DNA of 64,000 nucleotides, from assembly GCF_001482305.1 (NCBI RefSeq), contig NZ_LOHP01000061.1, positions 1 through 64,000 of the forward strand, given 5' to 3'. Below the pieces are notes generated by a model, which saw only the letters and a program-made list of their open reading frames with translations, did no database searches and had not been told where the DNA came from. Below are positions 1-64,000 of the stretch, piece after piece. Within the stretch, counting starts at the first letter, position 1. The number at the start of each line of letters is the position of its first letter. The translations under genes were made by a program, and so were the position numbers. Origin of the DNA: Leucobacter sp. G161 (GTDB lineage Bacteria > Actinomycetota > Actinomycetes > Actinomycetales > Microbacteriaceae).

Positions 1-279
1 TCAGAAACCGACCACACCATCGATGCCGCCCTCGGCGGGCCCACAGCAACCGATAACCTGGCATATTTGTGTCGCAGCCACCACGCGTTGAAAGGCAACT
101 CGGATTGGGCAGTGAAACAACTCGCAGGCGGGGTGCTCGAGTGGACGTCACCGACGGGCCGCATCTATATCGACCTGCCACCAGACTTACTGCCGGAGCT
201 GCGGGCCACACGGCCCAAACCGAAACGCAAAGTGCAGTTCGAACCCGCGATCGAAGAACCCGAACTCCATCCCTTCTAA
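1..279 (+). CDS. DUF222/HNH endonuclease domain protein, C-terminal part (cut by window edge)
   Basis: The open frame enters from the left edge and gives the last 92 residues of an HNH endonuclease of the DUF222 (13E12-repeat-like) type. The visible part holds the DH of the HNH core (DHTIDAALGGPTATDN), then LC and HH about 15 residues later, then KGNSDW and a short basic tail ending in HPF. These are the residues that form the zinc/metal site in this family. The same C-terminus, including the final HPF, is seen in the complete gene at 53088-54527, so the window carries two paralogues. Actinobacterial genomes often carry many such genes. Their role is not settled (nuclease activity is presumed) and this one could be a domestic or mobile-type copy. 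Confidence 0.85.
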   Translation, partial: SETDHTIDAALGGPTATDNLAYLCRSHHALKGNSDWAVKQLAGGVLEWTSPTGRIYIDLPPDLLPELRATRPKPKRKVQFEPAIEEPELHPF

Positions 280-768
280 ACGTCCGGCACACCTCGGGGC
301 AACTGCCCGCCCGTTTACCCCGCTGCCCCATCTTTCCTGCAGCCACCATTCTGACTGCCAGCTGTCGACGATGACACGCCAAGCAAACGTCAAACCCTCA
401 CAAAGTGGCGACTACAGCGAGGGCTACCGGACGAGTTCCTCGGCCGCGGACTGTGTTCGGCCGCTGGAACCCCAGACGACGCTCCGCCCAGGCGTACCTG
501 CTCCCAGGCAAGGGCGCTACGTACCCGAGGTAACCCCAAACATGAACGCCTGCGGGTGCGCTTCAAACGCCAGTAATTCACAGCTTGGAGTGCCTTCGTC
601 GCCGCCACACGGCCGAGGACACTCATCCCAAGTGCACGAAGGACATCGATGCGCACGCCACAGGATCTGACTCACTTGACCTCTTCGCCCATGAGCATCG
701 CATGGAGACAGAGACGACCGGCCCTGGGCTTCGCTGAGAGAGGCGGAACCGGTCGTGGCGATTTTGCT
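280..768. other. Gene-free stretch with no recognisable content
   Basis: About 490 bases between the HNH gene and the small membrane protein. The short open frames here have Arg/Ser/Pro-rich compositions typical of out-of-frame high-GC DNA, and none shows a recognisable domain. I see no tRNA, long palindrome or array. Confidence 0.5.
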
Positions 769-990
769 CTACCCCGCCGACTTGGGCGGCAGGGTCACCG
801 GCCCGTCAGCCGCCTGCGTAGGTATCGCCGCGGGAGCACCGGTTGCGACGATGTAGAAGGTAGCGACCGGGCCGAGCAACAGGCTCAGAAAAAACCATGC
901 CAGCCGTGAGCGGTTCTTCTGTTCGGCCAGCCCCGCGTTGATAAGGGCGAGCGAGATCCAGAACAGACTCTGCGGCACGTAGTCTTCCAT
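769..990 (-). CDS. Small two-helix membrane protein, unknown function
   Basis: A 73-residue protein starting with ATG. It has two hydrophobic segments, roughly residues 7-24 (LFWISLALINAGLA) and 30-50 (AWFFLSLLLGPVATFYIVAT), separated by a charged loop, and a Pro-rich polar tail. The pattern is that of the small uncharacterised inner-membrane proteins common in Microbacteriaceae. It lies 30 bases beyond the stop codon of the ABC exporter gene, on the same strand, so it could be co-transcribed with it. No catalytic motif is visible and I do not assign a function. Confidence 0.6.
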   Translation of the reverse strand: MEDYVPQSLFWISLALINAGLAEQKNRSRLAWFFLSLLLGPVATFYIVATGAPAAIPTQAADGPVTLPPKSAG

Positions 991-1020
991 GGCTCAATTG
1001 TAGGCGTCTCATAGATCGCT

Positions 1021-2907
1021 CTATGCCGGCGCAGCACCAATGCGCAAAGCGGTGATGAATTCCTTGTAGAGACCGTCGCGTGCGAGGAGCTCGTCGTGCG
1101 TTCCAGAGTCGCGCACACTGCCACGCTCAAGCAAGATGATCCGATCCGCCTCGAGCACGGTTGAGAGCCGGTGCGCAATCGTGACGACGGCACCGGTGCG
1201 GCTCGCGTCGCTAATGACGCGATGGATCGCAGCCTCGGTCACGCCGTCGAGCTGGGCGGTGACCTCGTCAAGGAGGAGCACGTCCGGGCGACGCACAAGC
1301 GCACGGGCGACGGCGAGGCGCTGTCGCTCTCCACCGGACAGATTCGTGTCTGCGACCTCGGTGTCGAGCCCCTCCGGAAGAGAACGGACTTTGTCGTCGA
1401 GCAACACTGCGGCGAGCGCAGCCCACGCCTCCTGGTCGCCGGCCCCCGCGCTGACGGCGTCACCGCCGCTATTTCCAGCGCGTGCGTCTCTGGAGGAGGG
1501 CGCCGTTCCCGTTCGGAAGAGCACGTTTTCTCGCACGGTGCCGGGAATGATCGGCGTCTCTTGCTCAACGTAGGCGATCCGCGACCGGACGTCGTCGATG
1601 CTGAGCTCGGTATACGGTACCCCGTCGAGTTCGAGGTGCCCGTTGCTCGGTTGAATGAAGCGCAGTAGCAGTGACAGCACTGTGGTTTTGCCGGCGCCCG
1701 AGGGCCCGACGAGCGCAATGTGTCCGGTGCGCGGGATGTCCAGGGTCACGTCGTGCAACGCGGACTGCGCGGCCCCTTCGTACGTCGCGGAGACTCCGCG
1801 CAGCGCGAGCACGGGCGCCCCCGCGCGGACAACGTGCGGGTGTGCCACGTTGGGGCGTGACGCTGTGTCTTCGAGCTCGAGGTGTTCGGTTTCCCTAATC
1901 CGCGCCGCGGCAGCGAGCCCCGTCTGTAGCGTTGCGAAGGCCCCGGCGAGGGCCGTGATCGGGTCGACGATGTTGAAGGCGTACAGCAGGAACGCGACGA
2001 GCGTCGACACGGCGAGCGTGCCGAGTGCGACCCTGCCTGCGCCGATGCCGAGGATCACGATGATCGCGAGCTGCATCCCGGCTCCGGCCAGGCTCCAGGA
2101 TGCGGCAGCGAACCAGACAGCGCGGACCGAGTGCTTCGCGGCTTCGTCGGCTTTCGCGACCACGCGCCCGATCTCCCTTGCCTCGGCACGGCTTGATTTC
2201 ACCGTGCGGAGGGCGCGCACGCCACCCTCCAGGGTTCCTCCGAGCTTGCCGATCGCGTCTTGCGCTCGCCGCTGCGCTCTTCCTATGTAGGGGACGAGCA
2301 CCCCGAACATGACGCCAACGATCACGAGCGCAAGCAGGGTGGTGAGTAGCAGCGGCCAGTCGAGGTACGCCATGAGGGCGATGGTGCCGATGAGGGACAC
2401 GGTGCCGTTCACGAGCTGCACGATGCTCGATGTGGCCGCCTCACGCAACAGCACAGTGTCGCTGGTGACGCGCGTCACGAGCTCGCCGGTTTTGAACCGC
2501 TGCACCTGCTCGAGTTTCGCCATGAAGAATCGCCTGATGAGCGAGTGCCTGGCGTCAAACACGATCCGCTCGGCGAGCTTCCCGAGGAGAACGGACTGGG
2601 CGAAGCCCGCAACTGTGCCGATCAGGAGCAGCCCGATGAGCAGCATGATCGGTCGGGCGAGACTCACGCCAGTTTCGAGCGAGTCAAGCACCCATTTCGT
2701 AGCGAGCGGGGTCGCCAGCATCGTTGCGGTCGCGAAGAGTCCGAGAAGCACCCCGGCCGCGAGCTTCGAGCGGTGTGGGCGGGAGTAGGACCACACGAGC
2801 GCGACCCCTGATCGGAACGGCACGCGATCGGGTGCCGTCTCCGACGTCGTCTCGGGCAGGATCTCGGGGGCAATGGGAGCGGACGGATCGTCTATGGGCT
2901 GTGGCAC
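1021..2907 (-). CDS. ABC exporter, fused permease and ATPase (MsbA/MDR-like)
   Basis: A half-transporter of 628 residues: an N-terminal six-helix membrane domain (about residues 45-335) followed by a nucleotide-binding domain (about 365-620). Walker A GPSGAGKTT is at 401-409, the Q-loop region YVEQE near 446-450, signature LSGGERQR at 523-530 and Walker B LLLDE near 544-548, so the ATPase looks intact. A Gly/Ala/Ser-rich insertion of about 25 residues (around 467-492) between the Q-loop and the helical subdomain is longer than usual. It probably works as a homodimer exporting a lipid, drug or peptide; the substrate cannot be told. There is no partner half-transporter beside it. The start follows an acidic, Pro-rich cytoplasmic tail. 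Confidence 0.92.
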   Translation of the reverse strand: MPQPIDDPSAPIAPEILPETTSETAPDRVPFRSGVALVWSYSRPHRSKLAAGVLLGLFATATMLATPLATKWVLDSLETGVSLARPIMLLIGLLLIGTVAGFAQSVLLGKLAERIVFDARHSLIRRFFMAKLEQVQRFKTGELVTRVTSDTVLLREAATSSIVQLVNGTVSLIGTIALMAYLDWPLLLTTLLALVIVGVMFGVLVPYIGRAQRRAQDAIGKLGGTLEGGVRALRTVKSSRAEAREIGRVVAKADEAAKHSVRAVWFAAASWSLAGAGMQLAIIVILGIGAGRVALGTLAVSTLVAFLLYAFNIVDPITALAGAFATLQTGLAAAARIRETEHLELEDTASRPNVAHPHVVRAGAPVLALRGVSATYEGAAQSALHDVTLDIPRTGHIALVGPSGAGKTTVLSLLLRFIQPSNGHLELDGVPYTELSIDDVRSRIAYVEQETPIIPGTVRENVLFRTGTAPSSRDARAGNSGGDAVSAGAGDQEAWAALAAVLLDDKVRSLPEGLDTEVADTNLSGGERQRLAVARALVRRPDVLLLDEVTAQLDGVTEAAIHRVISDASRTGAVVTIAHRLSTVLEADRIILLERGSVRDSGTHDELLARDGLYKEFITALRIGAAPA

Positions 2908-3062
2908 GGGGATCCTCTACGGGTGGGTGGCTTACGATTCGCGCGTGTCCCCCGGCCGCACTTTCACTGCCCGTCTAGCTAACAGTGCGCGTTGGTGCAC
3001 GTCAACGGTTCGGAGGCAGTTTCTGGAAGCTGCCCGCGGCGGAGCGCTGCCCAGCGGCGAAA

Positions 3063-3107
3063 GCCGCCCAGAGCAGCGCCGCCCAGAGCAGAGCCGCTCT
3101 GAGCAGA
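3063..3107 (+). promoter_or_regulatory. Three tandem 15-bp repeats upstream of the clpP pair (putative operator)
   Basis: Units lie at 3063-3077, 3078-3092 and 3093-3107. Units 1 and 2 share GCCGCCCAGAGCAG and unit 3 reads GCCGCTCTGAGCAG. Unit 3 holds the 9-bp palindrome GCTCTGAGC (3096-3104). The array ends 40 bp before the clpP ATG. A matching site (13 of 15 bases identical to unit 3) lies at 4784-4798 upstream of the XRE regulator gene. The best reading is binding sites for that regulator; this is inference from position and shared sequence. Confidence 0.6.
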
Positions 3108-3147
3108 TCCTGACTCGGCTACACAGATTGCGGTGCAGGCTGTGACT

Positions 3148-3819
3148 ATGACTGAATCTCCCACACCCCCAGTGTTCACGGAACCCCTCCGGCGCGAGTT
3201 ATTCGAGCAGCGTATCCTGGTGCTCGACGGCGCCCTCGACGACGACAACGGCGTCCTCCTCGCGGCACAACTCGTCGCGCTCGCCGCAGCTGATCGCTCG
3301 GCGGATATCTCGCTGTGGATCCATTCGCCGGGCGGATCGGTCCCGGCGATGCTCGCAATTCGCGATCTCATGCGGCTCGTTCCCAACGATGTATCGACGC
3401 TTGCGCTTGGAATCGCGTACAGCGCCGGCCAATTCCTGCTGACAGCGGGCACCCCGGGCAAACGCCGGCTGCTCCGCCACGCTCGGGTACTCATGCATCA
3501 GGGGTCGGCGGGGATCGGCGGCCCGACGGGCGATGTAGAGGTGCAGGCGGCGCACCTGCGGCACACGCGTGACACGGTGTTGCGGCTCACGAGCGAGGAC
3601 ACCGGGCAGCCGGTGGATCGCGTCTACGAGGACTCGCTGCACGACCACTGGTACGACGCTTCCGAAGCGATCGCGTACGGCTTCGCCGACGCCGTCGTCG
3701 AATCGTTCGCCGAGCTGCTGCCAGGCGGTGACGCCGGAACAGACACGGCAACCGGCTTCAGCGCCGCACCCGATGCACACCGCTCTCCTGCCCCGACACC
3801 AACGAAGGATCTCTCATGA
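3148..3819 (+). CDS. clpP: ClpP-family serine protease subunit (catalytic residues present)
   Basis: A ClpP-fold peptidase of 223 residues from ATG 3148 (an in-frame GTG at 3133 is possible). The nucleophile is Ser92 in GIAYSAGQF, where canonical ClpP has GQAASMGAF. His117 lies in VLMHQ and Asp162 in VYEDS, so the Ser-His-Asp triad is complete with near-normal spacing. The oxyanion-loop GGS is present (HSPGGSVPAM). The C-terminus has an extra Pro/Ala/Thr-rich tail. ClpP tetradecamers degrade unfolded or tagged proteins with a ClpX/ClpC unfoldase. It overlaps the next clpP-like gene by 4 bp, so the two are translated together, as in actinobacterial clpP1P2 or clpP3P4 pairs. No clpX or clpC lies nearby. 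Which of the Streptomyces pairs it matches needs a phylogeny. Confidence 0.88.
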   Translation: MTESPTPPVFTEPLRRELFEQRILVLDGALDDDNGVLLAAQLVALAAADRSADISLWIHSPGGSVPAMLAIRDLMRLVPNDVSTLALGIAYSAGQFLLTAGTPGKRRLLRHARVLMHQGSAGIGGPTGDVEVQAAHLRHTRDTVLRLTSEDTGQPVDRVYEDSLHDHWYDASEAIAYGFADAVVESFAELLPGGDAGTDTATGFSAAPDAHRSPAPTPTKDLS

Positions 3820-4409
3820 CTCAGAGCTATTCGATCCGGAACGTCGTCTCGCACAGTCCGCGCGGCGACCGCATCATGGATGTGTATTCGCACCTGCTCG
3901 CGGAGCGGATCATCTACCTCGGTACCCCCGTCGACCCGGGCGTCGCGAACGCGATCATCGCCCAACTGCTCTACCTGGACTCCGTGACGATTGACACCGA
4001 TATCAACGTCTATATCAACTGCTCCGGCGGCGATCCCAGCGCAATGCTCGCGATCTACGACACCATGCAGTTCGTCCGGTCGGGTATCGCAACGACGTGC
4101 GTCGGGCAGGCGGTCGGCGTCGGCGCGGTGCTCCTCGCCGCGGGAACCCCGGGCAGGCGCATGGCGTTGCCGCACACGCGGGTGATCCTGCACCAGCCGA
4201 GCAACGAGGAGCGGCGAGGCACGATCCCCGATCTCATTCTGCAGGCCGGCGAGGCAGTTCGGATCCGCGCCGATCTCGAGAACGTGCTGTCGCGGCACTC
4301 GGGGCAGCCCGCGAAGAAGCTCAGGCGGGACACGGATCACGATCGCGTGTTCACCGCGACCGAGGCGCGCGACTACGGGCTCCTCGACCACGTGATCGAG
4401 CAGCAGTAG
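3816..4409 (+). CDS. ClpP-like subunit lacking the nucleophilic serine (ClpR-like)
   Basis: 197 residues, ATG overlapping the stop of the upstream clpP (ATGA). It has the ClpP fold markers: INCSGGDPSAM oxyanion loop, LAAGTPGRR, LHQPS with His126, and RRDTDHD with Asp172. However, the nucleophile motif GQAASMGA reads GQAVGVGA: the Ser position is Gly101, codon GGC at 4116-4118. His and Asp are kept and the gene is otherwise intact, so this looks like a selected non-catalytic subunit, comparable in principle to cyanobacterial/plastid ClpR, and not a decaying gene. It probably forms a mixed ring with the upstream subunit and may shape substrate entry or the chaperone interface. That role is inference. 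Confidence 0.87.
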   Translation: MTQSYSIRNVVSHSPRGDRIMDVYSHLLAERIIYLGTPVDPGVANAIIAQLLYLDSVTIDTDINVYINCSGGDPSAMLAIYDTMQFVRSGIATTCVGQAVGVGAVLLAAGTPGRRMALPHTRVILHQPSNEERRGTIPDLILQAGEAVRIRADLENVLSRHSGQPAKKLRRDTDHDRVFTATEARDYGLLDHVIEQQ

Positions 4410-4419
4410 CCGCCGCGGG

Positions 4420-4743
4420 CTACGCGGCCAGCATGTAGGCAGCGCGCGGGCCGGATGCGGCGGCAGCGCGCAACCCCGCGGTGACCCCGTCAGTGAGATC
4501 GACAAGCGTGACGTCGAGCGCACCCGCGACCGCGTCGATCATCTCGCTCGACGGATCCTTCGCTCCGCGTTCCATCTCCGAGAGGTACTGCGGAGAGACG
4601 CCGGCTCTCGCCGCTGTTTCCCCGAGCGTTTCGTCCCGCTCGTGCCGGAGCCGGCGCAGCTCCGCTCCGAGCATGTGCCGCCACAGCGGGGCCGGTGGTG
4701 CAACGCGTGGGCGCTTCGCTTTCTGGGCATCGTTGTCAGCCAT
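4420..4743 (-). CDS. XRE-family regulator of the PopR/ClgR type, ending in LAA
   Basis: From ATG 4743 the protein has 107 residues (an upstream GTG at 4779 would add 12). A helix-turn-helix of the HTH_3 type covers about residues 28-82: LGAELRRLRHERDETLG, then TAARAGVSPQYLSEMERG, then SSEMIDAVAGAL. This is the pattern of ClgR/PopR, which control clp genes in Streptomyces and corynebacteria. The C-terminus reads AAYMLAA. In Streptomyces PopR and ClgR the terminal alanines make the protein a Clp substrate, and LAA also ends the ssrA tag, so this regulator is likely degraded by a Clp protease. It is convergent with the clpP pair (stops 10 bp apart). Its promoter region holds a motif shared with the clpP promoter. 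Confidence 0.82.
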   Translation of the reverse strand: MADNDAQKAKRPRVAPPAPLWRHMLGAELRRLRHERDETLGETAARAGVSPQYLSEMERGAKDPSSEMIDAVAGALDVTLVDLTDGVTAGLRAAAASGPRAAYMLAA

Positions 4744-4783
4744 ACCCGATCGTAACCCGGGCTGGCGCGCACACAGCACGGTC

Positions 4784-4798
4784 TCCGCTCAGAGCAGA
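4784..4798. promoter_or_regulatory. Putative autoregulatory site matching the clpP promoter repeats
   Basis: TCCGCTCAGAGCAGA lies in the 75-bp divergent interval between the XRE regulator (ATG 4743) and the SRPBCC gene (ATG 4819). It matches unit 3 of the 3063-3107 array at 13 of 15 positions and contains the 9-bp palindrome GCTCAGAGC (4787-4795). A site here could control both divergent genes. Confidence 0.5.
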
Positions 4799-4818
4799 AC
4801 GGATGCGAGACTGTCCCT

Positions 4819-5265
4819 ATGCCGAGTTCCTTCGAAGTGGTGACACGCGCCACCGTGCCGCCCGAGGCGCTCTTCGACGCGTCCCTGAGCGTCGACGAAC
4901 ACGTGACCTCGCTCGCTCACTCCGGGGAGCGCGCGATCGCCGGGGTCACAGTGGGAACACTGGGTCTTGGTGGCGTCGTGACGTGGCGGGCGCGGCACTT
5001 CGGGATCTGGTTCACGATGATGGTGCGGATCACCGCACTGGATCGACCGTACTACTTCGTCGACGAGCAGCAGCGGGGCCCGTTCAAGGCGTTCCGGCAC
5101 GAGCACACATTCGCACGGGATGGAGGGGAGACGGTCATGACCGACAGAATCACCGTCGCGTCGCCCGTGTTCGGCAGGCTGGCGGAGCGACTCGTGCTCG
5201 TGCCCTATCTGCGCCGGCTGATCCGCACCCGCAACGTGCACCTCGTGGCGACCGTCACCTCGTAG
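4819..5265 (+). CDS. SRPBCC-superfamily (START/polyketide-cyclase-like) protein
   Basis: 148 residues. The chain has the layout of small SRPBCC proteins: an N-terminal beta-strand region (FEVVTRATVPPEALFDAS), a central WRARHFGIWFTM segment, a strand pair with YYFVDEQQRGPFKAFRHEHTF, and a C-terminal helix (RLAERLVLVPYLRRLIRTRN). The family binds hydrophobic ligands in a cavity. Close relatives are often annotated as cyclase/dehydrase or as a cell-division inhibitor, but without proof. It is divergent from the PopR-like regulator and 75 bp from it. The ligand is unknown. Confidence 0.75.
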   Translation: MPSSFEVVTRATVPPEALFDASLSVDEHVTSLAHSGERAIAGVTVGTLGLGGVVTWRARHFGIWFTMMVRITALDRPYYFVDEQQRGPFKAFRHEHTFARDGGETVMTDRITVASPVFGRLAERLVLVPYLRRLIRTRNVHLVATVTS

Positions 5266-5340
5266 GACCACGGATATCTATCAGCGGCACGGCGACAGCG
5301 CACCTCGCGATCTCCAGCACCGAGAGATACGGTACTGAGT

Positions 5341-6108
5341 ATGGAACACGCAGACCGGAAATACGAGCGCGGCGACTACACGATGGCTTTCTCCGAGTTC
5401 GCGGGGCCAGCCACACGGACGTTTGTCCTCATTCACGGCATCGGCATGGGCCGGATCACATTCGAGGAGGTTGCGCAGGTCCTTTCGGGCATGGGCAAGG
5501 TCATCATTCCCGACCTCCCGGGTTTCGGGGATTCGCCCGAACCGGGCACGGCCGCGACGATCGAGGCAAGCGCCGACCTCATCAAGCACTTCATCGATGA
5601 TGAGGCGACCGGGCCCGTGACGCTCGTCGGCCACTCCATGGGCACCCAGATCGTCGCGGAGCTCGCACACCGCCACCCGCAGGCGATCGATACGCTCGTG
5701 CTCATCGCGCCGACGATCAACCGGCACGAGCGCAGCGCGACGAAACAGGCTGCACGTATGGTGCAGGATCTCTACGGCGAGTCTCCTAAGGTGCTCGTCG
5801 AGGGTGTCGTCGAGTACACGAAGACGAGCCCGTTGTGGTTCGCGAACAAGCTGCGACTCATGCTCGACCACCGCATCGAGGACATCTGCCCCGAGATCAC
5901 CACGCCCACACTGGTGATGCGCGGCGAGACGGATCACGTGTGCCCGCGCGACTGGGTGCAGGAAGTGGCCGCGGCACTCCCCGACTCCGAGTACCAAGAG
6001 ATTCCGGATCGCGGCCACGAGGCCATCATCAAGAGCCCGGAGCCGGTGGCGTCGATGGTGCTTGAGTTCGTCGCCCGGCGCGCTCCGAAGGCCCCCACCT
6101 CGAACTAA
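5341..6108 (+). CDS. Alpha/beta-hydrolase fold protein
   Basis: 255 residues with the full alpha/beta hydrolase set: oxyanion motif HGIGMG at 32-37, nucleophile elbow GHSMG with Ser99, an acid at Asp198 in GETDHV, and catalytic His226 in DRGHEAI. A short cap region lies around 130-175. The fold covers esterases, lipases and C-C hydrolases, and the substrate cannot be read from sequence. The gene stands alone between the SRPBCC gene and the MarR gene on the same strand, with a 75-bp gap upstream. Confidence 0.85.
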   Translation: MEHADRKYERGDYTMAFSEFAGPATRTFVLIHGIGMGRITFEEVAQVLSGMGKVIIPDLPGFGDSPEPGTAATIEASADLIKHFIDDEATGPVTLVGHSMGTQIVAELAHRHPQAIDTLVLIAPTINRHERSATKQAARMVQDLYGESPKVLVEGVVEYTKTSPLWFANKLRLMLDHRIEDICPEITTPTLVMRGETDHVCPRDWVQEVAAALPDSEYQEIPDRGHEAIIKSPEPVASMVLEFVARRAPKAPTSN

Positions 6109-6128
6109 TCAACTCGCTGATAGTATGG

Positions 6129-6150
6129 CCATTAATGAAATCGTTAATGG
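6129..6150. promoter_or_regulatory. Palindromic operator over the marR start
   Basis: The perfect inverted repeat CCATTAA-TGAAATCG-TTAATGG (arms 6129-6135 and 6144-6150) overlaps both possible ATG codons (6135, 6147) of the MarR gene. An AT-rich palindrome of this length at the promoter is typical of MarR autoregulation. Its binding by this protein is inferred. Confidence 0.55.
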
Positions 6151-6632
6151 ATCACAAGCACGAGTTGCTCCTCGGTCACGCTGAACTGGACAGCGAGGAG
6201 ACTGACTTCGTCATGGCCGTACTGCGCACCGCGGCACTCATCGACAGGGCATGCCAGGCGGAACTCGCCGCGTTCAACCTCACCGAGGGGCGACTCAGCG
6301 TCATGCTCGCAGTCGCGGATACCGAGGAGGGCTCCGCAACGCCTGCCTCAATCGCAGACCGACTCGGTGTCACCCGCGCTGCCGTCACCGGCCTGCTCGA
6401 CGGCCTCGACCGGCAGGGCCTCATCGAACGTTCCGGCACCCCCGGCGACCGCAGATCAACGACCGTCACCCTCACACGTGGGGGCGAAGATACCCTTGCA
6501 CACCTGCGCCCGGTGTACGGCGATTGGCTGCGACACATCGCAGGTGCCGTCTCCCCCGACACGCTAGGTGGGGCGCGCGCCGCGCTCACCGCAATCCAAC
6601 ACCGCGTCGCGCAGACGTCCAGCAATGACTAG
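6135..6632 (+). CDS. MarR-family transcriptional regulator
   Basis: 165 residues from ATG 6135, or 161 from ATG 6147; neither has a clear Shine-Dalgarno sequence, so a leaderless or near-leaderless transcript is possible. The winged helix is clear: SIADRLGVTRAAVTGLLDGLDRQGLIERSG, followed by the wing with GDRRSTTVTLT, a signature of the MarR family. Helices at the two ends should form the dimer interface. It overlaps the downstream DNA-alkylation-repair-like gene by 8 bp, so the two share a transcript. The palindrome over its start suggests autorepression relieved by a small ligand or oxidant. Confidence 0.88.
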   Translation: MKSLMDHKHELLLGHAELDSEETDFVMAVLRTAALIDRACQAELAAFNLTEGRLSVMLAVADTEEGSATPASIADRLGVTRAAVTGLLDGLDRQGLIERSGTPGDRRSTTVTLTRGGEDTLAHLRPVYGDWLRHIAGAVSPDTLGGARAALTAIQHRVAQTSSND

Positions 6633-7389
6633 CCCCGGCGCGAGCAGAACGAGCGATGTCAGCGCAGAGCACCTCGCCAACCTCAACGCTGGCACGGCCC
6701 AGGCGAAGACCCTAACCGAGGCACTCGTCATCGATCACCGCTCACTCCTCGCCGCGACAGTTCCCGGCGCAAGCCCCGAGCTCACCGCAGAGGTCGCAGC
6801 CGCGCAGGAACTCGGGATCCTGAAACGCATGGCCGCGATCGGCTCCGCTCTGCAGCAGCACCTTTCGGCGGCAGAGCTCAGTCGCCTCGCCGAGCACCCC
6901 TCGGACACGGTGCGCGGCTGGTGGTGCTTCGCGACCGCGGCGGACGACACACTCGACCAGGCGGCGCTACTCGCGGCGTGCAGGCCTCGTGCCGATGATG
7001 AGCGGTTCACGGTGCGCGAGTGGGTGTGGATGGCCGTGCGGCCTCGCCTCGTGACCGACCTCGCAACCTCCGTCGAACTGCTCGAACCCTGGACACGGGA
7101 CATCTCCCCCAGTATCCGACGCTTCGCCAGCGAGTCACTGCGACCGCGTGGGGTCTGGGCCAGCCACATCAAAGCGTTCAAGGAACACCCCAGCCTGGGT
7201 GAGCCGCTCTTGGAACCCCTGCGCGCGGACCCAGAGCGGTACGTGCAAGACTCAGTGGCGAACTGGATCAACGACGCCGCAAAGACTACCCCGGACTGGG
7301 CCAGAGCGCTGTGCGCCCGATGGCTCCGCGAGAGCCCAGCCGCGACCACCGAACGCATCGTGACGCGCGCACTGCGCTCACTTCGATAA
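6625..7389 (+). CDS. DNA alkylation repair (AlkD/AlkC-like HEAT-repeat) protein
   Basis: From ATG 6625 (254 residues), overlapping the marR stop by 8 bp. The chain is nearly all helical. The C-terminal half carries the segment ISPSIRRFASESLRPRGVW, then YVQDSVANWINDAAKTTPDW, which matches the HEAT-repeat DNA glycosylases of the AlkC/AlkD superfamily. Those enzymes remove N3- and N7-alkyl purines by holding the duplex in a basic HEAT groove. Coupling to a MarR regulator suggests an inducible response to an alkylating or toxic compound. Activity is not proven, and many of these proteins are only annotated by fold. Confidence 0.75.
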   Translation: MTSPGASRTSDVSAEHLANLNAGTAQAKTLTEALVIDHRSLLAATVPGASPELTAEVAAAQELGILKRMAAIGSALQQHLSAAELSRLAEHPSDTVRGWWCFATAADDTLDQAALLAACRPRADDERFTVREWVWMAVRPRLVTDLATSVELLEPWTRDISPSIRRFASESLRPRGVWASHIKAFKEHPSLGEPLLEPLRADPERYVQDSVANWINDAAKTTPDWARALCARWLRESPAATTERIVTRALRSLR

Positions 7390-7422
7390 GCTGTCTGCAA
7401 CCGCGGATCGGAGGTGTGGATC

Positions 7423-7728
7423 ATGTTGCTGTCGCTCTGGATGATGACGCAGTTCTTGCTTCTCACTCTCGTTGTCGCGCTCGGCACGGTGCAGCCGCAG
7501 TCACCCTCGCAGGCGATCCTCCTCGGCGCTGCCGGAGTGCTCGCGTGTGCACCAGTGGCGGCCGCGATTGTTTGTTCGCGCAGGATCCCGCTCGTTCCGG
7601 CGTTGCAGGGCCCGCACGCCCGCTCCCGCCCGTCGGTGACTCCCACATTCAGCATGCCTGCTGAGCCAGGCACACCAGGCACGGTTCTCGCTCGCGCCCC
7701 GTCTCGCGCCGGTTCACACCTCAGTTGA
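7423..7728 (+). CDS. Small membrane protein (DUF6412-like) upstream of yidC
   Basis: 101 residues. ATG 7423 is preferred over GTG 7414 because the GGAG at 7410-7413 sits at a proper distance from it. Two hydrophobic helices cover about residues 5-22 and 29-53 with a short polar turn, followed by a Pro/Ser/Arg-rich tail without structure. Its place just ahead of a YidC-family gene matches the DUF6412 proteins I recall beside insertase genes in Microbacteriaceae. The function is unknown; a partner or substrate of the insertase is possible. Confidence 0.6.
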   Translation: MLLSLWMMTQFLLLTLVVALGTVQPQSPSQAILLGAAGVLACAPVAAAIVCSRRIPLVPALQGPHARSRPSVTPTFSMPAEPGTPGTVLARAPSRAGSHLS

Positions 7729-7930
7729 ACGGCGGCCGCCGGTCGGGAGTCACTCTGTAGGCACTGAGCCCGGCTTCGCGCCCGGTATTGAGCCCACGTG
7801 CATCGTTGGGCCCGATCCCGGTGCCCCACACGCAGACGCGTCCGTTCTCTCGAGGTGATCAGTCACACGACCCCACACACGAGACGAGAATCATGATGCA
7901 CTTTTCCCAGACCCCGGCGGGCTGCGCCCG

Positions 7931-8731
7931 ATGAACATTTACGAGTTCCTTCCCATCAAGCTCCTTATTCGCGGGGCCTACTGGCTCGTGACGACACTCA
8001 GCGACCTGTTCGAACCGCTGGTTGGAGCGCAGAGCGCAGCGATCGCCATTATCGTTTTGACGCTCGGGGTGCGCATCCTGCTCATCCCGGTGGGGCGCTC
8101 GCAAGTGAAGGCGACGCTTGCCAGACAGCGGATCGCCCCGAAGCTCGCCGAACTCCAGCGCAAATACAAGAACCCCGAGGTGCGCCAGCGAAAGACTATG
8201 GAGCTCTACGCCGCTGAGAAGGCATCGCCGTTCGCAGGCTGCCTCCCAGTCCTCGCGCAAATGCCCGTGCTCATGGCGGTCTACGGGCTTTTCATTTTGC
8301 CCGAGATCGACGGCGAATCCAATGCCCTGTTGAGCAAGTCGTTCCTCGGGATTCGTTTGGACGCCAGCCTCACAGGCGATCTTTTCGGGGGCAACATCAC
8401 TGTCACGCACGCGGCCGTGGGTGTCGCGATCATGGTACTCATCGGCATCGTCACACAGACGTCCCGTCGCCTGCTCACTCCCCCGACCCCCGCGCCAGCC
8501 CCGAAGCCCCAAAACATGCCGGAGGGTATGCCCGATCTCTCTGGGATGACGAAGATGATGAGCTTCGTTCCGTTCATCACGGTGTTCATCGCCGCCATCG
8601 TTCCGCTCGCCGCCGCGCTGTACCTTGCGACGACGACCACGTGGACGCTGTGCGAGCGCCTCGTGCTCGGCAAGATCTACGGCACGCTGCCGCACTCGAA
8701 GAAAGAGGAGCCAGACACCCCCGCGACGTAG
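7931..8731 (+). CDS. yidC: YidC/Oxa1-family membrane protein insertase
   Basis: 266 residues. After a short N-terminus the conserved insertase core runs through TM1 (AIAIIVLTLGVRILLIPVGR, holding the conserved groove arginine), a cytoplasmic helical hairpin (LAELQRKYKNPEVRQRKTMELY), PFAGCLPVLAQMPVLMAVYGLF, and three more helices, with a charged C-terminal tail. It inserts proteins into the inner membrane with or without SecYEG. It does not sit beside rnpA, rpmH or dnaA, so it is probably a second, accessory copy. The Pro-rich loop between TM3 and TM4 (about residues 185-205) is longer than usual. The preceding small membrane protein gene is on the same strand. Confidence 0.9.
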   Translation: MNIYEFLPIKLLIRGAYWLVTTLSDLFEPLVGAQSAAIAIIVLTLGVRILLIPVGRSQVKATLARQRIAPKLAELQRKYKNPEVRQRKTMELYAAEKASPFAGCLPVLAQMPVLMAVYGLFILPEIDGESNALLSKSFLGIRLDASLTGDLFGGNITVTHAAVGVAIMVLIGIVTQTSRRLLTPPTPAPAPKPQNMPEGMPDLSGMTKMMSFVPFITVFIAAIVPLAAALYLATTTTWTLCERLVLGKIYGTLPHSKKEEPDTPAT

Positions 8732-8929
8732 GGGCACGCGCGCGCTCCGCATGGCTGTCAGGCTGCGCAGTTCTTGACCGGAGCGAGCAAGTCGTCGCAG
8801 TCGAGATCCCCCGAAGGCTCCCGGAGGGGTATGACACGTCTGCTGATATCGAGCATCAAGAGGCCGTGGTGTTCTGGTTGCCCGAGCGCAAGCTCGCGGC
8901 GGCCAGCTGCAGTGCCGAGCCGCTCTACG

Positions 8930-10429
8930 TCACAACGTTGAAGCCGGCACGCGTTGCTCTCGTCCCCATGCTTCCCGAGTCGGCTTCAGGTTTGGGACAC
9001 TCAGCACGGAGGGGCCTGCTCCGTGCACCGCACGGAACGCCCGAGAGAAGGCAGGCAGGTGCGCGTATCCCAGCTCGCGCGATACCTCGGTTGGTGTTTC
9101 GCCGTCACCGAGCTGGTTACGCGCGCGCGTCATTCGCAGCATCCGCAGCCACGCGGCGAGCGGTTCCCCTGTACGGGCGTGCACAAGGCGGTAGAGCTCC
9201 CGTTCCGATGTTCCCAGCCGCGCGGCTGCGTCGCAGGTACGCAGCTCTGGGGCACGGACGAAGAGGTTCGCAAGCGCTGCTAGCTTCCCGTCATCGGGAG
9301 TCACCGGGGCTCGACGTGAACCAGCAAGTGCGGCGCTGAAGCCACGGTCAGGATCGATGCCGACCACGCCGACACGTGTGTATGTGGCGAGCACAGCTTC
9401 CAGCATTTCGAGTGTTCCCAGGCCGCCGATGCGCGCCGGTTCAAGCGGCGCACCGATGCTCCCGCGCAGCGCGGAACGGTAGCCGAGTGGCATGAGCACC
9501 GAGCCGGGTGGGATGCGCAGCTCGTTCCGACTGCCCGCGGGGATGATCACTGCGTCGCCCTCGCTCAATGAAATGCTGCGATTCGCGATCACCAACTCCG
9601 CTGGGCCGATCGCAGCCCACACGGCGACATGTGAACCGTTGACCCGAGTCCAGGTTCGGTTCGCACCAACCTCGGTGTCAGGCACCACGATCTCCGCTGT
9701 CAGGTTTCCCTCGGTCGCGACGCCTGCGCGCCACTGTCCCGGAGTGACGCCGGCAGCCTCAGCAAAGGCGCGAATGAACCCCGCGAGACTCGCATAGCCG
9801 ATGTGGTGGGCGATCCACTCGAGATCTCTGCCAGCGGTGATCAGCTCGGCTCCGGAACGCAGGCGATGGCGTCGCCGCCATGCAGCGATTGTCCATCCGG
9901 TCTCGTCGCGGAAGCGCCGCTGCACAGTTCGCAAGCTCCACCCCGGCACAGCCCGGCAGACTGCGCTCGCAAGGTCGGTGGCCGGAGATGCCAGGAGCGC
10001 ATCGGCAAGCACACCGAGTGCATCCGAACGCGGCATCGGCGGAGCCGTAAGCGGGCCCTGGCCGGTTCCCCGTACCGTCAGCGGCGCGGACGGCGCACTG
10101 TCGAGGTGCCCAAGCGCGTTCGCGAATGCGCTGAGCAGGGCCGGGACCGTGGCGGACGGAATATGGACGATCGTCGTACCGGACAGTCCCTCTCCCCGAG
10201 CCGGCACGGGAATAAGGACCGCGCCAATCGCGGGCCGAACCTCAACCACCTCCCCCGCGGGAACCCACACGCCCGCCCCCGCGACCAGGCGCATTTCCGA
10301 TGAGCCCGCGGTGAGGAGCGCGCTGCCGCGGATGACTGCGTAGAGCATCGGTTCGGTGAGGCGGACCGGCGGGAGTTGCGCGGCTGGTAACACGGTGTCG
10401 TTTCCAATCAACAGACGAAGGTAAGGCAT
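8930..10429 (-). CDS. Tandem AraC-type regulator (two cupin-AraC modules in one chain)
   Basis: 499 residues from ATG 10429. Two complete modules follow each other. The first has a cupin-like sensor (about 1-125) and an AraC helix-turn-helix pair (about 135-237), with RTVQRRFRDETGW and the GYASLAGFIRAFAEAAGVTPGQWR signature. The second has a cupin-like part (about 245-330) and another AraC domain (about 387-480), with SERELYRLVHARTG and GYAHLPAFSRAFRAVHG. Normal AraC proteins carry one module. It is divergent from the siderophore-iron operon (71 bp apart) and is its likely regulator, perhaps sensing the ferric siderophore as the AraC-type PchR and YbtA do. The frame is continuous, so this is a real fusion or duplication. 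Confidence 0.85.
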   Translation of the reverse strand: MPYLRLLIGNDTVLPAAQLPPVRLTEPMLYAVIRGSALLTAGSSEMRLVAGAGVWVPAGEVVEVRPAIGAVLIPVPARGEGLSGTTIVHIPSATVPALLSAFANALGHLDSAPSAPLTVRGTGQGPLTAPPMPRSDALGVLADALLASPATDLASAVCRAVPGWSLRTVQRRFRDETGWTIAAWRRRHRLRSGAELITAGRDLEWIAHHIGYASLAGFIRAFAEAAGVTPGQWRAGVATEGNLTAEIVVPDTEVGANRTWTRVNGSHVAVWAAIGPAELVIANRSISLSEGDAVIIPAGSRNELRIPPGSVLMPLGYRSALRGSIGAPLEPARIGGLGTLEMLEAVLATYTRVGVVGIDPDRGFSAALAGSRRAPVTPDDGKLAALANLFVRAPELRTCDAAARLGTSERELYRLVHARTGEPLAAWLRMLRMTRARNQLGDGETPTEVSRELGYAHLPAFSRAFRAVHGAGPSVLSVPNLKPTREAWGREQRVPASTL

Positions 10430-10440
10430 GGCTAACTTTG
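10422..10440. promoter_or_regulatory. Weak DtxR/IdeR-like iron box candidate
   Basis: The 19 bases match the DtxR/IdeR consensus at 12 positions, including the whole GGCTAAC half. The site overlaps the araC start and lies 60 bp before the siderophore operon. The position makes sense for iron repression, but the match is modest. Confidence 0.25.
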
Positions 10441-10499
10441 AGGATAGCGCGCACCGCTGTGCCGTCACTCAACACTGATCCAACTCGGAGGTTTCCCGC

Positions 10500-11498
10500 A
10501 TGGCTAGACGCCTGCCCACCCTCATCGCGGCAGCTGCCGCTGCTGCTCTACTGCTCGCCGGATGCAGCTCCACAACCCCTGACGCGTCCTCGGACGGCGA
10601 TTCCAAGGCTGAGGCCACCGAAGGTTGGCCACGCACAGTCGAGCACGCCGCCGGATCCACGACGATCGATGAAAAGCCGCTACGAATTGTCTCCGCCGCC
10701 CCGTCATTCACCGGCGCGCTACTCTCGATCGACGCTCCGCTCGTCGCGACGGCCGCGGCGCCCGTCACTCCCCTCACCGACGACAATGGTTTCTTCACCC
10801 AATGGGCGGATGTTGCGGTCGAACGCGGCATCGAAATCGCCTACAAGGATCTGGAGCTCGACCTCGACGCCATCGACCAGTTCGAGCCCGACCTTATTAT
10901 TGGCTCGGCTTCGGGCGGCGATAGCGCAACTGAAGCGTATGAGCAGCTGTCAGAGATCGCACCGACTGTGCTTATCAGCTACGCGGATATTACTTGGCAG
11001 GAGATCACGGAACAGATCAGCGAAGCCACAGGGCTCGAGGCTGAGGCGACAGAGCGAATCGCCGAGTACGATCAGTGGATCACTGAGCAGGCTTCCAAGA
11101 TCAAGCTGCCGCCCCAGCCCACAACCGCGCTCATCTACATGGGCCCCGAGGGCTCCTGGCCGTTCAACGTGGAGAGCCCGCAGGCCATGCTGCTCAGCTC
11201 GCTCGGCTTCGACTATCAGCCGGCTAAGGAAGAGTTCCTCTCCGAGGGCCAAGGCGGGCGCGTCGGAACCCTCACAAGCGAGAACGCGGCCGCGGGTCTC
11301 GAAGACGCGGCAACCATCTTCACCGTCGCCATGACCGGAGGCGATCCCGTCTCAGACTTCTCGAACGACGCACTGCTCGCAAACCTCCCGGCGATCACCA
11401 ATGACCAGGTGTACACGATGGGAACCGACTCGTTCCGCCTTGACTACTACAGCGCGAAGCGGACCGTCGAACTGCTCGTCAACACCTTCCCGAAGTAG
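10500..11498 (+). CDS. Ferric-siderophore ABC transporter, substrate-binding lipoprotein
   Basis: 332 residues with a lipoprotein signal peptide: basic start, Ala/Leu core, lipobox LLAGC with Cys22. The mature part has the two-lobe helical-backbone layout of FepB/FecB-type binding proteins: EKPLRIVSAAPSFTGALLSID opens the first lobe, and a long linking helix near AYEQLSEIAPTVLI precedes the second. It would sit on the outer face of the membrane, bind Fe3+-siderophore and pass it to the two permeases encoded directly downstream. A good Shine-Dalgarno (GGAGG) precedes the ATG. This is the first gene of a five-gene operon. Confidence 0.92.
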   Translation: MARRLPTLIAAAAAAALLLAGCSSTTPDASSDGDSKAEATEGWPRTVEHAAGSTTIDEKPLRIVSAAPSFTGALLSIDAPLVATAAAPVTPLTDDNGFFTQWADVAVERGIEIAYKDLELDLDAIDQFEPDLIIGSASGGDSATEAYEQLSEIAPTVLISYADITWQEITEQISEATGLEAEATERIAEYDQWITEQASKIKLPPQPTTALIYMGPEGSWPFNVESPQAMLLSSLGFDYQPAKEEFLSEGQGGRVGTLTSENAAAGLEDAATIFTVAMTGGDPVSDFSNDALLANLPAITNDQVYTMGTDSFRLDYYSAKRTVELLVNTFPK

Positions 11499-11502
11499 AC
11501 AG

Positions 11503-12555
11503 GTGACCGTTCGACTCGACACGCTGAGCGGTGAGGCGCCTGCGCCTCACCGCTCAGCGGCGCGGCGCACGGCGCTGCTCATGCTCGCATCGCTCGCCGC
11601 GCTCGCGATCACCGCCGTGCTCGGGCTGGGGCTCGGCTCGAGCAGGATCGACCCGGCCACCGTGGTCGCGGCGATCTTCAGCTACGACCCGTCGAACGAT
11701 GCCCACCTCGTCGTGGTCTTGTCGAGGTTGCCGCGAATTGTGCTTGGCATCGTTGTCGGGGCCGCACTGGGCCTGGCCGGCACGCTCATGCAGTCGGTCA
11801 CGCGCAACCCGCTTGCGGACCCAGGCATACTCGGAGTCAACGCGGGTGCATCGCTCGCCGTCGTCATCGCGATCGCTTTCCTCGGCATCGACAACGTGAG
11901 CGGCTACATCTGGTTCGCGTTCATCGGTGCGGCCGCTGCCGCCACGGTCGTCTACCTGCTCGGCAGCGCACGCGGCAACGCGGGCACCCCCGTCCGGATC
12001 GCGCTCGCTGGCACTGCCGTGAGCATCGTCATCGGCGCGCTCACTCAGATGATCCTGATCAGCAACGAGGCGGCCTTCAACTCCTTCAGGTTCTGGTCAA
12101 TTGGCTCGCTCCAGGGCCGAGGTTTCGACGTGATTGTCACGGTAGCTCCGTTTATCGCTGTGGGGATCCTCGCAAGCTTCCTCCTCATCGCGCCCCTCAA
12201 CGCCATCACCCTCGGCGACGACGTCGCGACGGCGCTCGGCACCCATACGGGCTCCGCTCGCATCGGCGCCGCCCTTGCAGTGGTCCTGCTCGCGGGTGCC
12301 GCGACTGCGGCCGCCGGCCCAATCGGCTTCATCGGTCTGGGGGCAGCCCACATCGCCCGATTCTTCACCGGCAACGAGCACCGCCGCCTCATCCCCGCCT
12401 CGGTTGTCCTCGGCGCGACGCTCCTCGTGCTGGCCGATACCCTCGGCCGGGCCAGCGTCGCTCCAGCCGAGCTGCAAACCGGCGTCGCCGCCGCTCTGTT
12501 CGGGGGCCCGCTGTTTGTGGCCCTCGTCCGATCGCGAAAGGTAGCAGCGCTGTGA
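11503..12555 (+). CDS. Iron-siderophore ABC permease 1 (FecCD family)
   Basis: GTG 11503, four bases after the previous stop, gives 350 residues. Family marks are LSRLPRIVLGIVVGAALGLAGTLMQSVTRNPLADPGILGVNAGAS near the first helices and GPIGFIGLGAAHIARFF in the cytoplasmic coupling helix region. About nine or ten membrane helices are visible. It forms the transport channel with the next gene's product. Its stop overlaps the next start (GTGA). Confidence 0.92.
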   Translation: MTVRLDTLSGEAPAPHRSAARRTALLMLASLAALAITAVLGLGLGSSRIDPATVVAAIFSYDPSNDAHLVVVLSRLPRIVLGIVVGAALGLAGTLMQSVTRNPLADPGILGVNAGASLAVVIAIAFLGIDNVSGYIWFAFIGAAAAATVVYLLGSARGNAGTPVRIALAGTAVSIVIGALTQMILISNEAAFNSFRFWSIGSLQGRGFDVIVTVAPFIAVGILASFLLIAPLNAITLGDDVATALGTHTGSARIGAALAVVLLAGAATAAAGPIGFIGLGAAHIARFFTGNEHRRLIPASVVLGATLLVLADTLGRASVAPAELQTGVAAALFGGPLFVALVRSRKVAAL

Positions 12556-13580
12556 CCACGTTCTCAGTCCCCGTCATCCGGCTCGGCCGCGCGTCGATCC
12601 GCGTGCGCCCGAGGCTCCTCATCGTTGGTGGCATCGCCCTCGTCGCACTCATCGCCGTCATCGTGACATCACTCATGATCGGCACGATCCGGCTCGGCTT
12701 CGACGACCTCGCAGCCGTCGTTGCCGGCGAGGCCAAGCCCTCCACAACCCGCTCCGTACTCGGCAGAAGGCTCCCCCGTGCGCTCACCGCGGCCGCTGTC
12801 GGCGCGCTACTCGGCATGAGTGGGGCAACCTTCCAATCGCTCTCGCGCAACCCGCTCGGGTCCCCCGACATCATCGGGTTCACCTCGGGGGCGGCGACAG
12901 CCGCAGTGTTCCAGATCATCGTGTTCGGCGGCGGCATGCTCGCCACGGCGGTCGCCGCGGTGGTCGGCGGCATGCTCACCGCGCTCGCCGTGTACTGCCT
13001 TGCCCGCCGCGATGGTGTCACAGGAGGGCTGCGACTCGTGCTCGTCGGCATCGGTGTCGGAGCAGTCGTGAGCGCATTCTCGGCGCTACTCATCGCGCGC
13101 GCCGACGTGGACGACGCACTGGTCGCCCAGCTCTGGACGACCGGTTCCCTGCTCGGGCGCGGCTGGGTGCACGTCGCGCTCTCCTGCGCGGTGCTCGCGA
13201 TCGTCACCCCGGTGCTGCTTCGCTTGGGCCGCAGTCTCGCGCTCATGGAAATGGGCGATGAAGCAGCCCACAGCGTTGGCGTTCCCGTCGAACGTACCCG
13301 CTTTGCAGCAATGCTCATCGGGGTGACGGCCGCGGCTGCTGCCACTGCCGTCGCAGGCCCCATCGCGTTCATCGCCTTCGCCTCGGGGCACATCGCCCGG
13401 CACCTCGCACCGGTACCAGGCGTGCTCGTCGGACTATCTGCGATTGTTGGCGCCGTCCTCCTCGCAGGCGCCGATCTCCTCTCCCAGCACCTCGATGTGG
13501 GGCTTCGCACCCCTGTCGGGCTCGTGACGAGCGTGCTCGGCGGTATGTACCTCCTCTGGCTGCTCGCCCGACGGATTTGA
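12552..13580 (+). CDS. Iron-siderophore ABC permease 2 (FecCD family)
   Basis: 342 residues, GTG start overlapping the upstream stop. It shows the same family marks as its partner: LGRRLPRALTAAAVGALLGMSGATFQSLSRNPLGSPDIIGFTSGA and GPIAFIAFASGHIARHL. Around nine membrane helices are visible. Having two different permease genes side by side is the normal FepD/FepG arrangement, so the pore is a heterodimer. Confidence 0.92.
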   Translation: MTTFSVPVIRLGRASIRVRPRLLIVGGIALVALIAVIVTSLMIGTIRLGFDDLAAVVAGEAKPSTTRSVLGRRLPRALTAAAVGALLGMSGATFQSLSRNPLGSPDIIGFTSGAATAAVFQIIVFGGGMLATAVAAVVGGMLTALAVYCLARRDGVTGGLRLVLVGIGVGAVVSAFSALLIARADVDDALVAQLWTTGSLLGRGWVHVALSCAVLAIVTPVLLRLGRSLALMEMGDEAAHSVGVPVERTRFAAMLIGVTAAAAATAVAGPIAFIAFASGHIARHLAPVPGVLVGLSAIVGAVLLAGADLLSQHLDVGLRTPVGLVTSVLGGMYLLWLLARRI

Positions 13581-13591
13581 ACGGATCTTCT

Positions 13592-14539
13592 ATGACTTCA
13601 CTTACCCGCATATCTCCCGCCCGCAGCGAGGCGAGCCCGTACCCCGCGACGTCCTCACCGGAATTGTCGGCACACGAGCTCGCACTCGCATACGGTCAGC
13701 GCACCGTGGTCAACGGTCTGAACCTCACTGTGCCAGCTGGGGGCTTCACGGTCATCATCGGCCCAAACGGCTGCGGCAAATCGACGCTGCTGCGCGCGCT
13801 GTCGCGGATGCTTCGTCCGACCTCTGGCTCGGTCACGCTTGGTGACACCGACCTCGCTAAGATCCGCACGAAGCAGGTCGCACGTCGCATCGGAACCCTC
13901 GCCCAGGCACCGGCGACGCCGACCGCGATCACCGTTGCAGACCTCGTCGCACGCGGGCGGAATCCGTATCAGAGCCTGCTCCAGCAGTGGAGCACGACTG
14001 ACCAGGTCGCCGTCGAGCGAGCACTCGCCGAGGTCGAAATGACGGAGCAGAGCGAGCGCCTCGTCGAGGAGCTCAGCGGAGGACAGCGGCAGCGGGCCTG
14101 GATTGCGATGGCGCTCGCACAGGAAACTCCGATCCTGCTGCTCGATGAGCCAACCACATACCTCGATATCTCTCACCAGATCGACGTACTCGATCTATGT
14201 TCGAGGCTCCACACCGATGGGCGCACGCTCGTCGCCGTGCTCCACGATCTCAATCTTGCAGCCCGATACGCAACCCATATCGTTGCGATGCGTGACGGCA
14301 GCATCGTCGCCGAGGGAACCCCAAGCGAGATCGTGACGGCTGAATTGTTGCGCGAGGTGTTCGACCTCGACGCCCTCGTCCTGCCAGATCCCGAAACGGG
14401 AAGGCCCCTTATCGTGCCGCGCGATCGGCGACGCCAGGCTTCAGAGCCACCCGCTATGTACCCGGATCTCCCGACCACACCACCACCCACCCCCAGCGTT
14501 CACGAGCCCGACCTCGTGACAGAACAGGAGACAGCATGA
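13592..14539 (+). CDS. Iron-siderophore ABC transporter ATPase
   Basis: 315 residues from ATG 13592 (a TTG overlapping the upstream stop at 13577 is the alternative). Walker A GPNGCGKST is at 57-65, signature LSGGQRQRAWIAMALAQ, Walker B LLLDEPTTYLD, and the H-loop HDLN: the FepC pattern. Both ends carry extra sequence, a polar N-terminal lead of about 25 residues and a Pro/Thr-rich C-terminal tail of about 35. It powers the import of ferric siderophore by the two permeases. It overlaps the next gene by 4 bp. Confidence 0.92.
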   Translation: MTSLTRISPARSEASPYPATSSPELSAHELALAYGQRTVVNGLNLTVPAGGFTVIIGPNGCGKSTLLRALSRMLRPTSGSVTLGDTDLAKIRTKQVARRIGTLAQAPATPTAITVADLVARGRNPYQSLLQQWSTTDQVAVERALAEVEMTEQSERLVEELSGGQRQRAWIAMALAQETPILLLDEPTTYLDISHQIDVLDLCSRLHTDGRTLVAVLHDLNLAARYATHIVAMRDGSIVAEGTPSEIVTAELLREVFDLDALVLPDPETGRPLIVPRDRRRQASEPPAMYPDLPTTPPPTPSVHEPDLVTEQETA

Positions 14540-15408
14540 CTGCCCAGACCCCGACTCCCAGCAGCACGCCAGCACCGAAGAGCCAGCAAGCGGCAGGCAA
14601 GAAGCCGCGGGCGACAGATTCCGACGACCACAACCGCGGCTTGCAGCTCGCCCACGCCACCGTAGTCTCATTCGCGGATATCACGCCAGAGCTCGCCCGC
14701 GTAGTGCTCCGCATCCCCGATCTTGCTACCGAACCGAATTGGTCACTGCCGAACGTTGCAATCCGGTTCTACCTCGATGAGCGATTCGGCCCCACATCGC
14801 GCGTGTACACGGTGCGCTCAGCAGACACGAGCACCGGAACGATTGAGGTTGACGTCGTCAAGCACGGCGAGGCAAGCCCGATGATGCAGTGGATCGACAC
14901 GCTCAAGATCGGCGATCAGGTGAAGTTCGGCGGGCCACGGCCACACGCCAACCTCCCTGAGACAGGCGGCCGCGACGCAGTGTTCTTCGCGGACGCGACC
15001 GCGATCCCGGCGCTCTACGCAATCCTCGAGCAGGCAGATCCGAATCTCACGGGCCGCGGCTGGGTCGCCACGAACGACGTGGACGCCTTCGCCGAGCTGC
15101 CCGTGTTCCCTGGACTGACACTCACGCGAATCACCCCTGGTACAGGGTTCTCCGACCAGATCGCCACGCTTCCTGACCCCGCATCAGTTGTGGTGTGGGC
15201 CGCGGGCGAGCGCGATGAGATGCGGGCGATTCGCTCGTTCTTCCGAAAGGACACAGGCCTCGGAAAGGATGACGTCGCCGTCTTCGGGTACTGGAAGCGA
15301 GGCACCACGAACACTGAGATTGATGAGAAGCGGGTCGAGGCGTACGAGCTTGCGCTTGCCGCGGGCGGCTCCGTGCACGAACTCGACGACTTCGCTATCG
15401 CTATCTAG
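14536..15408 (+). CDS. Siderophore-interacting protein (FAD-binding ferric reductase, ViuB/SIP type)
   Basis: 290 residues. The FAD-binding barrel includes SRVYTVRSADTSTGTIEVDVV (the RxYT motif region that binds FAD) and the NAD(P)-binding part begins with FFADATAIPALYAIL, then WAAGERDEMRAIRSFF and FGYWKRG, which are diagnostic for the family. It reduces Fe3+ inside the cell so that iron leaves the imported siderophore, which fits its place as last gene of the uptake operon. An N-terminal Pro/Ser/Lys-rich stretch of about 35 residues precedes the domain and may be flexible. Confidence 0.93.
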   Translation: MTAQTPTPSSTPAPKSQQAAGKKPRATDSDDHNRGLQLAHATVVSFADITPELARVVLRIPDLATEPNWSLPNVAIRFYLDERFGPTSRVYTVRSADTSTGTIEVDVVKHGEASPMMQWIDTLKIGDQVKFGGPRPHANLPETGGRDAVFFADATAIPALYAILEQADPNLTGRGWVATNDVDAFAELPVFPGLTLTRITPGTGFSDQIATLPDPASVVVWAAGERDEMRAIRSFFRKDTGLGKDDVAVFGYWKRGTTNTEIDEKRVEAYELALAAGGSVHELDDFAIAI

Positions 15409-15541
15409 CCAGGCCAGTAGGCTCGGCCCCTATTGGCACGGTTTCGACACTGCCGCAGTAAGGAGGCCCACCCCGTCGTAGCCACCCCATTTCGACACTT
15501 AGGTTGCGTGCTGAGGATTCCGTTTGCGCATGACCCCCACC

Positions 15542-15575
15542 GGGGTTACTCTGTAACTAGTTACGCAGTAACCCC
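15542..15575. promoter_or_regulatory. 34-bp palindromic operator upstream of padR
   Basis: Outer arms GGGGTTACT (15542-15550) and AGTAACCCC (15567-15575) are perfectly complementary. The inner arms share GTAACT/AGTTAC, with two mismatched pairs between the outer and inner arms. The site lies 29 bp before the padR ATG. A long interrupted palindrome in the promoter is what PadR dimers bind. Confidence 0.65.
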
Positions 15576-15604
15576 TCGTGGGGTTCCCAGCACAGAAGGC
15601 CACC

Positions 15605-16237
15605 ATGTCAGTCAAACACGCAATGCTCGCGCTCCTCGCTGCTGAGCCGTCCTCCACCTATCAACTCCGCAAGCGGTTCGACGCGACCACCGGACAGGGA
15701 CTCCCCCTGAACATCGGGCAGGTGTCGTCAACCCTGCAACGGCTCGAACGCGACGGCATGGCCGAACGTCCGGCGGATGGCCAGCTGTGGCAGCTCCTCC
15801 CCGCGGGTCGGGAGGAACTCGCCCTCTGGTGGGCGAGCCCCGTGCTCGCCGAGCAGCGCGGCCGTGACGAGCTCGTGCTCAAGCTCGCACTCGCCGCCGT
15901 GACCCCGGGCGTCGACGTCTCGGAGCTGCTGCAGACGCAGCGCGCGGCCACCCAACGGGCAATGCATGACCTGACCCGGGTGCGCCGCAGCATCGCCGCT
16001 GACGAAGTCGTCGCGCGTCTCGTCGTCGATCACCACATCTTCCAGGCCGAGGCCGAGCTGCGTTGGATCGACGACGCTGAAGCCACACTGCTGCGCGCCG
16101 CGAACCGCGCACCATCAGGATCGCGAACGGGGCAGCAAGGGCCGGGCACTTCCGCGCAGCACGCCGGGGGAGAGCACGAAGCCGATCCGCAGGAGCGCGC
16201 CCAGCGCGCGGCGACAGGCAGCGAGGGCGCGCGATGA
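15605..16237 (+). CDS. PadR-family transcriptional regulator
   Basis: 210 residues from ATG 15605. The N-terminal winged helix (about 1-80) holds HAMLALLAAEPSSTYQLRKRF, QVSSTLQRLERDGMAE and a wing with WQLLPAGREEL, the PadR pattern. A helical C-terminal part (about 90-165) should form the dimer interface, followed by a low-complexity Gly/Gln/Ala-rich tail of about 45 residues. It overlaps the ABC ATPase gene by 4 bp and so heads the exporter operon. The 34-bp palindrome in front indicates autoregulation. PadR proteins beside ABC transporter genes usually repress them until an effector, often a drug or phenolic compound, binds. Confidence 0.88.
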   Translation: MSVKHAMLALLAAEPSSTYQLRKRFDATTGQGLPLNIGQVSSTLQRLERDGMAERPADGQLWQLLPAGREELALWWASPVLAEQRGRDELVLKLALAAVTPGVDVSELLQTQRAATQRAMHDLTRVRRSIAADEVVARLVVDHHIFQAEAELRWIDDAEATLLRAANRAPSGSRTGQQGPGTSAQHAGGEHEADPQERAQRAATGSEGAR

Positions 16238-17061
16238 GCGGCACAACGCACGGCAAGGGCGCGAACAGCGCGAACACCGGCACGTCCGACGGGGGAACCG
16301 AGGCCGCCAGAAACATCGCCGGCCCCACCCCAATCCTCGAACTGCGCGGGGTGACCCGGCTACACGGCGAGGGTGCCCGCGAGGTGCGGGCGCTCGATGA
16401 CGTTTCGCTCTCGGTGTATCCGGGAGAGTTCATCGCCGTCATGGGGCCCTCGGGCTCGGGAAAGTCGACGTTGCTCAATCTCGCGGGCGGGCTTGACTCC
16501 CCCGACGCGGGCGCGGTGCTCGTCGAGGGCAGCCCGCTCGCGGGTCAGACCACGAAGGCCTTGGCCGAGCTGCGCAGGCGCAGTGTCGGCTACGTCTTCC
16601 AAGACTTCAACCTGCTGCCCGGGCTCACCGCTGCCGAGAACGTCGCGTTTCCGTTGGAGCTCGATGGCTGGGCCCGGCGTGCAGCCTTCACGGCCGCGCA
16701 GGCCGCGCTCGAGGAGTGCGGGATCGCTGAGCTGGCGGGCCGCCGCCCCGAGGACATGTCTGGCGGTCAGGCGCAGCGCGTCGCAATCGCGCGCGCCCTC
16801 GTTGGGCCCCGGACGCTGCTCCTCGCAGACGAGCCGACGGGCGCGCTCGATAGCAACACCGGCAGCGCGATCCTTGAGCTGCTGCGCGACAGGGCCGACC
16901 GCGGTGCGGCGGTGGTGCTGGTCACGCACGAGTCACGCTTCGCCGCATGGGCCGACCACACGGTCTACCTCCGCGACGGCAAGATCTCTGGGGTGACCGG
17001 CCCCTCCGACCCCGCGACGCTGCTCACGACGGGCAGCAACGCGACCGGCACAGGCGCATGA
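16234..17061 (+). CDS. ABC transporter ATPase, MacB/LolD type
   Basis: 275 residues. Walker A GPSGSGKST at 71-79, Q-loop in YVFQDFNLLPGLTAAENV, signature MSGGQAQRVAIARAL, Walker B LLADEPTGALD. The FNLLP and TGALD wording is typical of ATPases that pair with FtsX-like permeases. A Gly/Asn/Thr-rich lead of about 30 residues is probably disordered. The next gene, overlapping by 4 bp, encodes the permease. Such pairs export peptides or lipids or drive mechanotransmission, without moving substrate through a classical channel. Confidence 0.92.
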   Translation: MSGTTHGKGANSANTGTSDGGTEAARNIAGPTPILELRGVTRLHGEGAREVRALDDVSLSVYPGEFIAVMGPSGSGKSTLLNLAGGLDSPDAGAVLVEGSPLAGQTTKALAELRRRSVGYVFQDFNLLPGLTAAENVAFPLELDGWARRAAFTAAQAALEECGIAELAGRRPEDMSGGQAQRVAIARALVGPRTLLLADEPTGALDSNTGSAILELLRDRADRGAAVVLVTHESRFAAWADHTVYLRDGKISGVTGPSDPATLLTTGSNATGTGA

Positions 17062-20051
17062 GCCGCATGTCCCGCGCGGTTGGCTCCTGGCGTCCCGTCC
17101 TCAGACTCGCCAGCCGCGACGCGCTCCGGCACCGTACACGCACGGTGCTCTCCGGGATCCTCATCGCTCTCCCCGTCGCCGCGCTCGTCGGGTTCATCGC
17201 GGTGTCTGCAAGCAGCGCGACGAGCGCCGAGCAAGCGTTGCGATCCATCCCCGCGGGCGCAGACGCGGTGATCACTGCCACCGCGATCTCCCGCGATGCA
17301 CCACCGTTCGAGCAGCTGCCCGAGGGGCCGCCGGGCCCGTGGATCGACGACACTGAGGTGCTGCCCGCGGGGTCGGAGGATGTGGGCCGTCTCCTCGTTC
17401 CCGGCACTGAACTCCACGAGTATTGGACGTCACCGACGCTCATCGCGTCAACTGGTCTCGGGCTTGCGCCCGGGGAACAGGGCGCCGCTGGCGCCGCGGC
17501 AGCGGGGCTCAGCGGGCTCGGCTTCGACCGCTTGGGCACCGCGACGCTCACGGAGGCCGAGCCTGGGGCCTTCGCGCTGCTCGCCCCGGAGGTCGCCGCG
17601 GGCAGGCTGCCAGCAGCGTCGACCGAGATCCTCATCAATGGGGCTCTCGCGGACCGACTCAGCGCGGTGCCCGGCGACACGCTCACGCTGCTCGCTCCGC
17701 CGGACACCGGGTGGCGCAGCACCGACGGCAACACCGCCGCCGCGATGCAGGATTCCGAACGCGGCTACCGCATCGTGGGCATCGCGGACGACGGTAGCGA
17801 TGGCGGCGCCGGGGCCACGACCCCGCACGCCTGGGCGCTGTCAGCCTGGCTCTCGGGCCTCGTCGACGAGCTGCCGGCGGGCATCCAACGACACTGGCTC
17901 GCGATCGGCGGTGACGTTACGTGGGAGCAGGCGAAACAGCTGAACGCGCTGCAGGCCTTCGCGGTGTCGAAGCACGTGCTGACGAACTACCCCGCGGCCA
18001 GCGAGCTGTATCCGGTGCCGCTCGACGTGGGCGCGTACATCGAGGCGATCGTTGGGATCATCGCGATGAGTGTCGTCGGCGGGCTGCTCGTGCTGTTCCT
18101 CGTAACCCCTGCATTTGCGGTCTCGGCGGAACAGTCGCGCAGGTCCCTCGGCCTCGCGGCAGCAGCGGGCGCGGCTCCCCGCGATCTGCGCCGCATCATC
18201 CTCGCGCAGGGCATCGTGCTCGGATTCGTCGGCGGCGTTCTCGGCCTGGTGCTCGGCGTCGCGGGTTCCTTCGGGGTTAACGCTCTGTTCGAGCGCCTCA
18301 GTGAGGGTGGCGGCGGGATCGACGCCCGGTACAGTGTCGCATCGCTGCTCGCGCACTTCCCGGTGTGGATCCTGCCCGTCGCTCTCGTCATCGCCGTCGG
18401 GCTCGGCACGGTCGCGGCGCTCCCTCCTGCCCTCACGGCTGCACGGCTCGCCCCGGTCGATGCGCTGCGCGACCGTCGGCCCGCGCGGCCGGCGCGCGGC
18501 AGGGCGATGCGCGTGGTCACCGCGTGTGGCGGTCCGGCGCTCCTTGTCGTCGCCGTCGCGCTCGGGGTCTTGGCGTTCATGATGCCACTCGGCGAAGTAG
18601 CCTTCGATCCGGAGTCGGCGATGCAGGCAGCGCCGCCGGGCGCGCAGGCCCTCGGTTTCCTGATCACGGCTTCTCTGCTGCTCGGCGCGGCGGGGCTCGC
18701 GCTCACCGTTCGCGCGGTCATTGCCTGGCTCGGTCGGCGCGGGCAGCACGCCAAGCCCGCGCTCCGACTCGCGCTCCGCGACGCGGCGGATCACCCATCG
18801 CGCACCGTTCCCGCAGCCCTCGGGGTACTCTTCGCGGTCGCCGCGGCGTCGTTCTCGCTCGTGTTCGGGGCGTCCGCAATGGCGAGCTACCGTGACAGCG
18901 GTACCACGCTCGATTGGCAGGGAACATTCATGCTCACGCCGACCGTCGGCATCAGCGACGACTTCAACGCACTCCTGGTCGGCGCGGCGATTGACGACAT
19001 CCGCTCGGACACCCCCGCGGTGACGGGAAGCGTGCCCATCCTTGAGGTGGCACGCACCTCGACGCTCCAGCTGCAGCCATTTCCGCCCACTGATCGAGCC
19101 TGCCCGCTGGGCGAGGCTCCGCACACGGCAAGTGCCATCGAACTCGGGGCTCCGCTGCGCTGCGTGTCTCAGCACTCGGGAGCTGCATACAACGCATCGT
19201 TCAGGATCGGTGGCATGAATTCCCAGGGCAACGTCTTCCTCTTCAGCGGCGACGCACTCCGGGCGACCGGGATGCCCGGGGCTGTCGATGCCGCTCGTGT
19301 GCTCGATGAGGGCGGAGCGGTCGTCGGCGACGCGACACTCATCAGTGCGGCGGGGACCGTGCGTGTCGGGATCGATCCCGAGATGCTCAGCGAGGAGGCC
19401 GACACCGACGAGATCATCGAGATTCCCGGCGCGTTCCTGCCTGGCGTTGGCGCGCCATTCGTCGTGTCCCCCGATACCGCGGAGCGGCTCGGCGTCGACG
19501 AACTGCACTACCTCGGCGACATCGCTACCGTGACGCAGCCGCTGAGCACCGCGGAGCTGTCGGCGGTCACCGACCGCACCGCGTTCCAGTCGCTCGTCTC
19601 AGGCACCACCCCCGACGGTAACGACAGGCTGTCTCCTGGCAGCGATCTGTACTCACGGGTGCTCACCGCCGCCCCGGCGCTGCTGCTCGGTTTTGTCGCC
19701 GTCGCCGCGACCGGCGTCGCCGTGCTGCTGTCCGCGACGCAGGGTCGTCGCGACGCAGCGACCATGCTCGCGGTCGGAGCTGATCGGCGAACGCTCCGAC
19801 GGCTTGGGCTCGCACGCGCAGCCGTGATCCTCACGCTCGGAGTGCCAGCCGGGCTGCTCGCGGGCATCGCTGCGGCCTCGTACCAGGTTGCCTGGAACAG
19901 GCATCTTGAGTCGAGCGGCGCGTGGCTGAGCACGGTGGTCATGTGGGATGCGCAGGCGCTGCTCGGGGCCGCGGTAATCGTCGCGGGCCTCGGTGCCGCG
20001 CTCCTGTTCACTCGGCCGCCCCGCAGCCTCGTGCGCCGGGCGCTCGACTAG
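17058..20051 (+). CDS. FtsX-like ABC permease (large, two FtsX domains)
   Basis: 997 residues from ATG 17058, overlapping the ATPase stop. One N-terminal helix (about 22-44) leads to a large extracytoplasmic domain. A first group of three helices with an FtsX domain (around residues 330-480) and an isolated central helix pair come next. A second extracytoplasmic domain (about 600-860) and a last group of three helices close the chain. This is the ten-helix duplicated layout found in Gram-positive MacB-like permeases. The partner ATPase is directly upstream. The substrate is unknown; position next to PadR points to antimicrobial export or sensing. Confidence 0.9.
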   Translation: MSRMSRAVGSWRPVLRLASRDALRHRTRTVLSGILIALPVAALVGFIAVSASSATSAEQALRSIPAGADAVITATAISRDAPPFEQLPEGPPGPWIDDTEVLPAGSEDVGRLLVPGTELHEYWTSPTLIASTGLGLAPGEQGAAGAAAAGLSGLGFDRLGTATLTEAEPGAFALLAPEVAAGRLPAASTEILINGALADRLSAVPGDTLTLLAPPDTGWRSTDGNTAAAMQDSERGYRIVGIADDGSDGGAGATTPHAWALSAWLSGLVDELPAGIQRHWLAIGGDVTWEQAKQLNALQAFAVSKHVLTNYPAASELYPVPLDVGAYIEAIVGIIAMSVVGGLLVLFLVTPAFAVSAEQSRRSLGLAAAAGAAPRDLRRIILAQGIVLGFVGGVLGLVLGVAGSFGVNALFERLSEGGGGIDARYSVASLLAHFPVWILPVALVIAVGLGTVAALPPALTAARLAPVDALRDRRPARPARGRAMRVVTACGGPALLVVAVALGVLAFMMPLGEVAFDPESAMQAAPPGAQALGFLITASLLLGAAGLALTVRAVIAWLGRRGQHAKPALRLALRDAADHPSRTVPAALGVLFAVAAASFSLVFGASAMASYRDSGTTLDWQGTFMLTPTVGISDDFNALLVGAAIDDIRSDTPAVTGSVPILEVARTSTLQLQPFPPTDRACPLGEAPHTASAIELGAPLRCVSQHSGAAYNASFRIGGMNSQGNVFLFSGDALRATGMPGAVDAARVLDEGGAVVGDATLISAAGTVRVGIDPEMLSEEADTDEIIEIPGAFLPGVGAPFVVSPDTAERLGVDELHYLGDIATVTQPLSTAELSAVTDRTAFQSLVSGTTPDGNDRLSPGSDLYSRVLTAAPALLLGFVAVAATGVAVLLSATQGRRDAATMLAVGADRRTLRRLGLARAAVILTLGVPAGLLAGIAAASYQVAWNRHLESSGAWLSTVVMWDAQALLGAAVIVAGLGAALLFTRPPRSLVRRALD

Positions 20052-20079
20052 CGCCGCTGGGCTGTCGGGGCGCCCACTG

Positions 20080-20133
20080 GGGAGGGTACGTGCGGTGGCC
20101 GCTCGCACCCTCCCTCATCCTTTTGGATGAGGG
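20080..20133. terminator. Two overlapping hairpins between the permease and MMPL genes
   Basis: Hairpin A pairs GGGAGGGT (20080-20087) with ACCCTCCC (20107-20114). Hairpin B is a perfect 9-bp stem CCCTCATCC-TTTT-GGATGAGGG (20112-20133). They share bases 20112-20114 and cannot both be fully formed. No T-run follows B, so it is a weak terminator at best, or a leader structure for the MMPL gene 57 bp downstream. Confidence 0.45.
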
Positions 20134-20189
20134 ACAGTTCACCATCGCCCCCGATGCCAGAACGGGCGCGCGCTGGTGAAGTTGATGTT

Positions 20190-22328
20190 ATGGCTTCTTC
20201 CCCTCTTACCTCCCGGCGCGGCGCGTGGATCTCGCTCGGCGTCGCACTCATCGCGATGGTTGCACTGTTCGGCGTATTCGGGTCGGCGAAAGCGCCGGCA
20301 CGCAACGCGCAGGCACCCGCAACCTCCGAGTCAGCCCTCACCAGCGAACTCCTCGCGCAGTTCCCGAACGCCGACCGGCAGTCGGTCCTCGTCGTCGCAT
20401 CCCGTGATGACGGCGGCGAGCTGACAGCGGACGACACCGCCACGCTCGAGCAGCTCCTCCCGGTGCTCAACGCCCACGCGGATGCCGAGTCAAGCGGCCC
20501 CATGCTGAGCGACGACGGCAAGGCGGCCCTGCTCGTCACCCCAATCAAGGTCGGCGAGACGAACACTGACACGGCGCAGATCGTGAAGGCGCTCAGGGCG
20601 GACATCGCGGCTGCCAGCGGCGCTGACGCGAGCGATACCGCCGGGTCGGAGATCGTAGGCCTCACGGGCCTCTCGCTGCAGGTCACCGGCGGCCCGGCCT
20701 TCGGCGCAGACATCGCTGGCGCGTTCGAGGGAGCCGACTTCACGCTGCTGCTCGTCACGATCCTCATCGTCGCCGTGCTGCTCATTGTCACCTACCGATC
20801 ACCCGTGCTCTGGATCGTGCCGCTCATCGTCGTGGCACTCGCTGACGGCCTCGCAGGTCGAATGACCGCGGCTGCGGGTGCCGCCTGGGACCTGCAGTTC
20901 GACGCCGGCATCATCAGCGTGCTCGTCTTCGGCGCGGGCACGAACTACGCGCTGCTGCTCATCTCCCGCTACCGTGAGGAACTTCTCACCACCGAGGATC
21001 ATCGGGCGGCGCTCAGCACCGCCTGGCGCAAGACCCTCCCGGCGATCCTCGCCTCGAACGTGACGGTCGTTGCGGCCCTCCTCACGCTCGTGCTCGCCGT
21101 GATTCCCGGCACGCACGGCCTCGGGGTCTCCTCGGCAATCGGACTCGTCATCGCGCTCGCTGCCGTGCTGTTCGTGCTCCCACCGTTCCTCGCCGTGTGC
21201 GGACGAGGCGTCTTCTGGCCGTTCGTTCCCCGCCCGGCCGCAGCCGGGGGTACTGGCGCAGCAGGCGGTGCCGGTAGCAACAGCACCTCCCACACCGGCG
21301 GCGTCTGGCGCGCGATCGCAACCCGCGTTTCCCGCCGCCCCGCGGTCAGTCTCACCGCAGGCCTCGCGCTGCTCGCAGTGATGGCGACGGGCCTCCTCGG
21401 CACCTCCGTCGGGCTCGACCAGGTCGAGAAGTTCCGCGGCGAGTCTGAGTCTGCTGCGGGCCTCGAGGTACTCTCTGAGCACTTCCCGCCCGGCGAGGCG
21501 CAGCCGATCTTCATCGTGTCGGCGAGCGATAGCGCTGGCAATGTTGTCGATGCGGCAAAGGGCGTCGAGGGCGTCGTGCGCGCCCACCCGGTCGGCGAGA
21601 CAGCCGACGGCACGCTCACGAAGATTATGGTGACGAGCGAGTACGCTCCGAGCACGGAACAGAGCCTCGAGCAGATCTCCGAGCTTCGCGAGGCAGTGCA
21701 TGCGATTCCAGGCACTGACGCACTCGACCAGGCGCTCGTCGGCGGGGCAACCGCGACCGATCTCGACGCCCGCGACGGCAACCAGCAGGACCTCTGGCTC
21801 ATCGCACCGCTCGTGCTTGCCGTCAGCTTCTTGGTGCTCATGTTCCTGCTCCGTTCGCTCGTCGCGCCACTGCTGCTGCTCGCCGTGAACCTCGCGAGCG
21901 CGGTCGCCGCTATCGGCGCAGGGGCCTGGCTCAGCCGGGTGCTCTTCGGCCAGCAGGCACTCGATCTGCAGGTGCCGCTGCTCGCGTTCCTCTTCCTCGT
22001 CGCGCTCGGGATCGACTACACGATCTTCCTCGTGCACCGGGCACGCTCGGAGGCGAAGAAGCTTGGCACCCGCGCAGGGATGGTCGAAGCCGTCGCGCAC
22101 ACCGGAAGCGTCATCACGAGCGCCGGGATTGTGCTCGCCGCAGTGTTCGCCGCGCTCGGTGTGCTCCCACTCGTCACCCTCGGTCAGCTTGGGCTCATCG
22201 TCGGCGTCGGAGTGCTCGTCGACACGCTCATCGTGCGGACCGTCATCGTGCCCGCGATCTTCAGTCTGGTGGGAGATCGGGTCTGGTTCCCCGGAAAGCT
22301 CTCGCAACGAGAGAGAATTGACGCATGA
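20190..22328 (+). CDS. MMPL/RND-family membrane transporter
   Basis: 712 residues from ATG 20190. The chain is a duplicated RND half: TM1 near 12-32, an outer domain to about 180, TM2-6 (DFTLLLVTILIVAVLLIVTY onward) to about 345, TM7 near 400, a second outer domain, and TM8-12 at the end, with FLFLVALGIDYTIFLVHRARSE carrying the conserved Asp-Tyr of the proton path. MMPL proteins use the proton gradient to export lipids or drugs. It lies downstream of the ABC exporter and overlaps the histidine kinase gene by 4 bp, so it is probably controlled by, or read with, that two-component system. Confidence 0.92.
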   Translation: MASSPLTSRRGAWISLGVALIAMVALFGVFGSAKAPARNAQAPATSESALTSELLAQFPNADRQSVLVVASRDDGGELTADDTATLEQLLPVLNAHADAESSGPMLSDDGKAALLVTPIKVGETNTDTAQIVKALRADIAAASGADASDTAGSEIVGLTGLSLQVTGGPAFGADIAGAFEGADFTLLLVTILIVAVLLIVTYRSPVLWIVPLIVVALADGLAGRMTAAAGAAWDLQFDAGIISVLVFGAGTNYALLLISRYREELLTTEDHRAALSTAWRKTLPAILASNVTVVAALLTLVLAVIPGTHGLGVSSAIGLVIALAAVLFVLPPFLAVCGRGVFWPFVPRPAAAGGTGAAGGAGSNSTSHTGGVWRAIATRVSRRPAVSLTAGLALLAVMATGLLGTSVGLDQVEKFRGESESAAGLEVLSEHFPPGEAQPIFIVSASDSAGNVVDAAKGVEGVVRAHPVGETADGTLTKIMVTSEYAPSTEQSLEQISELREAVHAIPGTDALDQALVGGATATDLDARDGNQQDLWLIAPLVLAVSFLVLMFLLRSLVAPLLLLAVNLASAVAAIGAGAWLSRVLFGQQALDLQVPLLAFLFLVALGIDYTIFLVHRARSEAKKLGTRAGMVEAVAHTGSVITSAGIVLAAVFAALGVLPLVTLGQLGLIVGVGVLVDTLIVRTVIVPAIFSLVGDRVWFPGKLSQRERIDA

Positions 22329-23599
22329 GCCTCGTAGACGCGCCGCTGACACGCGATGGCGCCATGGCCACGCGCCCCGCCGAGCCCACCGTGCGGGCGA
22401 TGCAGGTCGGCCAGCATCTCATCGCGCTGGCGCTCACAGTCATCGGCGTGATCCGCGCGCTCGGCGACGGCGTCGCTCCCCCGGCCGCCATCATCGCGGG
22501 CGTCGCGATCCTCGCCTGGCACACGGCAGGGGCGTTCATCCCCAGCCGGGTCGCGGCGACGAGCGCGGTGACGTGGTGGCTCGTCGGTTTCGCCGCCGTC
22601 TGGATCGCCGCCGTCGCGGTCTCCCCCGAATTCGTCTGGCTGGCGTTCCTCCTCTGGCTCCTCGCGGGGCACCTCCTGCCGCTGCACTGGGGGCTCGTGT
22701 ACTCGGTGTGCGTGTTCGCCGTCGTCGCGGTCGCGCCGATTCTCCATCACGGCACGACGAGCTACGCGAACGTGTTTGGCCCGCTCATCGGCGGGGTGTT
22801 CGCGTTCGGGATCTCCCGCGGTTACCTCCAGCTGCTCCACGAAGCCGCCGAACGCGAGCGGCTCGTCGCCTCCCTGAGGCTCGCACAGACCGAAATGGCT
22901 GAGCTGCAGGACGAGCTCGCCGTCGCCCAGCGCGAGGCCGGCGCGATCGCTGAGCGGACACGCATCTCGCGCGACATTCACGACACGATCGCGCAGGCGC
23001 TCTCGTCGATCCGGTTGCTCGCGCACGCCGGAAGCAACCGCACGAGCGACCCCGCCGCCGAGCTCGCCCTCACCCAGGTCGAGACGCTCGCCGGCGACAG
23101 TCTCGCCGACGTGCGCAGGATCGTCGCCGAGCTCGTCCCCGCCGAGCTTGAGGACGGAGCGCTCACCTCAGCGCTGCAGCGCATGCTCGACCGGGCACAC
23201 GAGGAGACAGGGATCCGAGCTGAGCTGCACGTCGATGACACCCTGCCGTTACTCCCGACCGAGATCGAGGTGGGCCTGTTGCGGTCGGCGCAGTCGGCGC
23301 TCGCCAATGTGCGCGTTCATGCTCAGGCAAGCCGCGTCGTGCTCAGCCTCATCGACGCGGGCGATTCGGTGCGCATGGACGTGATCGACGACGGCACGGG
23401 CTTCGACGCTTCGGCGTGGGAGAGAAGCCCTGTCGCGACCGCCGGATCGTCGAGCTACGGGCTGCGCTTCATGCGGGACCGGCTGCGCGAACTCGGCGGC
23501 GGGCTCGACGTTGAGAGCTCCCCGGGCGAGGGCACCGCTATCTCGGCGCACCTGCCGATCCACATCGACCAGGCCACTGTTCCCAAGGAGACCCCATGA
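22325..23599 (+). CDS. Sensor histidine kinase (HisKA_3 / NarL type)
   Basis: 424 residues. Four or five hydrophobic segments fill the first 170 residues with almost no outer domain, so it probably senses a signal in or at the membrane. A coiled-coil linker follows ([22 protein letters not shown]). The phosphorylation site is the His of [11 protein letters not shown], in the HisKA_3 dimerisation domain. The ATP-binding domain ends with [16 protein letters not shown] and a GEGT loop. It overlaps the regulator gene by 4 bp. This kind of kinase without an outer domain often responds to cell-envelope antibiotics; that is inference. Confidence 0.92.
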
Positions 23600-24216
23600 C
23601 CATCACCGTGCTGCTCGTCGACGACCACCCGGTCGTGCGCAGCGGGCTCCGCGCAGTGCTCGACACTGGCGACAGCGTCGCCGTGGTCGGAGAGGCTGCA
23701 ACGGGCGAGGCAGCCATCGCGCTCGCCGAGCAGCTGCGGCCAGACGTCGTGCTCTGCGACCTGCGACTCGGCGCAGGGATCGACGGGATCGAGACAACAG
23801 CGGCGCTGCGCGCCCTCGACCCGGCACCTGCCGTGCTCATTCTCACGACCTTTGACCGGGACGCCGAGATCCTCGGAGCCATCGAGGCGGGTGCCGCGGG
23901 ATACCTGCTGAAGGACGTCGCCCCAGAAACCATCGTCGAGGGCATCGAGCGCGCGGCCGCAGGCGACATGTTCCTCACGCCCGACATCGCATCGCGCGTA
24001 CTCAAGGGCATGCGCGATCCGCTCCCCAAGCTCACCGAGCGCGAGGTTGAGGTGCTGCGGCTCCTCGCGACCGGTGCCGCGAACCGTGAGGTCGCCCGCG
24101 CACTGTTTGTGACCGAGGCAACCGTCAAGAGCCACGTCGCGCATATCTTCACGAAGCTCGACGTCGACAGCCGATCCCGCGCGATCCACGTCGCCAGGGA
24201 AACCGGCCTGATCTAG
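23596..24216 (+). CDS. Response regulator, NarL/LuxR type
   Basis: 206 residues. The receiver domain has the acidic pair DD at 9-10, the phospho-acceptor Asp55 in VVLCDLRLG, Thr in LILTTFD and Lys in YLLKDVAPE. The LuxR helix-turn-helix at about 142-200 reads [43 protein letters not shown]. It is the partner of the upstream kinase. Its targets are likely the MMPL and perhaps the ABC exporter genes just upstream; no binding site was identified. Confidence 0.94.
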
Positions 24217-24302
24217 CCCCGCCGTCGGCCCACTGCCTGGCAGCGCTGATTACTGCGCCCAAAAACTCACCACCACACCATCGTTCTTGAAAGGACACCA
24301 TC

Positions 24303-24722
24303 ATGAAGAAACTGCTCAACGCCTCGTTCATCTACATGCTCGTTGGGGTCGCCTCGGGCCTCTTCTACCGCGAGTTCACCAAGCTCAACGATTTCCCGGA
24401 GGGGCAGTTCACCCAGCTCGGGCTCGCACACACGCACCTGCTCACGCTCGGGTTCATCGTGCTCCTCATCGTGCTCGGACTCGAGAAGGTGTTCACGATC
24501 TCAGCGAGCCCGAAGCTCTTCGCCTGGTTCTTCTGGCTCTACAACGCGGGCGTTGTGCTCACTTCGGCAATGCTCATCTGGCACGGCAGCCTCACTGTGC
24601 TCGGTGAGGAATCCACGAAGATGATCTCGGGGATCGCCGGCCTCGGCCACATGTTCCTCGCTGCGGGAATGATTGTGCTCTTCGTGGCGCTGCGTCGCGC
24701 GGTGGTGCGGGAGCGCGTCTAA
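24303..24722 (+). CDS. DUF2871-family membrane protein
   Basis: 139 residues, four membrane helices. The start MKKLLNASFIYMLVGVASGLFYREFTKL and the HTHLLTLGFIVLLIVLGLEKVF segment are characteristic of DUF2871, a family with several conserved His residues in or near the membrane (HTH, WHG, GLGH), which could suggest haem or metal binding. No function is established for the family. A Shine-Dalgarno (GAAAGGA) precedes the ATG. The gene stands 86 bp after the response regulator. Confidence 0.85.
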   Translation: MKKLLNASFIYMLVGVASGLFYREFTKLNDFPEGQFTQLGLAHTHLLTLGFIVLLIVLGLEKVFTISASPKLFAWFFWLYNAGVVLTSAMLIWHGSLTVLGEESTKMISGIAGLGHMFLAAGMIVLFVALRRAVVRERV

Positions 24723-24783
24723 GCTTGCGGTCACGCGGTCGGCGGCGGCGAAGAGCCGCCGACCCCCAGCCGGAGGTATTCGC

Positions 24784-25302
24784 ATGAACGGCCCGATCAA
24801 GACTGTCACCGTCGCCACCGCTGGTGCGCTGCTCGGGCTCGCGATGGTGCTGGTAGCTGGGATCCTCGCCGTGCACAAGGAACTCCTGCCGGCCGGCGGC
24901 CGGGTCAATCTTCTCGCGACGGAGACGATCGCAGCCGGCGTGCCAGTGCGGCCGGTCCTGCCCGTAGCTCTCCTCGCGCTGCTCTGTGCCGCCTGTGCCC
25001 TCTTTCTCGTGTGGGTGACACTCAGACGGAGCCGGGCAACGGCGACAGCGCTGACGGGAGGGTTCACCGTGGCCGTGGCGCTTGCCGGAGGCTGGGGCCT
25101 GGCCACCGGTCCCGCCGTCGGTATCGAGTACGCGCTGTTCGCGCCGATCTCGCTTGGTGCAGAGTTCGGTCTGCGCACCTGGGTGAACGCCGCAAGCCTT
25201 GAGCCAGGGGGGTGGGCCGCCGCGATCATTGCGTGCGGCGCACTGTGGTTCACCCGCGCAAGAACCAGCACCTCTACTCTTTCCACTGTGGAAAACCAGT
25301 GA
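24784..25302 (+). CDS. Hypothetical four-helix membrane protein
   Basis: 172 residues from ATG 24784, with GGAGG 9 bases upstream. Hydrophobic segments lie at about 9-29, 57-77, 88-110 and 128-150. I do not recognise a family. The chain is rich in Ala, Gly, Val and Leu with few charged residues. It lies between the DUF2871 gene and another small membrane protein on the same strand and could belong with them. The final codons overlap the first of two palindromic operator-like sites. Confidence 0.65.
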   Translation: MNGPIKTVTVATAGALLGLAMVLVAGILAVHKELLPAGGRVNLLATETIAAGVPVRPVLPVALLALLCAACALFLVWVTLRRSRATATALTGGFTVAVALAGGWGLATGPAVGIEYALFAPISLGAEFGLRTWVNAASLEPGGWAAAIIACGALWFTRARTSTSTLSTVENQ

Positions 25303-25322
25303 TCCTCTTTCCGGTATGGAAA
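25280..25322. promoter_or_regulatory. Tandem operator: two TTTCC-N5-GGAAA palindromes
   Basis: Site 1 is 25280-25294 (TTTCCAC-T-GTGGAAA, perfect 7-bp arms) and site 2 is 25308-25322 (TTTCC-GGTAT-GGAAA). Both are 15 bp with the same outer arms, and their centres are 28 bp apart. Site 2 overlaps the ATG of the next gene (25316). The wHTH regulator two genes on is the likely binder. Confidence 0.55.
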
Positions 25323-25768
25323 AAGAGCCCGCTCCCGCCGAGTCTCTGACCGCACTCGAAGCCACGAGACAGCTCAATGCCAAGCGGCTCCAGCGCCCCA
25401 AGCGCTACTGGACGATGCTCGGCCTCATGCTCGCGGTGTTCGCACTCATGCCGTACATGCGCAATTGGCCGCCGATCCTCCAGTACATCACCCCGGTGAT
25501 CCTCTTGCTCGGCATCGCCGCGTTTGCGGCGTGGAAGCAGCCGACCGCGGTGCGCAAGATCCGCCTCTCCGGCGGCATGAAGCTCACGCTCATCGGGTTC
25601 GCGCTGCTCGGCGGCATCCTTGGCGGGCTCAGCAACGCGCTGTACGCCGAGCACGGCTGGCGGTGGCTCCCAGCCACCGCAGCAGTGACACTGTTCATAT
25701 TCGTACGGTTTGGCGGCAGAGCGATGGACCGCTCCTGGGCGAGGCGGGCGAGCCGTGGCGAGCACTGA
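25316..25768 (+). CDS. Hypothetical membrane protein co-encoded with a wHTH regulator
   Basis: 150 residues from ATG 25316. A polar N-terminal lead (about 1-30, Glu/Ala/Arg-rich) is followed by four hydrophobic segments: about 33-50, 54-72, 85-105 and 112-130. I do not name a family. The gene overlaps the winged-helix regulator gene by 14 bp, an arrangement often seen for a small membrane protein and its repressor. The palindrome over its ATG suggests that it is the controlled gene. Confidence 0.7.
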   Translation: MEKEPAPAESLTALEATRQLNAKRLQRPKRYWTMLGLMLAVFALMPYMRNWPPILQYITPVILLLGIAAFAAWKQPTAVRKIRLSGGMKLTLIGFALLGGILGGLSNALYAEHGWRWLPATAAVTLFIFVRFGGRAMDRSWARRASRGEH

Positions 25769-26102
25769 CCACGCCGGGGCTCCTGGGGCTGGGCTCGACC
25801 CGGTGATCCACCCGCTCCCCCGCCTACGGATCTGCGCGCTGCTCGACCCCGTGACCGAGGAGGAGTTCGGCGCGCTGCGCGACCTGCTCGGTGTCTCTGA
25901 CTCGGCGCTGAGCAAGCAACTCGCCGCGCTGAGCGATGCCGAGTACACGGGCCAGCGCCGGGCGATCCGCGGGGGCCGAAGCCGCGTGTGGGTAAGGCTC
26001 ACGCCGCGGGGACGCCGCGCCTTCCGCGCACACGTCGCCGCGCTCACCGAACTTGCCGCGATCCACCCGTCCGGCTCTGCCCAGCGCACCAACAAGGAAT
26101 AG
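25755..26102 (+). CDS. Winged-helix transcriptional regulator (MarR/ArsR-like, HTH_27 type)
   Basis: GTG 25755 gives 115 residues (a GTG at 25803 would cut the first 16). The DNA-binding domain spans about 20-105: RLRICALLDPVTEEEFGALRDLLGVSDSALSKQLAALSDAEY, then a basic wing with GGRSRVWVRLTPRGRRAFRAH. This is the PF13601-type one-domain repressor that often sits beside small membrane protein genes. It overlaps the preceding membrane protein gene by 14 bp. The two TTTCC-N5-GGAAA palindromes upstream are its probable operators. Confidence 0.82.
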   Translation: MASTDHAGAPGAGLDPVIHPLPRLRICALLDPVTEEEFGALRDLLGVSDSALSKQLAALSDAEYTGQRRAIRGGRSRVWVRLTPRGRRAFRAHVAALTELAAIHPSGSAQRTNKE

Positions 26103-26185
26103 ACAGGTACCCCCTGCCGCCTCCCGGCTCGCTGCCCTAGTGTGGAGACATCATCGTCCGCAGTTCGGGAGCACGGGGGCAGCAC

Positions 26186-27082
26186 ATGAGCACAGGCAGC
26201 ATCGTCATATCGGGTTCCTCAGGGCTGGTCGGAGGGGCACTCGTGCGCTCGCTCCGCGCGGACGACATCGAGGTCCTGCGGCTCGTCAGGCATGCACCCC
26301 GCGCCTCCGACGAGATCCGCTGGGACCCCGAGCGCCCGCTCGATCCCGCGGTGCTCGCCGGCGCGAGCGCTGTCGTGAACCTTAACGGGGCGAGTATCGG
26401 CAAGCTGCCGTGGACGAAGGGCTACCGTCAGCAGCTCATCGATTCCCGCATCGCATCCACGCGTACGATCGCGACCGCGATCCGCGAGCTCGGCGACGAT
26501 GCACCGCACTTCGTCTCGGCCTCCGCGGTCGGCTTCTACGGCGACCGCCCGGCCGAACGCCTCACCGAAACCGACGTGCCGGGAGACACCTTCCTTGCCG
26601 AGCTCAGCGTCGACTGGGAGGCAGCCGCGCTCGAGGCCGGCCCCGCCGCGCGGGTCGCGCTGCTGCGCACGGCACCGATCCTGCACCCGCAGGGCGTGCT
26701 CAAGCCCCTCATGCTCCTCACCCGTCTCGGCGTGAGCGGACCGCTCGGCGGCGGGCGGCAAATCTGGCCGTGGATCTCCCTCCCCGATGAGGTTCGCGCG
26801 ATCCGCCACGTCATCGATACAGGGCTCACCGGGCCCGTCAATCTCACCGGCCCAGAGGCCGCGAGCGCGAACGACATCGGCCGCGCGATCGCGGCGGAGC
26901 TCCGCAGGCCGTACCTCGTGCCAGCACCGAAGTGGGCGCTGCGACTCGCGCTGGGGCGTGACGCCGCCGACTCGTTACTGCTCAGCGATGCACGCGTCGT
27001 GCCCGCGGCACTGCAGGACTCGGGCTTCGATTTCGAGCACCCGACGGTCGCCGTCGCGGTGGCCGCGGCGCTCGCGAGCTAA
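26186..27082 (+). CDS. TIGR01777-family NAD(P)-binding epimerase (SDR39U1/YfcH-like)
   Basis: 298 residues. The Rossmann start reads SGSSGLVGGALVRSLR. Family-specific runs follow: VVNLNGASIGKLPWTKGYRQQL, DSRIASTRTIATAI, and FVSASAVGFYGDRP holding the Tyr of the SDR active site. The C-terminal third has the NLTGPEAASANDIGRAIA segment typical of TIGR01777. Known relatives are E. coli YfcH and human SDR39U1, whose substrates are unclear. It converges on the photolyase gene, and the two stops overlap by 4 bp. Confidence 0.92.
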   Translation: MSTGSIVISGSSGLVGGALVRSLRADDIEVLRLVRHAPRASDEIRWDPERPLDPAVLAGASAVVNLNGASIGKLPWTKGYRQQLIDSRIASTRTIATAIRELGDDAPHFVSASAVGFYGDRPAERLTETDVPGDTFLAELSVDWEAAALEAGPAARVALLRTAPILHPQGVLKPLMLLTRLGVSGPLGGGRQIWPWISLPDEVRAIRHVIDTGLTGPVNLTGPEAASANDIGRAIAAELRRPYLVPAPKWALRLALGRDAADSLLLSDARVVPAALQDSGFDFEHPTVAVAVAAALAS

Positions 27083-28482
27083 CCAGCCCCGCCTTCACCG
27101 CGCTCGCGCGGGGCGAGCTTGATCGATTCGTAGGCGGCGAGCGCCCGCACTCGCGTCTCGCGGAGGTCGACGAGCTGCGGCAACATCACCGACTCCGGGG
27201 CCCACCGGTCGACGTAGCGCCCCTCGGGATCGAACTTTTTCTGCTGCGTCTCCGGGTTGAAGACCCTGAAGTACGGTGCCGCATCGACCCCGCAGCCAGC
27301 GACCCACTGCCAGTTGAACGGGTTGCTCGCGGTGTCGGCGTCAACGAGCGTGTCCCAGAACCAGGCCTCGCCGACGCGCCAGTCGGTGAGCAGGTTCTTC
27401 GTGAGGAACGACGCGGTGACCATGCGCACCCGGTTGTGCATGAAGCCGCTCTGCCACAGCTCTCGCATGCCCGCATCAACCACGCCGAAGCCAGTCTCGC
27501 CGCGCTGCCAGGCGGTGAGCTCGCGCGGATCGGGCCGTCGCCACGGGAATCCGTCGAACTGTGGGTTGAGGCCGCGCTCGTGCAGTCCAGGCGCGGCTTC
27601 ACCGGCGGCGTCGAGGCCGGAGTGATGAAACAGCGTGTGCCACGCGAACTCGCGCCAGCCGAGCTCGGAGAGGAACATTCCGACGTCGACGCCGGTCTCC
27701 GTGGCCGCAGCGAGCGCCGTGTGCCAGACGGTGCGGGGGCTCATCTCGCCCCACCGGAGATACGGCGAGAGCTCTGACCCAACGTCTACTGCCGGGAAGT
27801 CCCTGCGCGCCCGATACTCGGGTGCGCGCTCCTCGAGGAAGCGGTCGAGGTGGGCAAGCGCAGTCTGCTCGCCGGGGATCCAACGGGCGGCCAGTCCGCC
27901 AGCCCAGTCAGGCGTGGTCGGCTGCAGCTCCCAACTGTCGAGGCTGTCGCTCGCGGGCTGGTGCGCGGCAGGCGTGAGCGTTTCGGGTGCCGGCAGCGGC
28001 TCGGCGGGAGCCGGCTGCGCGAGACAGGCACGCCAGAACGGGGTGTACACGCGGTACGGGGTGCCGGTCGCGGTGGCCACGGTCCCGGGCTCAAACAGCA
28101 GTCCGCCGTGGAATGAGTGTGCCGCGATCCCGCGCCCGCGCAGAGCGGCTTTGAGTCGCGCATCCAGGTGGCGTTCGGCGCCGTAGCGACGGTTCCACAG
28201 CACCCGATCGGCTCCGCACTCGTCGACGACGTCGCCAACGACGCGTTCAGCGGGGCCGCTGCGCAGGACGAGCGGGACCCCCATCGCAGCGAGAGAAGCT
28301 CGCAGCTGGGCGAGCGACTCGTGCAGCCACCAGCGCGCCGCGCCGCCGAGCGGTCGGGTCTCCGCGGACTCTTCGTCGAGTACGTAGAGGGCAACCAGGC
28401 CGGCTGGATCCGCAGCCCCCGCCCTGAGCGCGGCGTGGTCTGCGAGCCTGAGGTCGTCCCGAAACCAGATGAGTGCTGTCAC
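27079..28482 (-). CDS. phrB: Deoxyribodipyrimidine photolyase (class I)
   Basis: From GTG 28482 the protein has 467 residues, normal for the family (the open frame extends 25 codons further). The N-terminal Rossmann part starts TALIWFRDDLRLADH and would hold an antenna cofactor. The C-terminal FAD domain contains LSPYLRWGEMSPR, LGWREFAWH, and the signature FNWQWVAGCGVDAAPYFRVFNP, which lines FAD. It repairs UV-made cyclobutane pyrimidine dimers with blue-light energy. Trp-rich helices suited to electron transfer are present. It is convergent with the TIGR01777 gene with a 4-bp overlap. Confidence 0.94.
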   Translation of the reverse strand: MTALIWFRDDLRLADHAALRAGAADPAGLVALYVLDEESAETRPLGGAARWWLHESLAQLRASLAAMGVPLVLRSGPAERVVGDVVDECGADRVLWNRRYGAERHLDARLKAALRGRGIAAHSFHGGLLFEPGTVATATGTPYRVYTPFWRACLAQPAPAEPLPAPETLTPAAHQPASDSLDSWELQPTTPDWAGGLAARWIPGEQTALAHLDRFLEERAPEYRARRDFPAVDVGSELSPYLRWGEMSPRTVWHTALAAATETGVDVGMFLSELGWREFAWHTLFHHSGLDAAGEAAPGLHERGLNPQFDGFPWRRPDPRELTAWQRGETGFGVVDAGMRELWQSGFMHNRVRMVTASFLTKNLLTDWRVGEAWFWDTLVDADTASNPFNWQWVAGCGVDAAPYFRVFNPETQQKKFDPEGRYVDRWAPESVMLPQLVDLRETRVRALAAYESIKLAPRERGEGGAG

Positions 28483-28643
28483 CGCACCAGGATACTCGCG
28501 GCACGTGTGCCTTGCATGAGGTGCACCCGGGCAACCTCGAACGGGGGTAAAAACCACACGATTGGCGACAAAGCCCGCACACCTTGCCCGTTTCTCGTGT
28601 TAAGTAGAGGTTCGACAGCTATGAACCAGACGAAGGAGTCACG

Positions 28644-29120
28644 ATGAGCGGTATCGACCTGTGGGGCACGGACGCAGCAACGCACGCTGAGGGATTCAAC
28701 ACTTGGCCGACGCTTGCAACGCAGGGGGTGAAGATCGTCGAGTTCGCTGACGACTTCACGCGGGCGGTGATCCGCATGGACATCACCGAGGAGAATGCGA
28801 ACTACATGGGTACCGCGTTCGGCGGCTCACTGTTCTCGATGCTCGATCCGTTCCTCGTGATCCTGTCAGTCAATCAGCTCGGCGGCGACTACGTCGTCTG
28901 GGATAAGGCGGCCGAGATCGAGTTCGTCGCCCCCGGTGTCGATTCGGTGCACGCAACCATCGAGATGCCTCCTGAGACCGTCGCCGAGCTGCGTGCGGCG
29001 GCGGAGGGCGGCAAGAAGGTACTGCGATGGTTCGAAATCCCAATCACCGCGAACGACGGCTCGCTCGTCGCGAACGTGCGTCGGCAGCTGTACGTGCGCG
29101 AGCGTCGCAAGGACGCCTAA
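28644..29120 (+). CDS. DUF4442 hotdog-fold protein (thioesterase-like)
   Basis: 158 residues, ATG preceded by AAGGAG. The core has the DUF4442 run MDITEENANYMGTAFGGSLFSMLDPF, where the Asn/Gly-rich turn and long central helix of the hotdog fold lie, then KAAEIEFVAPG and a C-terminal strand RRQLYVRERR. Hotdog proteins of this kind are mostly acyl-CoA thioesterases; the catalytic role here is unproven. The gene stands alone and ends in a strong hairpin terminator. Confidence 0.82.
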   Translation: MSGIDLWGTDAATHAEGFNTWPTLATQGVKIVEFADDFTRAVIRMDITEENANYMGTAFGGSLFSMLDPFLVILSVNQLGGDYVVWDKAAEIEFVAPGVDSVHATIEMPPETVAELRAAAEGGKKVLRWFEIPITANDGSLVANVRRQLYVRERRKDA

Positions 29121-29184
29121 CACAGGCAGCGAGCGCGAGCCCGGCCCCGGCCTGCAGCCACGGCCCGGGTTCGCGCTCTGTGTT
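29119..29184 (+). terminator. Hairpin terminator after the DUF4442 gene
   Basis: Nested arms AACACAG (29119-29125)/CTGTGTT (29178-29184) and GAGCGCG (29131-29137)/CGCGCTC (29172-29178), with a further GC-rich inner pairing, make a long stem right after the stop codon. The T-run is short (GTTGT), as is common in actinobacteria. Confidence 0.6.
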
Positions 29185-29453
29185 GTCGAGCATGCGGCCA
29201 CGCTGATAGGGTTCGTTCGTGCAGTTTCGCAGCTGCCATCCCGCGTGTTCGACCGAAGTGAGGTGATATCCGTGACCAGTGACAGTTGTAGTCCTCGGCC
29301 GGATCTCGTGTTCGCCCGCTTCGCGCACCTCACGGCGTAGCGGCTCACTCGCCGTCCGGCTCCCTCTCGGGCGCCGCACTCGCATCGCGCCCGCATTCTG
29401 TTTTGCGTGCGCTGCGCTACCGCGTGCGCGCCCCACGGCGAAGGAGCGACGCC
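29185..29453. other. Leader region before mgtE, nothing definite
   Basis: With the terminator this makes a gene-free stretch of 333 bases. The AAGGAG at the end serves the mgtE ATG. I could not identify a magnesium riboswitch (M-box or ykkC-type conserved core) by eye, and no open frame here has a recognisable domain. Confidence 0.4.
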
Positions 29454-30842
29454 ATGACCATGCCACCCGCACAGACCCAGCCGGTCACGATCCAGCAGAC
29501 GAAGACGCAGGACGAACTCGTCGACAGCATCACCCAGCTGTACGCTGCCCGCGATCTCAGCGCGATCACTCGCGAGCTGAGTCCGGTGCTCGCGCCCGAC
29601 ATCATCCCGGTGTTCGAGCGGTTGAGCGGCAAGCAGCGCGCGGTGATGTACCGGCTGCTCCCGAAGGATCGGGCGGCGGAGGTCTTCGAGATCCTCGATC
29701 CCGCGCTGCAGAGCGACCTGCTCCACGGCCTGCAGGACGCGGAGGTCGCGCAGCTCTTTAGTGATCTCGACCACGACGACCGACTCTGGCTGCTCGACGA
29801 GGTACCCGCGGCGCTCGCGACCAGACTGCTGCGCGGCCTCCCGGAGCAGGAGCGCGTGCTCACCTCTGCGCTGCTCGGCTACCCGCAGGGCAGCGTCGGC
29901 CGGCGCATGTCGCTCGAGTATGTGTCGACGCGGGCGAGCTTCACGGTCACGGAGACGATGGATCGGCTGCGCGAGCGGCTCGACGACGCCGAGACCGTGT
30001 ACACGATCCCGGTACTCGATGATTCACGCCACGTGGTCGGCGTCGTGAGCCTGCGCGAGCTGCTCGCGGCCGACGGCGCTCTGGTCATCGCTGACATGAT
30101 GAACCCGGTGCACACGGCGGGCGCGATCGAGGACGCGGAGCAGGCTGCCAGGCGCTGTGCGGATCGCGCGCTGCTCGCTCTGCCGATCGTGGATCGGGAG
30201 GATCGCCTCGTGGGCATGCTCACGATCGATGACGCGACCCGTATCCTCGAGCACGAGGAGAGCGAGGACGCGGCGCGTCAGGGCGGCACCGAGCCGCTCC
30301 GCCGCCCGTACCTCTCGACGCCGGTCGGTGCGCTCGTGCGCTCGCGCGTGATCTGGCTGCTCGTGCTCGCGGTTGGCGCGACGCTCACCGTGCAGGTGCT
30401 GTCGGTGTTTGAGGCGACGATCGAGCAGGTCACCGTGCTTGCGCTCTTCGTGCCGCTGCTCATCGGCACGGGCGGCAACACCGGCAACCAGGCGGCGACG
30501 ACCGTCACGCGCGCCCTCGCGCTCGGCGACGTGGGATCGCGCGACTTCTGGCGAGTGCTCACCCGCGAGCTGCGCACGGGCGCGATGCTCGGGCTGCTGC
30601 TCGGCACGCTCGGCTTCGCGATCGCAGGCGTTGCGTTCTCGGTCGAGATTGGGCTCGTCATCGGGCTGACACTGCTCGCAGTGTGTACCCTCGCGGCGGC
30701 GGTCGGCGGCTGCATGCCGCTGCTCGCGCGCGCGGTGAAGGTCGACCCGGCCGTGTTCTCGAACCCGTTCATCTCGACTTTCGTTGACGCGAGTGGCCTC
30801 ATCATCTACTTCCTCATCGCGCGCACCGTCCTCGGGCTCTAG
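29454..30842 (+). CDS. mgtE: Magnesium transporter MgtE
   Basis: 462 residues from ATG 29454 with AAGGAG upstream. Order of domains: MgtE_N superhelical gate (about 20-135, with repeats such as RLLPKDRAAEVFEILDP), two CBS domains (about 140-260, including YTIPVLDDSRHVVGVVS and ALPIVDREDRLVGML), the plug helix, then five membrane helices (about 295-460) with LIGTGGNTGNQAATTVTRALALGD, the pore motif that binds Mg2+. It is a Mg2+-selective channel gated by cytosolic Mg2+ through the N and CBS domains. The chain has normal length and all parts are present. Confidence 0.95.
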   Translation: MTMPPAQTQPVTIQQTKTQDELVDSITQLYAARDLSAITRELSPVLAPDIIPVFERLSGKQRAVMYRLLPKDRAAEVFEILDPALQSDLLHGLQDAEVAQLFSDLDHDDRLWLLDEVPAALATRLLRGLPEQERVLTSALLGYPQGSVGRRMSLEYVSTRASFTVTETMDRLRERLDDAETVYTIPVLDDSRHVVGVVSLRELLAADGALVIADMMNPVHTAGAIEDAEQAARRCADRALLALPIVDREDRLVGMLTIDDATRILEHEESEDAARQGGTEPLRRPYLSTPVGALVRSRVIWLLVLAVGATLTVQVLSVFEATIEQVTVLALFVPLLIGTGGNTGNQAATTVTRALALGDVGSRDFWRVLTRELRTGAMLGLLLGTLGFAIAGVAFSVEIGLVIGLTLLAVCTLAAAVGGCMPLLARAVKVDPAVFSNPFISTFVDASGLIIYFLIARTVLGL

Positions 30843-30856
30843 CGGGCAAGCCCCGC

Positions 30857-31345
30857 TCACCAGCTACCAAGGTCTGGGGTGCCAGCCGACCCCGCTTCGA
30901 GTACGCCCTGGACTGGTGACAGAAGCCGCCACTGGCCGCCGTCAGCGGTAAGGAACAGCATGACCTCCCCCTCGACGTCGAGCGGGTCGCCGTCAGGATA
31001 GAGCTCGCCACCCGTGCAGGTGATGGGGGTTGCGGCAACATCCAGGGAGGCGCCAACCTCGGCCGTTCCTTTGAGGACGCTCGTCACCGCGACCGTGTGA
31101 ACCGCAGCCCGGTACCCGAACACGTCACGCGTGGTGGCGGCTGGAGCGACGTTCCCCTCGACAACGAGTTCCGCGTCGTCAAAGGCCTCCTGCGGGGCCG
31201 AGAAGCTCGCCCAGGAGATACAGCTCGTCGAGCTCGGCGAGCTCGGCCAGAGTCCGCACCCGGTGAGGGCCGCCCCGAGCGCCGCGGCAACCGCCGCACA
31301 GCTCACGAATGTCACTCCCCTATGGCGCTGGGCGACGTGGCGCAT
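30857..31345 (-). CDS. Secreted lipoprotein, unknown function
   Basis: 162 residues. The lipoprotein signal has a basic start (MRHVAQRHRG), an Ala/Val-rich core and the lipobox LTGC (Cys about residue 30). The mature chain has ELVVEGNVAP, TVAVTSVLKG and a strand-rich pattern with one further Cys pair (SCISWAS, ITCTGG), suggesting a small beta-sandwich held by a disulfide, similar to secreted domains that read LVVxGxV...VLKG. I do not name a family. It converges on mgtE with 14 bp between the stops. Confidence 0.75.
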   Translation of the reverse strand: MRHVAQRHRGVTFVSCAAVAAALGAALTGCGLWPSSPSSTSCISWASFSAPQEAFDDAELVVEGNVAPAATTRDVFGYRAAVHTVAVTSVLKGTAEVGASLDVAATPITCTGGELYPDGDPLDVEGEVMLFLTADGGQWRLLSPVQGVLEAGSAGTPDLGSW

Positions 31346-31362
31346 TGCGGGATCCCTTCGGT

Positions 31363-31386
31363 CTGGCGGCCTGGCGGCCTGGCGGC
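31363..31386. repeat. Three perfect copies of an 8-bp unit (CTGGCGGC)
   Basis: Tandem units at 31363-31370, 31371-31378 and 31379-31386, followed by a partial fourth. The tract is in the 189-bp intergenic space just upstream of the lipoprotein ATG, where slippage could change promoter spacing. Confidence 0.7.
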
Positions 31387-31534
31387 CTGGGCAGTCTGAC
31401 GTTCGATGAGCCTGGCGCTACGCGGATGCGCTGAGGCGTTGGCGCGGCGCGCAAGCGATCCAGCAGCCTGCCGTGGCCCCAATCTACCGGCGCCCCGGAC
31501 CCCGGGCAACGCCCCGCCTGGAATACTTGTCCCC

Positions 31535-32182
31535 ATGACTTCCGCAGCCCACAACGATCCGCCGCAGCCAGCGCGGGCAGCGCCGAGGGAGTTCGACCGC
31601 GTGCCCGAGCGGGTGCTCATCGCGGGGCTCACCGGGTCTGGCAAGACCACGTTTGCCCGCCGCCTCGCCGAGCGTTGGGGGCTTACGCACATCGAAATCG
31701 ACGGACTGTACCACGGGCCAAATTGGACCCCGCGGCCCGAGTTCCTCGCCGATGTCGCCGAGTTTGCGGCGACCGAGCGCTGGGTGACCGAGTGGCAGTA
31801 CACGAGCAAGGGGGCCGGCGCGATCCTCGAGCCCCGGGCACAGCTCGCGATCTGGCTCGACTATCCGTGGCATGTCGCCCGCAGGCGACTCGTGCGCCGC
31901 ACTGTCTCGCGCAGCCTGCGGCGCACCAAGCTCTGGAACGGAAACCGCGAGGGATCACTGCTGCGCCTCGTGAGCCGCGACCCCGAGGAGAACATTCTCG
32001 CCTGGCAGCGCAAGACACAGCATGCCTGGCGGGAGCGCATGCCCGGCGCTCTCGCACAGAACCCGCACCTCGAACTCGTTCGGTTCACCTCCCCAGCCGA
32101 GGCTGCGGCCTGGCTCAGCGAGCAACCGATTCGTCCGGCCTCGACGCCGATCGTTCGAGGCGGCGGACGCCCGCGAGACTAA
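31535..32182 (+). CDS. P-loop kinase-like protein (FlaR/topology-modulation type)
   Basis: 215 residues from ATG 31535. Walker A GLTGSGKTT lies at 31-39, and the chain then follows the FlaR pattern: RRLAERWGLTHIEIDGLYHGPNWTPRPEF, an Asp-rich turn, LAIWLDYPWHVARRRLVRRT and a basic stretch. The family looks like a small nucleoside or adenylate kinase, but its substrate is not known. Its 3' end overlaps the convergent MFS gene by 68 bp, so the last 22 codons are shared on opposite strands. Confidence 0.85.
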   Translation: MTSAAHNDPPQPARAAPREFDRVPERVLIAGLTGSGKTTFARRLAERWGLTHIEIDGLYHGPNWTPRPEFLADVAEFAATERWVTEWQYTSKGAGAILEPRAQLAIWLDYPWHVARRRLVRRTVSRSLRRTKLWNGNREGSLLRLVSRDPEENILAWQRKTQHAWRERMPGALAQNPHLELVRFTSPAEAAAWLSEQPIRPASTPIVRGGGRPRD

Positions 32183-33332
32183 GGACCGCGAGCAAGAGCA
32201 GCATCGCGAGCCCAGCGAGCAGCCAGGGAAAAGCGATGCCGGTGCCGGCCGCGAGCGGACCGAGACTCGCACCAAGGAACAGGACGAAGCCGTTGAGGGC
32301 CATTCCGCTCGCCCGGTTGGGGGCGGCGCTCTCACCAAACAGCCCGATCATGACGGGGACCGCGAGCGCGACGCCGCTCACGAACAGCAGGCTGGCTGCA
32401 GCCAGCCCGACGAGCGATCCCGCGAGCAGCGCTTCGAGGACGAGGCCGAGCGCAGCGACCCCGAACCCTACCTGCGCAACTCGCGTGCGCCCAAGCCTCG
32501 CAACGAGACCGCTCGAAAGGAGCGACACGAACATTCCGGGGAGGCCCACGAGCCGCAGCACGAGCACCTGCGATGGTTCGAGACCGAACTCGGCGAGGTG
32601 CGGCCCGAGGGCGGTGTACATTGCGACGAGCGAAAACAGCAGCGTCACGTGTGCCGCCGCAAGGAAGATAACCGGTGGCTGGGCTGCGATCTCGCCGAGC
32701 AGCACAAACCGGCGCGCAAGGCTTGCGCTGCCGCGCTCCCGCGGTGACTCACGCAACCACACCACCAGAGCGAGGAACCCGAGTGCGAGGAGCAGACGGC
32801 CGGCGGCAAACGTGAGCCGCCAGCCGAACAGCACTGCCATCGCCTCAGGAATCGCCTGGCCACCGACGCCTGCGACGAGGAACGCAGTAGCCATCGCGCC
32901 GAGCGCCACCCCGCGGCGAGCTGGCGGCACTGCCTCCGCGAGATATGCGAGGGCGACGGGCGCGAAACTCGCGGCAACGAACCCCTGCCCGCCGCGCAGC
33001 ACACCGAGCATGGTCACCGAAGAGGCGAGCGCGCAGGCGGCGGTGAGGATCGTGAGGCCCGCGAGTCCGAGCAGCAGGATCCGCCTCCGGCCGAATTGGT
33101 CGGCGAGCGGCCCCCAGACGAGAAACCCCACCGCATAACACAGGCTGAACGTTGTCGACAGCGCAAAGGTCACGTCCGCGCCGAGGTCGGCACTCACCGG
33201 CGCGATGAGCGGGATCGCTGAGTACAACTGCGTGAGCACCACGAGCGCGATGCTCACCAGGAGCGCGACGGCCCATCGAGTTGCCGGATACTCCAGCGTC
33301 GCCACTCCAGATGTTGCTCTTGTCTGCTCCAT
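32115..33332 (-). CDS. MFS exporter (DHA1-like drug transporter)
   Basis: 405 residues from ATG 33332; twelve membrane helices are visible. The loop 2-3 MFS motif reads GPLADQFGRRRILLLG, and motif C-like glycines occur in helix 5 (ATAFLVAGVGGQAIPE). These mark a proton-driven drug exporter of the DHA1/YnfM kind. It is divergent from a TetR gene, and two copies of the palindrome TCCAACG-N4-CGTTGGA lie between them, so it is probably repressed by TetR until a drug-like ligand binds. Its 3' end overlaps the FlaR-like gene. Confidence 0.9.
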   Translation of the reverse strand: MEQTRATSGVATLEYPATRWAVALLVSIALVVLTQLYSAIPLIAPVSADLGADVTFALSTTFSLCYAVGFLVWGPLADQFGRRRILLLGLAGLTILTAACALASSVTMLGVLRGGQGFVAASFAPVALAYLAEAVPPARRGVALGAMATAFLVAGVGGQAIPEAMAVLFGWRLTFAAGRLLLALGFLALVVWLRESPRERGSASLARRFVLLGEIAAQPPVIFLAAAHVTLLFSLVAMYTALGPHLAEFGLEPSQVLVLRLVGLPGMFVSLLSSGLVARLGRTRVAQVGFGVAALGLVLEALLAGSLVGLAAASLLFVSGVALAVPVMIGLFGESAAPNRASGMALNGFVLFLGASLGPLAAGTGIAFPWLLAGLAMLLLLAVLSLAGVRRLERSASRPDESVAR

Positions 33333-33342
33333 CGAGACCCCT

Positions 33343-33406
33343 TCCAACGCTGCCGTTGGAGTTGACTGTAGTACGCTAAACCCAAAGTAGCAACGGTGGC
33401 GTTGGA
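33343..33406. promoter_or_regulatory. Two TetR-type operators between the MFS and tetR genes
   Basis: Site 1 (33343-33360) is perfect: TCCAACG-CTGC-CGTTGGA. Site 2 (about 33389-33406) is CAACG-GTGG-CGTTG at 33391-33404, with a matching GGA only on the right flank. Their centres are 46 bp apart. Placement covers both divergent promoters. Confidence 0.7.
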
Positions 33407-33429
33407 GAGTTCGCCGGACGGGGGCACGC

Positions 33430-34662
33430 ATGGCATGGGATACCGAGGGCACACAGCAGAAGATCCTCGACGCTGCGGCCACCGAATTCGCGAGCCGTGG
33501 CCCCGACGGCACCACCATCGAGCGGATCGCGAAGGTCGCCGGCGTGAACAAGGAGCGCGTGTACAACGACTTCGGAGGGAAGCAGGCGCTGTTTGCCCGG
33601 GTGCTGCGCGAGGAACTCGCCCGCGTCACCCGCGACATCCCGCTATCGTCGTTCGCGGCCAACGACATCGGCGAATACGCCGGACGCGTCTACGACTATC
33701 ACCGTGAGCACCCAGAGCTCAGCAGGCTCATGCGCTGGGAAGGCCTCGTCTACGACACTGAGGTTCCCGACGAAGCGCTCCGCCGCGACTACTACCGCGG
33801 CAAAACACGCGCTGTCGCAGCCACCCAAGAGACAGGAGCCGTTACCGCGGAGTTCGACGCCGACCAGCTCATATTCCTGGTGCTCTCGCTCGCCGGCTGG
33901 TGGTCAGCGGTTCCGCAGGTTGCCAGGATGATCGCAGGCCCCGAGAGCGATGCCGAGCACGAGCGGCGACGGGCTTCCGTCGTGCTCGCGGCCTGGCGAC
34001 TCGTCGCCCCGAGCGAGGATCCTGAGCGCCGATCCTGCGAGCGCCGCCCCGGCTACCAGCCCTCGGTGAGCACCCGGTCGAGCTGCGCGACCATGAAGTC
34101 GGCGCTCTCCGCGCTGAGCGTCAGCGGCGGCTTCACTTTGAGCACGTTCGATCGCTCGGAGGTCGTGAGCACGACGACGCCGAGCTCACGCAGCCGCTCG
34201 CAGATCGCCGCAGCCTCGGCAGTTGCAGGCTCGAGCGATGCACGGTCGCGCACGAGCTCGACCCCGAGGTACAGGCCCTCGCCGTGGATCGGTCCGACGA
34301 TTTCGTGCCGCTCAGCGAGCTCACGGAACCCTTCCGCGAGCCGCGCCCCCACCACGGCCGCGTTCTCCTGCAAGCGCTCGTCGCGCATTGCGTCGAGCAC
34401 CGCGATCCCGACTCGACAGGACAGTGGGTTGCCGCCAGCAGAAGAGAAGAACTGGCCTTGGCTGGCGAGGGCGTCAGCGATCGCCTTCGAAGTGATCACC
34501 CCGCCTATCGGGAACCCATTACCCATGGGCTTCGCAATCGTCACGATGTCGGGCACTACGCCCGACTGCTCGAAGCCCCAGAAGGACGAGCCCATGCGCC
34601 CGAAGCCGACCTGCACCTCGTCAGCGATGCAGAGCCCGCCGGCGGTGCGCACGCGCGCATAG
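33430..34662 (+). CDS. TetR-family regulator, reading on past its natural end
   Basis: The first 200 or so residues are a normal TetR protein: HTH at about 8-55 (TQQKILDAAATEFASRGPDGTTIERIAKVAGVNKERVYNDFGGKQALF), then a helical ligand domain ending near LAAWRLVAPSED. The frame then stays open for 200 more codons of Ser/Arg/Thr-rich nonsense that run antisense through the 3' part of the aminotransferase gene (610-bp overlap). A TGA at 34023-34025 lies in a neighbouring frame, so a single base lost near 33990-34022 would explain it. The functional protein probably ends around 34025. It should repress the divergent MFS gene through the two palindromes. Confidence 0.8.
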   Translation: MAWDTEGTQQKILDAAATEFASRGPDGTTIERIAKVAGVNKERVYNDFGGKQALFARVLREELARVTRDIPLSSFAANDIGEYAGRVYDYHREHPELSRLMRWEGLVYDTEVPDEALRRDYYRGKTRAVAATQETGAVTAEFDADQLIFLVLSLAGWWSAVPQVARMIAGPESDAEHERRRASVVLAAWRLVAPSEDPERRSCERRPGYQPSVSTRSSCATMKSALSALSVSGGFTLSTFDRSEVVSTTTPSSRSRSQIAAASAVAGSSDARSRTSSTPRYRPSPWIGPTISCRSASSRNPSASRAPTTAAFSCKRSSRIASSTAIPTRQDSGLPPAEEKNWPWLARASAIAFEVITPPIGNPLPMGFAIVTMSGTTPDCSKPQKDEPMRPKPTCTSSAMQSPPAVRTRA

Positions 34663-37082
34663 GCGTCGGCGAGGTAGCCGTCGGGCAAGAGAACTCCGCC
34701 CGCGTTACCGAGCACCGACTCGCAGACGAACGCCGCGACCTCGCGCCCCTCGGCGGCGAGTCTGGCGAGGTCGTTGCCGAGATCGGCCGCGTAGCTCTCG
34801 CCCACCTTCGGATCGCCGGCCTCGCCCCGGTACGTGCCGCGGAAGCGGTTCGGCACGTCGGCTACGTGCACCCAGTCGGGCCGGTTCTCGAGCGCGAAGG
34901 GGTTATCGTATGCGCTCGTGGTAACCGCATCGCTCGCCATCGTCCAGCCGTGGTACGCCTCGCGAAGCGCGACGACGGTTTTGCGCCCGGTCGCGGCCTG
35001 CGCAAGTCGCAGCGCGAGAGCGACCGCCTCCGAGCCGCTGTTCACGAGCAGCACGGTATCGAGGCCGGAGCCCTCGGGCAGCAGCGCGAGCAACCGCTCG
35101 CTATACTCGGCAAGCCCGCGGTAGAGGAAGCGGGAGTTCGTATTGAGGATGCGCGACTGCCGGCTGATCGCATCCGCGACTCCGGGGTGGCCGTGGCCGA
35201 GCCCGGTGACGTTGTTCACCATGTCGACGTAGCTGCGGCCGGTCGTGTCCACGAGGTGGTGTCGCCAGCCACGCTCGATCTGCATGGGGCTCTCGTAGTA
35301 GCGTTCCTGCGCGCTCGCGAAGATCCGCTCCCGCCGAGCCAGTTCATCGTCAGCCTCGTCGCGCTGCGCGAGCGAGGGGATCCCGAGCAGCGGTGCCGGA
35401 TCCTGCGTGAGCCTGCGCCAGGCGGGAACCCGCTCCGGCGAGACACACTGTGCGCGGCCAGTGGCGGGTAGCGTGACCGTGAGGATCGCGGGGGCGAGCC
35501 CCGAGACCGCGTCTGCGCGGCAGAGCATGAACGCGAGCGGGCGCGGCTCAGCGGAGTCGGGTAGCGATCCGACGAGCTCGCCTGCGAGGACCTCGGAGCC
35601 GCTCGCAACGGATGGCGTCGCACCATCGATCGAGACGAACCAACCGTCACCCGTGTCGATGAGCAGGCCCCGGCCAGTCACGGACACGACGGTGCCCGCG
35701 AGCGGGGTCGCGACGGCGAGTTCCGCCCCGGGAGCAAGCCACGCTTCGGTGCCGAGGGGCCAGGTCTCCGCAGCGTCGGCCGCATCGATCTTCGCGCGCG
35801 TGAGCCGGTACACCCCGTAGGGCAGCACTGCCGCGGCAGCCCCATCGGCGAGAGCTGCGGCGGCTAGCTGGGCATCCGCGTCAGCAGCGAGCCACCTGCC
35901 GGCGTCGAGCGCGTCGGCCTCGACGCCCGGATCCAGCACAGCGACCTCACCCTGCAACCGCGGCAGCAGCGCACGCAGCGGGGACACCGGAAACTCGGTG
36001 GGCGCGGGGATCGCAGGAGCGGCCTGCAGCTGCAGCCCGCCGCCGGAGCTCGCTGCGCCGATGAAGCCGAGGCGCGCCAGCACCTGTTCGGTCATCTCGG
36101 TGAGCGGGTATCGCGTGGCGGCGTCGAAGATCGCCTGCTCGCCAGCGATGCGCTCGCGAGCGTAGTCGTTGTCGCCGTCGATCGCGAGCTGCCGCCAGCC
36201 ACTCGCGACGAGCAGCGCTGCGCGCAGCACGACGAGCGGCCACAGCGCACGCGCTTCCGGCGTTGCGACTGGGGCCGCCGCGTGGAAGGTGTCGACGGCC
36301 GCAAGCGCACGCAGTGGCCGGTCGGCCTCGTGGTGCAGCAGCGACGATACGGTGACGGCGAGCTCCGCGATCCGCCATCCCGAGGAGAGATCGCCAAGGT
36401 CGAGCACCGTGTGCGGGTGCAGCCGCGTGTCGTCGCCGCGGAGTCCGATGACATTGTCATCGGTGAGGTCGCCGTGGATCGCTTGAACGGGCAGCTCCGC
36501 CGCCACGGCAGCAAGCGCCCGCTCTGCCTCCTCAGCGGCCCCCAGCACCCGGTCGCGCAGTGCCTCGTCAGCGATCGCCGGTGCGAGCTCCACGGTCTGC
36601 GCGTACGCGACGCGCATGTCCCACATGTGGTCACGCTCGAGGCCCGGATGGCTGAGCTCGGCGAGTGCGTTGACCGACGCCGCAGCCAGCGCACCGAACT
36701 CGCGGATCACGACGGGCGCGAGGTACCCGCAGTTCACAAGCGACTCCCCCGCGATGAACTCACTGCGGCGCACCGCCAGCCCGCCCCACCGCTGCACGAG
36801 CGCGCCGTCGACTCCGGGGAGCACGGCGGGCACCGATACCCCGGCGGCACGGTAGGCGTCGAGGGCCAGATGCTGGGCTTCGCGGGCCGCATCGTCGAAC
36901 ACCGGGTGGTCAACGCGGAGCACCGTGCAGGTGCCGTCGGCCTCTTCGAGCACGAAGTTCCGATCCTGGTTACTGCCGAGCTCCCGCGCCACAACGTCGA
37001 CCCCGTAGTGGTCACTCGCGATGGCCGCGGCATCGGTCTCGGTTACGTCGGGCCGAACGAGGCCGCCGGTGGGTTGCGTCAC
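34053..37082 (-). CDS. Three-domain fusion: APH-type kinase, M23-like domain, class III PLP aminotransferase/phospho-lyase
   Basis: 1009 residues from GTG 37082 (GTG 37109 is possible). Domain 1 (about 1-340) is an aminoglycoside/choline-kinase fold with the catalytic loop HGDLTDDN at 203-210 and the metal-binding DLGDL at 228-232. Domain 2 (about 345-530) resembles an M23 beta-sheet (LAPGAELAVATPLAGTVVSVTG), but the metal-binding His residues of M23 are not visible. Domain 3 (about 575-1009) is a class III PLP enzyme with NSGSEAVALALRLA, ADEVQVGFGRMG (Asp821) and the PLP lysine 851 in IAKPMGNGFP. Relatives include ethanolamine-phosphate and phosphohydroxylysine phospho-lyases, whose partner is an APH-type kinase. 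The fusion suggests phosphorylation of an amino alcohol followed by PLP-driven phosphate elimination. The substrate is unknown. Confidence 0.88.
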   Translation of the reverse strand: MTQPTGGLVRPDVTETDAAAIASDHYGVDVVARELGSNQDRNFVLEEADGTCTVLRVDHPVFDDAAREAQHLALDAYRAAGVSVPAVLPGVDGALVQRWGGLAVRRSEFIAGESLVNCGYLAPVVIREFGALAAASVNALAELSHPGLERDHMWDMRVAYAQTVELAPAIADEALRDRVLGAAEEAERALAAVAAELPVQAIHGDLTDDNVIGLRGDDTRLHPHTVLDLGDLSSGWRIAELAVTVSSLLHHEADRPLRALAAVDTFHAAAPVATPEARALWPLVVLRAALLVASGWRQLAIDGDNDYARERIAGEQAIFDAATRYPLTEMTEQVLARLGFIGAASSGGGLQLQAAPAIPAPTEFPVSPLRALLPRLQGEVAVLDPGVEADALDAGRWLAADADAQLAAAALADGAAAAVLPYGVYRLTRAKIDAADAAETWPLGTEAWLAPGAELAVATPLAGTVVSVTGRGLLIDTGDGWFVSIDGATPSVASGSEVLAGELVGSLPDSAEPRPLAFMLCRADAVSGLAPAILTVTLPATGRAQCVSPERVPAWRRLTQDPAPLLGIPSLAQRDEADDELARRERIFASAQERYYESPMQIERGWRHHLVDTTGRSYVDMVNNVTGLGHGHPGVADAISRQSRILNTNSRFLYRGLAEYSERLLALLPEGSGLDTVLLVNSGSEAVALALRLAQAATGRKTVVALREAYHGWTMASDAVTTSAYDNPFALENRPDWVHVADVPNRFRGTYRGEAGDPKVGESYAADLGNDLARLAAEGREVAAFVCESVLGNAGGVLLPDGYLADAYARVRTAGGLCIADEVQVGFGRMGSSFWGFEQSGVVPDIVTIAKPMGNGFPIGGVITSKAIADALASQGQFFSSAGGNPLSCRVGIAVLDAMRDERLQENAAVVGARLAEGFRELAERHEIVGPIHGEGLYLGVELVRDRASLEPATAEAAAICERLRELGVVVLTTSERSNVLKVKPPLTLSAESADFMVAQLDRVLTEGW

Positions 37083-37219
37083 GAGGAAACCGCCTTTGGG
37101 ATCGCGCACGAAACGCTCGGCGATTCTGTGCGGGTTCTATCTGGTGCGCAGGCACTAGGCCTGACGCGTCTATCAATTATGCGGGACGAGGCTGACGATG
37201 GCGCCGCCTCGGCGGGAAG

Positions 37220-37816
37220 CTACTCGCCGAGCAGTTCTGCGATTGCCGGCGCGAGCTGCGTGAACGCACGGGTGCGATGGGACACCAGGTTCTTCTCCTC
37301 GGGCCGCATCTCGGCAGCGGAGCGGCGCTCGCCCTCCGGCTTGAAGATCGGATCGTAGCCGAACCCATTCTCGCCGATGGGCTCCGTAAGCAGTGATCCC
37401 GCCCACACGCCGAGTTCGCACACCTCGTCGCCCTCGGGTGTGACAAGCGCCGCAGCACACACGAAGCCGGCGCCGCGATGCTCCTCAGCAATGTCGGAGA
37501 GCTGCTCAAGGAGCAGCTGCACGCTCGCCTGGTCGTTGCGCGCATGCCCGCCCCACCGCGCGGAGAAAATCCCCGGGCTCCCACCGAGTACCTCGACTGC
37601 GATACCCGAGTCGTCCGCAAGCGCGGGAAGCCCCGTGTGCGCGGCCGCGGCGCGCGCCTTGAGCAGCGCATTGGCTTCGAAGCTCAGGCCGTCTTCAACG
37701 GGCTCGGGGCCGTCGTAGCCGATGAGCTCGATCCCCGGGATGAGCGGCTCGAGCACAGCCCGCAGCTCAACGAGCTTGTTGGCGTTGTGCGATGCAAGAA
37801 CGATAGTGCGTGTCAT
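37220..37816 (-). CDS. rdgB: XTP/dITP diphosphatase (RdgB/HAM1)
   Basis: 198 residues from ATG 37816, with GGAG upstream (a TTG four codons earlier is less likely). Motifs: ASHNANKLVEL at the start (substrate-binding), ADDSGIAVEVLGGSPGIFSARWGG (the metal-binding acids and the Ser/Gly loop), FGYDPIF and VSHRTRAF. The enzyme hydrolyses XTP, dITP and related non-standard purine nucleotides to monophosphates and keeps them out of DNA and RNA. It is the last gene of the murI-rph-rdgB run. Confidence 0.95.
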   Translation of the reverse strand: MTRTIVLASHNANKLVELRAVLEPLIPGIELIGYDGPEPVEDGLSFEANALLKARAAAAHTGLPALADDSGIAVEVLGGSPGIFSARWGGHARNDQASVQLLLEQLSDIAEEHRGAGFVCAAALVTPEGDEVCELGVWAGSLLTEPIGENGFGYDPIFKPEGERRSAAEMRPEEKNLVSHRTRAFTQLAPAIAELLGE

Positions 37817-37878
37817 AAGTGACTCCAAAGGATGTTCGGGTGAGGCCGAACGTACCAGTTCTAGTGTGAAACGGACGA

Positions 37879-38613
37879 CTATTCGGCGAGCGCCGCGATC
37901 TGCAGCGCGGTGAGCTCCGAGGTGCTCACGAGAGCGAGGTCGAGCAGCGAATTCAGCTCGGCCCGGTTGAACGGGGTGCCCTCGGCGGTGCCCTGCACCT
38001 CGACGAAGTCGCCAGCGCCGGTAACAACGACGTTCATGTCGGTCTCGGCTCCCGAGTCCTCGATGTAGTTGAGGTCGCTCAGCGGCACGCCATCGACAAT
38101 GCCGACCGAGATCGCTGCAACCGTGTCAATGAGCGGCTTCGCGTTGCGCGCGATGTGACCGTTCGTACGCGCCCACTCGACTGCGTCAGCGAGCGCGACG
38201 TAGGCACCAGTGATCGAAGCGGTGCGGGTGCCGCCGTCAGCCTGCAGCACGTCGCAGTCGATCACGACGGTGTTCTCACCGAGCGCCTTGGTGTCGATAA
38301 TCGCGCGGAGGCTCCGCCCAATGAGGCGGGAAATCTCGTGCGTGCGGCCACCGATCTTGCCGCGCACCGACTCGCGCTGCATCCGCTCGTTCGTGGAGCG
38401 CGGCAGCATCGAGTACTCCGCAGTGACCCAGCCGGTGCCCTTCCCCATGAGCCAGCGAGGCACACCGGGGGTGAACGATGCGGTGCAGAGCACCTTCGTG
38501 TTCCCGAACGAGATAAGCGCCGAGCCCTCTGCCTGCGCACTCCAGCCGCGCTCGATCGTCACCTCGCGCTTCTGGCTCGGCGTACGTCCGTCAACACGGG
38601 TGATCTCGGTCAT
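37879..38613 (-). CDS. rph: Ribonuclease PH
   Basis: 244 residues. The family run is complete: [81 protein letters not shown]. The last holds the phosphate-binding and catalytic residues. RNase PH removes 3' nucleotides from tRNA precursors with phosphate. The start overlaps the murI stop by 4 bp, and rdgB follows 62 bp later. Confidence 0.96.
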
Positions 38614-39476
38614 GTTTCCTCCGAAGGGGTGTGCATCAAATCGATGGCTGGGGTGTGTCCGTTGACTACGGCATCGAGCGAATCCCCGCCAATGCCGAGC
38701 ATGCGCCGTGCGAGCCGCACAAACTCGTCGGTGTCGCCACCGGTGGTCTCATAGCGGATCGTCGGCGGGCCCGCGGCCGGGTCGCGCAAAAGACTGTGTT
38801 CGGTGAGCTTCTCGAACACGAGGTTCGCAGTCTCAATGTCACTGGAGACGAGGGCGACGTCGGGCCCGACTACCTGGCGGAGCGCGCCGCGCAGGAACGG
38901 GTAGTGCGTGCACCCGAGGACGAGCGTGTCGATCTGCTCGTCGATCAGTGGCCGCAGGTATTCTTCAGCGACGCGCAGCGTTTCCTCGCCACTCGTCTGT
39001 CCCGCCTCGACGAGCTCTACAAACCGCGGGCAGGCCTGCGATGACAGCGTCACGTTCGGACTCCCCGCGAAGTGCTCGGTGTACGCCCCCGACTGAATGG
39101 TGGCCGTCGTGCCAATGAGCCCGACCCTGCCGTTTCGGGTAATCGACAGCGCGCTCCGAGCGGTCGGACCGATCACCTCAACAACGGGAACGTCGTACCG
39201 CTCGTAGGCATCGCGCAGCACGGCCGCCGAGGCCGTGTTGCAGGCAATAACGAGCATCTTCACACCCGATGCCACCAACCCATCAAGGATCTCAAGCGCG
39301 AGCCGGCGCACCTCAGCGATCGGCCGCGGGCCGTACGGAGTGTGCGCGGTGTCAGCCGCGTAGAGGATCGACTCGTTCGGCAGCTGATCACGGATTGCGC
39401 GCGCAACGGTCAGCCCCCCAACGCCCGAGTCGAATACCCCGATGGGAGCATCAGCCGAAATCGCGCGTGTACTCAC
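38610..39476 (-). CDS. murI: Glutamate racemase
   Basis: 288 residues, GTG start. The two catalytic cysteines are in [14 protein letters not shown] and [13 protein letters not shown], and the N-terminal [16 protein letters not shown] loop is typical. It makes D-glutamate for peptidoglycan. It overlaps rph by 4 bp and heads the murI-rph-rdgB operon, a common actinobacterial order. Confidence 0.96.
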
Positions 39477-39530
39477 AGCACAAGCTTACCGGCTCGACAC
39501 TTCCGCTCCCGCTGCGGCACAACAGTGCGG

Positions 39531-40193
39531 TTATTTCACCCAAGTCTTCCGATGAAACTCGGTCAGCCCGTGGTCAGCAATACCGGCATAGTGGGCGGCC
39601 GCGCCGTATCCCTTGTTCGACGCCCAGGAGTAGTGCGGGTGTGTCTCATGCGCATCACGCATCACCGCGTCGCGGGCCACCTTGGCCCGCACCGATGCCG
39701 CGGCGACGCTCGCGCAGGCTCGATCCGCCCCGACCCGCGTCACAATATTCAGGGGCGAGCGCAGCACCGGGCTCAGCCAATCGTGCGAGCCGTCGAGAAT
39801 GATGAGGGCTTGATCCACCGCGACTCCGGCCGCGTGGAGCTCGAGCAACGCGCGCCGGGCAGACTCACCCAGCATCGCGGTGATCCCACGCTCATCGATC
39901 TCGGCAGCGGTGGCAAAGCCCACCGCACCAACGCCCCACTCGTTCACGAGCGGCGCGATCGTCTCACGCTTCTTCTCGCTGAGCAGCTTCGAATCACGCA
40001 GCCCCGCAGGAAACTCGGTCACGCCGGCGAGCACGGCCTGTGCTCCAACTGCGACCGGCCCTGCGATCGCACCCCGCCCAACTTCATCGAGGCCGATCAC
40101 TACCTGCGCGCCGCGCGCGAAATAGTCGAACTCGACCGCAAGCGTCGGATCCTTACTCGGCGCACCCGACACGTTACTGGGCACGCGCCTCAT
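39531..40193 (-). CDS. rnhB: Ribonuclease HII
   Basis: 220 residues from ATG 40193 (TTG 40196 just before). The active-site motif GLDEVGRGAIAGPVAVGA gives the first Asp-Glu pair, the further acids lie in LIILDGSHDWL and ASVRAKVARDAVM. It removes RNA from RNA-DNA hybrids, including single ribonucleotides and Okazaki primers. Its start lies 20 bp inside the lepB 3' end, so the two are coupled. The order rplS-lepB-rnhB is conserved in actinobacteria. Confidence 0.95.
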   Translation of the reverse strand: MRRVPSNVSGAPSKDPTLAVEFDYFARGAQVVIGLDEVGRGAIAGPVAVGAQAVLAGVTEFPAGLRDSKLLSEKKRETIAPLVNEWGVGAVGFATAAEIDERGITAMLGESARRALLELHAAGVAVDQALIILDGSHDWLSPVLRSPLNIVTRVGADRACASVAAASVRAKVARDAVMRDAHETHPHYSWASNKGYGAAAHYAGIADHGLTEFHRKTWVK

Positions 40194-40878
40194 CAACTCC
40201 GGTAAACGTCGAGTCGGGTCGGCCCATCCAACCGAAGTGCTCGAGCGGCCAGTTCAGCAGGAACGCACGACCGACGATCTCATCCTCGGAGACGAAGCCC
40301 TTGCCCGGCTGATCCTGGTTATAGCGGGAATCCTTGCTCGCGTACCGGTTATCGCCGAGCACCCACACGGAGCCTTCGGGAACGGTCACGTCAAAGTCGA
40401 TGTCGGAGGAGCGAGTCTTGCCCTCGGGGATCACAATGTACGGTTCGTCGAGCGGCACACCGTTCACCATGATGCGGCCGTTCGCGTCGCAGCAGGTGAC
40501 CCGGTCACCGCCGACGCCGATCACGCGCTTCACGACGTAGTCATGGGTGGTGTCAGCTGCGAGCCCAACCGCCTGGAGTACTTTTTCGATCGGAGTTGGC
40601 GTCGTCGCCATCGCCTTCGGGTACAGCCATCCGCCCGGATCCTTGAACACCACGACATCGCCCCGCTTCACATCAACGACGTCCGGCACGAGCTGGTTCA
40701 CGAGGATCCGGTCGTTGACCTGCAGGGTCTGCTCCATCGAGCTCGACGGTATGTAGAAGCTGCGCACCAAGAACGTCTTGAGCAGGAACGAGATGAGGAA
40801 CGCAACCACCAAGATAATGACCAGGTCCCGGATAAAACCGAGAAGGCCTCCACGCCGTCGTTCCGCGGTCTCGCTCAT
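40174..40878 (-). CDS. lepB: Signal peptidase I
   Basis: 234 residues. One N-terminal membrane helix (about 16-38) is followed by the catalytic Ser47 in IPSSSMEQTL and the general base Lys117 in YVVKRVIGVGGDRV. The C-terminal GDNRYASKDSRY motif is also present. It cleaves signal peptides of exported proteins at the outer face of the membrane. It is downstream of rplS and overlaps rnhB by 20 bp. Confidence 0.96.
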   Translation of the reverse strand: MSETAERRRGGLLGFIRDLVIILVVAFLISFLLKTFLVRSFYIPSSSMEQTLQVNDRILVNQLVPDVVDVKRGDVVVFKDPGGWLYPKAMATTPTPIEKVLQAVGLAADTTHDYVVKRVIGVGGDRVTCCDANGRIMVNGVPLDEPYIVIPEGKTRSSDIDFDVTVPEGSVWVLGDNRYASKDSRYNQDQPGKGFVSEDEIVGRAFLLNWPLEHFGWMGRPDSTFTGVDEARAQ

Positions 40879-40998
40879 GCTTGGCTCTCATCCTTCTTCG
40901 CAGGCCGCGTGCGTAGCGCGCACGGTAACAGTGTGTGCGCAACGCGCACGTACACGGGCGTGCTCAGCGCACGCGGAAATACAACAGTACCGACAGAA

Positions 40999-41032
40999 CA
41001 GGCCCCCTGCCTGAGAAGCGGCGGGGGGCCTG
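40999..41032 (-). terminator. Terminator after rplS
   Basis: Perfect 9-bp stem CAGGCCCCC (40999-41007) / GGGGGCCTG (41024-41032) lies 21 bases past the rplS stop; on the minus strand it is followed by TGTTCTGT. It separates rplS from lepB, at least in part. Confidence 0.7.
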
Positions 41033-41052
41033 GACTAGATGCAACAACGCAA

Positions 41053-41400
41053 TTATGCGTCGCGCTTCTCCTTGATCTTCGCCTTCTTGCCGGTGAGACC
41101 GCGCAGGTAGTAGAGCTTCGCACGGCGAACGTCACCGCGCGAGACTACCTCGATCTGCTCGATCGTCGGCGAGTGCACGGGGAACTTACGCTCCACGCCC
41201 ACCTGGAAGCTGATCTTGCGGACGGTGAACGTCTCGCGGACGCCCTCGCCGTGGCGCGAGATGACGACACCCTGGAACACCTGAATACGTGAGCGGCTAC
41301 CCTCAACGATGTTCACGTGCACCTTGACGGTGTCACCTGCGCGGAACGCGGGAATGTCACTCTTGAGTGACGGGGCATCGACCTGGTCGAGCTTCTGCAT
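41053..41400 (-). CDS. rplS: Ribosomal protein L19
   Basis: 115 residues from ATG 41400, normal length. The chain has [54 protein letters not shown] and [18 protein letters not shown], all L19 hallmarks. L19 sits at the 30S-50S interface of the ribosome. The region upstream (41401-41520) is AT-richer and probably holds the promoter and leader. Confidence 0.98.
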
Positions 41401-41723
41401 GATGATCTCTCTCTGCGCCCGCCGCAAGTCGGAACGCGGAATAAATTTGAAAAGAATTTGCGTGCATTCACGGTGAGTGCGAAACCCTCGCGGCAGATTC
41501 GCACCGTGGCACAAGGATCTATTATGTCACAGAAACCCGCGGGAGCGTCGACCGCTCTCTCCACACGTCGCTCAGACTCCGCGCTCGCTGCTTCCCCGCT
41601 TTCGCCCGCGTATCCCATCGCGCTTCCCAACCCCTCCCACCGCGCATCCCATCCCGCACCCCATTCCCCCCATCGCTTCGCGCTTCCCAACCCCCTCCCA
41701 CCCCCTGCAGCTATGCTGACTCT
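41401..41723. other. Divergent intergenic region with pyrimidine-rich low-complexity sequence
   Basis: The left part holds the rplS leader (AT-richer, around 41440-41465). From about 41560 to 41710 the plus strand is strongly C/T-rich, with a repeated segment noted separately. No recognisable gene. Confidence 0.5.
41618..41694. repeat. 17-bp direct repeat, 60 bp apart, upstream of the small membrane protein gene
   Basis: TCGCGCTTCCCAACCCC occurs at 41618-41634 and 41678-41694; a related CTCCCACC follows each copy, offset by one base. The pair lies in the pyrimidine-rich leader of the gene at 41724. Confidence 0.7.
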
Positions 41724-42005
41724 ATGGAGAACGTTCACAACGCAGCAGACTTCCCCGCCGCGCAGGCCGTTCACGATCCTGCGGAACTCTCGCAGCTCGG
41801 CATCGACGAGACCCGCGCGCAGGCCCCCACGCCGCTCTCGCCCAAGGCGAAGCTGACGGCCTGGGCTCTGGGCATTGCAGGACTTCTTGCACTGTGCACA
41901 CTCATCGTTGGTGCCGTCACCATCCTTGAGTGGGCCACCCCCTACCTCCGCTACCTCTACTTCCTGTGGCTCGGTTCGGGCAGCTCCGACGTCGCGGTGC
42001 TCTAG
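41724..42005 (+). CDS. Small single- or two-helix membrane protein, unknown function
   Basis: 93 residues from ATG 41724. A polar, acidic N-terminal half (about 1-42, Ala/Pro/Glu-rich) is followed by a hydrophobic helix (about 46-68, LTAWALGIAGLLALCTLIVGAV) and a second amphipathic aromatic segment (WATPYLRYLYFLWLG). The acidic cytoplasmic lead plus C-terminal helix is a common layout for uncharacterised actinobacterial DUF4190-like proteins, but I cannot fix a family. A strong terminator-like repeat follows 83 bp downstream. Confidence 0.6.
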   Translation: MENVHNAADFPAAQAVHDPAELSQLGIDETRAQAPTPLSPKAKLTAWALGIAGLLALCTLIVGAVTILEWATPYLRYLYFLWLGSGSSDVAVL

Positions 42006-42087
42006 CCAATACGCGCTCATCCGCAGCGCGCCGCGCCAAGCGAGCTCTTCACAGTTGCAGGTGTAGATCTCAGCGCTGAGGAGCGAT

Positions 42088-42157
42088 GACATGCCATGAC
42101 CTCGGCGAGGTCATGGCATTTTTGCTGCCGATTACTCCTGACTTCGCTGAGGGCATG
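42088..42157 (+). repeat. Dispersed terminator-like element, copy A
   Basis: A 70-bp element. Its first part is a perfect palindrome with 13-bp arms, ATGCCATGACCTC (42091-42103) and GAGGTCATGGCAT (42107-42119), directly followed by TTTTT, so it looks like an intrinsic terminator for the gene ending at 42005. Its second part repeats the motif imperfectly (TGACTTCGCTGAGGGCA). Copy B, on the other strand at 58737-58806, matches at 64 of 70 positions. Confidence 0.8.
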
Positions 42158-42300
42158 TCTTCTGAGCACGATCCAGGGGGCTTGCTTCCTCCCCTTGCTA
42201 TTCAAGGACGTGGGGGCCGGGTTTCGCAGCCGCCCAGGTGCGCTTGTCCGGCCTGGTGATTCTGGCCTCCACAGAGTCGGGCAATCACGCGCCAACTCGC
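42158..42300. other. Gene-free spacer between the dispersed element and the tandem repeat
   Basis: Part of the 445-base gap between the small membrane protein and recQ. No gene is seen. The remaining parts of the gap are the dispersed element and a 30-bp tandem repeat. Confidence 0.4.
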
Positions 42301-42410
42301 ACAGCACCGCGCAACACAGCACCACGCAGAGCAGCACCGCGCAACACAGCACCACGCAGAGCAGCACCGCGCAACACAGCACCACGCAGAACCGCACCGC
42401 GCCACACCAG
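42301..42410. repeat. 30-bp tandem repeat upstream of recQ (about 3.7 copies)
   Basis: Units at 42301-42330, 42331-42360 and 42361-42390 are the same except for the first two bases (AC in unit 1, GC in the others), and a partial fourth runs to about 42410. Each unit itself looks like two related 15-bp halves (GCAGCACCGCGCAAC and ACAGCACCACGCAGA). There are no unique spacers, so it is not a CRISPR array. Confidence 0.85.
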
Positions 42411-42450
42411 ACCTGCCCCACCGTCGGAGGTCTCTGCGATCATCGAGAGT

Positions 42451-44610
42451 ATGGACACGCACTCGCACCTCGCGCCTGAACACCTCTCCCCAGCGCATCC
42501 CACCGCGGCGCACTCCACGCACGAGCAGTCTCTCGCGGTGCTGCGGCAGCTCACGGGCGCGCCGGCTGCCGAGTTTCATCCGGGCCAGTTCGAGGCGATC
42601 AGCGCGCTCGTTGATGGGGGCCGGCGGGCGCTCGTCGTGCAGCGCACGGGCTGGGGCAAGTCAGCCGTGTACTTCGTTGCGACCGCGCTGCTGCGCGCAC
42701 GGGGCGCGGGCCCCACGTTGCTGGTGTCGCCGCTGCTCGCACTCATGCGTGACCAGGTGGCCGCCGCCGAGCGCGCAGGGGTGCGCGCCGCAGCCATCAA
42801 CTCGGCCACCGCCGAGGAGTGGAACGAGATCGAGGAGCGGCTCGCCCGCGACGAGGTCGACGTGCTGCTCGTGTCCCCCGAGCGGCTCAACAACCCGCGG
42901 TTCCGCGAGCAGCAGCTGCCAGGGATCCTCGCGCGCATGGGCCTGCTCGTGATCGATGAGGCGCACTGTATCTCAGACTGGGGCCACGACTTCCGGCCCG
43001 ACTACCGCCGCATCGCCGCGCTGCTCGCGAGCCTCGAGCGTGAGCTTCCCGTGCTCGCGACCACCGCTACGGCAAACGCCCGCGTGGTGGCCGATGTCGA
43101 GGAGCAGCTCGGCAACGACGTGCTCACCCTGCGCGGCTCTCTCGCACGCGACTCGCTGCGGCTCGGCAGCCTGACTTTGCCGTCGGCGCAGGCTCGGCTC
43201 GCGTGGCTCGTCGAGCATCTCAAGGATCTCCCGGGCAGCGGCATCGTCTATACGCTCACGGTGTCTGCAGCCGAGGACACAGCACTCCTGCTGCGCGACG
43301 CCGGAATCAACGCGGCCGCGTACACGGGCCGCACCGATACCGAGGAGCGTGAACGCCTCGAAAACGCCCTCAAAGACAACGAGGTGAAGGCTCTCATCGC
43401 AACGAGCGCCCTCGGCATGGGTTTCGACAAGCCTGACCTCGGCTTCGTCGTCCACCTCGGAGCACCGTCGTCCCCCGTCGCGTACTACCAGCAGGTGGGA
43501 CGCGCGGGGCGCGGCAGCGCGAACGCCGACGTGCTGCTGCTGCCCGGCGCCGAGGACGCCGCAATCTGGCGCTACTTCGCCACAGCTTCGATGCCCGATC
43601 CTGAGCGGGCGGCCGCCGTGCTCGAGGCACTCGGATCCCCGGACTCCGCGCCGCTGTCCACGCCAGCGCTCGAAGCGCGGGTGGATCTGCGCCGCACGCA
43701 ACTCGAACTCCTCCTCAAAGTGCTCGACGTCGACGGAGCCGTGCGCCGCGTCTCCGGCGGCTGGGTCGCTACCGGCGCGCCGTGGCAGTACGACACGGAG
43801 CGTTACGAGCGGATCGCAGCGGCCCGCGAGGCGGAGCAGTCGGCCATGATCGCCTACGAGCGCGGCGCGAGCTGCCGGATGGAGCTGCTGCAGCAGGAGC
43901 TCGACGATCCCACGGCGACACCGTGCGGCCGCTGCGACGTCTGCGCTGGCCCGTGGTACCCGACCGAGGTGACCGGCGCTGCGGCGGCGCAAGCATCGAG
44001 CCGGCTTGAGTCGTCGGGAGTGCCCATCGAACCACGCGGGCAGTGGCCGACCGGCGCCGACCGGCGCGGCGTTCCGGTGAAGGGGCGGATCACGGTCACC
44101 GAGCGCGCCGAGACCGGGCGCGTGATCGCCCGCCTCACTGACCTCGGCTGGGGCGGCACGCTCCGCGAGCTGTTCGCCGCGGGTGCGCAGGATCAGGATC
44201 TCCCGGCCGCGCTCATCCCCGCCATCCTCGTGACGCTGCGCGACTGGCCGTGGGAGGAACGCCCGGTCGGCGTGGTCGCGATGCCCTCGCTGAGTAGGCC
44301 CAGGCTCATCACTAGCACCGCGGCGCTCATCGCAGAACGCGGCAAACTTCCGCTGCTCGGCACGCTCGACTTCGACCTAGCGCGGCCTGCGGCTGGGCCG
44401 GGTGGCAACAGCGCGTTCAGGCTCGCCTCGGTGTGGGACAGGTGGAGCGTCTCACCCGAGCTTGCCGCCACGGTATCCCGCGCCCCGGGCCCGCTGCTCC
44501 TGGTCGACGACTTCGTCGACAGCCGCTGGTCGCTGACAGTCGCGTCGCGCACGCTCAAGCTCGCGGGCGCTCCCGCGGTGCTCCCGTTTGCGCTCGCCTC
44601 GGTCGGGTAG
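42451..44610 (+). CDS. recQ: RecQ-like DNA helicase with a C-terminal phosphoribosyltransferase-like domain
   Basis: 719 residues from ATG 42451. An upstream in-frame extension would only translate the tandem repeat and is not credible. Helicase motifs: QRTGWGKS (I, about 64-71), DEAH at 169-172 within VIDEAHCISDWGHDFRPDY, TATAN (III), ATSALGMGFDKPDL (V) and QQVGRAGRG (VI). A Cys cluster at about 474-497 (SCRMEL...CGRCDVC) is the RecQ zinc site. After a winged-helix-like region the last 40 residues read LLLVDDFVDSRWSLTVA, the PRPP-binding motif of phosphoribosyltransferases. It unwinds recombination or repair intermediates; the role of the PRT-like tail is unknown. Confidence 0.9.
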   Translation: MDTHSHLAPEHLSPAHPTAAHSTHEQSLAVLRQLTGAPAAEFHPGQFEAISALVDGGRRALVVQRTGWGKSAVYFVATALLRARGAGPTLLVSPLLALMRDQVAAAERAGVRAAAINSATAEEWNEIEERLARDEVDVLLVSPERLNNPRFREQQLPGILARMGLLVIDEAHCISDWGHDFRPDYRRIAALLASLERELPVLATTATANARVVADVEEQLGNDVLTLRGSLARDSLRLGSLTLPSAQARLAWLVEHLKDLPGSGIVYTLTVSAAEDTALLLRDAGINAAAYTGRTDTEERERLENALKDNEVKALIATSALGMGFDKPDLGFVVHLGAPSSPVAYYQQVGRAGRGSANADVLLLPGAEDAAIWRYFATASMPDPERAAAVLEALGSPDSAPLSTPALEARVDLRRTQLELLLKVLDVDGAVRRVSGGWVATGAPWQYDTERYERIAAAREAEQSAMIAYERGASCRMELLQQELDDPTATPCGRCDVCAGPWYPTEVTGAAAAQASSRLESSGVPIEPRGQWPTGADRRGVPVKGRITVTERAETGRVIARLTDLGWGGTLRELFAAGAQDQDLPAALIPAILVTLRDWPWEERPVGVVAMPSLSRPRLITSTAALIAERGKLPLLGTLDFDLARPAAGPGGNSAFRLASVWDRWSVSPELAATVSRAPGPLLLVDDFVDSRWSLTVASRTLKLAGAPAVLPFALASVG

Positions 44611-44649
44611 GTCAACAGCCCGCCGGTACAGGAGTGCGGAAAGCGTGAC

Positions 44650-45702
44650 CTACGTCTGGCAGCCCGGGCACCAGTACAGTTTGCGGTTGCCCATCTCCTC
44701 GAGCTTGATATTCACGCCGCAGCGCTTGCAGGGCGTGCCCTCGAGCTTGTAGACCCAGTGCCGCTCGTCGCGGTCGACGAGCGCCTTCTGGTACGCCGCA
44801 CCGACGAGCCCGTCGATCGTGATCATCTGCCCGACCGTAATGCCGATCTCGAGCAGGTGCGCCCAGTCGTCCCACAGCTCCTCGAGCACGGTGCGATCGA
44901 GCGTGTTCGCGGGGGTGTGCGGGTCGAGCTCAGCACGGAACAGCATCTCGGCCCGGTAGACGTTGCCGATGCCGGCGACGACGGACTGGTCCATGAGCAC
45001 GAGGCCGATTGCCGACTTCTTCTTCCCGGCGCGCTCGACGAAGCGCTCGCGCTCGACGGCGTTGTCAGCGTTCGCCGGGTCGGGCCCGAGACGCTGGATC
45101 ACCCGGTTCACCTCGGCCGGCGTAAGTACCTCGCACGCGGTCGGACCGCGCAGATCCGCGCAGACCGTCTCGTTGAGCAGCCGCACGCGCACCGCACCCA
45201 CAGGCTCGGGCGGGAACGACTCGAGGAAGTCGCCTTCCTTGTCCGACTCAGCCATGCGCACGCGCGTGCGCCGCGGGGCGCCGATCGAGGTGATCGAGTC
45301 CTCGCCGAGGCTGTCAACGGGCGCGTCGAGCGCGGCAGCTGACGTCAGGCCAGCGGCTGCAGCGTCGCTCCCCTTCGTACCGCTGCCGACGTGTTCCCCG
45401 GTCTGACCCAGCTTCGAGTGCCCGGGCGTCTGGCCGTGGATCTGAATCGACGGGTCGATCTGCACCTCGCCAGAGAAGTCCCAGGCTCCGTAGATTCCGA
45501 GGTGGATCCGCAACCACCGATCTCCCTCGAATTCGAGGAACATCTGCTTGCCCACTGCGCGTGCATCGAGCATCTTGCGGCCGTCGATCTCGGCCGCGCC
45601 CTCGACGAAGCGACCCTGTGGGCTCGACACCTCCGGTGCCGTGCCCACAAAGTTCGCGGCGAACTGCCGCGCGATGCGGTGTACGGAATGACCCTCTGGC
45701 AT
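44650..45702 (-). CDS. nei: Fpg/Nei-family DNA glycosylase (endonuclease VIII-like)
   Basis: 350 residues starting MPEGHSVHRIA: Pro2 and Glu3 are the catalytic pair after Met removal, and the HSVHR wording points to the Nei side of the family. An H2TH region (SVVAGIGNVYRAEMLFRAEL) and a C-terminal zinc finger (CKRCGVNIKLEEMGNRKLYWCPGC, four Cys) are complete. An insertion of about 80 residues rich in Gly, Ser, Thr and Asp (around 90-165) is longer than in E. coli Nei and probably disordered. It removes oxidised bases and cuts the strand. Its start is 2 bp from the rpiB stop on the same strand. Confidence 0.92.
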   Translation of the reverse strand: MPEGHSVHRIARQFAANFVGTAPEVSSPQGRFVEGAAEIDGRKMLDARAVGKQMFLEFEGDRWLRIHLGIYGAWDFSGEVQIDPSIQIHGQTPGHSKLGQTGEHVGSGTKGSDAAAAGLTSAAALDAPVDSLGEDSITSIGAPRRTRVRMAESDKEGDFLESFPPEPVGAVRVRLLNETVCADLRGPTACEVLTPAEVNRVIQRLGPDPANADNAVERERFVERAGKKKSAIGLVLMDQSVVAGIGNVYRAEMLFRAELDPHTPANTLDRTVLEELWDDWAHLLEIGITVGQMITIDGLVGAAYQKALVDRDERHWVYKLEGTPCKRCGVNIKLEEMGNRKLYWCPGCQT

Positions 45703-45704
45703 GG

Positions 45705-46196
45705 CTAGAGCGCGTCGACCTGCTTGCCGGCAATCGCGCCGGTCTGCTCGAACTCGCCGAGCTGAGCGATACGGCGCACGTGACGCTCATCGCCAGGGAA
45801 CGGCGTGTCGATGAACAGGTCAATGAACTTCACCGCGTCGGCGACCTCGTGCTGACGTGCACCGATCGAGATGACGTTCGCGTTGTTGTGCTCGCGGGCG
45901 AGGGTCGCGGTCGACTCGTTCCAGACGAGTGCGGCGCGGATTCCCTTCACCTTGTTCGCGGCCATCTGCTCTCCATTGCCCGATCCACCGAACACGACGC
46001 CGAGCGCTTCGACGCCGTCGCGCTCGTCGCGCGCCACGCCGAGGGCGGCGTTGATGCAGAACGAGGGGTAATCATCGAGCGCGTCATACTCGGCAGGCCC
46101 GTGGTCGATCACCTCGAATCCGCGGTCGCGCAGATGCTGCTGCAGCTGCTGGCTGAACTCGAGGCCGGCATGGTCGGTGGCAACGTGAATACGCAT
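45705..46196 (-). CDS. rpiB: Ribose-5-phosphate isomerase B
   Basis: 163 residues from ATG 46196 (MRIHVATDHAG). The active-site loop reads GGSGNGEQMAANKVKGIRAAL. In E. coli RpiB a Cys acts as base; in the Mycobacterium enzyme a Glu at this loop does so, and the sequence here has GEQ and no Cys, so it is of the mycobacterial type. It interconverts ribulose-5-phosphate and ribose-5-phosphate. It is followed 2 bp later by nei and preceded, 10 bp away, by the Rv2466c-like gene, all on one strand and likely one operon. Confidence 0.94.
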   Translation of the reverse strand: MRIHVATDHAGLEFSQQLQQHLRDRGFEVIDHGPAEYDALDDYPSFCINAALGVARDERDGVEALGVVFGGSGNGEQMAANKVKGIRAALVWNESTATLAREHNNANVISIGARQHEVADAVKFIDLFIDTPFPGDERHVRRIAQLGEFEQTGAIAGKQVDAL

Positions 46197-46206
46197 GATC
46201 TTAAGC

Positions 46207-46827
46207 CTAGCCAAACTGTGGGCCGACGGTGCGCCCACGCTTGAGCTCGTAGAAGCCGGGCACGGAGGCTGCAGCCGCGATGCCGTCCCAGAGCCGCAGC
46301 GCCATCTCGCCGGTCGGCGCGGGGGTCACGACGGGGCCGAAGAACGCGACGCCGTTGATCGAGATGATCGGAACCCCAACGTCGGGGCCGGCGATGTCGA
46401 GCGCGTGCTTCGTGTTCGCAGTGAGCTGCTCGTCGCTGGCCTCCGTGTCGGCCGTTGCTGCGAGCGCCGAGTCGAGGCCGACGGCTTCGAGCGCCTCTGT
46501 AAGGATCGCATCGATGTCGTCGCGCTCCCCCGGGTGCACGCGCGTGCCGATCTCGGCGTAGAGCTTGCCGACGACGGCGTCGCCCGCCGATCCCCCGCCT
46601 ACCGCAACGCGCGCTGCCTCAACGACACGACCGAATCGGTGCCCGGCCTCGAGGTGCTGGACGTATTCTTCGTCGGTGTTGCCCTCGTTGATGACCTTCA
46701 GGCTGATCGGATGCCACACGATGTCGAAGCCGCGGGCCTCTGAGACTTCCTGCGCCCACCGGCTGGTCATCCAGCACCAGGGGCAGATCGGATCGAAATA
46801 GAATTCAACGTTCGGCGTGTTTCCCAT
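46207..46827 (-). CDS. Mycothiol-dependent nitroreductase, Rv2466c family (DsbA fold)
   Basis: 206 residues. The thioredoxin-like start VEFYFDPICPWCWMTSRW holds the active CPWC, and the body and end (HPISLKVINE, NGVAFFGPVV, FYELKRGRT) follow Mycobacterium tuberculosis Rv2466c closely. Rv2466c is a mycothiol-dependent nitroreductase/oxidoreductase that activates certain nitro prodrugs, so this organism should make mycothiol. Natural role: probably thiol redox stress. It heads the run with rpiB and nei. The next gene is divergent. Confidence 0.9.
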   Translation of the reverse strand: MGNTPNVEFYFDPICPWCWMTSRWAQEVSEARGFDIVWHPISLKVINEGNTDEEYVQHLEAGHRFGRVVEAARVAVGGGSAGDAVVGKLYAEIGTRVHPGERDDIDAILTEALEAVGLDSALAATADTEASDEQLTANTKHALDIAGPDVGVPIISINGVAFFGPVVTPAPTGEMALRLWDGIAAAASVPGFYELKRGRTVGPQFG

Positions 46828-46879
46828 GTCCTGATTCTAGGCTGTTTGGTGACAGAGCAAATCGGCCGAGGGGATCCGC

Positions 46880-47554
46880 TTGAGCGCGTGGGATGGGGTA
46901 CCGAACGCAATTGAGACGTTCGCGCTCGCAACCGTGGAGTCGCCATGGGTGCTTCTCGTGGTGCTGGCGCTCTGCATCATCGACGCGATCTTCCCGCCGG
47001 TCCCCTCGGAATCGGTCATCATAGCGATCGCCACAGTGGTGGTGACAGATCACCCGAACACCCTGTGGCTGCTCGGCGCGATCGCAGCGGTCGGTGCGTT
47101 CACCGGAGATCAGATGGTCTACTGGATTGGCCGCAGGCTCGGCGCGCGGAACCCGAAGTGGTTGCGCGGCAAACGGACGCAGCGCACGCTAGCGTGGGCG
47201 AGGCGGGCGATTCGGCGCAGCGGGCCGATCCTCATCATGACCGGACGCTTCATTCCCGTCGGCCGTACCGCGGTCAACCTCGCTGCCGGCACCACACGCT
47301 ATCCCGCTTGGAAGTTCAGCATCGCCGCTGGCTTCGCCGCGGTGTTCTGGGCCGCGTACTCAATCGCGATCGGGGCGATATTCGGCAATGTTTTCGGCAG
47401 CCACCCGATCCTCGCACTCCTTCTTGGCCTCGTCACGGCGTTCGTGATTGGCCTCGCCGTCGAGTTCATTTCAAAGCGGATCGGCCGACGCGTGCAGATG
47501 CGGCGGATGGCAGCGTTCCGTGCGCAGCTGGCTGAGCGCCAGGCTTCGCGGTAG
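46880..47554 (+). CDS. DedA-family membrane protein
   Basis: 224 residues with a TTG start behind GAGGGG. The SNARE-associated/DedA core is clear: ALCIIDAIFPPVPSESVIIAIA (helix with conserved FPPVPSE), GAFTGDQMVYWIGRRLG, and RFIPVGRTAVNLAAGTTRYPAWKF with the conserved Arg-Gly residues. Four to six helices. DedA proteins are linked to phospholipid (undecaprenyl-phosphate or phosphatidylethanolamine) flipping; substrate here unknown. The C-terminal tail is basic. Confidence 0.9.
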   Translation: MSAWDGVPNAIETFALATVESPWVLLVVLALCIIDAIFPPVPSESVIIAIATVVVTDHPNTLWLLGAIAAVGAFTGDQMVYWIGRRLGARNPKWLRGKRTQRTLAWARRAIRRSGPILIMTGRFIPVGRTAVNLAAGTTRYPAWKFSIAAGFAAVFWAAYSIAIGAIFGNVFGSHPILALLLGLVTAFVIGLAVEFISKRIGRRVQMRRMAAFRAQLAERQASR

Positions 47555-47571
47555 CGCGCTGCTTGCCGCCA

Positions 47572-47610
47572 CGGCTCGGCTCGGCTCGGCTCGGCTCGGC
47601 TCGGCTCGGC
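47572..47610. repeat. (CGGCT)n microsatellite, almost eight units
   Basis: A 39-bp perfect tract of the five-base unit CGGCT starting 17 bp after the DedA stop. Both flanking genes end here, so length change would not hit a coding frame. Confidence 0.9.
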
Positions 47611-47808
47611 AGCGCTGCTCCGTGCTCGGCAGCAGGGCGTTCAGCACCGCTCCGCCCAGCATTCCTTACTGCCCCGTTTGCGTGAGCATGAGTCTTTCAC
47701 ACCCCGAATAACCCTCAGATTGGAAAACTCGGGTCGCTGAGGATGGCCTGCCCGGGCCCTTCGCTGTCACCGCGCAGTGACGAGCGGCGCCGGCGAACGC
47801 CCGTAAGC

Positions 47809-47850
47809 GCTGAGCTCTGAGCGCTGAGCTTTGAGCCCTGAGCTCTGCAC
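47809..47850. repeat. Three 14-bp tandem units (GCTGAGCTCTGAGC-like)
   Basis: Units at 47809-47822, 47823-47836 and 47837-47850; the first two differ by one base and the third is more divergent. The unit contains GCTCTGAGC (47814-47822), the same 9-mer as in the clpP promoter repeats, most likely by chance in such GC-rich sequence. Confidence 0.75.
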
Positions 47851-47881
47851 GGTCACCCGCGAAGAGCGACGGGCGGGTGGA

Positions 47882-48841
47882 TCAGGGCTGGGCGGGGACC
47901 GGGAACAGCTCCTCGATCTGGGCGCGCTGCTCGGGGGTCGGCACGAACGCCGAACCGGCGGCAGCGTTCTGCCGCACCTGCTCCGGGGTCGTCGCCCCAG
48001 CGATCACGCTTGAGATGGGCTCGTGCGTGAGCATCCAGCCGAAGGTCGCCTCGAGCATCGTGACGCCCCAGGCGTCGCAGAGCGCGCGGTAGGCATCGAG
48101 CGCGTCCCAGTTCGCACCCTCGGCGACGTGCGCGCGCTGTCGCATGATGCGGGAGTCGGCCGGGAAGTGATCGCGCGTGAACTTGCCGGTAAGCAGGCCA
48201 TTGGCGAGCGGGAAGAACGGCAGCAGGCCAAGCCCGAGCTCGCGCGCGGCGGGCGTCACTGAGACGTCGCTCTCGCGGTTGATGAGGCTGAGCTCATTCT
48301 GCGCGCTTACGAACGGTGTGACGCCGAGTTCTGCAGCAACGCGGGCGGCCTCATGCATCTGCTCAGCCGAGAAGTTTGAGTGCCCGATTGCGCGCACTTT
48401 CCCCTCGCGCACGAGCTCGTCGAGGGCGTCAAGCGTCTCGGCGATCGGCGTCGTCTCGTCGGGCATGTGCATCTGGTAAAGATCCACACGGTCGGTCTTG
48501 AGCCGGCCGAGCGAGCCCTCGATCGAGGCGCGAATGAACTCGCGCGAGCCGCGCGCACCCGCGTATGGCGCGCCCGAATCGGGGTAGCCGAACTGGGTGG
48601 CGAGCACGATCTCGTCGCGGCGCCCGGCGAGCGCCTCCCCCATCATCTCTTCGCTACGACCGAACGAGTAGCCGTAGAGGTCGGCGGTGTCGAAGAGAGT
48701 GATTCCGGCGTCGATCGCGGCGTGGATCACGGCGTCGGTGCCCGCCTGGTGCTCGGTGGCGGAGCCCGGCCTGCCAAAGTTATTGCAGCCCAGGCCGGTT
48801 GCGGAAACGAGAATGTCTGAGGATCCGAGTGCGCACGTCAT
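47882..48841 (-). CDS. Aldo/keto reductase family protein with the catalytic Lys replaced by Gln
   Basis: 319 residues. The AKR fold is clear: LGCNNFG, LFDTADLYG with Asp51 and Tyr56, DLYQMHMPDE with His125, and GHSNFSAEQ and SVIAGATTPEQV in the NADPH-binding end. The tetrad Lys normally found in LATKFG is Gln83 here (LATQFG, CAG codon at 48593-48595 on the minus strand). The Lys lowers the pKa of the Tyr in catalysis, so activity should be low or changed. The protein otherwise looks intact. Substrate unknown. It is divergent from pepN. Confidence 0.88.
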   Translation of the reverse strand: MTCALGSSDILVSATGLGCNNFGRPGSATEHQAGTDAVIHAAIDAGITLFDTADLYGYSFGRSEEMMGEALAGRRDEIVLATQFGYPDSGAPYAGARGSREFIRASIEGSLGRLKTDRVDLYQMHMPDETTPIAETLDALDELVREGKVRAIGHSNFSAEQMHEAARVAAELGVTPFVSAQNELSLINRESDVSVTPAARELGLGLLPFFPLANGLLTGKFTRDHFPADSRIMRQRAHVAEGANWDALDAYRALCDAWGVTMLEATFGWMLTHEPISSVIAGATTPEQVRQNAAAGSAFVPTPEQRAQIEELFPVPAQP

Positions 48842-48944
48842 AGCCTCACCCTATTAGCCTCCAGCTATTTCGTCAGCCCGGAAACAGTCCGCGGGCATAG
48901 GCTTATCCCATAACTGATTGTTGTCACCTCTCACAAGGAGTACC

Positions 48945-51530
48945 GTGCCAGGAACTAACCTCACCCGCGTCGAAGCCCAGGAGCGGGCCAGCATCGTCAC
49001 GAGCCACAGCTACGAGATCGCTTTGGATCTCACCACAGGCCCCGAGACCTTTGCTGCGGACACTACCGTCCGCTTCGACGCCACCGCCGGCGCTTCGACA
49101 TTCATCGATGTCATTGCTGACTCGGTCGAGTCCATCGAGCTCAACGGTGCCGAGCTCAACCCTGCCGAACTCTTTGCAGATTCACGGATCCAGATCCCGG
49201 GTCTCGCCGCCGAGAACACGCTCCGGATCCGCTCGACGATGCGCTACATGAACACCGGCGAGGGCCTGCACCGCTTCGAGGATCCCGCTGACGGCGAGGT
49301 CTACCTGTACTCGCAGTTCGAGGTGCCTGACTCGCGCCGCATGTTCCCCGTGTTCGAGCAGCCCGACCTCAAGGCGACGTTCCAGTTCACGGTCACCGCG
49401 CCCGCGCGCTGGAAGGTCATCTCGAACCAGCCCACCCCCGAGCCCACCCCGGCCGGCACGAAAGCCGCAGCCCAGGGACCCGACTGGGCCGAGCAGGACA
49501 TCGCGACCTGGACCTTCGGCAAGACGCCGATCATGTCGAGCTACATCACCGCGCTCATCGCCGGCCCGTACCACGAGGTCCGCGGCGAGCTCACGAGCAC
49601 CGACGGCCGCGTGATCCCCCTCGGCGTCTTCTGCCGCGAGTCGCTCGCGCCGCACCTCGACGCCGAGTACATCTTCGACAAGACCCGCGAGGGCTTCGCC
49701 TTCTTCGAGTCCGAGTTCAACTACCCGTACCCGTTCGACAAGTACGACCAGCTCTTCGTCCCCGAGTACAACATGGGCGCGATGGAGAACATCGGCGCGG
49801 TCACCTTCACCGAGGCATACGTCTTCCGCAGCCAGGTCACCGACGCGATGCGTGAGCGTCGCGTCGTCACGATCCTGCACGAGCTCGCCCACATGTGGTT
49901 CGGCGACCTCGTCACGATGCGCTGGTGGAACGACCTGTGGCTCAACGAGTCCTTCGCCGAGTACATGTCCGTACTCGCGACCGCTGAGGCGACCGAGTGG
50001 ACCGGCAGCTGGACGACGTTCGTCGGCAGCGAGAAGTCGTGGGCGCACCGGCAGGATCAGCTCCCGTCGACGCACCCGATCGTCGCAGAGATCCGCGACC
50101 TCGAAGACGTGCTCGTCAACTTCGACGGCATCACCTACGCGAAGGGCGCGTCGGTGCTCAAGCAGCTCGTGGCCTGGGTCGGCCGCGAGCCTTTCATGGC
50201 CGGCGTGCACGACTACTTCACGAAGCATGAGTACACGAACACCGAGCTGCCCGATCTCATGGTCGAGCTTGAGGCGCGCAGCGGCCGCGACTTGAGCGAC
50301 TGGTCCAAGAAGTGGCTCGAGACCGCGGGCGTCAACACGCTCCGCCCCGAGTTCACGCTCGACGAGGCAGGGAACTACGCGTCGTTCGCGATCACGCAGA
50401 CCGCGATCGCCGAGTACCCGACGATCCGCCCGCACCGCATCGCGGTGGGCCTGTACGAAGAGCAGGACGGCAAGCTCGTGCGCACGCAGCGCCTCGAGCT
50501 CGATGTCGATGGACCTTCAACCGAGGTCGCTGAGCTCGTTGGCGTGCAGCAGCCCGCGCTGCTCATCCTGAACGATGAGGATCTGTCCTACGCGAAGATC
50601 CGCTTCGACGAGCGCTCGCTTGCGACCGTGGGTGAGAAGCTCGGTTCGATTGAGGATTCGCTCGCTCGCTCGCTCGTGTGGGGATCCCTCTGGGACGCCA
50701 CCCGCGACGGCGAGTTCCCCGCGAGCCGCTTCGTCGACATCGTGCTCGCGCACGTCGCCGGCGAGACGAACTCGACCGTGCTGCGCACCGTGATCCAGCA
50801 GGTCGTGCTCTCGGCTTCGAGCTACGTCGCCCCGGCGAAGCGCGAGGCGACGCTCGCGAAGGTCGCTGACGCGCTGTGGCAGCTCGCGCTCGCTGCCGAA
50901 GCCGGGTCTGACAACCAGTTCCAGTTCGTGAAGTCGTTTGCTGGCCTCGCGAGCACCGACGCGCAGCTCGACCAGGTGCTCGCTTTGCTCGAAGAGCGCA
51001 CTCCGCTCTCCGGTCTCGACATCGACACCGACCTCGGTTGGGAGCTGCTCATCTCGCTCGCCGCTGGCGGTCGCGCCACCGCCGAGGAGATCGATGCGGC
51101 GCTCGCCAACGACCGCACCGCGACCGGCAACCAGTCTGCAGCGCACGCTCGCGCCGCGCTTCCGACCGCCGCAGATAAGGCTGCTGCTTGGGCATCGGTC
51201 TGGGACGAGGCTGGCAAACCGAACGCGATCGTGCGTGCGACCGGGCTCGGTTTCCTCCGCGCTCAGGATCGCTCGCTGCTCGTGCCCTACGTGGATCGTT
51301 TCTTCGCTGAGCTGCTCCCCGTGTGGGAGTCGCGTAGCTACGCGATTGCTGAAGAGCTCATCGACGGCTTCTACGCTTCGCCGCTCGCGAACGAAGAGCT
51401 CCGCGCGGCGACTGCTGCGTGGCTCGACGCGAACGCTGACGCGCCTGCTGCGCTGCGTCGCATGATCGTTGAGCACCTCGCCGGTGTCGAGCGCGCCCTC
51501 GTGGCGCAGGCGGCTGACGCGAGCGTCTAA
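48945..51530 (+). CDS. pepN: Aminopeptidase N (M1 metallopeptidase)
   Basis: 861 residues from GTG 48945, chosen because AAGGAG (48935-48940) sits directly upstream (an in-frame start at 48918 lacks this). M1 marks: the exopeptidase motif GAMEN, the zinc site HELAHMWFGDLVTMRWWNDLWLNESFAEY (HExxH with the third ligand Glu 18 residues on), and the catalytic Tyr region. An ERAP1-like all-helical C-terminal domain makes up the last 350 residues. It removes N-terminal residues from peptides in the cytoplasm. The mscS-like gene starts at its stop codon (TAATG). Confidence 0.95.
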   Translation: MPGTNLTRVEAQERASIVTSHSYEIALDLTTGPETFAADTTVRFDATAGASTFIDVIADSVESIELNGAELNPAELFADSRIQIPGLAAENTLRIRSTMRYMNTGEGLHRFEDPADGEVYLYSQFEVPDSRRMFPVFEQPDLKATFQFTVTAPARWKVISNQPTPEPTPAGTKAAAQGPDWAEQDIATWTFGKTPIMSSYITALIAGPYHEVRGELTSTDGRVIPLGVFCRESLAPHLDAEYIFDKTREGFAFFESEFNYPYPFDKYDQLFVPEYNMGAMENIGAVTFTEAYVFRSQVTDAMRERRVVTILHELAHMWFGDLVTMRWWNDLWLNESFAEYMSVLATAEATEWTGSWTTFVGSEKSWAHRQDQLPSTHPIVAEIRDLEDVLVNFDGITYAKGASVLKQLVAWVGREPFMAGVHDYFTKHEYTNTELPDLMVELEARSGRDLSDWSKKWLETAGVNTLRPEFTLDEAGNYASFAITQTAIAEYPTIRPHRIAVGLYEEQDGKLVRTQRLELDVDGPSTEVAELVGVQQPALLILNDEDLSYAKIRFDERSLATVGEKLGSIEDSLARSLVWGSLWDATRDGEFPASRFVDIVLAHVAGETNSTVLRTVIQQVVLSASSYVAPAKREATLAKVADALWQLALAAEAGSDNQFQFVKSFAGLASTDAQLDQVLALLEERTPLSGLDIDTDLGWELLISLAAGGRATAEEIDAALANDRTATGNQSAAHARAALPTAADKAAAWASVWDEAGKPNAIVRATGLGFLRAQDRSLLVPYVDRFFAELLPVWESRSYAIAEELIDGFYASPLANEELRAATAAWLDANADAPAALRRMIVEHLAGVERALVAQAADASV

Positions 51531-52456
51531 TGTTTCACCTGGGAACCACCACGGAGGAGGTCACGGAGGCCGTAGGTTCGGCCTTCGTTGACTTCCTCCT
51601 TGCGTGGGAAAAACCGCTGTGGATCATCGCAGTGGTCGTCATTGCGATCATCGCGAACTGGCTGCTACTCAAGCTCCTCAACCGGACTGTCGCGCAGATC
51701 GTCCGGGGCGTAAAGCGCTCGCAGAACGTCGATACGACCTCTGAGATGCGGGCCGCCCCGTACATCCACGCGCGTGCAGTGCAGCGCACCCGGACGCTCG
51801 GCTCGGTCGGGCGTGCGGTCGTCACGTGGACCGTCTCCGTCGTCGCGATCTTCCTGATCCTCAGCATCCTTGAGGTCAACCTCGGCGCGGTACTCACCTC
51901 CGCAGGCATCGTCGCGGCCGGCCTCGCCTTCGGGGCACAGAACATTGTGAAGGACGTTCTCAACGGCATCTTCATGGTCTTCGAAGACCAGCTCGGCGTC
52001 GGTGACCTCATTACCGTGGACCAGATCACTGGCACCGTTGAAAACGTCGGGATCCGCGTCACCCAGGTGCGCGCCCTCGACGGCACACTGTGGTTCATTC
52101 GCAACGGTGAGATCCTCACCCTCGGCAATTCCTCGCAGGGGTGGGGCCGCGCACTCGTGGACTTCACGGTCGACGCGAACCAGGATCTCACCCATGTGTC
52201 CGACATTGCGCTCGACGCTGCGAGGAGCCTCCTCACGACAGAGAAGCTCGCGCGGAAGGTCACCGGTGAGCCCGAACTCCTTGGCCTTGAGAGCGTGTTC
52301 GGTGACCGCGCAACGCTCCGGCTCGCTATTCGCACGCGGCCCGAGGCACAATGGGAGGTGCAGCGGGGCATCCGAGCTGAGCTGCGCAAGCGGTTTGCGG
52401 AGGAAGGCATCCGCCTCTCCGACGAGCTCCCCCGCCTGCCCAAGGGAGAAGTATGA
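51530..52456 (+). CDS. Small-conductance mechanosensitive channel (MscS family)
   Basis: 308 residues; the ATG shares a base with the pepN TAA. Three helices: about 24-46 (WIIAVVVIAIIANWLLLKLL), 88-110, and the pore helix with VLTSAGIVAAGLAFGAQNIVKDVLNGIFMVFEDQLGVGDLI, the MscS signature. The following beta domain (QITGTVENVGIRVTQVRALDG) and C-terminal alpha/beta part form the cytoplasmic cage. It opens on hypo-osmotic stress to release solutes. Next gene overlaps by 4 bp. Confidence 0.94.
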   Translation: MFHLGTTTEEVTEAVGSAFVDFLLAWEKPLWIIAVVVIAIIANWLLLKLLNRTVAQIVRGVKRSQNVDTTSEMRAAPYIHARAVQRTRTLGSVGRAVVTWTVSVVAIFLILSILEVNLGAVLTSAGIVAAGLAFGAQNIVKDVLNGIFMVFEDQLGVGDLITVDQITGTVENVGIRVTQVRALDGTLWFIRNGEILTLGNSSQGWGRALVDFTVDANQDLTHVSDIALDAARSLLTTEKLARKVTGEPELLGLESVFGDRATLRLAIRTRPEAQWEVQRGIRAELRKRFAEEGIRLSDELPRLPKGEV

Positions 52457-52953
52457 CCAACGATCAGCGATCCGCATCGAGCGACGGCACCGGCAGTGCT
52501 GTCCCAGATACGACTGGCGGGGCGACTCCCCCGGCCCCGCGGCTCACGCTGCGCAGCGGCGAGACCGGCCACGCCGTGACCGACACCGTGTGGTCGCAGG
52601 TCGGTGGCACCGAAACCTTTGAGAAGATCGCTGTTGCGTTCTACCGTGGCGTGCGCGAGGACGAGGTGCTCGCACCCATGTACCCGCAGGATGACTGGGA
52701 GGGCGCGACCTGGCGTATCCGGGCGTTCCTCGAGCAGTACTGGGGCGGCCCGTCTGCGTACCAGGAGGAGCGCGGTCACCCGCGGCTGCGCATGCGACAC
52801 AACGCGTTCCCCGTCACGCCCGACGCGAAAGAGCGTTGGCTGAAGCACATGCACGCCGCCCTCGATGAGGTCGAGCTGCCGCCGATGCACGACGCGGCGT
52901 TCCGGGACTACATTGAGCGCGCGGCGCTCGCGCTCGTCAACCGCTTCGAATAG
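52453..52953 (+). CDS. glbO: Group II truncated haemoglobin (GlbO-like)
   Basis: 166 residues with a disordered Ser/Gly/Pro-rich lead of about 35. The globin part has the B10 Tyr in AFYRGVREDEVLAPMYP, the G8 Trp and E-helix region EQYWGGPSAYQEERGHPRLRMRHNAF (RMRH with the proximal His), and the C-terminal MHDAAFRDYIERAALAL. GlbO proteins bind O2 and NO and take part in redox defence. It is the third gene of the pepN-mscS-glbO overlap. Confidence 0.92.
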   Translation: MTNDQRSASSDGTGSAVPDTTGGATPPAPRLTLRSGETGHAVTDTVWSQVGGTETFEKIAVAFYRGVREDEVLAPMYPQDDWEGATWRIRAFLEQYWGGPSAYQEERGHPRLRMRHNAFPVTPDAKERWLKHMHAALDEVELPPMHDAAFRDYIERAALALVNRFE

Positions 52954-53034
52954 GGCTGTGACGGTCACGCGGCCTCGCCCCGTGGTTGAGCTCGGTCGAA
53001 ACCACTCGGCTTGGCAAGGTCGCTCGTGCGGGGG

Positions 53035-53085
53035 CATTCCGCCGGGGTCATTCCGCCAGGGCACTCCGCCAGGGTCATTCCGCTC
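53035..53085. repeat. About 3.5 tandem copies of a 14-bp unit (CATTCCGCCRGGGT)
   Basis: Units near 53035-53048, 53049-53061, 53062-53075 and a partial one from 53076. It lies between the converging glbO and HNH genes, at the 3' side of the latter. Confidence 0.7.
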
Positions 53086-53087
53086 GT

Positions 53088-54527
53088 TCAGAACGGGTGT
53101 TCTCCGTCGTCTGCGGGTTCGAAGCGGACCGGGCTTCGTTGCGATGCCGACTTCATTCGGTGTTCGGGGAGCCTGTCGGGCGGCCGATCAACGTGGGTCT
53201 TGCCGGTTGGCGACGTCCACACAAGGACCCCACCTTCACCCTGTTCGACTTTCCAGTCCGAGTTCCCTTTCAGGATGTGGTGTTTGAGGCACAGATGCGC
53301 AAGATTGTCGGTGGCTGTGGGCCCGCCGAGAGCCGCATCAATGGTGTGATCTATTTCTGACCGGTATGTCGGAGCGATGCATCCGGGGAATCGACAGTGA
53401 CCGTCGCGGGCGACCAAGAACCGTTCTTGGGGTTTGACCGGTCGATACCCGTCAGTTCTGATGACCTCTCCGGTGTGGGAGCACACAGTGATCAGGTCCC
53501 ACAGCTGCCGCGATGCGATGAGTGGCCGCGCGGCGTCGATGCTGACTGGCCCATACCCCTGAAGTTCGCACTTGACCGCGCCATCCGTCGGGGCTGCCGT
53601 GTCTCGGGCGACGGTACCGCCGTGCTTCGCGAGGAGTTCGTCGAGCCCTTCTGCGGTGACGACCAGCTGAACGCGCCCCTGGAGCTCGACTCCAGTGGGG
53701 CGAGGCGCCGTCTCGGCAGTGTCGAAGGGGTCGCGCGCCAGCAGGTCATGGAGCGCGTCGACTCGAATCTCATCGAGACCTCGCGTGTCTTCGGCGTCCG
53801 CCGCGTCATCCGGCGAGTTTGCTGCCAGTACCCCGCGGGGCGGAAAGAGGAGCGTTGGCGCGGGAACAGTCTTCCGTTTCACTGCCTTTGCGATGCGCGT
53901 GAGGTGGTCGTGTAGACCGTAGGCCTGAAGCGCCGGCATGTACACGCGAAGTTCGGCCATACCGTCGGACATCTCGACGACGGAGACGCGACGGTGCACG
54001 GTCTCTGCAGCTTGCCGGGCCTCAATGGATTCGACCGCCCACTGCTCGGCGAGCCGTTTGGCGATCGGCCGCAACCTGTTTGGCGTCTCTTCGAGCGCGT
54101 AGACCAGGACTGCGTGCTCGTACTCTTTCCGCCGTGCAGCGGCGAGAATCACCTTCTCTGCATCAGCGGCTCGCGCAGCTTCGTCGACGCCCGTGGCCAC
54201 CACATTGGTGATGACGAGCCCCGCGGTGGTAATGATCTCCGCGTGCGCCACGTCAATTTGCCCTGCGCGCAGCAGCGACGCGGTGTCATGGTAATCGGAC
54301 GACAGCATCGCGGCGAGCCCCAGCATCGTATCGACTCGGCGCTCAGTCACTCCAAGCGCGAGCGCTGCCTCCGCCCGGTAGGAGCGCAGCGACATCTCCC
54401 CGGATGGGATAGCTCGATACCCGCGGGCTAGTAAATCGAAGCGTTTCGCCTCCACTGCACGAAGTTCGCGCGCGACTTCTTCAAGGCCATCGATGGCCTG
54501 TGTGCGAATCTGAAGTGAAGAGGTCAT
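53088..54527 (-). CDS. DUF222/HNH endonuclease domain protein (complete)
   Basis: 479 residues from ATG 54527. The N-terminal 300 residues are the DUF222/13E12-type helical region (IRTQAIDGLEEVARELRAVEAKRFDLLARGYR; VVEMSDGMAELRVYMPA). The C-terminal HNH part reads CRFPGCIAPTYRSEIDHTIDAALGG, DNLAHLCLKHHILKGNSDW, then the basic tail ending EHPF. The Cys pair and the DH, LC and HH positions are all kept. Its last 92 residues correspond closely to the partial gene at the window's left edge. Such proteins are abundant in actinobacteria and may behave like selfish or homing elements; activity is unproven. The upstream 200 bases are clearly AT-richer than the neighbourhood. Confidence 0.92.
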   Translation of the reverse strand: MTSSLQIRTQAIDGLEEVARELRAVEAKRFDLLARGYRAIPSGEMSLRSYRAEAALALGVTERRVDTMLGLAAMLSSDYHDTASLLRAGQIDVAHAEIITTAGLVITNVVATGVDEAARAADAEKVILAAARRKEYEHAVLVYALEETPNRLRPIAKRLAEQWAVESIEARQAAETVHRRVSVVEMSDGMAELRVYMPALQAYGLHDHLTRIAKAVKRKTVPAPTLLFPPRGVLAANSPDDAADAEDTRGLDEIRVDALHDLLARDPFDTAETAPRPTGVELQGRVQLVVTAEGLDELLAKHGGTVARDTAAPTDGAVKCELQGYGPVSIDAARPLIASRQLWDLITVCSHTGEVIRTDGYRPVKPQERFLVARDGHCRFPGCIAPTYRSEIDHTIDAALGGPTATDNLAHLCLKHHILKGNSDWKVEQGEGGVLVWTSPTGKTHVDRPPDRLPEHRMKSASQRSPVRFEPADDGEHPF

Positions 54528-54762
54528 ACCCGAATTCAAACATGGACCTCCGACATTTACGACCTCAGGCGTAGTCCAATAGGAACGTTTTTCATAATTA
54601 TTTTTCCCCGCCTCGTCTTGCGACTTCGACGGCCGAAATAGCGCCGACCCCGTCAGCAAGACGCTTCCGTTCACCGGGTCGTTTCCGGTAGAGCTCGATG
54701 ACATCCGCAACGATTGCGGGATCCGACCCCAGGTGATGCGCATCGAGCACAATAGAACCCAT

Positions 54763-55389
54763 CTAACGCGTCGTTACGACCAGTTTGGACCCATACGCGC
54801 CAAGCGGCGCCACCCTTTCAAGCTCGTCCCAGGTGACGTTTGTGACGCGGCTGCCTCGCACTCCAGCGAGGCCCGTGGCGCCGACGCGCAGACCGAGCGG
54901 GATCCGCATTGACCATACGGCCATGGCGAGCGAACCGATCGAGGTCCCCAGTAACACAATAGGGAGCAGCGCCAAAAGCCTCGAGGAGCTCGCCTGCGTC
55001 GGCAAATCACAGACGGCAACCACCCCCAGGATAATCACGGGGAGCAGCATCGCCACCGGCACGGCAATACCGCCGACACGGTGGCCTCGCGACGGCAGAA
55101 ACCGCAGCTCCCCCACCGTGACGATACGAATGGCGCCCGGTCGGAGGCCCCGTACGCGCAGCAGCAACGCGATGATCAACACGAGCATCATCACGCTGAG
55201 GCTGGCCATCAACAACTGAAACCCGAGACGGGTGTCAATCGCCGAGATCGTGAAGCCAATGGCCGGCACAACACACAACCCGAGAACCATAGCGAATGGG
55301 TTGCGCGAGCTTGGCAAAATAGCGCGACCGCCAGTAGGGATACGCGGCCAGAGCAATACAGTGCCCGCCCGATGGTCAGTGTGTTGCAT
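54763..55389 (-). CDS. Hypothetical membrane protein with a C-terminal PH-like strand region
   Basis: 208 residues from ATG 55389. Four hydrophobic segments: about 32-50, 57-77, 106-126 and 138-158 (LLALLPIVLLGTSIGSLAMAV). Between helices 2 and 3 lies a short strand-rich part (GAIRIVTVGELRFLPSRGHRVGG). The end (VGATGLAGVRGSRVTNVTWDELERVAPLGAYGSKLVVTT) resembles half of a bacterial PH domain (GLxG...VxWDELxxV). I do not name a family. It lies between the HNH gene and tRNA-Arg, all of which suggests an exchangeable region. Confidence 0.65.
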   Translation of the reverse strand: MQHTDHRAGTVLLWPRIPTGGRAILPSSRNPFAMVLGLCVVPAIGFTISAIDTRLGFQLLMASLSVMMLVLIIALLLRVRGLRPGAIRIVTVGELRFLPSRGHRVGGIAVPVAMLLPVIILGVVAVCDLPTQASSSRLLALLPIVLLGTSIGSLAMAVWSMRIPLGLRVGATGLAGVRGSRVTNVTWDELERVAPLGAYGSKLVVTTR

Positions 55390-55526
55390 ATTGCCGCAGC
55401 ATCCCCTCTACCATCGTGCACGCCCCCACAAGCAGGACAAAGCGGATCCGAAGACACGAAGGATCGCCGCACCACACTAACAGGTGGCACGCGAGGCAGC
55501 GCAACCGTAGTACCCTCGATATGTTC

Positions 55527-55602
55527 GCCTCCTTAGCTCAGTGGATAGAGCAACAGCCTTCTAATCTGTCGGTCGCTGGTTCGAGTCCAGCAGGGGGCAC
55601 CA
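55527..55602 (+). tRNA. tRNA-Arg (anticodon UCU)
   Basis: All four arms fold: acceptor GCCTCCT/AGGGGGC (one T-G pair), D arm GCTC/GAGC, anticodon loop CTTCTAA with TCT, T arm GCTGG/CCAGC around TTCGAGT, discriminator A and an encoded CCA (55600-55602). The last anticodon-stem pair (31-39) is C-U, not paired. It reads AGA codons, rare in such high-GC genes. Confidence 0.93.
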
Positions 55603-55687
55603 TACGCTTCACTCCCTCACGGGCAAACTCGCCCATGATGCGACGAGCGAGCGAGGCAAGACCCCAGTGGACCCGCACCACACAGCC

Positions 55688-56002
55688 TCACCCCATCTCG
55701 ACAAGCACCACCCCGACGATGATGAGGACGATGCCGAGGAGCATACGTTTGGTGAGCGGGTCCTTCCACACGACGCGCGCGAAGACCGCGATGAGCGCGA
55801 TCCCGACCGCTGTCCAGATCCCGTATGCGACCGGGACGGGCATTCCGGCGGCGAGCGCGAACCCAAGGAGCGTGAACGCGAGCCCGTATCCGATGACGAC
55901 GGGGATCAGCCAGAGCTTCTTGCGGAAGCCGTCCGATGCGCGCAGGCTCAGTGTCGCGGCTACCTCGGAGAGAATCGACAGCGCGAGCCAAAGCAGACTC
56001 AC
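55688..56002 (-). CDS. SMR-family efflux protein (second subunit)
   Basis: 104 residues, four helices, the normal SMR size. The conserved Glu in helix 1 is present (LSILSEVAATLSLRASDGF), followed by VPVAYGIWTAVGIALIAV, the SMR signature. SMR proteins pump cationic drugs, guanidinium or polyamines with protons as antiparallel dimers. It overlaps the other SMR gene by 4 bp, so this is a heterodimer pair of the EbrAB/YkkCD kind. Operon: tetR, SMR 1, SMR 2. Confidence 0.92.
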   Translation of the reverse strand: MSLLWLALSILSEVAATLSLRASDGFRKKLWLIPVVIGYGLAFTLLGFALAAGMPVPVAYGIWTAVGIALIAVFARVVWKDPLTKRMLLGIVLIIVGVVLVEMG

Positions 56003-56352
56003 GCCGGGACCTCCTCGGTGTGAGCCTCCGCGGTCGGGCGTGATCCGGTCTCGACGATGAAGACTCCGGCGATGATGACGACGATCCCGATGATCGCCTG
56101 CGCGCTTAGCGCTTCGCCGAAGACGAGCGCGCCCAGCAGCGCGACGAGTGCGACACCGACGGCGCCCCAGAAGCCGTATGCCACACCAATGGGCATGCCG
56201 GTGCGGAGCGCGAGCCCGAGCAGGGCAAACGCGACGATGTATGCGGCCACTGTCAGCGCCACCCAGGCCGGCTGATCCACCATTGCGCGCAGCGACAGCG
56301 TGCCAATGACCTCGGCGACGATTGCGCCTGAGAGCAGCAGCCAGCCCCTCAC
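55999..56352 (-). CDS. SMR-family efflux protein (first subunit)
   Basis: 117 residues from GTG 56352, whose bases overlap the tetR stop. Helix 1 has the key Glu (AIVAEVIGTLSLRAM), and MPIGVAYGFWGAVGVALVAL carries the SMR signature. A polar tail of about 17 residues extends beyond the four helices, longer than in its partner. Paired SMR genes with different lengths usually give a heterodimer with fixed orientation. Confidence 0.92.
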   Translation of the reverse strand: MRGWLLLSGAIVAEVIGTLSLRAMVDQPAWVALTVAAYIVAFALLGLALRTGMPIGVAYGFWGAVGVALVALLGALVFGEALSAQAIIGIVVIIAGVFIVETGSRPTAEAHTEEVPA

Positions 56353-56906
56353 TTCACTCCCCCGCGCTCTGCGGTGGCGATGAGCTCGAGCGCGTGCGCA
56401 CGGACGGGCGCAAGGTCGTCGATCGGCATCACCCCTGACGCCTCCGACATCCAGGCACCGTCTGCGCAGAATCGCGCGGCGGCGAGCGCACCGTGCGCCG
56501 CGGCTGGCGCGTCCTCGAGCGAGAACCACGGGCCGAGCCACCGTTGCCACGGCCCGGCGAGCACCGGGTGATAGAGCGCGTCGGAGAAGATCCAGTAGTC
56601 GGCTCGCGAGACGTCCGCCGTCGTCGCGACCTCGACGTATGCCCGGTGTCGCTCGAACGCCGTCAGTTCACCCGGGTTTCCGCCCGCCTCGGCGAGCAAG
56701 AGCTCGTGCCAGTGGCGCGCCGCAAAGTCAACGAGGCCCACCATCAGGGCTTCTTTATTTGGGAAGTAGTACATGAGGCCAGGCTTGGTGAGGCCCGCCC
56801 GCTTGGCGACAGACTCAAGGGAGAGCGTAACGCCCTCGACTCGGGCGTTTTCGCGCACTAGCTCTTTGGCTGCTTCCATGATTCGGGTTGGTGTTTCTGC
56901 TGCCAC
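56349..56906 (-). CDS. TetR-family repressor of the SMR pair
   Basis: 185 residues. HTH at about 8-55: TRIMEAAKELVRENARVEGVTLSLESVAKRAGLTKPGLMYYFPNKEALM, followed by a helical ligand domain. It is first in an operon with two SMR genes (4-bp overlap). The 24-bp palindrome 7 bp upstream of its ATG should be its operator, so cationic compounds bound by the ligand domain would induce both repressor and pump. Confidence 0.92.
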   Translation of the reverse strand: MAAETPTRIMEAAKELVRENARVEGVTLSLESVAKRAGLTKPGLMYYFPNKEALMVGLVDFAARHWHELLLAEAGGNPGELTAFERHRAYVEVATTADVSRADYWIFSDALYHPVLAGPWQRWLGPWFSLEDAPAAAHGALAAARFCADGAWMSEASGVMPIDDLAPVRAHALELIATAERGGVK

Positions 56907-56912
56907 GTGACT

Positions 56913-56936
56913 ACTTTACCAACCGGAAGGTAAAGT
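56913..56936. promoter_or_regulatory. TetR operator upstream of tetR-SMR
   Basis: Perfect arms ACTTTACC (56913-56920) and GGTAAAGT (56929-56936) around an 8-bp spacer whose centre CCGG is also symmetric. It sits 7 bp before the tetR start, and 51 bp before the divergent gene at 56987, so it could affect both. Confidence 0.7.
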
Positions 56937-56986
56937 CCGGCAACGCTTAGCTTGTACGCAAGAATGGATTAACGTACTATCTAAAT

Positions 56987-57553
56987 ATGACCGACCAAGA
57001 GGCTACCCTCAGACTCGAACTTGACGAGCTACACGAGCGCATCACCCGCCTCGAAGCTGCGGCCGAACGAGACGTGAACACGTCCGCTGCGAGCATCACT
57101 CGTCCCCCGGCAGCGCCCGCAGCGCCCGAAGACCAGGACACGTTCTGGGCGCTCAACGAGTTGCAAAGCAAGCTGCACGATCACCCTGCCACCGTTGACG
57201 GCGTGGTGATGACCGTCGGTTCCCTCACGCTCCCCGATGGCGCACCCGTGGCCTGGCAGGAGGGGCTGGCAACTGCGGACATACTCGAGACCGACTGGAC
57301 CGAGCAGGCTGCGGTCTTCGCCGCGCTCGGGCACCCGGTGCGACTGGAATTGCTGCGACACATTCTCTCCGGTGTACGTGCGACGTCGGAACTCGCGCAG
57401 ATCGCATCCCTCGGCACAACCGGGCAACTCCATCACCACCTTCGACAGCTCGTCGCCACCGGCTGGGTTCGACAGAGCGGCCGCGGCACCTACGAGATCC
57501 CGGCAGCACGCGTCGTGCCGCTGCTCACCAGCGTGATGAGTGCGCAGCGATGA
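56987..57553 (+). CDS. ArsR-like winged-helix regulator with an N-terminal coiled coil
   Basis: 188 residues. The first 30 form a coiled coil (TLRLELDELHERITRLEAAAER), then a Pro/Ala linker and a middle part, and the HTH lies at about 100-175: QAAVFAALGHPVRLELLRHILSGVRATSELAQI, LHHHLRQLVATGWVRQSGRGTYEI. The HPVRLELLRH wording and the LHHHLRQL recognition helix are ArsR-like. No metal-binding Cys set is seen. It overlaps the M23 gene by 4 bp and probably controls it. Confidence 0.85.
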   Translation: MTDQEATLRLELDELHERITRLEAAAERDVNTSAASITRPPAAPAAPEDQDTFWALNELQSKLHDHPATVDGVVMTVGSLTLPDGAPVAWQEGLATADILETDWTEQAAVFAALGHPVRLELLRHILSGVRATSELAQIASLGTTGQLHHHLRQLVATGWVRQSGRGTYEIPAARVVPLLTSVMSAQR

Positions 57554-58416
57554 GGGCTGCAGTGTTCGGCCTGTACCGCGTGCGGGTACCGATGTACTCC
57601 GTGGCTGCGGTGATCCTCATCGCGAACGTCGTCGTACTCAACGTCGTTCTGCCGGAGCCCGTTCTCGCGGCCTGGCGGGTGCTGCTGTTTGCCGCGCTCG
57701 CGGCGATGCTGTGCGCCGCACTCCTCTCATACCTGGTGCCGCGGTGGCTACCAGCTCGGCCCACGAGGGCCGTCACCCCACCAATCAGCGGACGCTGGAT
57801 CGCGCTGAACAGCCCCGCCACAAAGACCCCGAGCCACGGCGTCCGCGCCTACGGCCAGACCTACGCGATTGATCTCGTCGCCGATCCCACCGGAACAGCA
57901 CGGCCGGAGTTCGGCGGCCCCGCGATGCGGGTGGCAACGTCGTACCCCGCATTCGGCGAACCTGTTTTCGCGATGCTTGACGGAACTGTCGTGCGCGCAT
58001 CGGACTGGCGGCGGGATCACCGCGCGAGATCCAACGCGGCCGGCTTCATCTACCTCATGATGGAGGGCATGATCCGGCAGCTCGGTGGGCCGGGATTCAT
58101 CGTCGGGAACCACGTGACGATCCGCAACGATGACGGCACATACGCGACGGTCGCGCACCTGCGGCAGGGATCGGTCGCAGTGCGCGCCGGCGACAGGATC
58201 ACCGCCGGTACACGGATCGGCGAGTGCGGGAACTCGGGTAACAGCAGTGAGCCGCACGTCCACGCCCAGCTCATGGATCGCGCGTCGTTCTGGACGGCCG
58301 AGGGTCTCCCGATGGCGTTCGCGGGCATCACGCTTGGGGAGGATCTCACGCAGGTCACGGCGCTGCCCGCTGACGGGCAACACATGATTGCGGCTGAGGG
58401 GAAAGGTCACCCGTGA
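57550..58416 (+). CDS. Membrane-anchored M23-family peptidase
   Basis: 288 residues. Two N-terminal helices (about 15-35 and 40-62) anchor the protein; the M23 domain follows at about 85-265. The zinc-site pattern is present: SHGVRAYGQTYAIDL (His and Asp), VAHLRQGSV, and EPHVHAQL (HxH). So the LytM-type fold looks catalytically complete. Such proteins cut peptidoglycan cross-bridges or other peptides outside the cell. It is translated together with the ArsR-like regulator. Confidence 0.88.
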   Translation: MRAAVFGLYRVRVPMYSVAAVILIANVVVLNVVLPEPVLAAWRVLLFAALAAMLCAALLSYLVPRWLPARPTRAVTPPISGRWIALNSPATKTPSHGVRAYGQTYAIDLVADPTGTARPEFGGPAMRVATSYPAFGEPVFAMLDGTVVRASDWRRDHRARSNAAGFIYLMMEGMIRQLGGPGFIVGNHVTIRNDDGTYATVAHLRQGSVAVRAGDRITAGTRIGECGNSGNSSEPHVHAQLMDRASFWTAEGLPMAFAGITLGEDLTQVTALPADGQHMIAAEGKGHP

Positions 58417-58500
58417 AGCCACTGCGCGGCCCCAAAAGCACACGAGCATTCACGGCTGAGAGATCTCCCAATGCCGGGATTTGCGGCGCACACGTGCCGC

Positions 58501-58723
58501 ATGTCACCAGACGCTGCGGCTCTCATCCGAGAGGGGCTTGCCCTCGACGCAGATCAGCGAGCGGCTGTCGCCAACGCACTGCTCGGGAGCTTCCGGGATA
58601 GCCCTGAGTCACCCAAGCCCCGAGATGCTTGGAGCAGTAGCCGCTCGACGTCTCGATAACGTCCGCGGCGGTGCAGTTGAGCTGGTGAATGCCGACGAAC
58701 ACTATCTGGCACGCCCAGCCTGA
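58501..58723 (+). pseudogene. Addiction-module antitoxin (PF09720-like), frameshifted
   Basis: Frame 1 from ATG 58501 reads MSPDAAALIREGLALDADQ and on to LLGSF, the start of the small ParE-partner antitoxins annotated as addiction module component. After DAW at 58624-58632 the similarity moves to the next frame, AVAARRLDNVRGGAVELV, ending NADEHYLARPA at 58723. Together they give one complete antitoxin of about 74 residues. The break is near 58630-58636 (one extra base or two missing). No toxin gene is visible next to it. Either a decayed module or, less likely, a sequencing error. Confidence 0.7.
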
Positions 58724-58736
58724 ATCTCTCACATGC

Positions 58737-58806
58737 CATGACCTCAGCGAAGTCAGGAGTAATCGGCAGCAGAAACGTCATGACCTCGCTGAGGTCATGA
58801 CATGTC
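58737..58806 (-). repeat. Dispersed terminator-like element, copy B
   Basis: The same 70-bp element as at 42088-42157, in the other orientation (64 of 70 bases identical). The strong palindrome GTCATGACCTC-GCT-GAGGTCATGAC is at 58777-58801; on the minus strand it is followed by GTTTC. It begins 63 bp past the stop of the methyltransferase gene, on that gene's strand, just as copy A follows its gene. Confidence 0.8.
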
Positions 58807-58869
58807 AACGCTCCTTGTTACGCCTCCTCGCTCCTCGTCACTGCGGTCGAGCATTTGTGAAGCGCCGCG

Positions 58870-60135
58870 TTAACGAGCCACCCGCAGCCGCCACAGCGAC
58901 GTCACCTCGCGGGAGCGTGCGGCGTGGAGCAGGTCGTCGGTGTCACGAGCGCGGCGGTGCGTCGGGACGGTGTCCAGTCGGTCCACAACCTCAAGCCCAG
59001 CCGTGGCGATCGCCTCCAGCAGCATTTCTCGGGTGCGCAGCCCGAGCAACTCGGCGAGGTCGGAGAGCACAAGCCACCCTTCTCCCCCATCGCTCAAGTG
59101 TTCGGGGAGGCCAGAGAGGAACTGCAGCAGCATCTGGCTGCCCGGGTCGTAGACCGCGGCGTCGAGTGTGCTCGCCGCGCTCCCCGGAAGCCAGGGCGGG
59201 TTGCACACGATGAGCGGCGCTCGCCCGTCGGGGAACATGCTGCCGAGCTGGGCGGTCGCGACCTTCGCGATTCCGAGCCGCGCAAAGTTATCGTTCGCGC
59301 AGTCGACCGCGCGCCGGTGGATGTCGGTGCCAACGACCCGCGAGACGCCACGCTTCGCAAGCACTGCCGAGAGCACACCAGTGCCGACGCCGATGTCAAA
59401 CGCGAGCTCGCGGCTGGGCAGTGGGGCTTGCGCAACGAGGTCGACATACTCGTGGCGGGTGGGCAGGAAAGTGCCGTAGTGGGGATGGATCTTCGCCCCA
59501 AGGCTCGGTACGTCGACTCCGCCCAGGAACCACTGGTGCGCGCTGAGCACCCCCGTGAGTTCCTGCAGACTCACTGCGGCGAGCGCCGCACCGAAGCCAG
59601 GCTGGGTCGCGTATGCAAACGCGACGGCATCGCTGACGTGTGGGGCACGGGGCAGCGGGATGGCGGCGCCTGTGTCACTGGCGGATCCATCGAACTCGAG
59701 CGGGATGAGTACGAGCGAGAGCATGCGCGAGCGCTGGGCACGGGCCTGGCGGATCCGGTAGAACTCTTCCGACGGGGACTCTGGGCCACGTGAGGCTGAC
59801 TTCTTCGCCCCCTTGCCGCCCTTTGCCCCCTTCGTGAGGCGCCGGTCGATAGCGCTGAGGAGTTGCTTGGCATTGTGGAAGTCACCGCGCCAGAGCATGG
59901 CGGTTCCCTGTGCGGCGTGGCGCACGGCCTGGTCCGCGGTGAGCCGATCGTCGACGACGGTCACCGTTTTGGGCGCAGGCTTCTCGTTTGCGGATAGCCA
60001 CGCCGCTGTTATCTGGCGCCCTGCTTCGGTCCAGGTTATGTGTGCGTCGGCACGCGCGTGATCAGCGATAGAGCATCCACCTCGTTCGGTACGGTTTCGC
60101 CCCGCTCGGCCGCGCGTACGTGGCCACAGTGGCAT
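58870..60135 (-). CDS. SAM-dependent methyltransferase (N5/N6-type, NPPW motif)
   Basis: 421 residues from ATG 60135. The C-terminal half is the Rossmann methyltransferase: motif I LAFDIGVGTGVLSAVLAKRG, the acidic TDIHRRAV, and motif IV VCNPPWLPG, which in HemK/PrmC and RsmC-type enzymes places an amide or base nitrogen. The N-terminal half (about 1-200) is unlike PrmC, with a helical part (ITWTEAGRQITAAWL, a Lys/Gly-rich linker with KGAKGGKGAKK) and LVLIPLEFDGS. So target recognition differs and the substrate (protein, rRNA or DNA) is open. A dispersed terminator-like element follows. Confidence 0.85.
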   Translation of the reverse strand: MPLWPRTRGRAGRNRTERGGCSIADHARADAHITWTEAGRQITAAWLSANEKPAPKTVTVVDDRLTADQAVRHAAQGTAMLWRGDFHNAKQLLSAIDRRLTKGAKGGKGAKKSASRGPESPSEEFYRIRQARAQRSRMLSLVLIPLEFDGSASDTGAAIPLPRAPHVSDAVAFAYATQPGFGAALAAVSLQELTGVLSAHQWFLGGVDVPSLGAKIHPHYGTFLPTRHEYVDLVAQAPLPSRELAFDIGVGTGVLSAVLAKRGVSRVVGTDIHRRAVDCANDNFARLGIAKVATAQLGSMFPDGRAPLIVCNPPWLPGSAASTLDAAVYDPGSQMLLQFLSGLPEHLSDGGEGWLVLSDLAELLGLRTREMLLEAIATAGLEVVDRLDTVPTHRRARDTDDLLHAARSREVTSLWRLRVAR

Positions 60136-60236
60136 GACTGTACAGATCTTACCAACGGGGCAACCGCGGCTTCCCCGCACGGCGCCCCTCACCGCCCCGG
60201 CATGGTCCCGGCTGGGCGCGAGTGTTACCCTCAGCT

Positions 60237-60722
60237 ATGCCCGAGCACCCACAGGTTCCCGCCACGCCGCTCACGTCGACGGCTGGTGGCACGGTTGACC
60301 TCAGCGCGGAACGCGGCACGAGTGTGGTGTTCCTATATCCGCGCACGAGCCCACCCGGCGGCCCGTCCGCAGCTTGGCAGGCGCTGCCCGGCGCTCGCGG
60401 CTGCACCGCCGAATCGTGCGGCTTCCGCGACCTTGCACACGACTTCACGCAGCTTGGGGCGCGGATCTTTGGGGTGTCAACGCAGGATCCGCAGTATCAG
60501 CTGGAGGCGAGCACTCGTCTCCACCTGAGCTACCCGCTACTGTCCGACACCAACCGTGCGCTTGCTGGGCCGCTGCGGCTCGAAACGTTCGACTTTGAGG
60601 GTGCCGAACTGTACCGGCGGGCGACGCTGATCATCAAGGATGGCACCCTCGTGCACCGGTTTGAGGAGATTCCCGACCCGGCGGCGCACCCGCAGGACGT
60701 GCTGAGCTGGCTGCAGCGGTAG
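60237..60722 (+). CDS. Peroxiredoxin (BCP/PrxQ-like)
   Basis: 161 residues from ATG 60237. Thioredoxin-like chain with the strand SVVFLYPRTSPPGG and the pair of Cys in ARGCTAESCGF: the first aligns with the peroxidatic Cys of the TPGCTxEAC motif in BCP enzymes and the second, five residues on, with the resolving Cys. FGVSTQDPQYQ and PLLSDTNRALA complete the pattern. It reduces hydroperoxides. The insertion SAAWQALPGARG before the Cys is longer than usual. Convergent with the LysE gene (13 bp between stops). Confidence 0.88.
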   Translation: MPEHPQVPATPLTSTAGGTVDLSAERGTSVVFLYPRTSPPGGPSAAWQALPGARGCTAESCGFRDLAHDFTQLGARIFGVSTQDPQYQLEASTRLHLSYPLLSDTNRALAGPLRLETFDFEGAELYRRATLIIKDGTLVHRFEEIPDPAAHPQDVLSWLQR

Positions 60723-60735
60723 CGGTGCTCCGCCA

Positions 60736-61353
60736 CTACGACGCGACCGGAGCGATCACCGTTGCGAGCATGCCGCAACCGAACAGCACGAGCACAGCGC
60801 CGGCGATCTTTGTCAACCACGGCAGCAGTCGCCCCATCCGTTCCAGGGCCGGCCGAGAGCCGAACGCGAGGGCGACACACAGATCCCAGACAAGCACCAC
60901 TGTGAACATCCACAGGCCGTAGGTCGTGAGTTCTGCGGGGCTGGCTGTCGACACAGCCGCTGCGAGACTCACGTAGAAGAGCGCGTTCTTGGGGTTGAGG
61001 AGCCCGGAAGCGAATCCCAACCCGAGGTTCTTCAGCCAGGTCGCGCTCTCGACGGCCGGTCCCGCGTCAAGATCGAGCGGTGTATTGGTACGAAAGAAGG
61101 TGACGCCCATGACGACAAGGAACGCTCCCCCGGCAAGCTGGATCGCGCCGAGCAGCACCGGATGGGTCAGGAAGGCAAGGCCAGAGAAGGCCCCAGTGAT
61201 AAAGACGCCGTTTGCGAGGGCGATGCCAACACACGCCCCGGACGCGTTCTTCCATCCGCCCGCCGTTGTTGCCCGGACAATGAGGAAGAAATCGACGCCG
61301 GGTATGAGCAGGGCCACGATGTGAGCGATCGCCACGACAGCAAACTGCTCCAT
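60736..61353 (-). CDS. LysE/RhtB-family amino-acid exporter
   Basis: 205 residues from ATG 61353; six helices. Family pattern: AHIVALLIPGVDFFLIVRATTAGGWKNASGACVGIALAN at the start (the conserved Pro-Gly and GxG), GLLNPKNALFYVSLAAA in the middle, and a hydrophobic end. It exports amino acids or derivatives such as homoserine. It lies 106 bp after an AraC regulator on the same strand; AraC-LysE pairs are common and the regulator probably controls it. Confidence 0.92.
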   Translation of the reverse strand: MEQFAVVAIAHIVALLIPGVDFFLIVRATTAGGWKNASGACVGIALANGVFITGAFSGLAFLTHPVLLGAIQLAGGAFLVVMGVTFFRTNTPLDLDAGPAVESATWLKNLGLGFASGLLNPKNALFYVSLAAAVSTASPAELTTYGLWMFTVVLVWDLCVALAFGSRPALERMGRLLPWLTKIAGAVLVLFGCGMLATVIAPVAS

Positions 61354-61459
61354 CCTGGATACCCCTCGCTCCGTTCCGCGGACGGCCGCCACTTGAGCAA
61401 GCGACCTCCTCCAGTATCGGAAGACGCGGAGCCTGGGGTCTTGAACGTTCTTGCGGCGC

Positions 61460-62260
61460 TCAGCCGCGGTAGGCTCCGGGAGACGCCGCGACATGCGCAC
61501 GGAAAACCCTGTGGAAGTGGCTCTGGTCAGCAAACCCCAGCGCGTGCGCGGTCTCAGCAATGGGGTTTCCCGCCCGCAGCAGGTGTCGCGCTCGCACGAC
61601 GCGGGCGTTCTGCCGCCAGGCCAATGGCGCGAGCCCTGTGACCCGCCCCATTTCTCGGATGAGCTGGTACTTCGTCATCTCAGCATCGCGGGCCAGATCG
61701 TCGAGTCGCGGATTCGTCGCGTCGTATTCAAGCCGCTCAATCGCGGGCGCGAGCCGGTCGAGGAGTGCGGGGTTGCGTCGGCGCCTGATGAACCGATGAG
61801 GCGCTGCGACGGCGAGCTCCGCGAGGAGCACGCGCAACCCTTCCTCGATTCGGGCCGCTGCTGCCCCGGCAAAGAGGAGGTCACTCCATCCAGTGACGCG
61901 GCTGCGCAACCCGGGTCGCCGCAGCACGCTGATACCGGAGAAGAGCGCGCCGTTCGCGGTCGCGGGAACGAGCCCGGACACCCAGCGCTCATCCATGTGG
62001 ATCATTTGGTAACGCCACTGCTCACCGTCCGGGTTGCAGGAGTGCACGTGGCCGGCCGGAATCGCAATCACGTCGCCTGGGTGGAGGCGGCTGACTTCTT
62101 CACTGCCCGCGTTGAATAGCGAGGTCCCGGATTCGATGACGCCGAGCGAGAACGTGTCGTGGGTGTGCCTGCGGTAGCACGAGTTCTGCTGGCAGGAGCG
62201 CCTGGCCTCGAGCTGCGGCATTGCATCACTGCGCCAAAACTCGGTCACGTGTGCTCCCAT
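61460..62260 (-). CDS. AraC-family regulator (cupin sensor)
   Basis: 266 residues. The N-terminal cupin (about 10-110) has RRHTHDTFSLGVIESGTSLF and HPGDVIAIPAGHVHSCNP, a His-rich pattern typical of the AraC_binding domain. The C-terminal HTH pair (about 170-266) reads RLDDLARDAEMTKYQLIREMGRVTGL and GFADQSHFHRVFRAHVAASPGAYR. Next gene on the strand is the LysE exporter, its likely target, with the exported amino acid as possible inducer. Confidence 0.92.
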   Translation of the reverse strand: MGAHVTEFWRSDAMPQLEARRSCQQNSCYRRHTHDTFSLGVIESGTSLFNAGSEEVSRLHPGDVIAIPAGHVHSCNPDGEQWRYQMIHMDERWVSGLVPATANGALFSGISVLRRPGLRSRVTGWSDLLFAGAAAARIEEGLRVLLAELAVAAPHRFIRRRRNPALLDRLAPAIERLEYDATNPRLDDLARDAEMTKYQLIREMGRVTGLAPLAWRQNARVVRARHLLRAGNPIAETAHALGFADQSHFHRVFRAHVAASPGAYRG

Positions 62261-62432
62261 GCGTTCGTTGTGCCGCCGCAGCCTCAGGCCCGTGCAGCCT
62301 CACGGCGCATCGCACGGGTCGCGGCCCCAGGGACGAGCGTTCCGTCCGAGCTCCAGGATACGCGCCTCCCCGCTTCTCGCGGGCGGTTGGACGCCTCTTC
62401 CCTGCCCACCGGCAACCTGGTACGTTCAGACT

Positions 62433-62936
62433 ATGGCAATGCTGCAGGGGGCTCAGGCCCACGCGGGCCGCGTGCTCGCGAGGCGAATCAACCGCGCCGA
62501 TTGGGAGTGGATCCAGCGCTGGTTTGCGGATGAAACGCTCGACCGCGAGCTCGGCCCACTCGACACGGAATGGCTGGAGCACGTGCTCTCAGACACCGCG
62601 GGCGTGCAACTCGTCATTGAAGCCGCGCATCCTGCAACCGGGCAGCTCGCCCCCATAGCGATCGTTGGCGTGGTCTGGGGAGACGCGGTCTCCGGTCACG
62701 GCATCACGGACCTCGCGATCGATCCCGCCCGTCGCGGGTACGGGCTCGGCCGCTCCGCGATCGATGCGACGATCGCGTGGCCGGAACATCCGCCAGCGGA
62801 TTTCTGGATCGCATTTGTGGATCAGGAGAACACCGGCGCGCACTCCTTTTTCACCGCAATTGGTTGGACCTACGAGGGGCTCGACGGCGAGGGCGACGAG
62901 GCGATGCACCGATTCGCCACACCGCACCCAACCTAG
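62433..62936 (+). CDS. GNAT-family N-acetyltransferase
   Basis: 167 residues from ATG 62433. The acetyl-CoA binding motif A is visible in DLAIDPARRGYGLGRSAIDA (the R/Q-x-x-G-x-G/A loop as RRGYGLG), followed by ADFWIAFVDQENTGAHSFFTAIGW, the motif B helix and strand of the fold. The substrate is not known. Upstream 170 bases separate it from the divergent AraC gene. Confidence 0.85.
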   Translation: MAMLQGAQAHAGRVLARRINRADWEWIQRWFADETLDRELGPLDTEWLEHVLSDTAGVQLVIEAAHPATGQLAPIAIVGVVWGDAVSGHGITDLAIDPARRGYGLGRSAIDATIAWPEHPPADFWIAFVDQENTGAHSFFTAIGWTYEGLDGEGDEAMHRFATPHPT

Positions 62937-63072
62937 ACTCGATTCGCGATGCTCCAGTCGCCCTCGAGCGCGTTTCCCGCCGCAGTACACAGGGCTAATT
63001 CATGCGTGAGTAGGTAAGCATCAAGCCTATCGAACGGGTCTGCGTTCGGTCATATCTGCGCTCCATAGGCTG

Positions 63073-63093
63073 GACGTGTCCACAAGACACGTC
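63073..63093. promoter_or_regulatory. Perfect inverted repeat before the dehydrogenase gene
   Basis: GACGTGTC (63073-63080) and GACACGTC (63086-63093) flank CACAA. The site is 15 bp before the ATG and just ahead of the AGGAGG (63098-63103). It could be an operator or a leader hairpin controlling translation. Confidence 0.55.
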
Positions 63094-63108
63094 TTACAGG
63101 AGGAACAG

Positions 63109-64000
63109 ATGAGAGCAGCACGCTACTACGGCAAGAATGACGTTCGCATCGAGGAGATCGAAGAGCCCACGACCCGTCCGGGCACCGTGAAGATCGCCCC
63201 GGCATTTAACGGTATCTGCGGAAGTGATCTGCACCTCTACCACGACGGCCCGATGGCCCCCGGCCCCACCGACGCCGAACCGCACCCCATCTCGGGCGAA
63301 ACCCTCCCCGTGGTCTTCGGCCACGAGTTCTCGGGCGTTGTCCAAGAGGTCGGCGAGGGCGTGACCGGCATCGCTGTCGGCGACAACGTCGCTGTTGAGC
63401 CGCTCATGGTGTGTGGCGTCTGCCACGCGTGCAAGGCGAACAAGTACAACCTGTGCGAGAAGATGGGCTTCATCGGTATCTCGGGTCTCGGTGGCGGGCT
63501 CTCCGAGCACATCGTTGTCGAAGAGCGCTGGGTCCACAAGGTGGGCGCTATGCCGCTCGACCAGGCTGCCCTCATCGAGCCGCTCGCGGTGTCGCTGCAC
63601 GCGGTGCGCCACGCTGGCGCTGATACCGCTGCTGGCAAGTTCGCTGTCGTCGGCGGGGCTGGCCCCATCGGGCTGCTCACCGCCGCTGTGCTCCGCGCAT
63701 ACGGCCTGAAGACGATCGTGAGCGAAGTGTCGCCCGAGCGCCGCGCGAAGGCGAAGGAGACCGGCGTCGCTGACATCGTCGTGGACCCCTCAGCTGAGAG
63801 CCTTGCCGACGTCGTCCGCGAGGCGACCGGCGGCGCAATGGCCGAGTTCGCATTCGACGCCGCGGGCGTCGGCGTCGTGCTCGACCAGCTGTTCGAGTCG
63901 CTCGGAGCTGGCGGCCGCCTCGAGGTCATCGCGCTGCACCAGAAGCCGTACGAGATCAACCTCACCGCGCAGCTGACGATGCAGGACCGCGTACTCGGAT
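63109..64000 (+). CDS. Zinc-dependent alcohol dehydrogenase, (R,R)-butanediol dehydrogenase-like (3' end cut)
   Basis: 297 residues are visible from ATG 63109, behind a strong AGGAGG; the right window edge cuts the gene before its stop. MDR marks: NGICGSDLHLYHDGP with the catalytic zinc Cys, GHEFSGVVQEVG with His-Glu, VCGVCHACKANKYNLCE for the structural zinc, and the Rossmann GGAGPIGLLTAAVL. SGLGGGLSEHIVVEE and IEPLAVSLHAVRHAG fit butanediol or sorbitol-type dehydrogenases. It would interconvert acetoin/diacetyl and butanediol with NAD(H). The palindrome in front suggests its own control. Confidence 0.9.
   Translation, partial: MRAARYYGKNDVRIEEIEEPTTRPGTVKIAPAFNGICGSDLHLYHDGPMAPGPTDAEPHPISGETLPVVFGHEFSGVVQEVGEGVTGIAVGDNVAVEPLMVCGVCHACKANKYNLCEKMGFIGISGLGGGLSEHIVVEERWVHKVGAMPLDQAALIEPLAVSLHAVRHAGADTAAGKFAVVGGAGPIGLLTAAVLRAYGLKTIVSEVSPERRAKAKETGVADIVVDPSAESLADVVREATGGAMAEFAFDAAGVGVVLDQLFESLGAGGRLEVIALHQKPYEINLTAQLTMQDRVLG

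Follow-up and report, generated by a model that had tools for sequence, protein, structure and literature searches.

What is the role of a second pair of ClpP proteins, one of which has lost its nucleophile? The question is raised by Leucobacter sp. G161, whose genome holds four ClpP, in pairs on two different contigs. The window, that is, the whole stretch of 64,000 nucleotides analysed here, carries one of these pairs together with a convergent regulator. Our reading, to which we give a probability of about 0.8, is that the locus encodes clpP3-clpP4, the backup Clp protease of actinobacteria, next to popR, the gene of its dedicated activator, and that it is switched on when the housekeeping ClpP1P2 fails. 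The features of the locus are the following.

3029..3043, + strand: possible weak fourth operator, outside the 15-nt register and uncertain (score 13.3, under the best resampled site)
3063..3077, + strand: PopR-type operator, distal copy, at -85 (repeat, matrix, genus comparison)
3078..3092, + strand: PopR-type operator, middle copy, at -70 (repeat, matrix, genus comparison)
3093..3107, + strand: PopR-type operator, proximal copy, at -55 (repeat, matrix, genus comparison)
3136..3141, + strand: CAGGCT, putative weak -10-like hexamer, 6 nt before the clpP3 ATG (genus comparison)
3148..3819, + strand: clpP3 orthologue, ClpP1-like catalytic subunit, 223 aa (Pfam, codons, triad, tree)
3816..4409, + strand: clpP4 orthologue, ClpP2-like pseudo-subunit, 197 aa (Pfam, codons, tree)
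4420..4743, - strand: popR orthologue, XRE/HTH regulator, 107 aa, ClgR paralogue, convergent with the operon
4423..4431, - strand: C-terminal LAA codons, predicted ssrA-like degron (tail survey, tmRNA tag, codons)
4749..4754, - strand: TACGAT, -10-like hexamer, 5 nt before the popR ATG (genus comparison)
4784..4798, - strand: PopR-type operator before popR, at -55, best site in the window (matrix, genus comparison)

An orthologue of the Streptomyces clpP3-clpP4/popR locus

The two clpP genes overlap in the four letters ATGA and form the two-gene operon described in the first-pass annotation, as coordinates, codons and Pfam all confirm (CLP_protease, E 1e-48 for ClpP3 and 2.1e-60 for ClpP4). 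Their assignment comes from a phylogeny of both proteins, a check that the same annotation had proposed. The tree splits into ClpP1-like and ClpP2-like halves with support 100/100: the first protein of the window falls on the ClpP3 side, split from the housekeeping ClpP1 rows with support 100/99, and the second lies inside the ClpP4 group, whose support is moderate (94/72). The same tree separates the pair from the housekeeping pair of its own genome. One row (L223), read in a wrong frame, sits on a very long branch, and for some housekeeping rows (L225, L229, L243) the neighbouring paralogue was extracted instead; the midpoint root is meaningless, and our conclusions consequently rest on splits.

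Among the sampled relatives, a set of 168 loci that were all found through ClpP4 and that include some near-identical genomes, clpP3 precedes clpP4 on one strand in 168/168, and the regulator is convergent and downstream in 153; in ten loci, for which 1.4 kb or more of downstream sequence was retrieved, no regulator can be recognised. Loci L217-L221, housekeeping pairs by the tree, and L053-L056, which repeat the genomes of L045 and L048-L050, were removed before counting. Only 9 of 54 Leucobacter genomes, the window's included, have the locus, which is therefore dispensable.

The anchor to Streptomyces is Streptomyces fungicidicus, which has the gene order of the window, a convergent regulator with an LAA tail and, upstream of clpP3, the sequence TCTGCC-CGT-GGCGAATCTGCC-ACG-GGCAGA, an exact match to the PopR site published in the available text of PMC9775585. 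The system studied by Viala et al. (2000, 2002), as related in the available parts of PMC9765437, PMC12607617 and PMC9775585, shares with the window its gene order, a terminal AA on the regulator, a tandem 15-bp operator before clpP3 and the tree position of both subunits. With the order of the genes, their tree, the tail of the regulator and the operator all in agreement, the locus is, on sequence grounds, an orthologue of Streptomyces clpP3-clpP4/popR: what had been put forward as a parallel with PopR turns out to be true orthology.

The regulator, its tail and its operators

The regulator has HTH_31/HTH_3 domains (Pfam), and its best NCBIfam model is ClgR (NF041677), at 54 bits against a cut-off of 170; the ClgR of its own genome scores 103, likewise under the cut-off. 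The two proteins match at 44% over 68 aa, and among solved structures a ClgR comes nearest (3f51, E 2.6e-13). Like the window regulator, ClgR acts before a clpP pair, the housekeeping clpP1-clpP2. Unlike it, ClgR recognises GTTCGC-N5-GCG, and the ClgR of this genome ends in ELISR, without an AA tail. Housekeeping clpP1 carries this ClgR-type site, and none exists between 2900 and 4900 of the window, which argues that the two clpP circuits are separate and, together with the score, sets the window regulator apart from ClgR proper.

The C-terminus of the regulator reads AAYMLAA, so that the convergent XRE protein with a final LAA reported earlier holds. All nine Leucobacter regulators, the window's included, end in LAA, as do 124 of 135 unique regulators in the wider sample, 131 of which end in AA. 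Chance as the source of the tail was rejected with control reading frames taken mechanically from the same loci (at least 150 codons): 0/486 end in LAA and 8/486 in AA. Conservation is much higher over the last three residues than over the preceding ones, and the organism's own tmRNA tag, ATSKRTDFALAA, ends in FALAA. The tail is a predicted Clp degron of the ssrA type. In detail, ALAA is the commoner form, from which the window's YMLAA differs slightly.

Which protease would read this degron? The available parts of PMC9765437 and PMC12607617 report that Streptomyces PopR is destroyed by the housekeeping ClpXP1P2 and not by the product of the operon, which makes the published loop a backup switch responding to the activity of the housekeeping Clp. 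The first-pass annotation had proposed a loop in which Clp activity sets the level of its own regulator. Such feedback fits the operator before popR, which would allow a short loop, and a closed version, in which ClpP3P4 itself degrades PopR and the operon product limits its own activator, also agrees with the ssrA-like consensus of the tails. However, besides tracing PopR loss to ClpP1P2, the same papers have ClpP3P4 expressed in Streptomyces clpP1P2 mutants, where self-shutoff would be expected. We thus consider the closed loop unlikely, with a role as a brake possible, and prefer a switch commanded by the housekeeping protease.

The 15-bp motif noted earlier three times before clpP and once before the regulator is present at both places: direct repeats start at 3063, 3078 and 3093, with spacings of 15 and 15, and a single site lies at 4784-4798. 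A short pattern, CGCYCAGAGCAG with two mismatches, was discarded, as it gives 30 matches where 29 are expected and so does not tell sites from background. It was replaced by a weight matrix built from the clpP3 promoters of 139 non-Leucobacter loci, some of which, like some of the 145 of the popR scan, come from near-identical genomes. Over both strands of the 64 kb, its top five sites are 4784, 3093, 3078, 3063 and, weakly, 3029, followed by a score of 10.6. In 20 resamplings of the whole window under a dinucleotide model, no tandem scored above 16.4; the real one reaches 33.6 at 3078 and 30.0 at 3063. Among single sites, only 4784 (21.2) beats the best resampled one (18.0). The significance of the three clpP3 sites consequently lies in their tandem arrangement and not in their single scores. 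With the Streptomyces consensus alone, a tandem palindrome of the form TCTGCC-N3-GGC..., the window tandem within 3063-3107 is reached by 0/200 shuffles and the popR site is not significant (p 0.135); a tandem upstream of clpP3 is found at p<=0.05 in 149 of 155 loci, and 66 of 144 popR promoters reach that level.

Within the genus, an operator stands at -70 of the clpP3 ATG and another at -55/-56 of the popR ATG in 9/9 loci, window included. In one of them (L044) the popR site lies outside the matrix-searched stretch because of a long N-terminus (p 0.96), and it is present in the genus comparison. In the other eight genus loci, the four highest-ranked sites listed include no extra one comparable to 3029. 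The popR-side operator, which the window has, was not detected by the matrix scan in 8 of 10 Streptomyces-like loci: autoregulation thus stands outside the published model, and the popR-side operator is weaker evidence, by sequence, than the clpP3 tandem. An exact palindrome pattern gives 2-8 matches in each of the nine genus genomes, fewer than its reversed control in eight of them; the popR site is among the matches in all nine, and the scan speaks neither for nor against a wider PopR regulon. Three other matching sequences recur, in two genomes each (G016/G032, G003/G018, G000/G018).

The -10-like position of popR holds TACGAT in six genus loci, TAGCAT in two and TAGCCT in one; being only 5 nt from the ATG, it suggests a leaderless transcript. 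At the corresponding position of clpP3, AGGCT is found in 7/9. These hexamers bear on the possibility that the regulator represses both promoters, Clp proteolysis then inducing the operon. A single strong palindrome before a regulator's own gene, as seen here, is typical of autorepressors, and our literature search found no Leucobacter transcription data, nor any paper combining Leucobacter and ClpP. But the -10-like hexamers are left uncovered by the operators, which start further upstream, at -55, -70 and -85; the clpP3 hexamer is poor, as would befit an activator-dependent promoter; and for the Streptomyces orthologue, the available parts of PMC9765437, PMC12607617 and PMC9775585 report activation of clpP3P4. 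Repression is thus quite improbable, and activation remains the preferred reading.

An intact subunit and a broken one

ClpP3 has its whole triad: S92 (3421-3423), H117 (3496-3498) and D166 (3643-3645). In ClpP4, the nucleophile position is Gly101 (GGC, 4116-4118) instead of Ser, with H126 and D176 kept; the protein lacks the Ser-His-Asp triad of a catalytically active ClpP, as the first-pass annotation had seen. Gly occupies this position in 9/9 Leucobacter loci. Over 153 unique ClpP4 sequences, the triad is broken in 135, which is no population rate since the sampling favours close relatives, complete in 17, so that members of the family need not be inactive, and unreadable in one (L151). 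Breaks vary by lineage: Ser is replaced by Ala or Gly, His by Gly in Streptomyces, and there are others. Contrary to the Leucobacter locus, 10/10 Streptomyces-like loci and S. fungicidicus have lost the catalytic His; an alignment error at that position was ruled out by reading the residues and one named sequence. The earlier view that the novelty of the locus lay in its combination with a nucleophile-less subunit is consequently not supported.

A quick rooted tree, with 92 rows (90 ClpP4, namely the unique sequences that are not A-H-D plus a random 30 of those that are, and two housekeeping outgroup rows), gives about four losses. The same subunit, ClpP4, thus appears to have lost its active site several separate times in related actinobacteria, which suggests a spare protease built for one-sided cutting. 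No report of this pattern turned up in searches of open-access papers, in which the Viala work is represented by papers citing it.

The docking pocket of ClpP4 has Tyr at its second position in 164/168 loci and Tyr or Phe at its third in 143/168; in three of the nine Leucobacter, the second residue is Thr, which weakens the ATPase-docking argument for them. The pocket of ClpP3 has Trp at the second position in 143/168 and Leu at the third in 138/168, and its N-terminal part, before the first shared Arg-Ile, is nine residues shorter than that of ClpP4. The pooled housekeeping sequences of the pocket and dN/dS analysis are mixed, some of them being the neighbouring paralogue, and no conclusion draws on them.

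Could ClpP4, with or without ClpP3, mix into the housekeeping core, tuning or poisoning ClpP1P2 as ClpP-ADEP of Streptomyces hawaiiensis does? It is ClpP2-like and, by the tree, could pair with ClpP1, and ClpP-ADEP swaps subunits according to the available part of PMC12607617. However, clpP3 adjoins clpP4 in every one of the 168 loci and the ClpP3 triad is kept in 155/155 unique sequences, which argues that an independent catalytic core is maintained; we hold mixing to be very unlikely. That ClpP4 is merely decaying is hardly credible: its nucleophile is gone and its protein evolves somewhat faster than ClpP3, but it is kept across many families, each of the nine genus loci encodes it in an uninterrupted, full-length frame with long invariant stretches, and its pairwise dN/dS of 0.08-0.33 within Leucobacter (36 pairs, synonymous sites near saturation in many) disfavours decay and indicates purifying selection.

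A backup protease proposed to have one active ring

Assuming that Leucobacter acts as Streptomyces does, we propose that ClpP3 would carry all catalysis and ClpP4 would be a structural, ATPase-docking pseudo-subunit. The most likely arrangement would be a mixed barrel in which the ClpP3 ring is active and the ClpP4 ring is not, the latter receiving ClpX or ClpC with its pocket and axial loop. While the housekeeping ClpXP1P2 works, PopR would be destroyed because of its ssrA-like LAA tail, and the operon would be silent; a block or an overload of ClpP1P2 would let PopR accumulate, bind the tandem 15-bp palindromes and turn on clpP3P4. PopR would also bind the single palindrome before popR, probably boosting its own expression.

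Such a division of labour has relatives. According to the available parts of PMC4416901 and PMC9765437, ClpP2 alone docks the ATPases in Mycobacterium and Streptomyces, the Ser of Streptomyces ClpP2 is dispensable, and ClpP1 is the subunit that cuts substrates in Streptomyces and that is responsible for most processing in Mycobacterium. Both Streptomyces subunits have a full triad, whereas the docking-type subunit of the window has lost its own. Cyanobacterial ClpP3/ClpR, as described in the available part of PMC4673316, also joins an active subunit and an inactive ClpP-like partner in one core, but ClpR is without the triad and alternates with ClpP3 within rings; window ClpP4, known here from its sequence, keeps two triad residues and stands beside actinobacterial ClpP2, in a tree that contained no ClpR row.

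An observation on Streptomyces cattleya counts against an inactive ClpP4: in the available part of PMC4989188, RelB is reported to have a shorter half-life in E. coli when either of two proteins named there ClpP4 and ClpP5 is co-expressed with ClpX. The two have adjacent locus tags and are perhaps a clpP3-clpP4 pair, and E. coli ClpP may have been present.

We put roughly even odds on a broader conjecture: that the actinobacterial backup Clp was driven at least four separate times, by different residues, to a core with one active ring and that, with PopR autoactivation, it would form a bistable emergency switch delivering a half-active protease. If so, this protease would behave differently, being for example slower or yielding products of another length, and one of its rings would offer no Ser to inhibitors. 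ClpP is an antibiotic target, and Streptomyces clpP3P4 is an escape route after ClpP1 loss under ADEP selection, according to the available part of PMC12607617. If the core is one-sided in many lineages and wired as here, it would provide a test of why the backup only partly replaces the housekeeping core. The reason why mixed cores retain inactive subunits is touched on, for cyanobacterial ClpP3/ClpR, in the available part of PMC4673316; repeated loss of the active site in ClpP4, with none seen in ClpP3, would be a natural experiment on inactive subunits in mixed Clp cores.

The locus and its family

Each element listed by the first-pass annotation, namely a ClpP/pseudo-ClpP operon, a PopR-like regulator and a shared 15-bp motif, was found where it had been placed. 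The locus contains three genes, the first two joined by an ATGA overlap:

3148-3819, + strand: ClpP-A (clpP3), with triad S92, H117 and D166 read from the codons
3816-4409, + strand: ClpP-B (clpP4), with G101 in the place of the nucleophile, and H126 and D176 present
4420-4743, - strand: regulator (popR), convergent with the clpP pair

The genome has four ClpP genes, arranged as two pairs. The housekeeping pair lies on a separate contig, with complete triads in both proteins and, judged by eye, trigger factor upstream and clpX downstream. A ClgR-type motif, GTTCGC-N5-GCG, is found shortly upstream of housekeeping clpP1 (L051:6039-6052, contig 88 of the same genome), and is the sole copy within 12 kb.

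In a tree of 126 rows, ClpP1-like and ClpP2-like proteins part at 100/100. ClpP-A groups with the first-gene proteins of backup loci, split from the housekeeping ClpP1 rows at 100/99, and ClpP-B falls inside the ClpP4 group (94/72), together with the second-gene proteins of Streptomyces-like genomes. Each of the five Streptomyces-like genomes searched has 4-5 ClpP, the range described for Streptomyces in PMC9765437. A search of plasmid records yielded Streptomyces fungicidicus, whose ClpP4 is 87.6% identical and whose clpP-clpP-HTH order is the same. Its upstream DNA, TCTGCCCGTGGCGAATCTGCCACGGGCAGA, matches exactly the published PopR site as quoted in PMC9775585, TCTGCC-3N-GGCGAATCTGCC-3N-GGCAGA, and its regulator ends in HDGLCLAA. 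This S. fungicidicus locus lies entirely on a 927-kb plasmid (L287, NZ_CP023408.1). Among 10 further Streptomyces-like loci, the site so quoted is exact in 2 and present in a looser form in 7 more.

Because of the family tree and of the gene order, PopR site and regulator tail of S. fungicidicus, the locus is, on sequence grounds, a clpP3-clpP4/popR locus, a type already known. The parallel with PopR proposed earlier is thus borne out, since the tree of both ClpP, gene order, LAA tail and operator all agree with Streptomyces.

Distribution of the pair and the regulator tail

The pair is present in 9 of 54 Leucobacter genomes, this one included, and the regulator accompanies it in all nine in identical arrangement. 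Across actinobacteria, ClpP-B relatives are common: 394 of 423 pattern matches (named genomes) encode one, and the best 80 of the 394 were retained. A separate class-wide scan, at a loose threshold, also picked up housekeeping ClpP2 and therefore gives no frequency. Within Microbacteriaceae, 60 of 398 genomes reach 1e-62 for ClpP-B, a few possibly with housekeeping ClpP2; one of the family's genomes, G316, has two strong ClpP4 matches on separate contigs (C30 and C65).

Gene order is A then B in all 168 ClpP3P4 loci, and a convergent regulator lies downstream in 153, with one irregular case (L088). No regulator was found in the remaining 14, 4 of which had less than 400 nt of fetched sequence left; the loci L058, L059, L112, L139, L149, L150, L163, L164, L165 and L171 have no recognisable popR in at least 1.4 kb fetched downstream. 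A MAG titled Acidobacteria (L113) carries a typical actinobacterial clpP3P4-popR locus, perhaps through a binning error.

The top curated model for the regulator is ClgR, with a score far under the cut-off, and the closest solved structure is also ClgR (3f51). The C-terminus is LAA in 124 of 135 unique regulators and AA in 131. Among 486 other ORFs of the loci, called mechanically, none ends in LAA and 8 end in AA; neither ending occurs among the 52 such ORFs of the window. The tail consensus is A-[Y/L/F]-A-L-A-A, preceded by a variable linker. The genome's own tmRNA tag is ATSKRTDFALAA, and three of the nine Leucobacter regulators end in FALAA, identical to the end of that tag. The genome's ClgR, a paralogue of this regulator (L052:2946-3275, contig 17), ends in GSELISR, without an alanine tail, while PMC9775585 mentions such a tail for Streptomyces ClgR; turnover of the two ClgR may differ.

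Operator sites of both promoters

Searched with the Streptomyces consensus alone, 149 of 155 loci show a tandem spaced by 15 nt upstream of clpP3 (p<=0.05; 143 pass p<=0.01), and only 66 of 144 show a single site upstream of popR. A matrix was derived from 139 clpP3 promoters outside Leucobacter, popR promoters being left out of training. It ranks the five putative sites of the window first, and detects a site upstream of popR in 128 of 145 loci outside the genus (p<=0.05); in 8 of 10 Streptomyces-like loci it found no popR-side site.

The proximal clpP3 site, at -55, scores above 8 in eight of the nine Leucobacter loci and is weak in L046; the second, at -70, is present in all nine, and the third, at -85, in the window and L047 only. 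The popR site, at -55/-56, is present in all nine. Both genes have -10-like hexamers 5-6 nt upstream of the ATG, the -10-like sequence being TACGAT for popR in 6 of 9 loci and AGGCT for clpP3 in 7 of 9. From this common layout of both promoters, we infer that PopR would activate both clpP3 and popR.

Loss of the ClpP4 active site

The first-pass annotation held the subunit without nucleophile to be the new feature of this locus. It is not particular to it: the triad is broken in 135 of 153 unique ClpP4, a set made of the best 80 hits in named genomes and of best matches and chosen stretches of other genomes, in which close relatives are over-represented. The triads are A-H-D (92), G-H-D (26), S-H-D (17), S-G-D (10) and E-H-H (3), with A-D-D, D-H-D, F-H-N, W-H-T and an unreadable one found once each; Glu-His-His belongs to L205-L207, Trp-His-Thr to L208 and Phe-His-Asn to L216. 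ClpP3 has S-H-D in all 155 unique sequences.

A quick tree of 90 ClpP4 (A-H-D rows thinned) and 2 housekeeping rows, computed without the catalytic columns and with one support value and many open forks, requires a minimum of 7 changes between intact and broken triads. Rooted on housekeeping ClpP2, these can be read as 4 losses and 3 returns of Ser, some losses becoming gains under another root. The losses correspond to a large Ala/Gly clade, the Streptomyces-like replacement of His by Gly, the E-H-H clade and a W/F/G clade. The Ser returns are L085 from a Frigoribacterium, L119 from a Microbacterium MAG and L124 from Actinomadura hibisca; all three have a Ser nucleophile inside the Ala/Gly clade, and it is possible that their ClpP4 regained catalysis. 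The oxyanion glycines are retained (166/168 and 168/168), the aromatic residues of the ATPase pocket are mostly kept in ClpP4 and not in ClpP3, and ClpP4 evolves under purifying selection. In searches of open-access full text, which did not bring up the original PopR papers, we found no report of triad loss in ClpP4 across different lineages, of His being replaced by Gly in the ClpP4 of Streptomyces, or of the popR-side operator.

In Streptomyces, according to PMC9765437 and PMC12607617, PopR is degraded by ClpXP1P2, which silences clpP3P4, and the Ser of ClpP2 is dispensable while its pocket is required. On that basis it makes sense that the ClpP2-like partner in the backup core has lost its triad, since this partner would be the docking ring. 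The most likely reading is a backup core with one active ring, controlled by an activator, PopR, that would double as a sensor of housekeeping Clp activity, and whose autoactivation would sharpen the switch in those lineages that have the popR-side operator.
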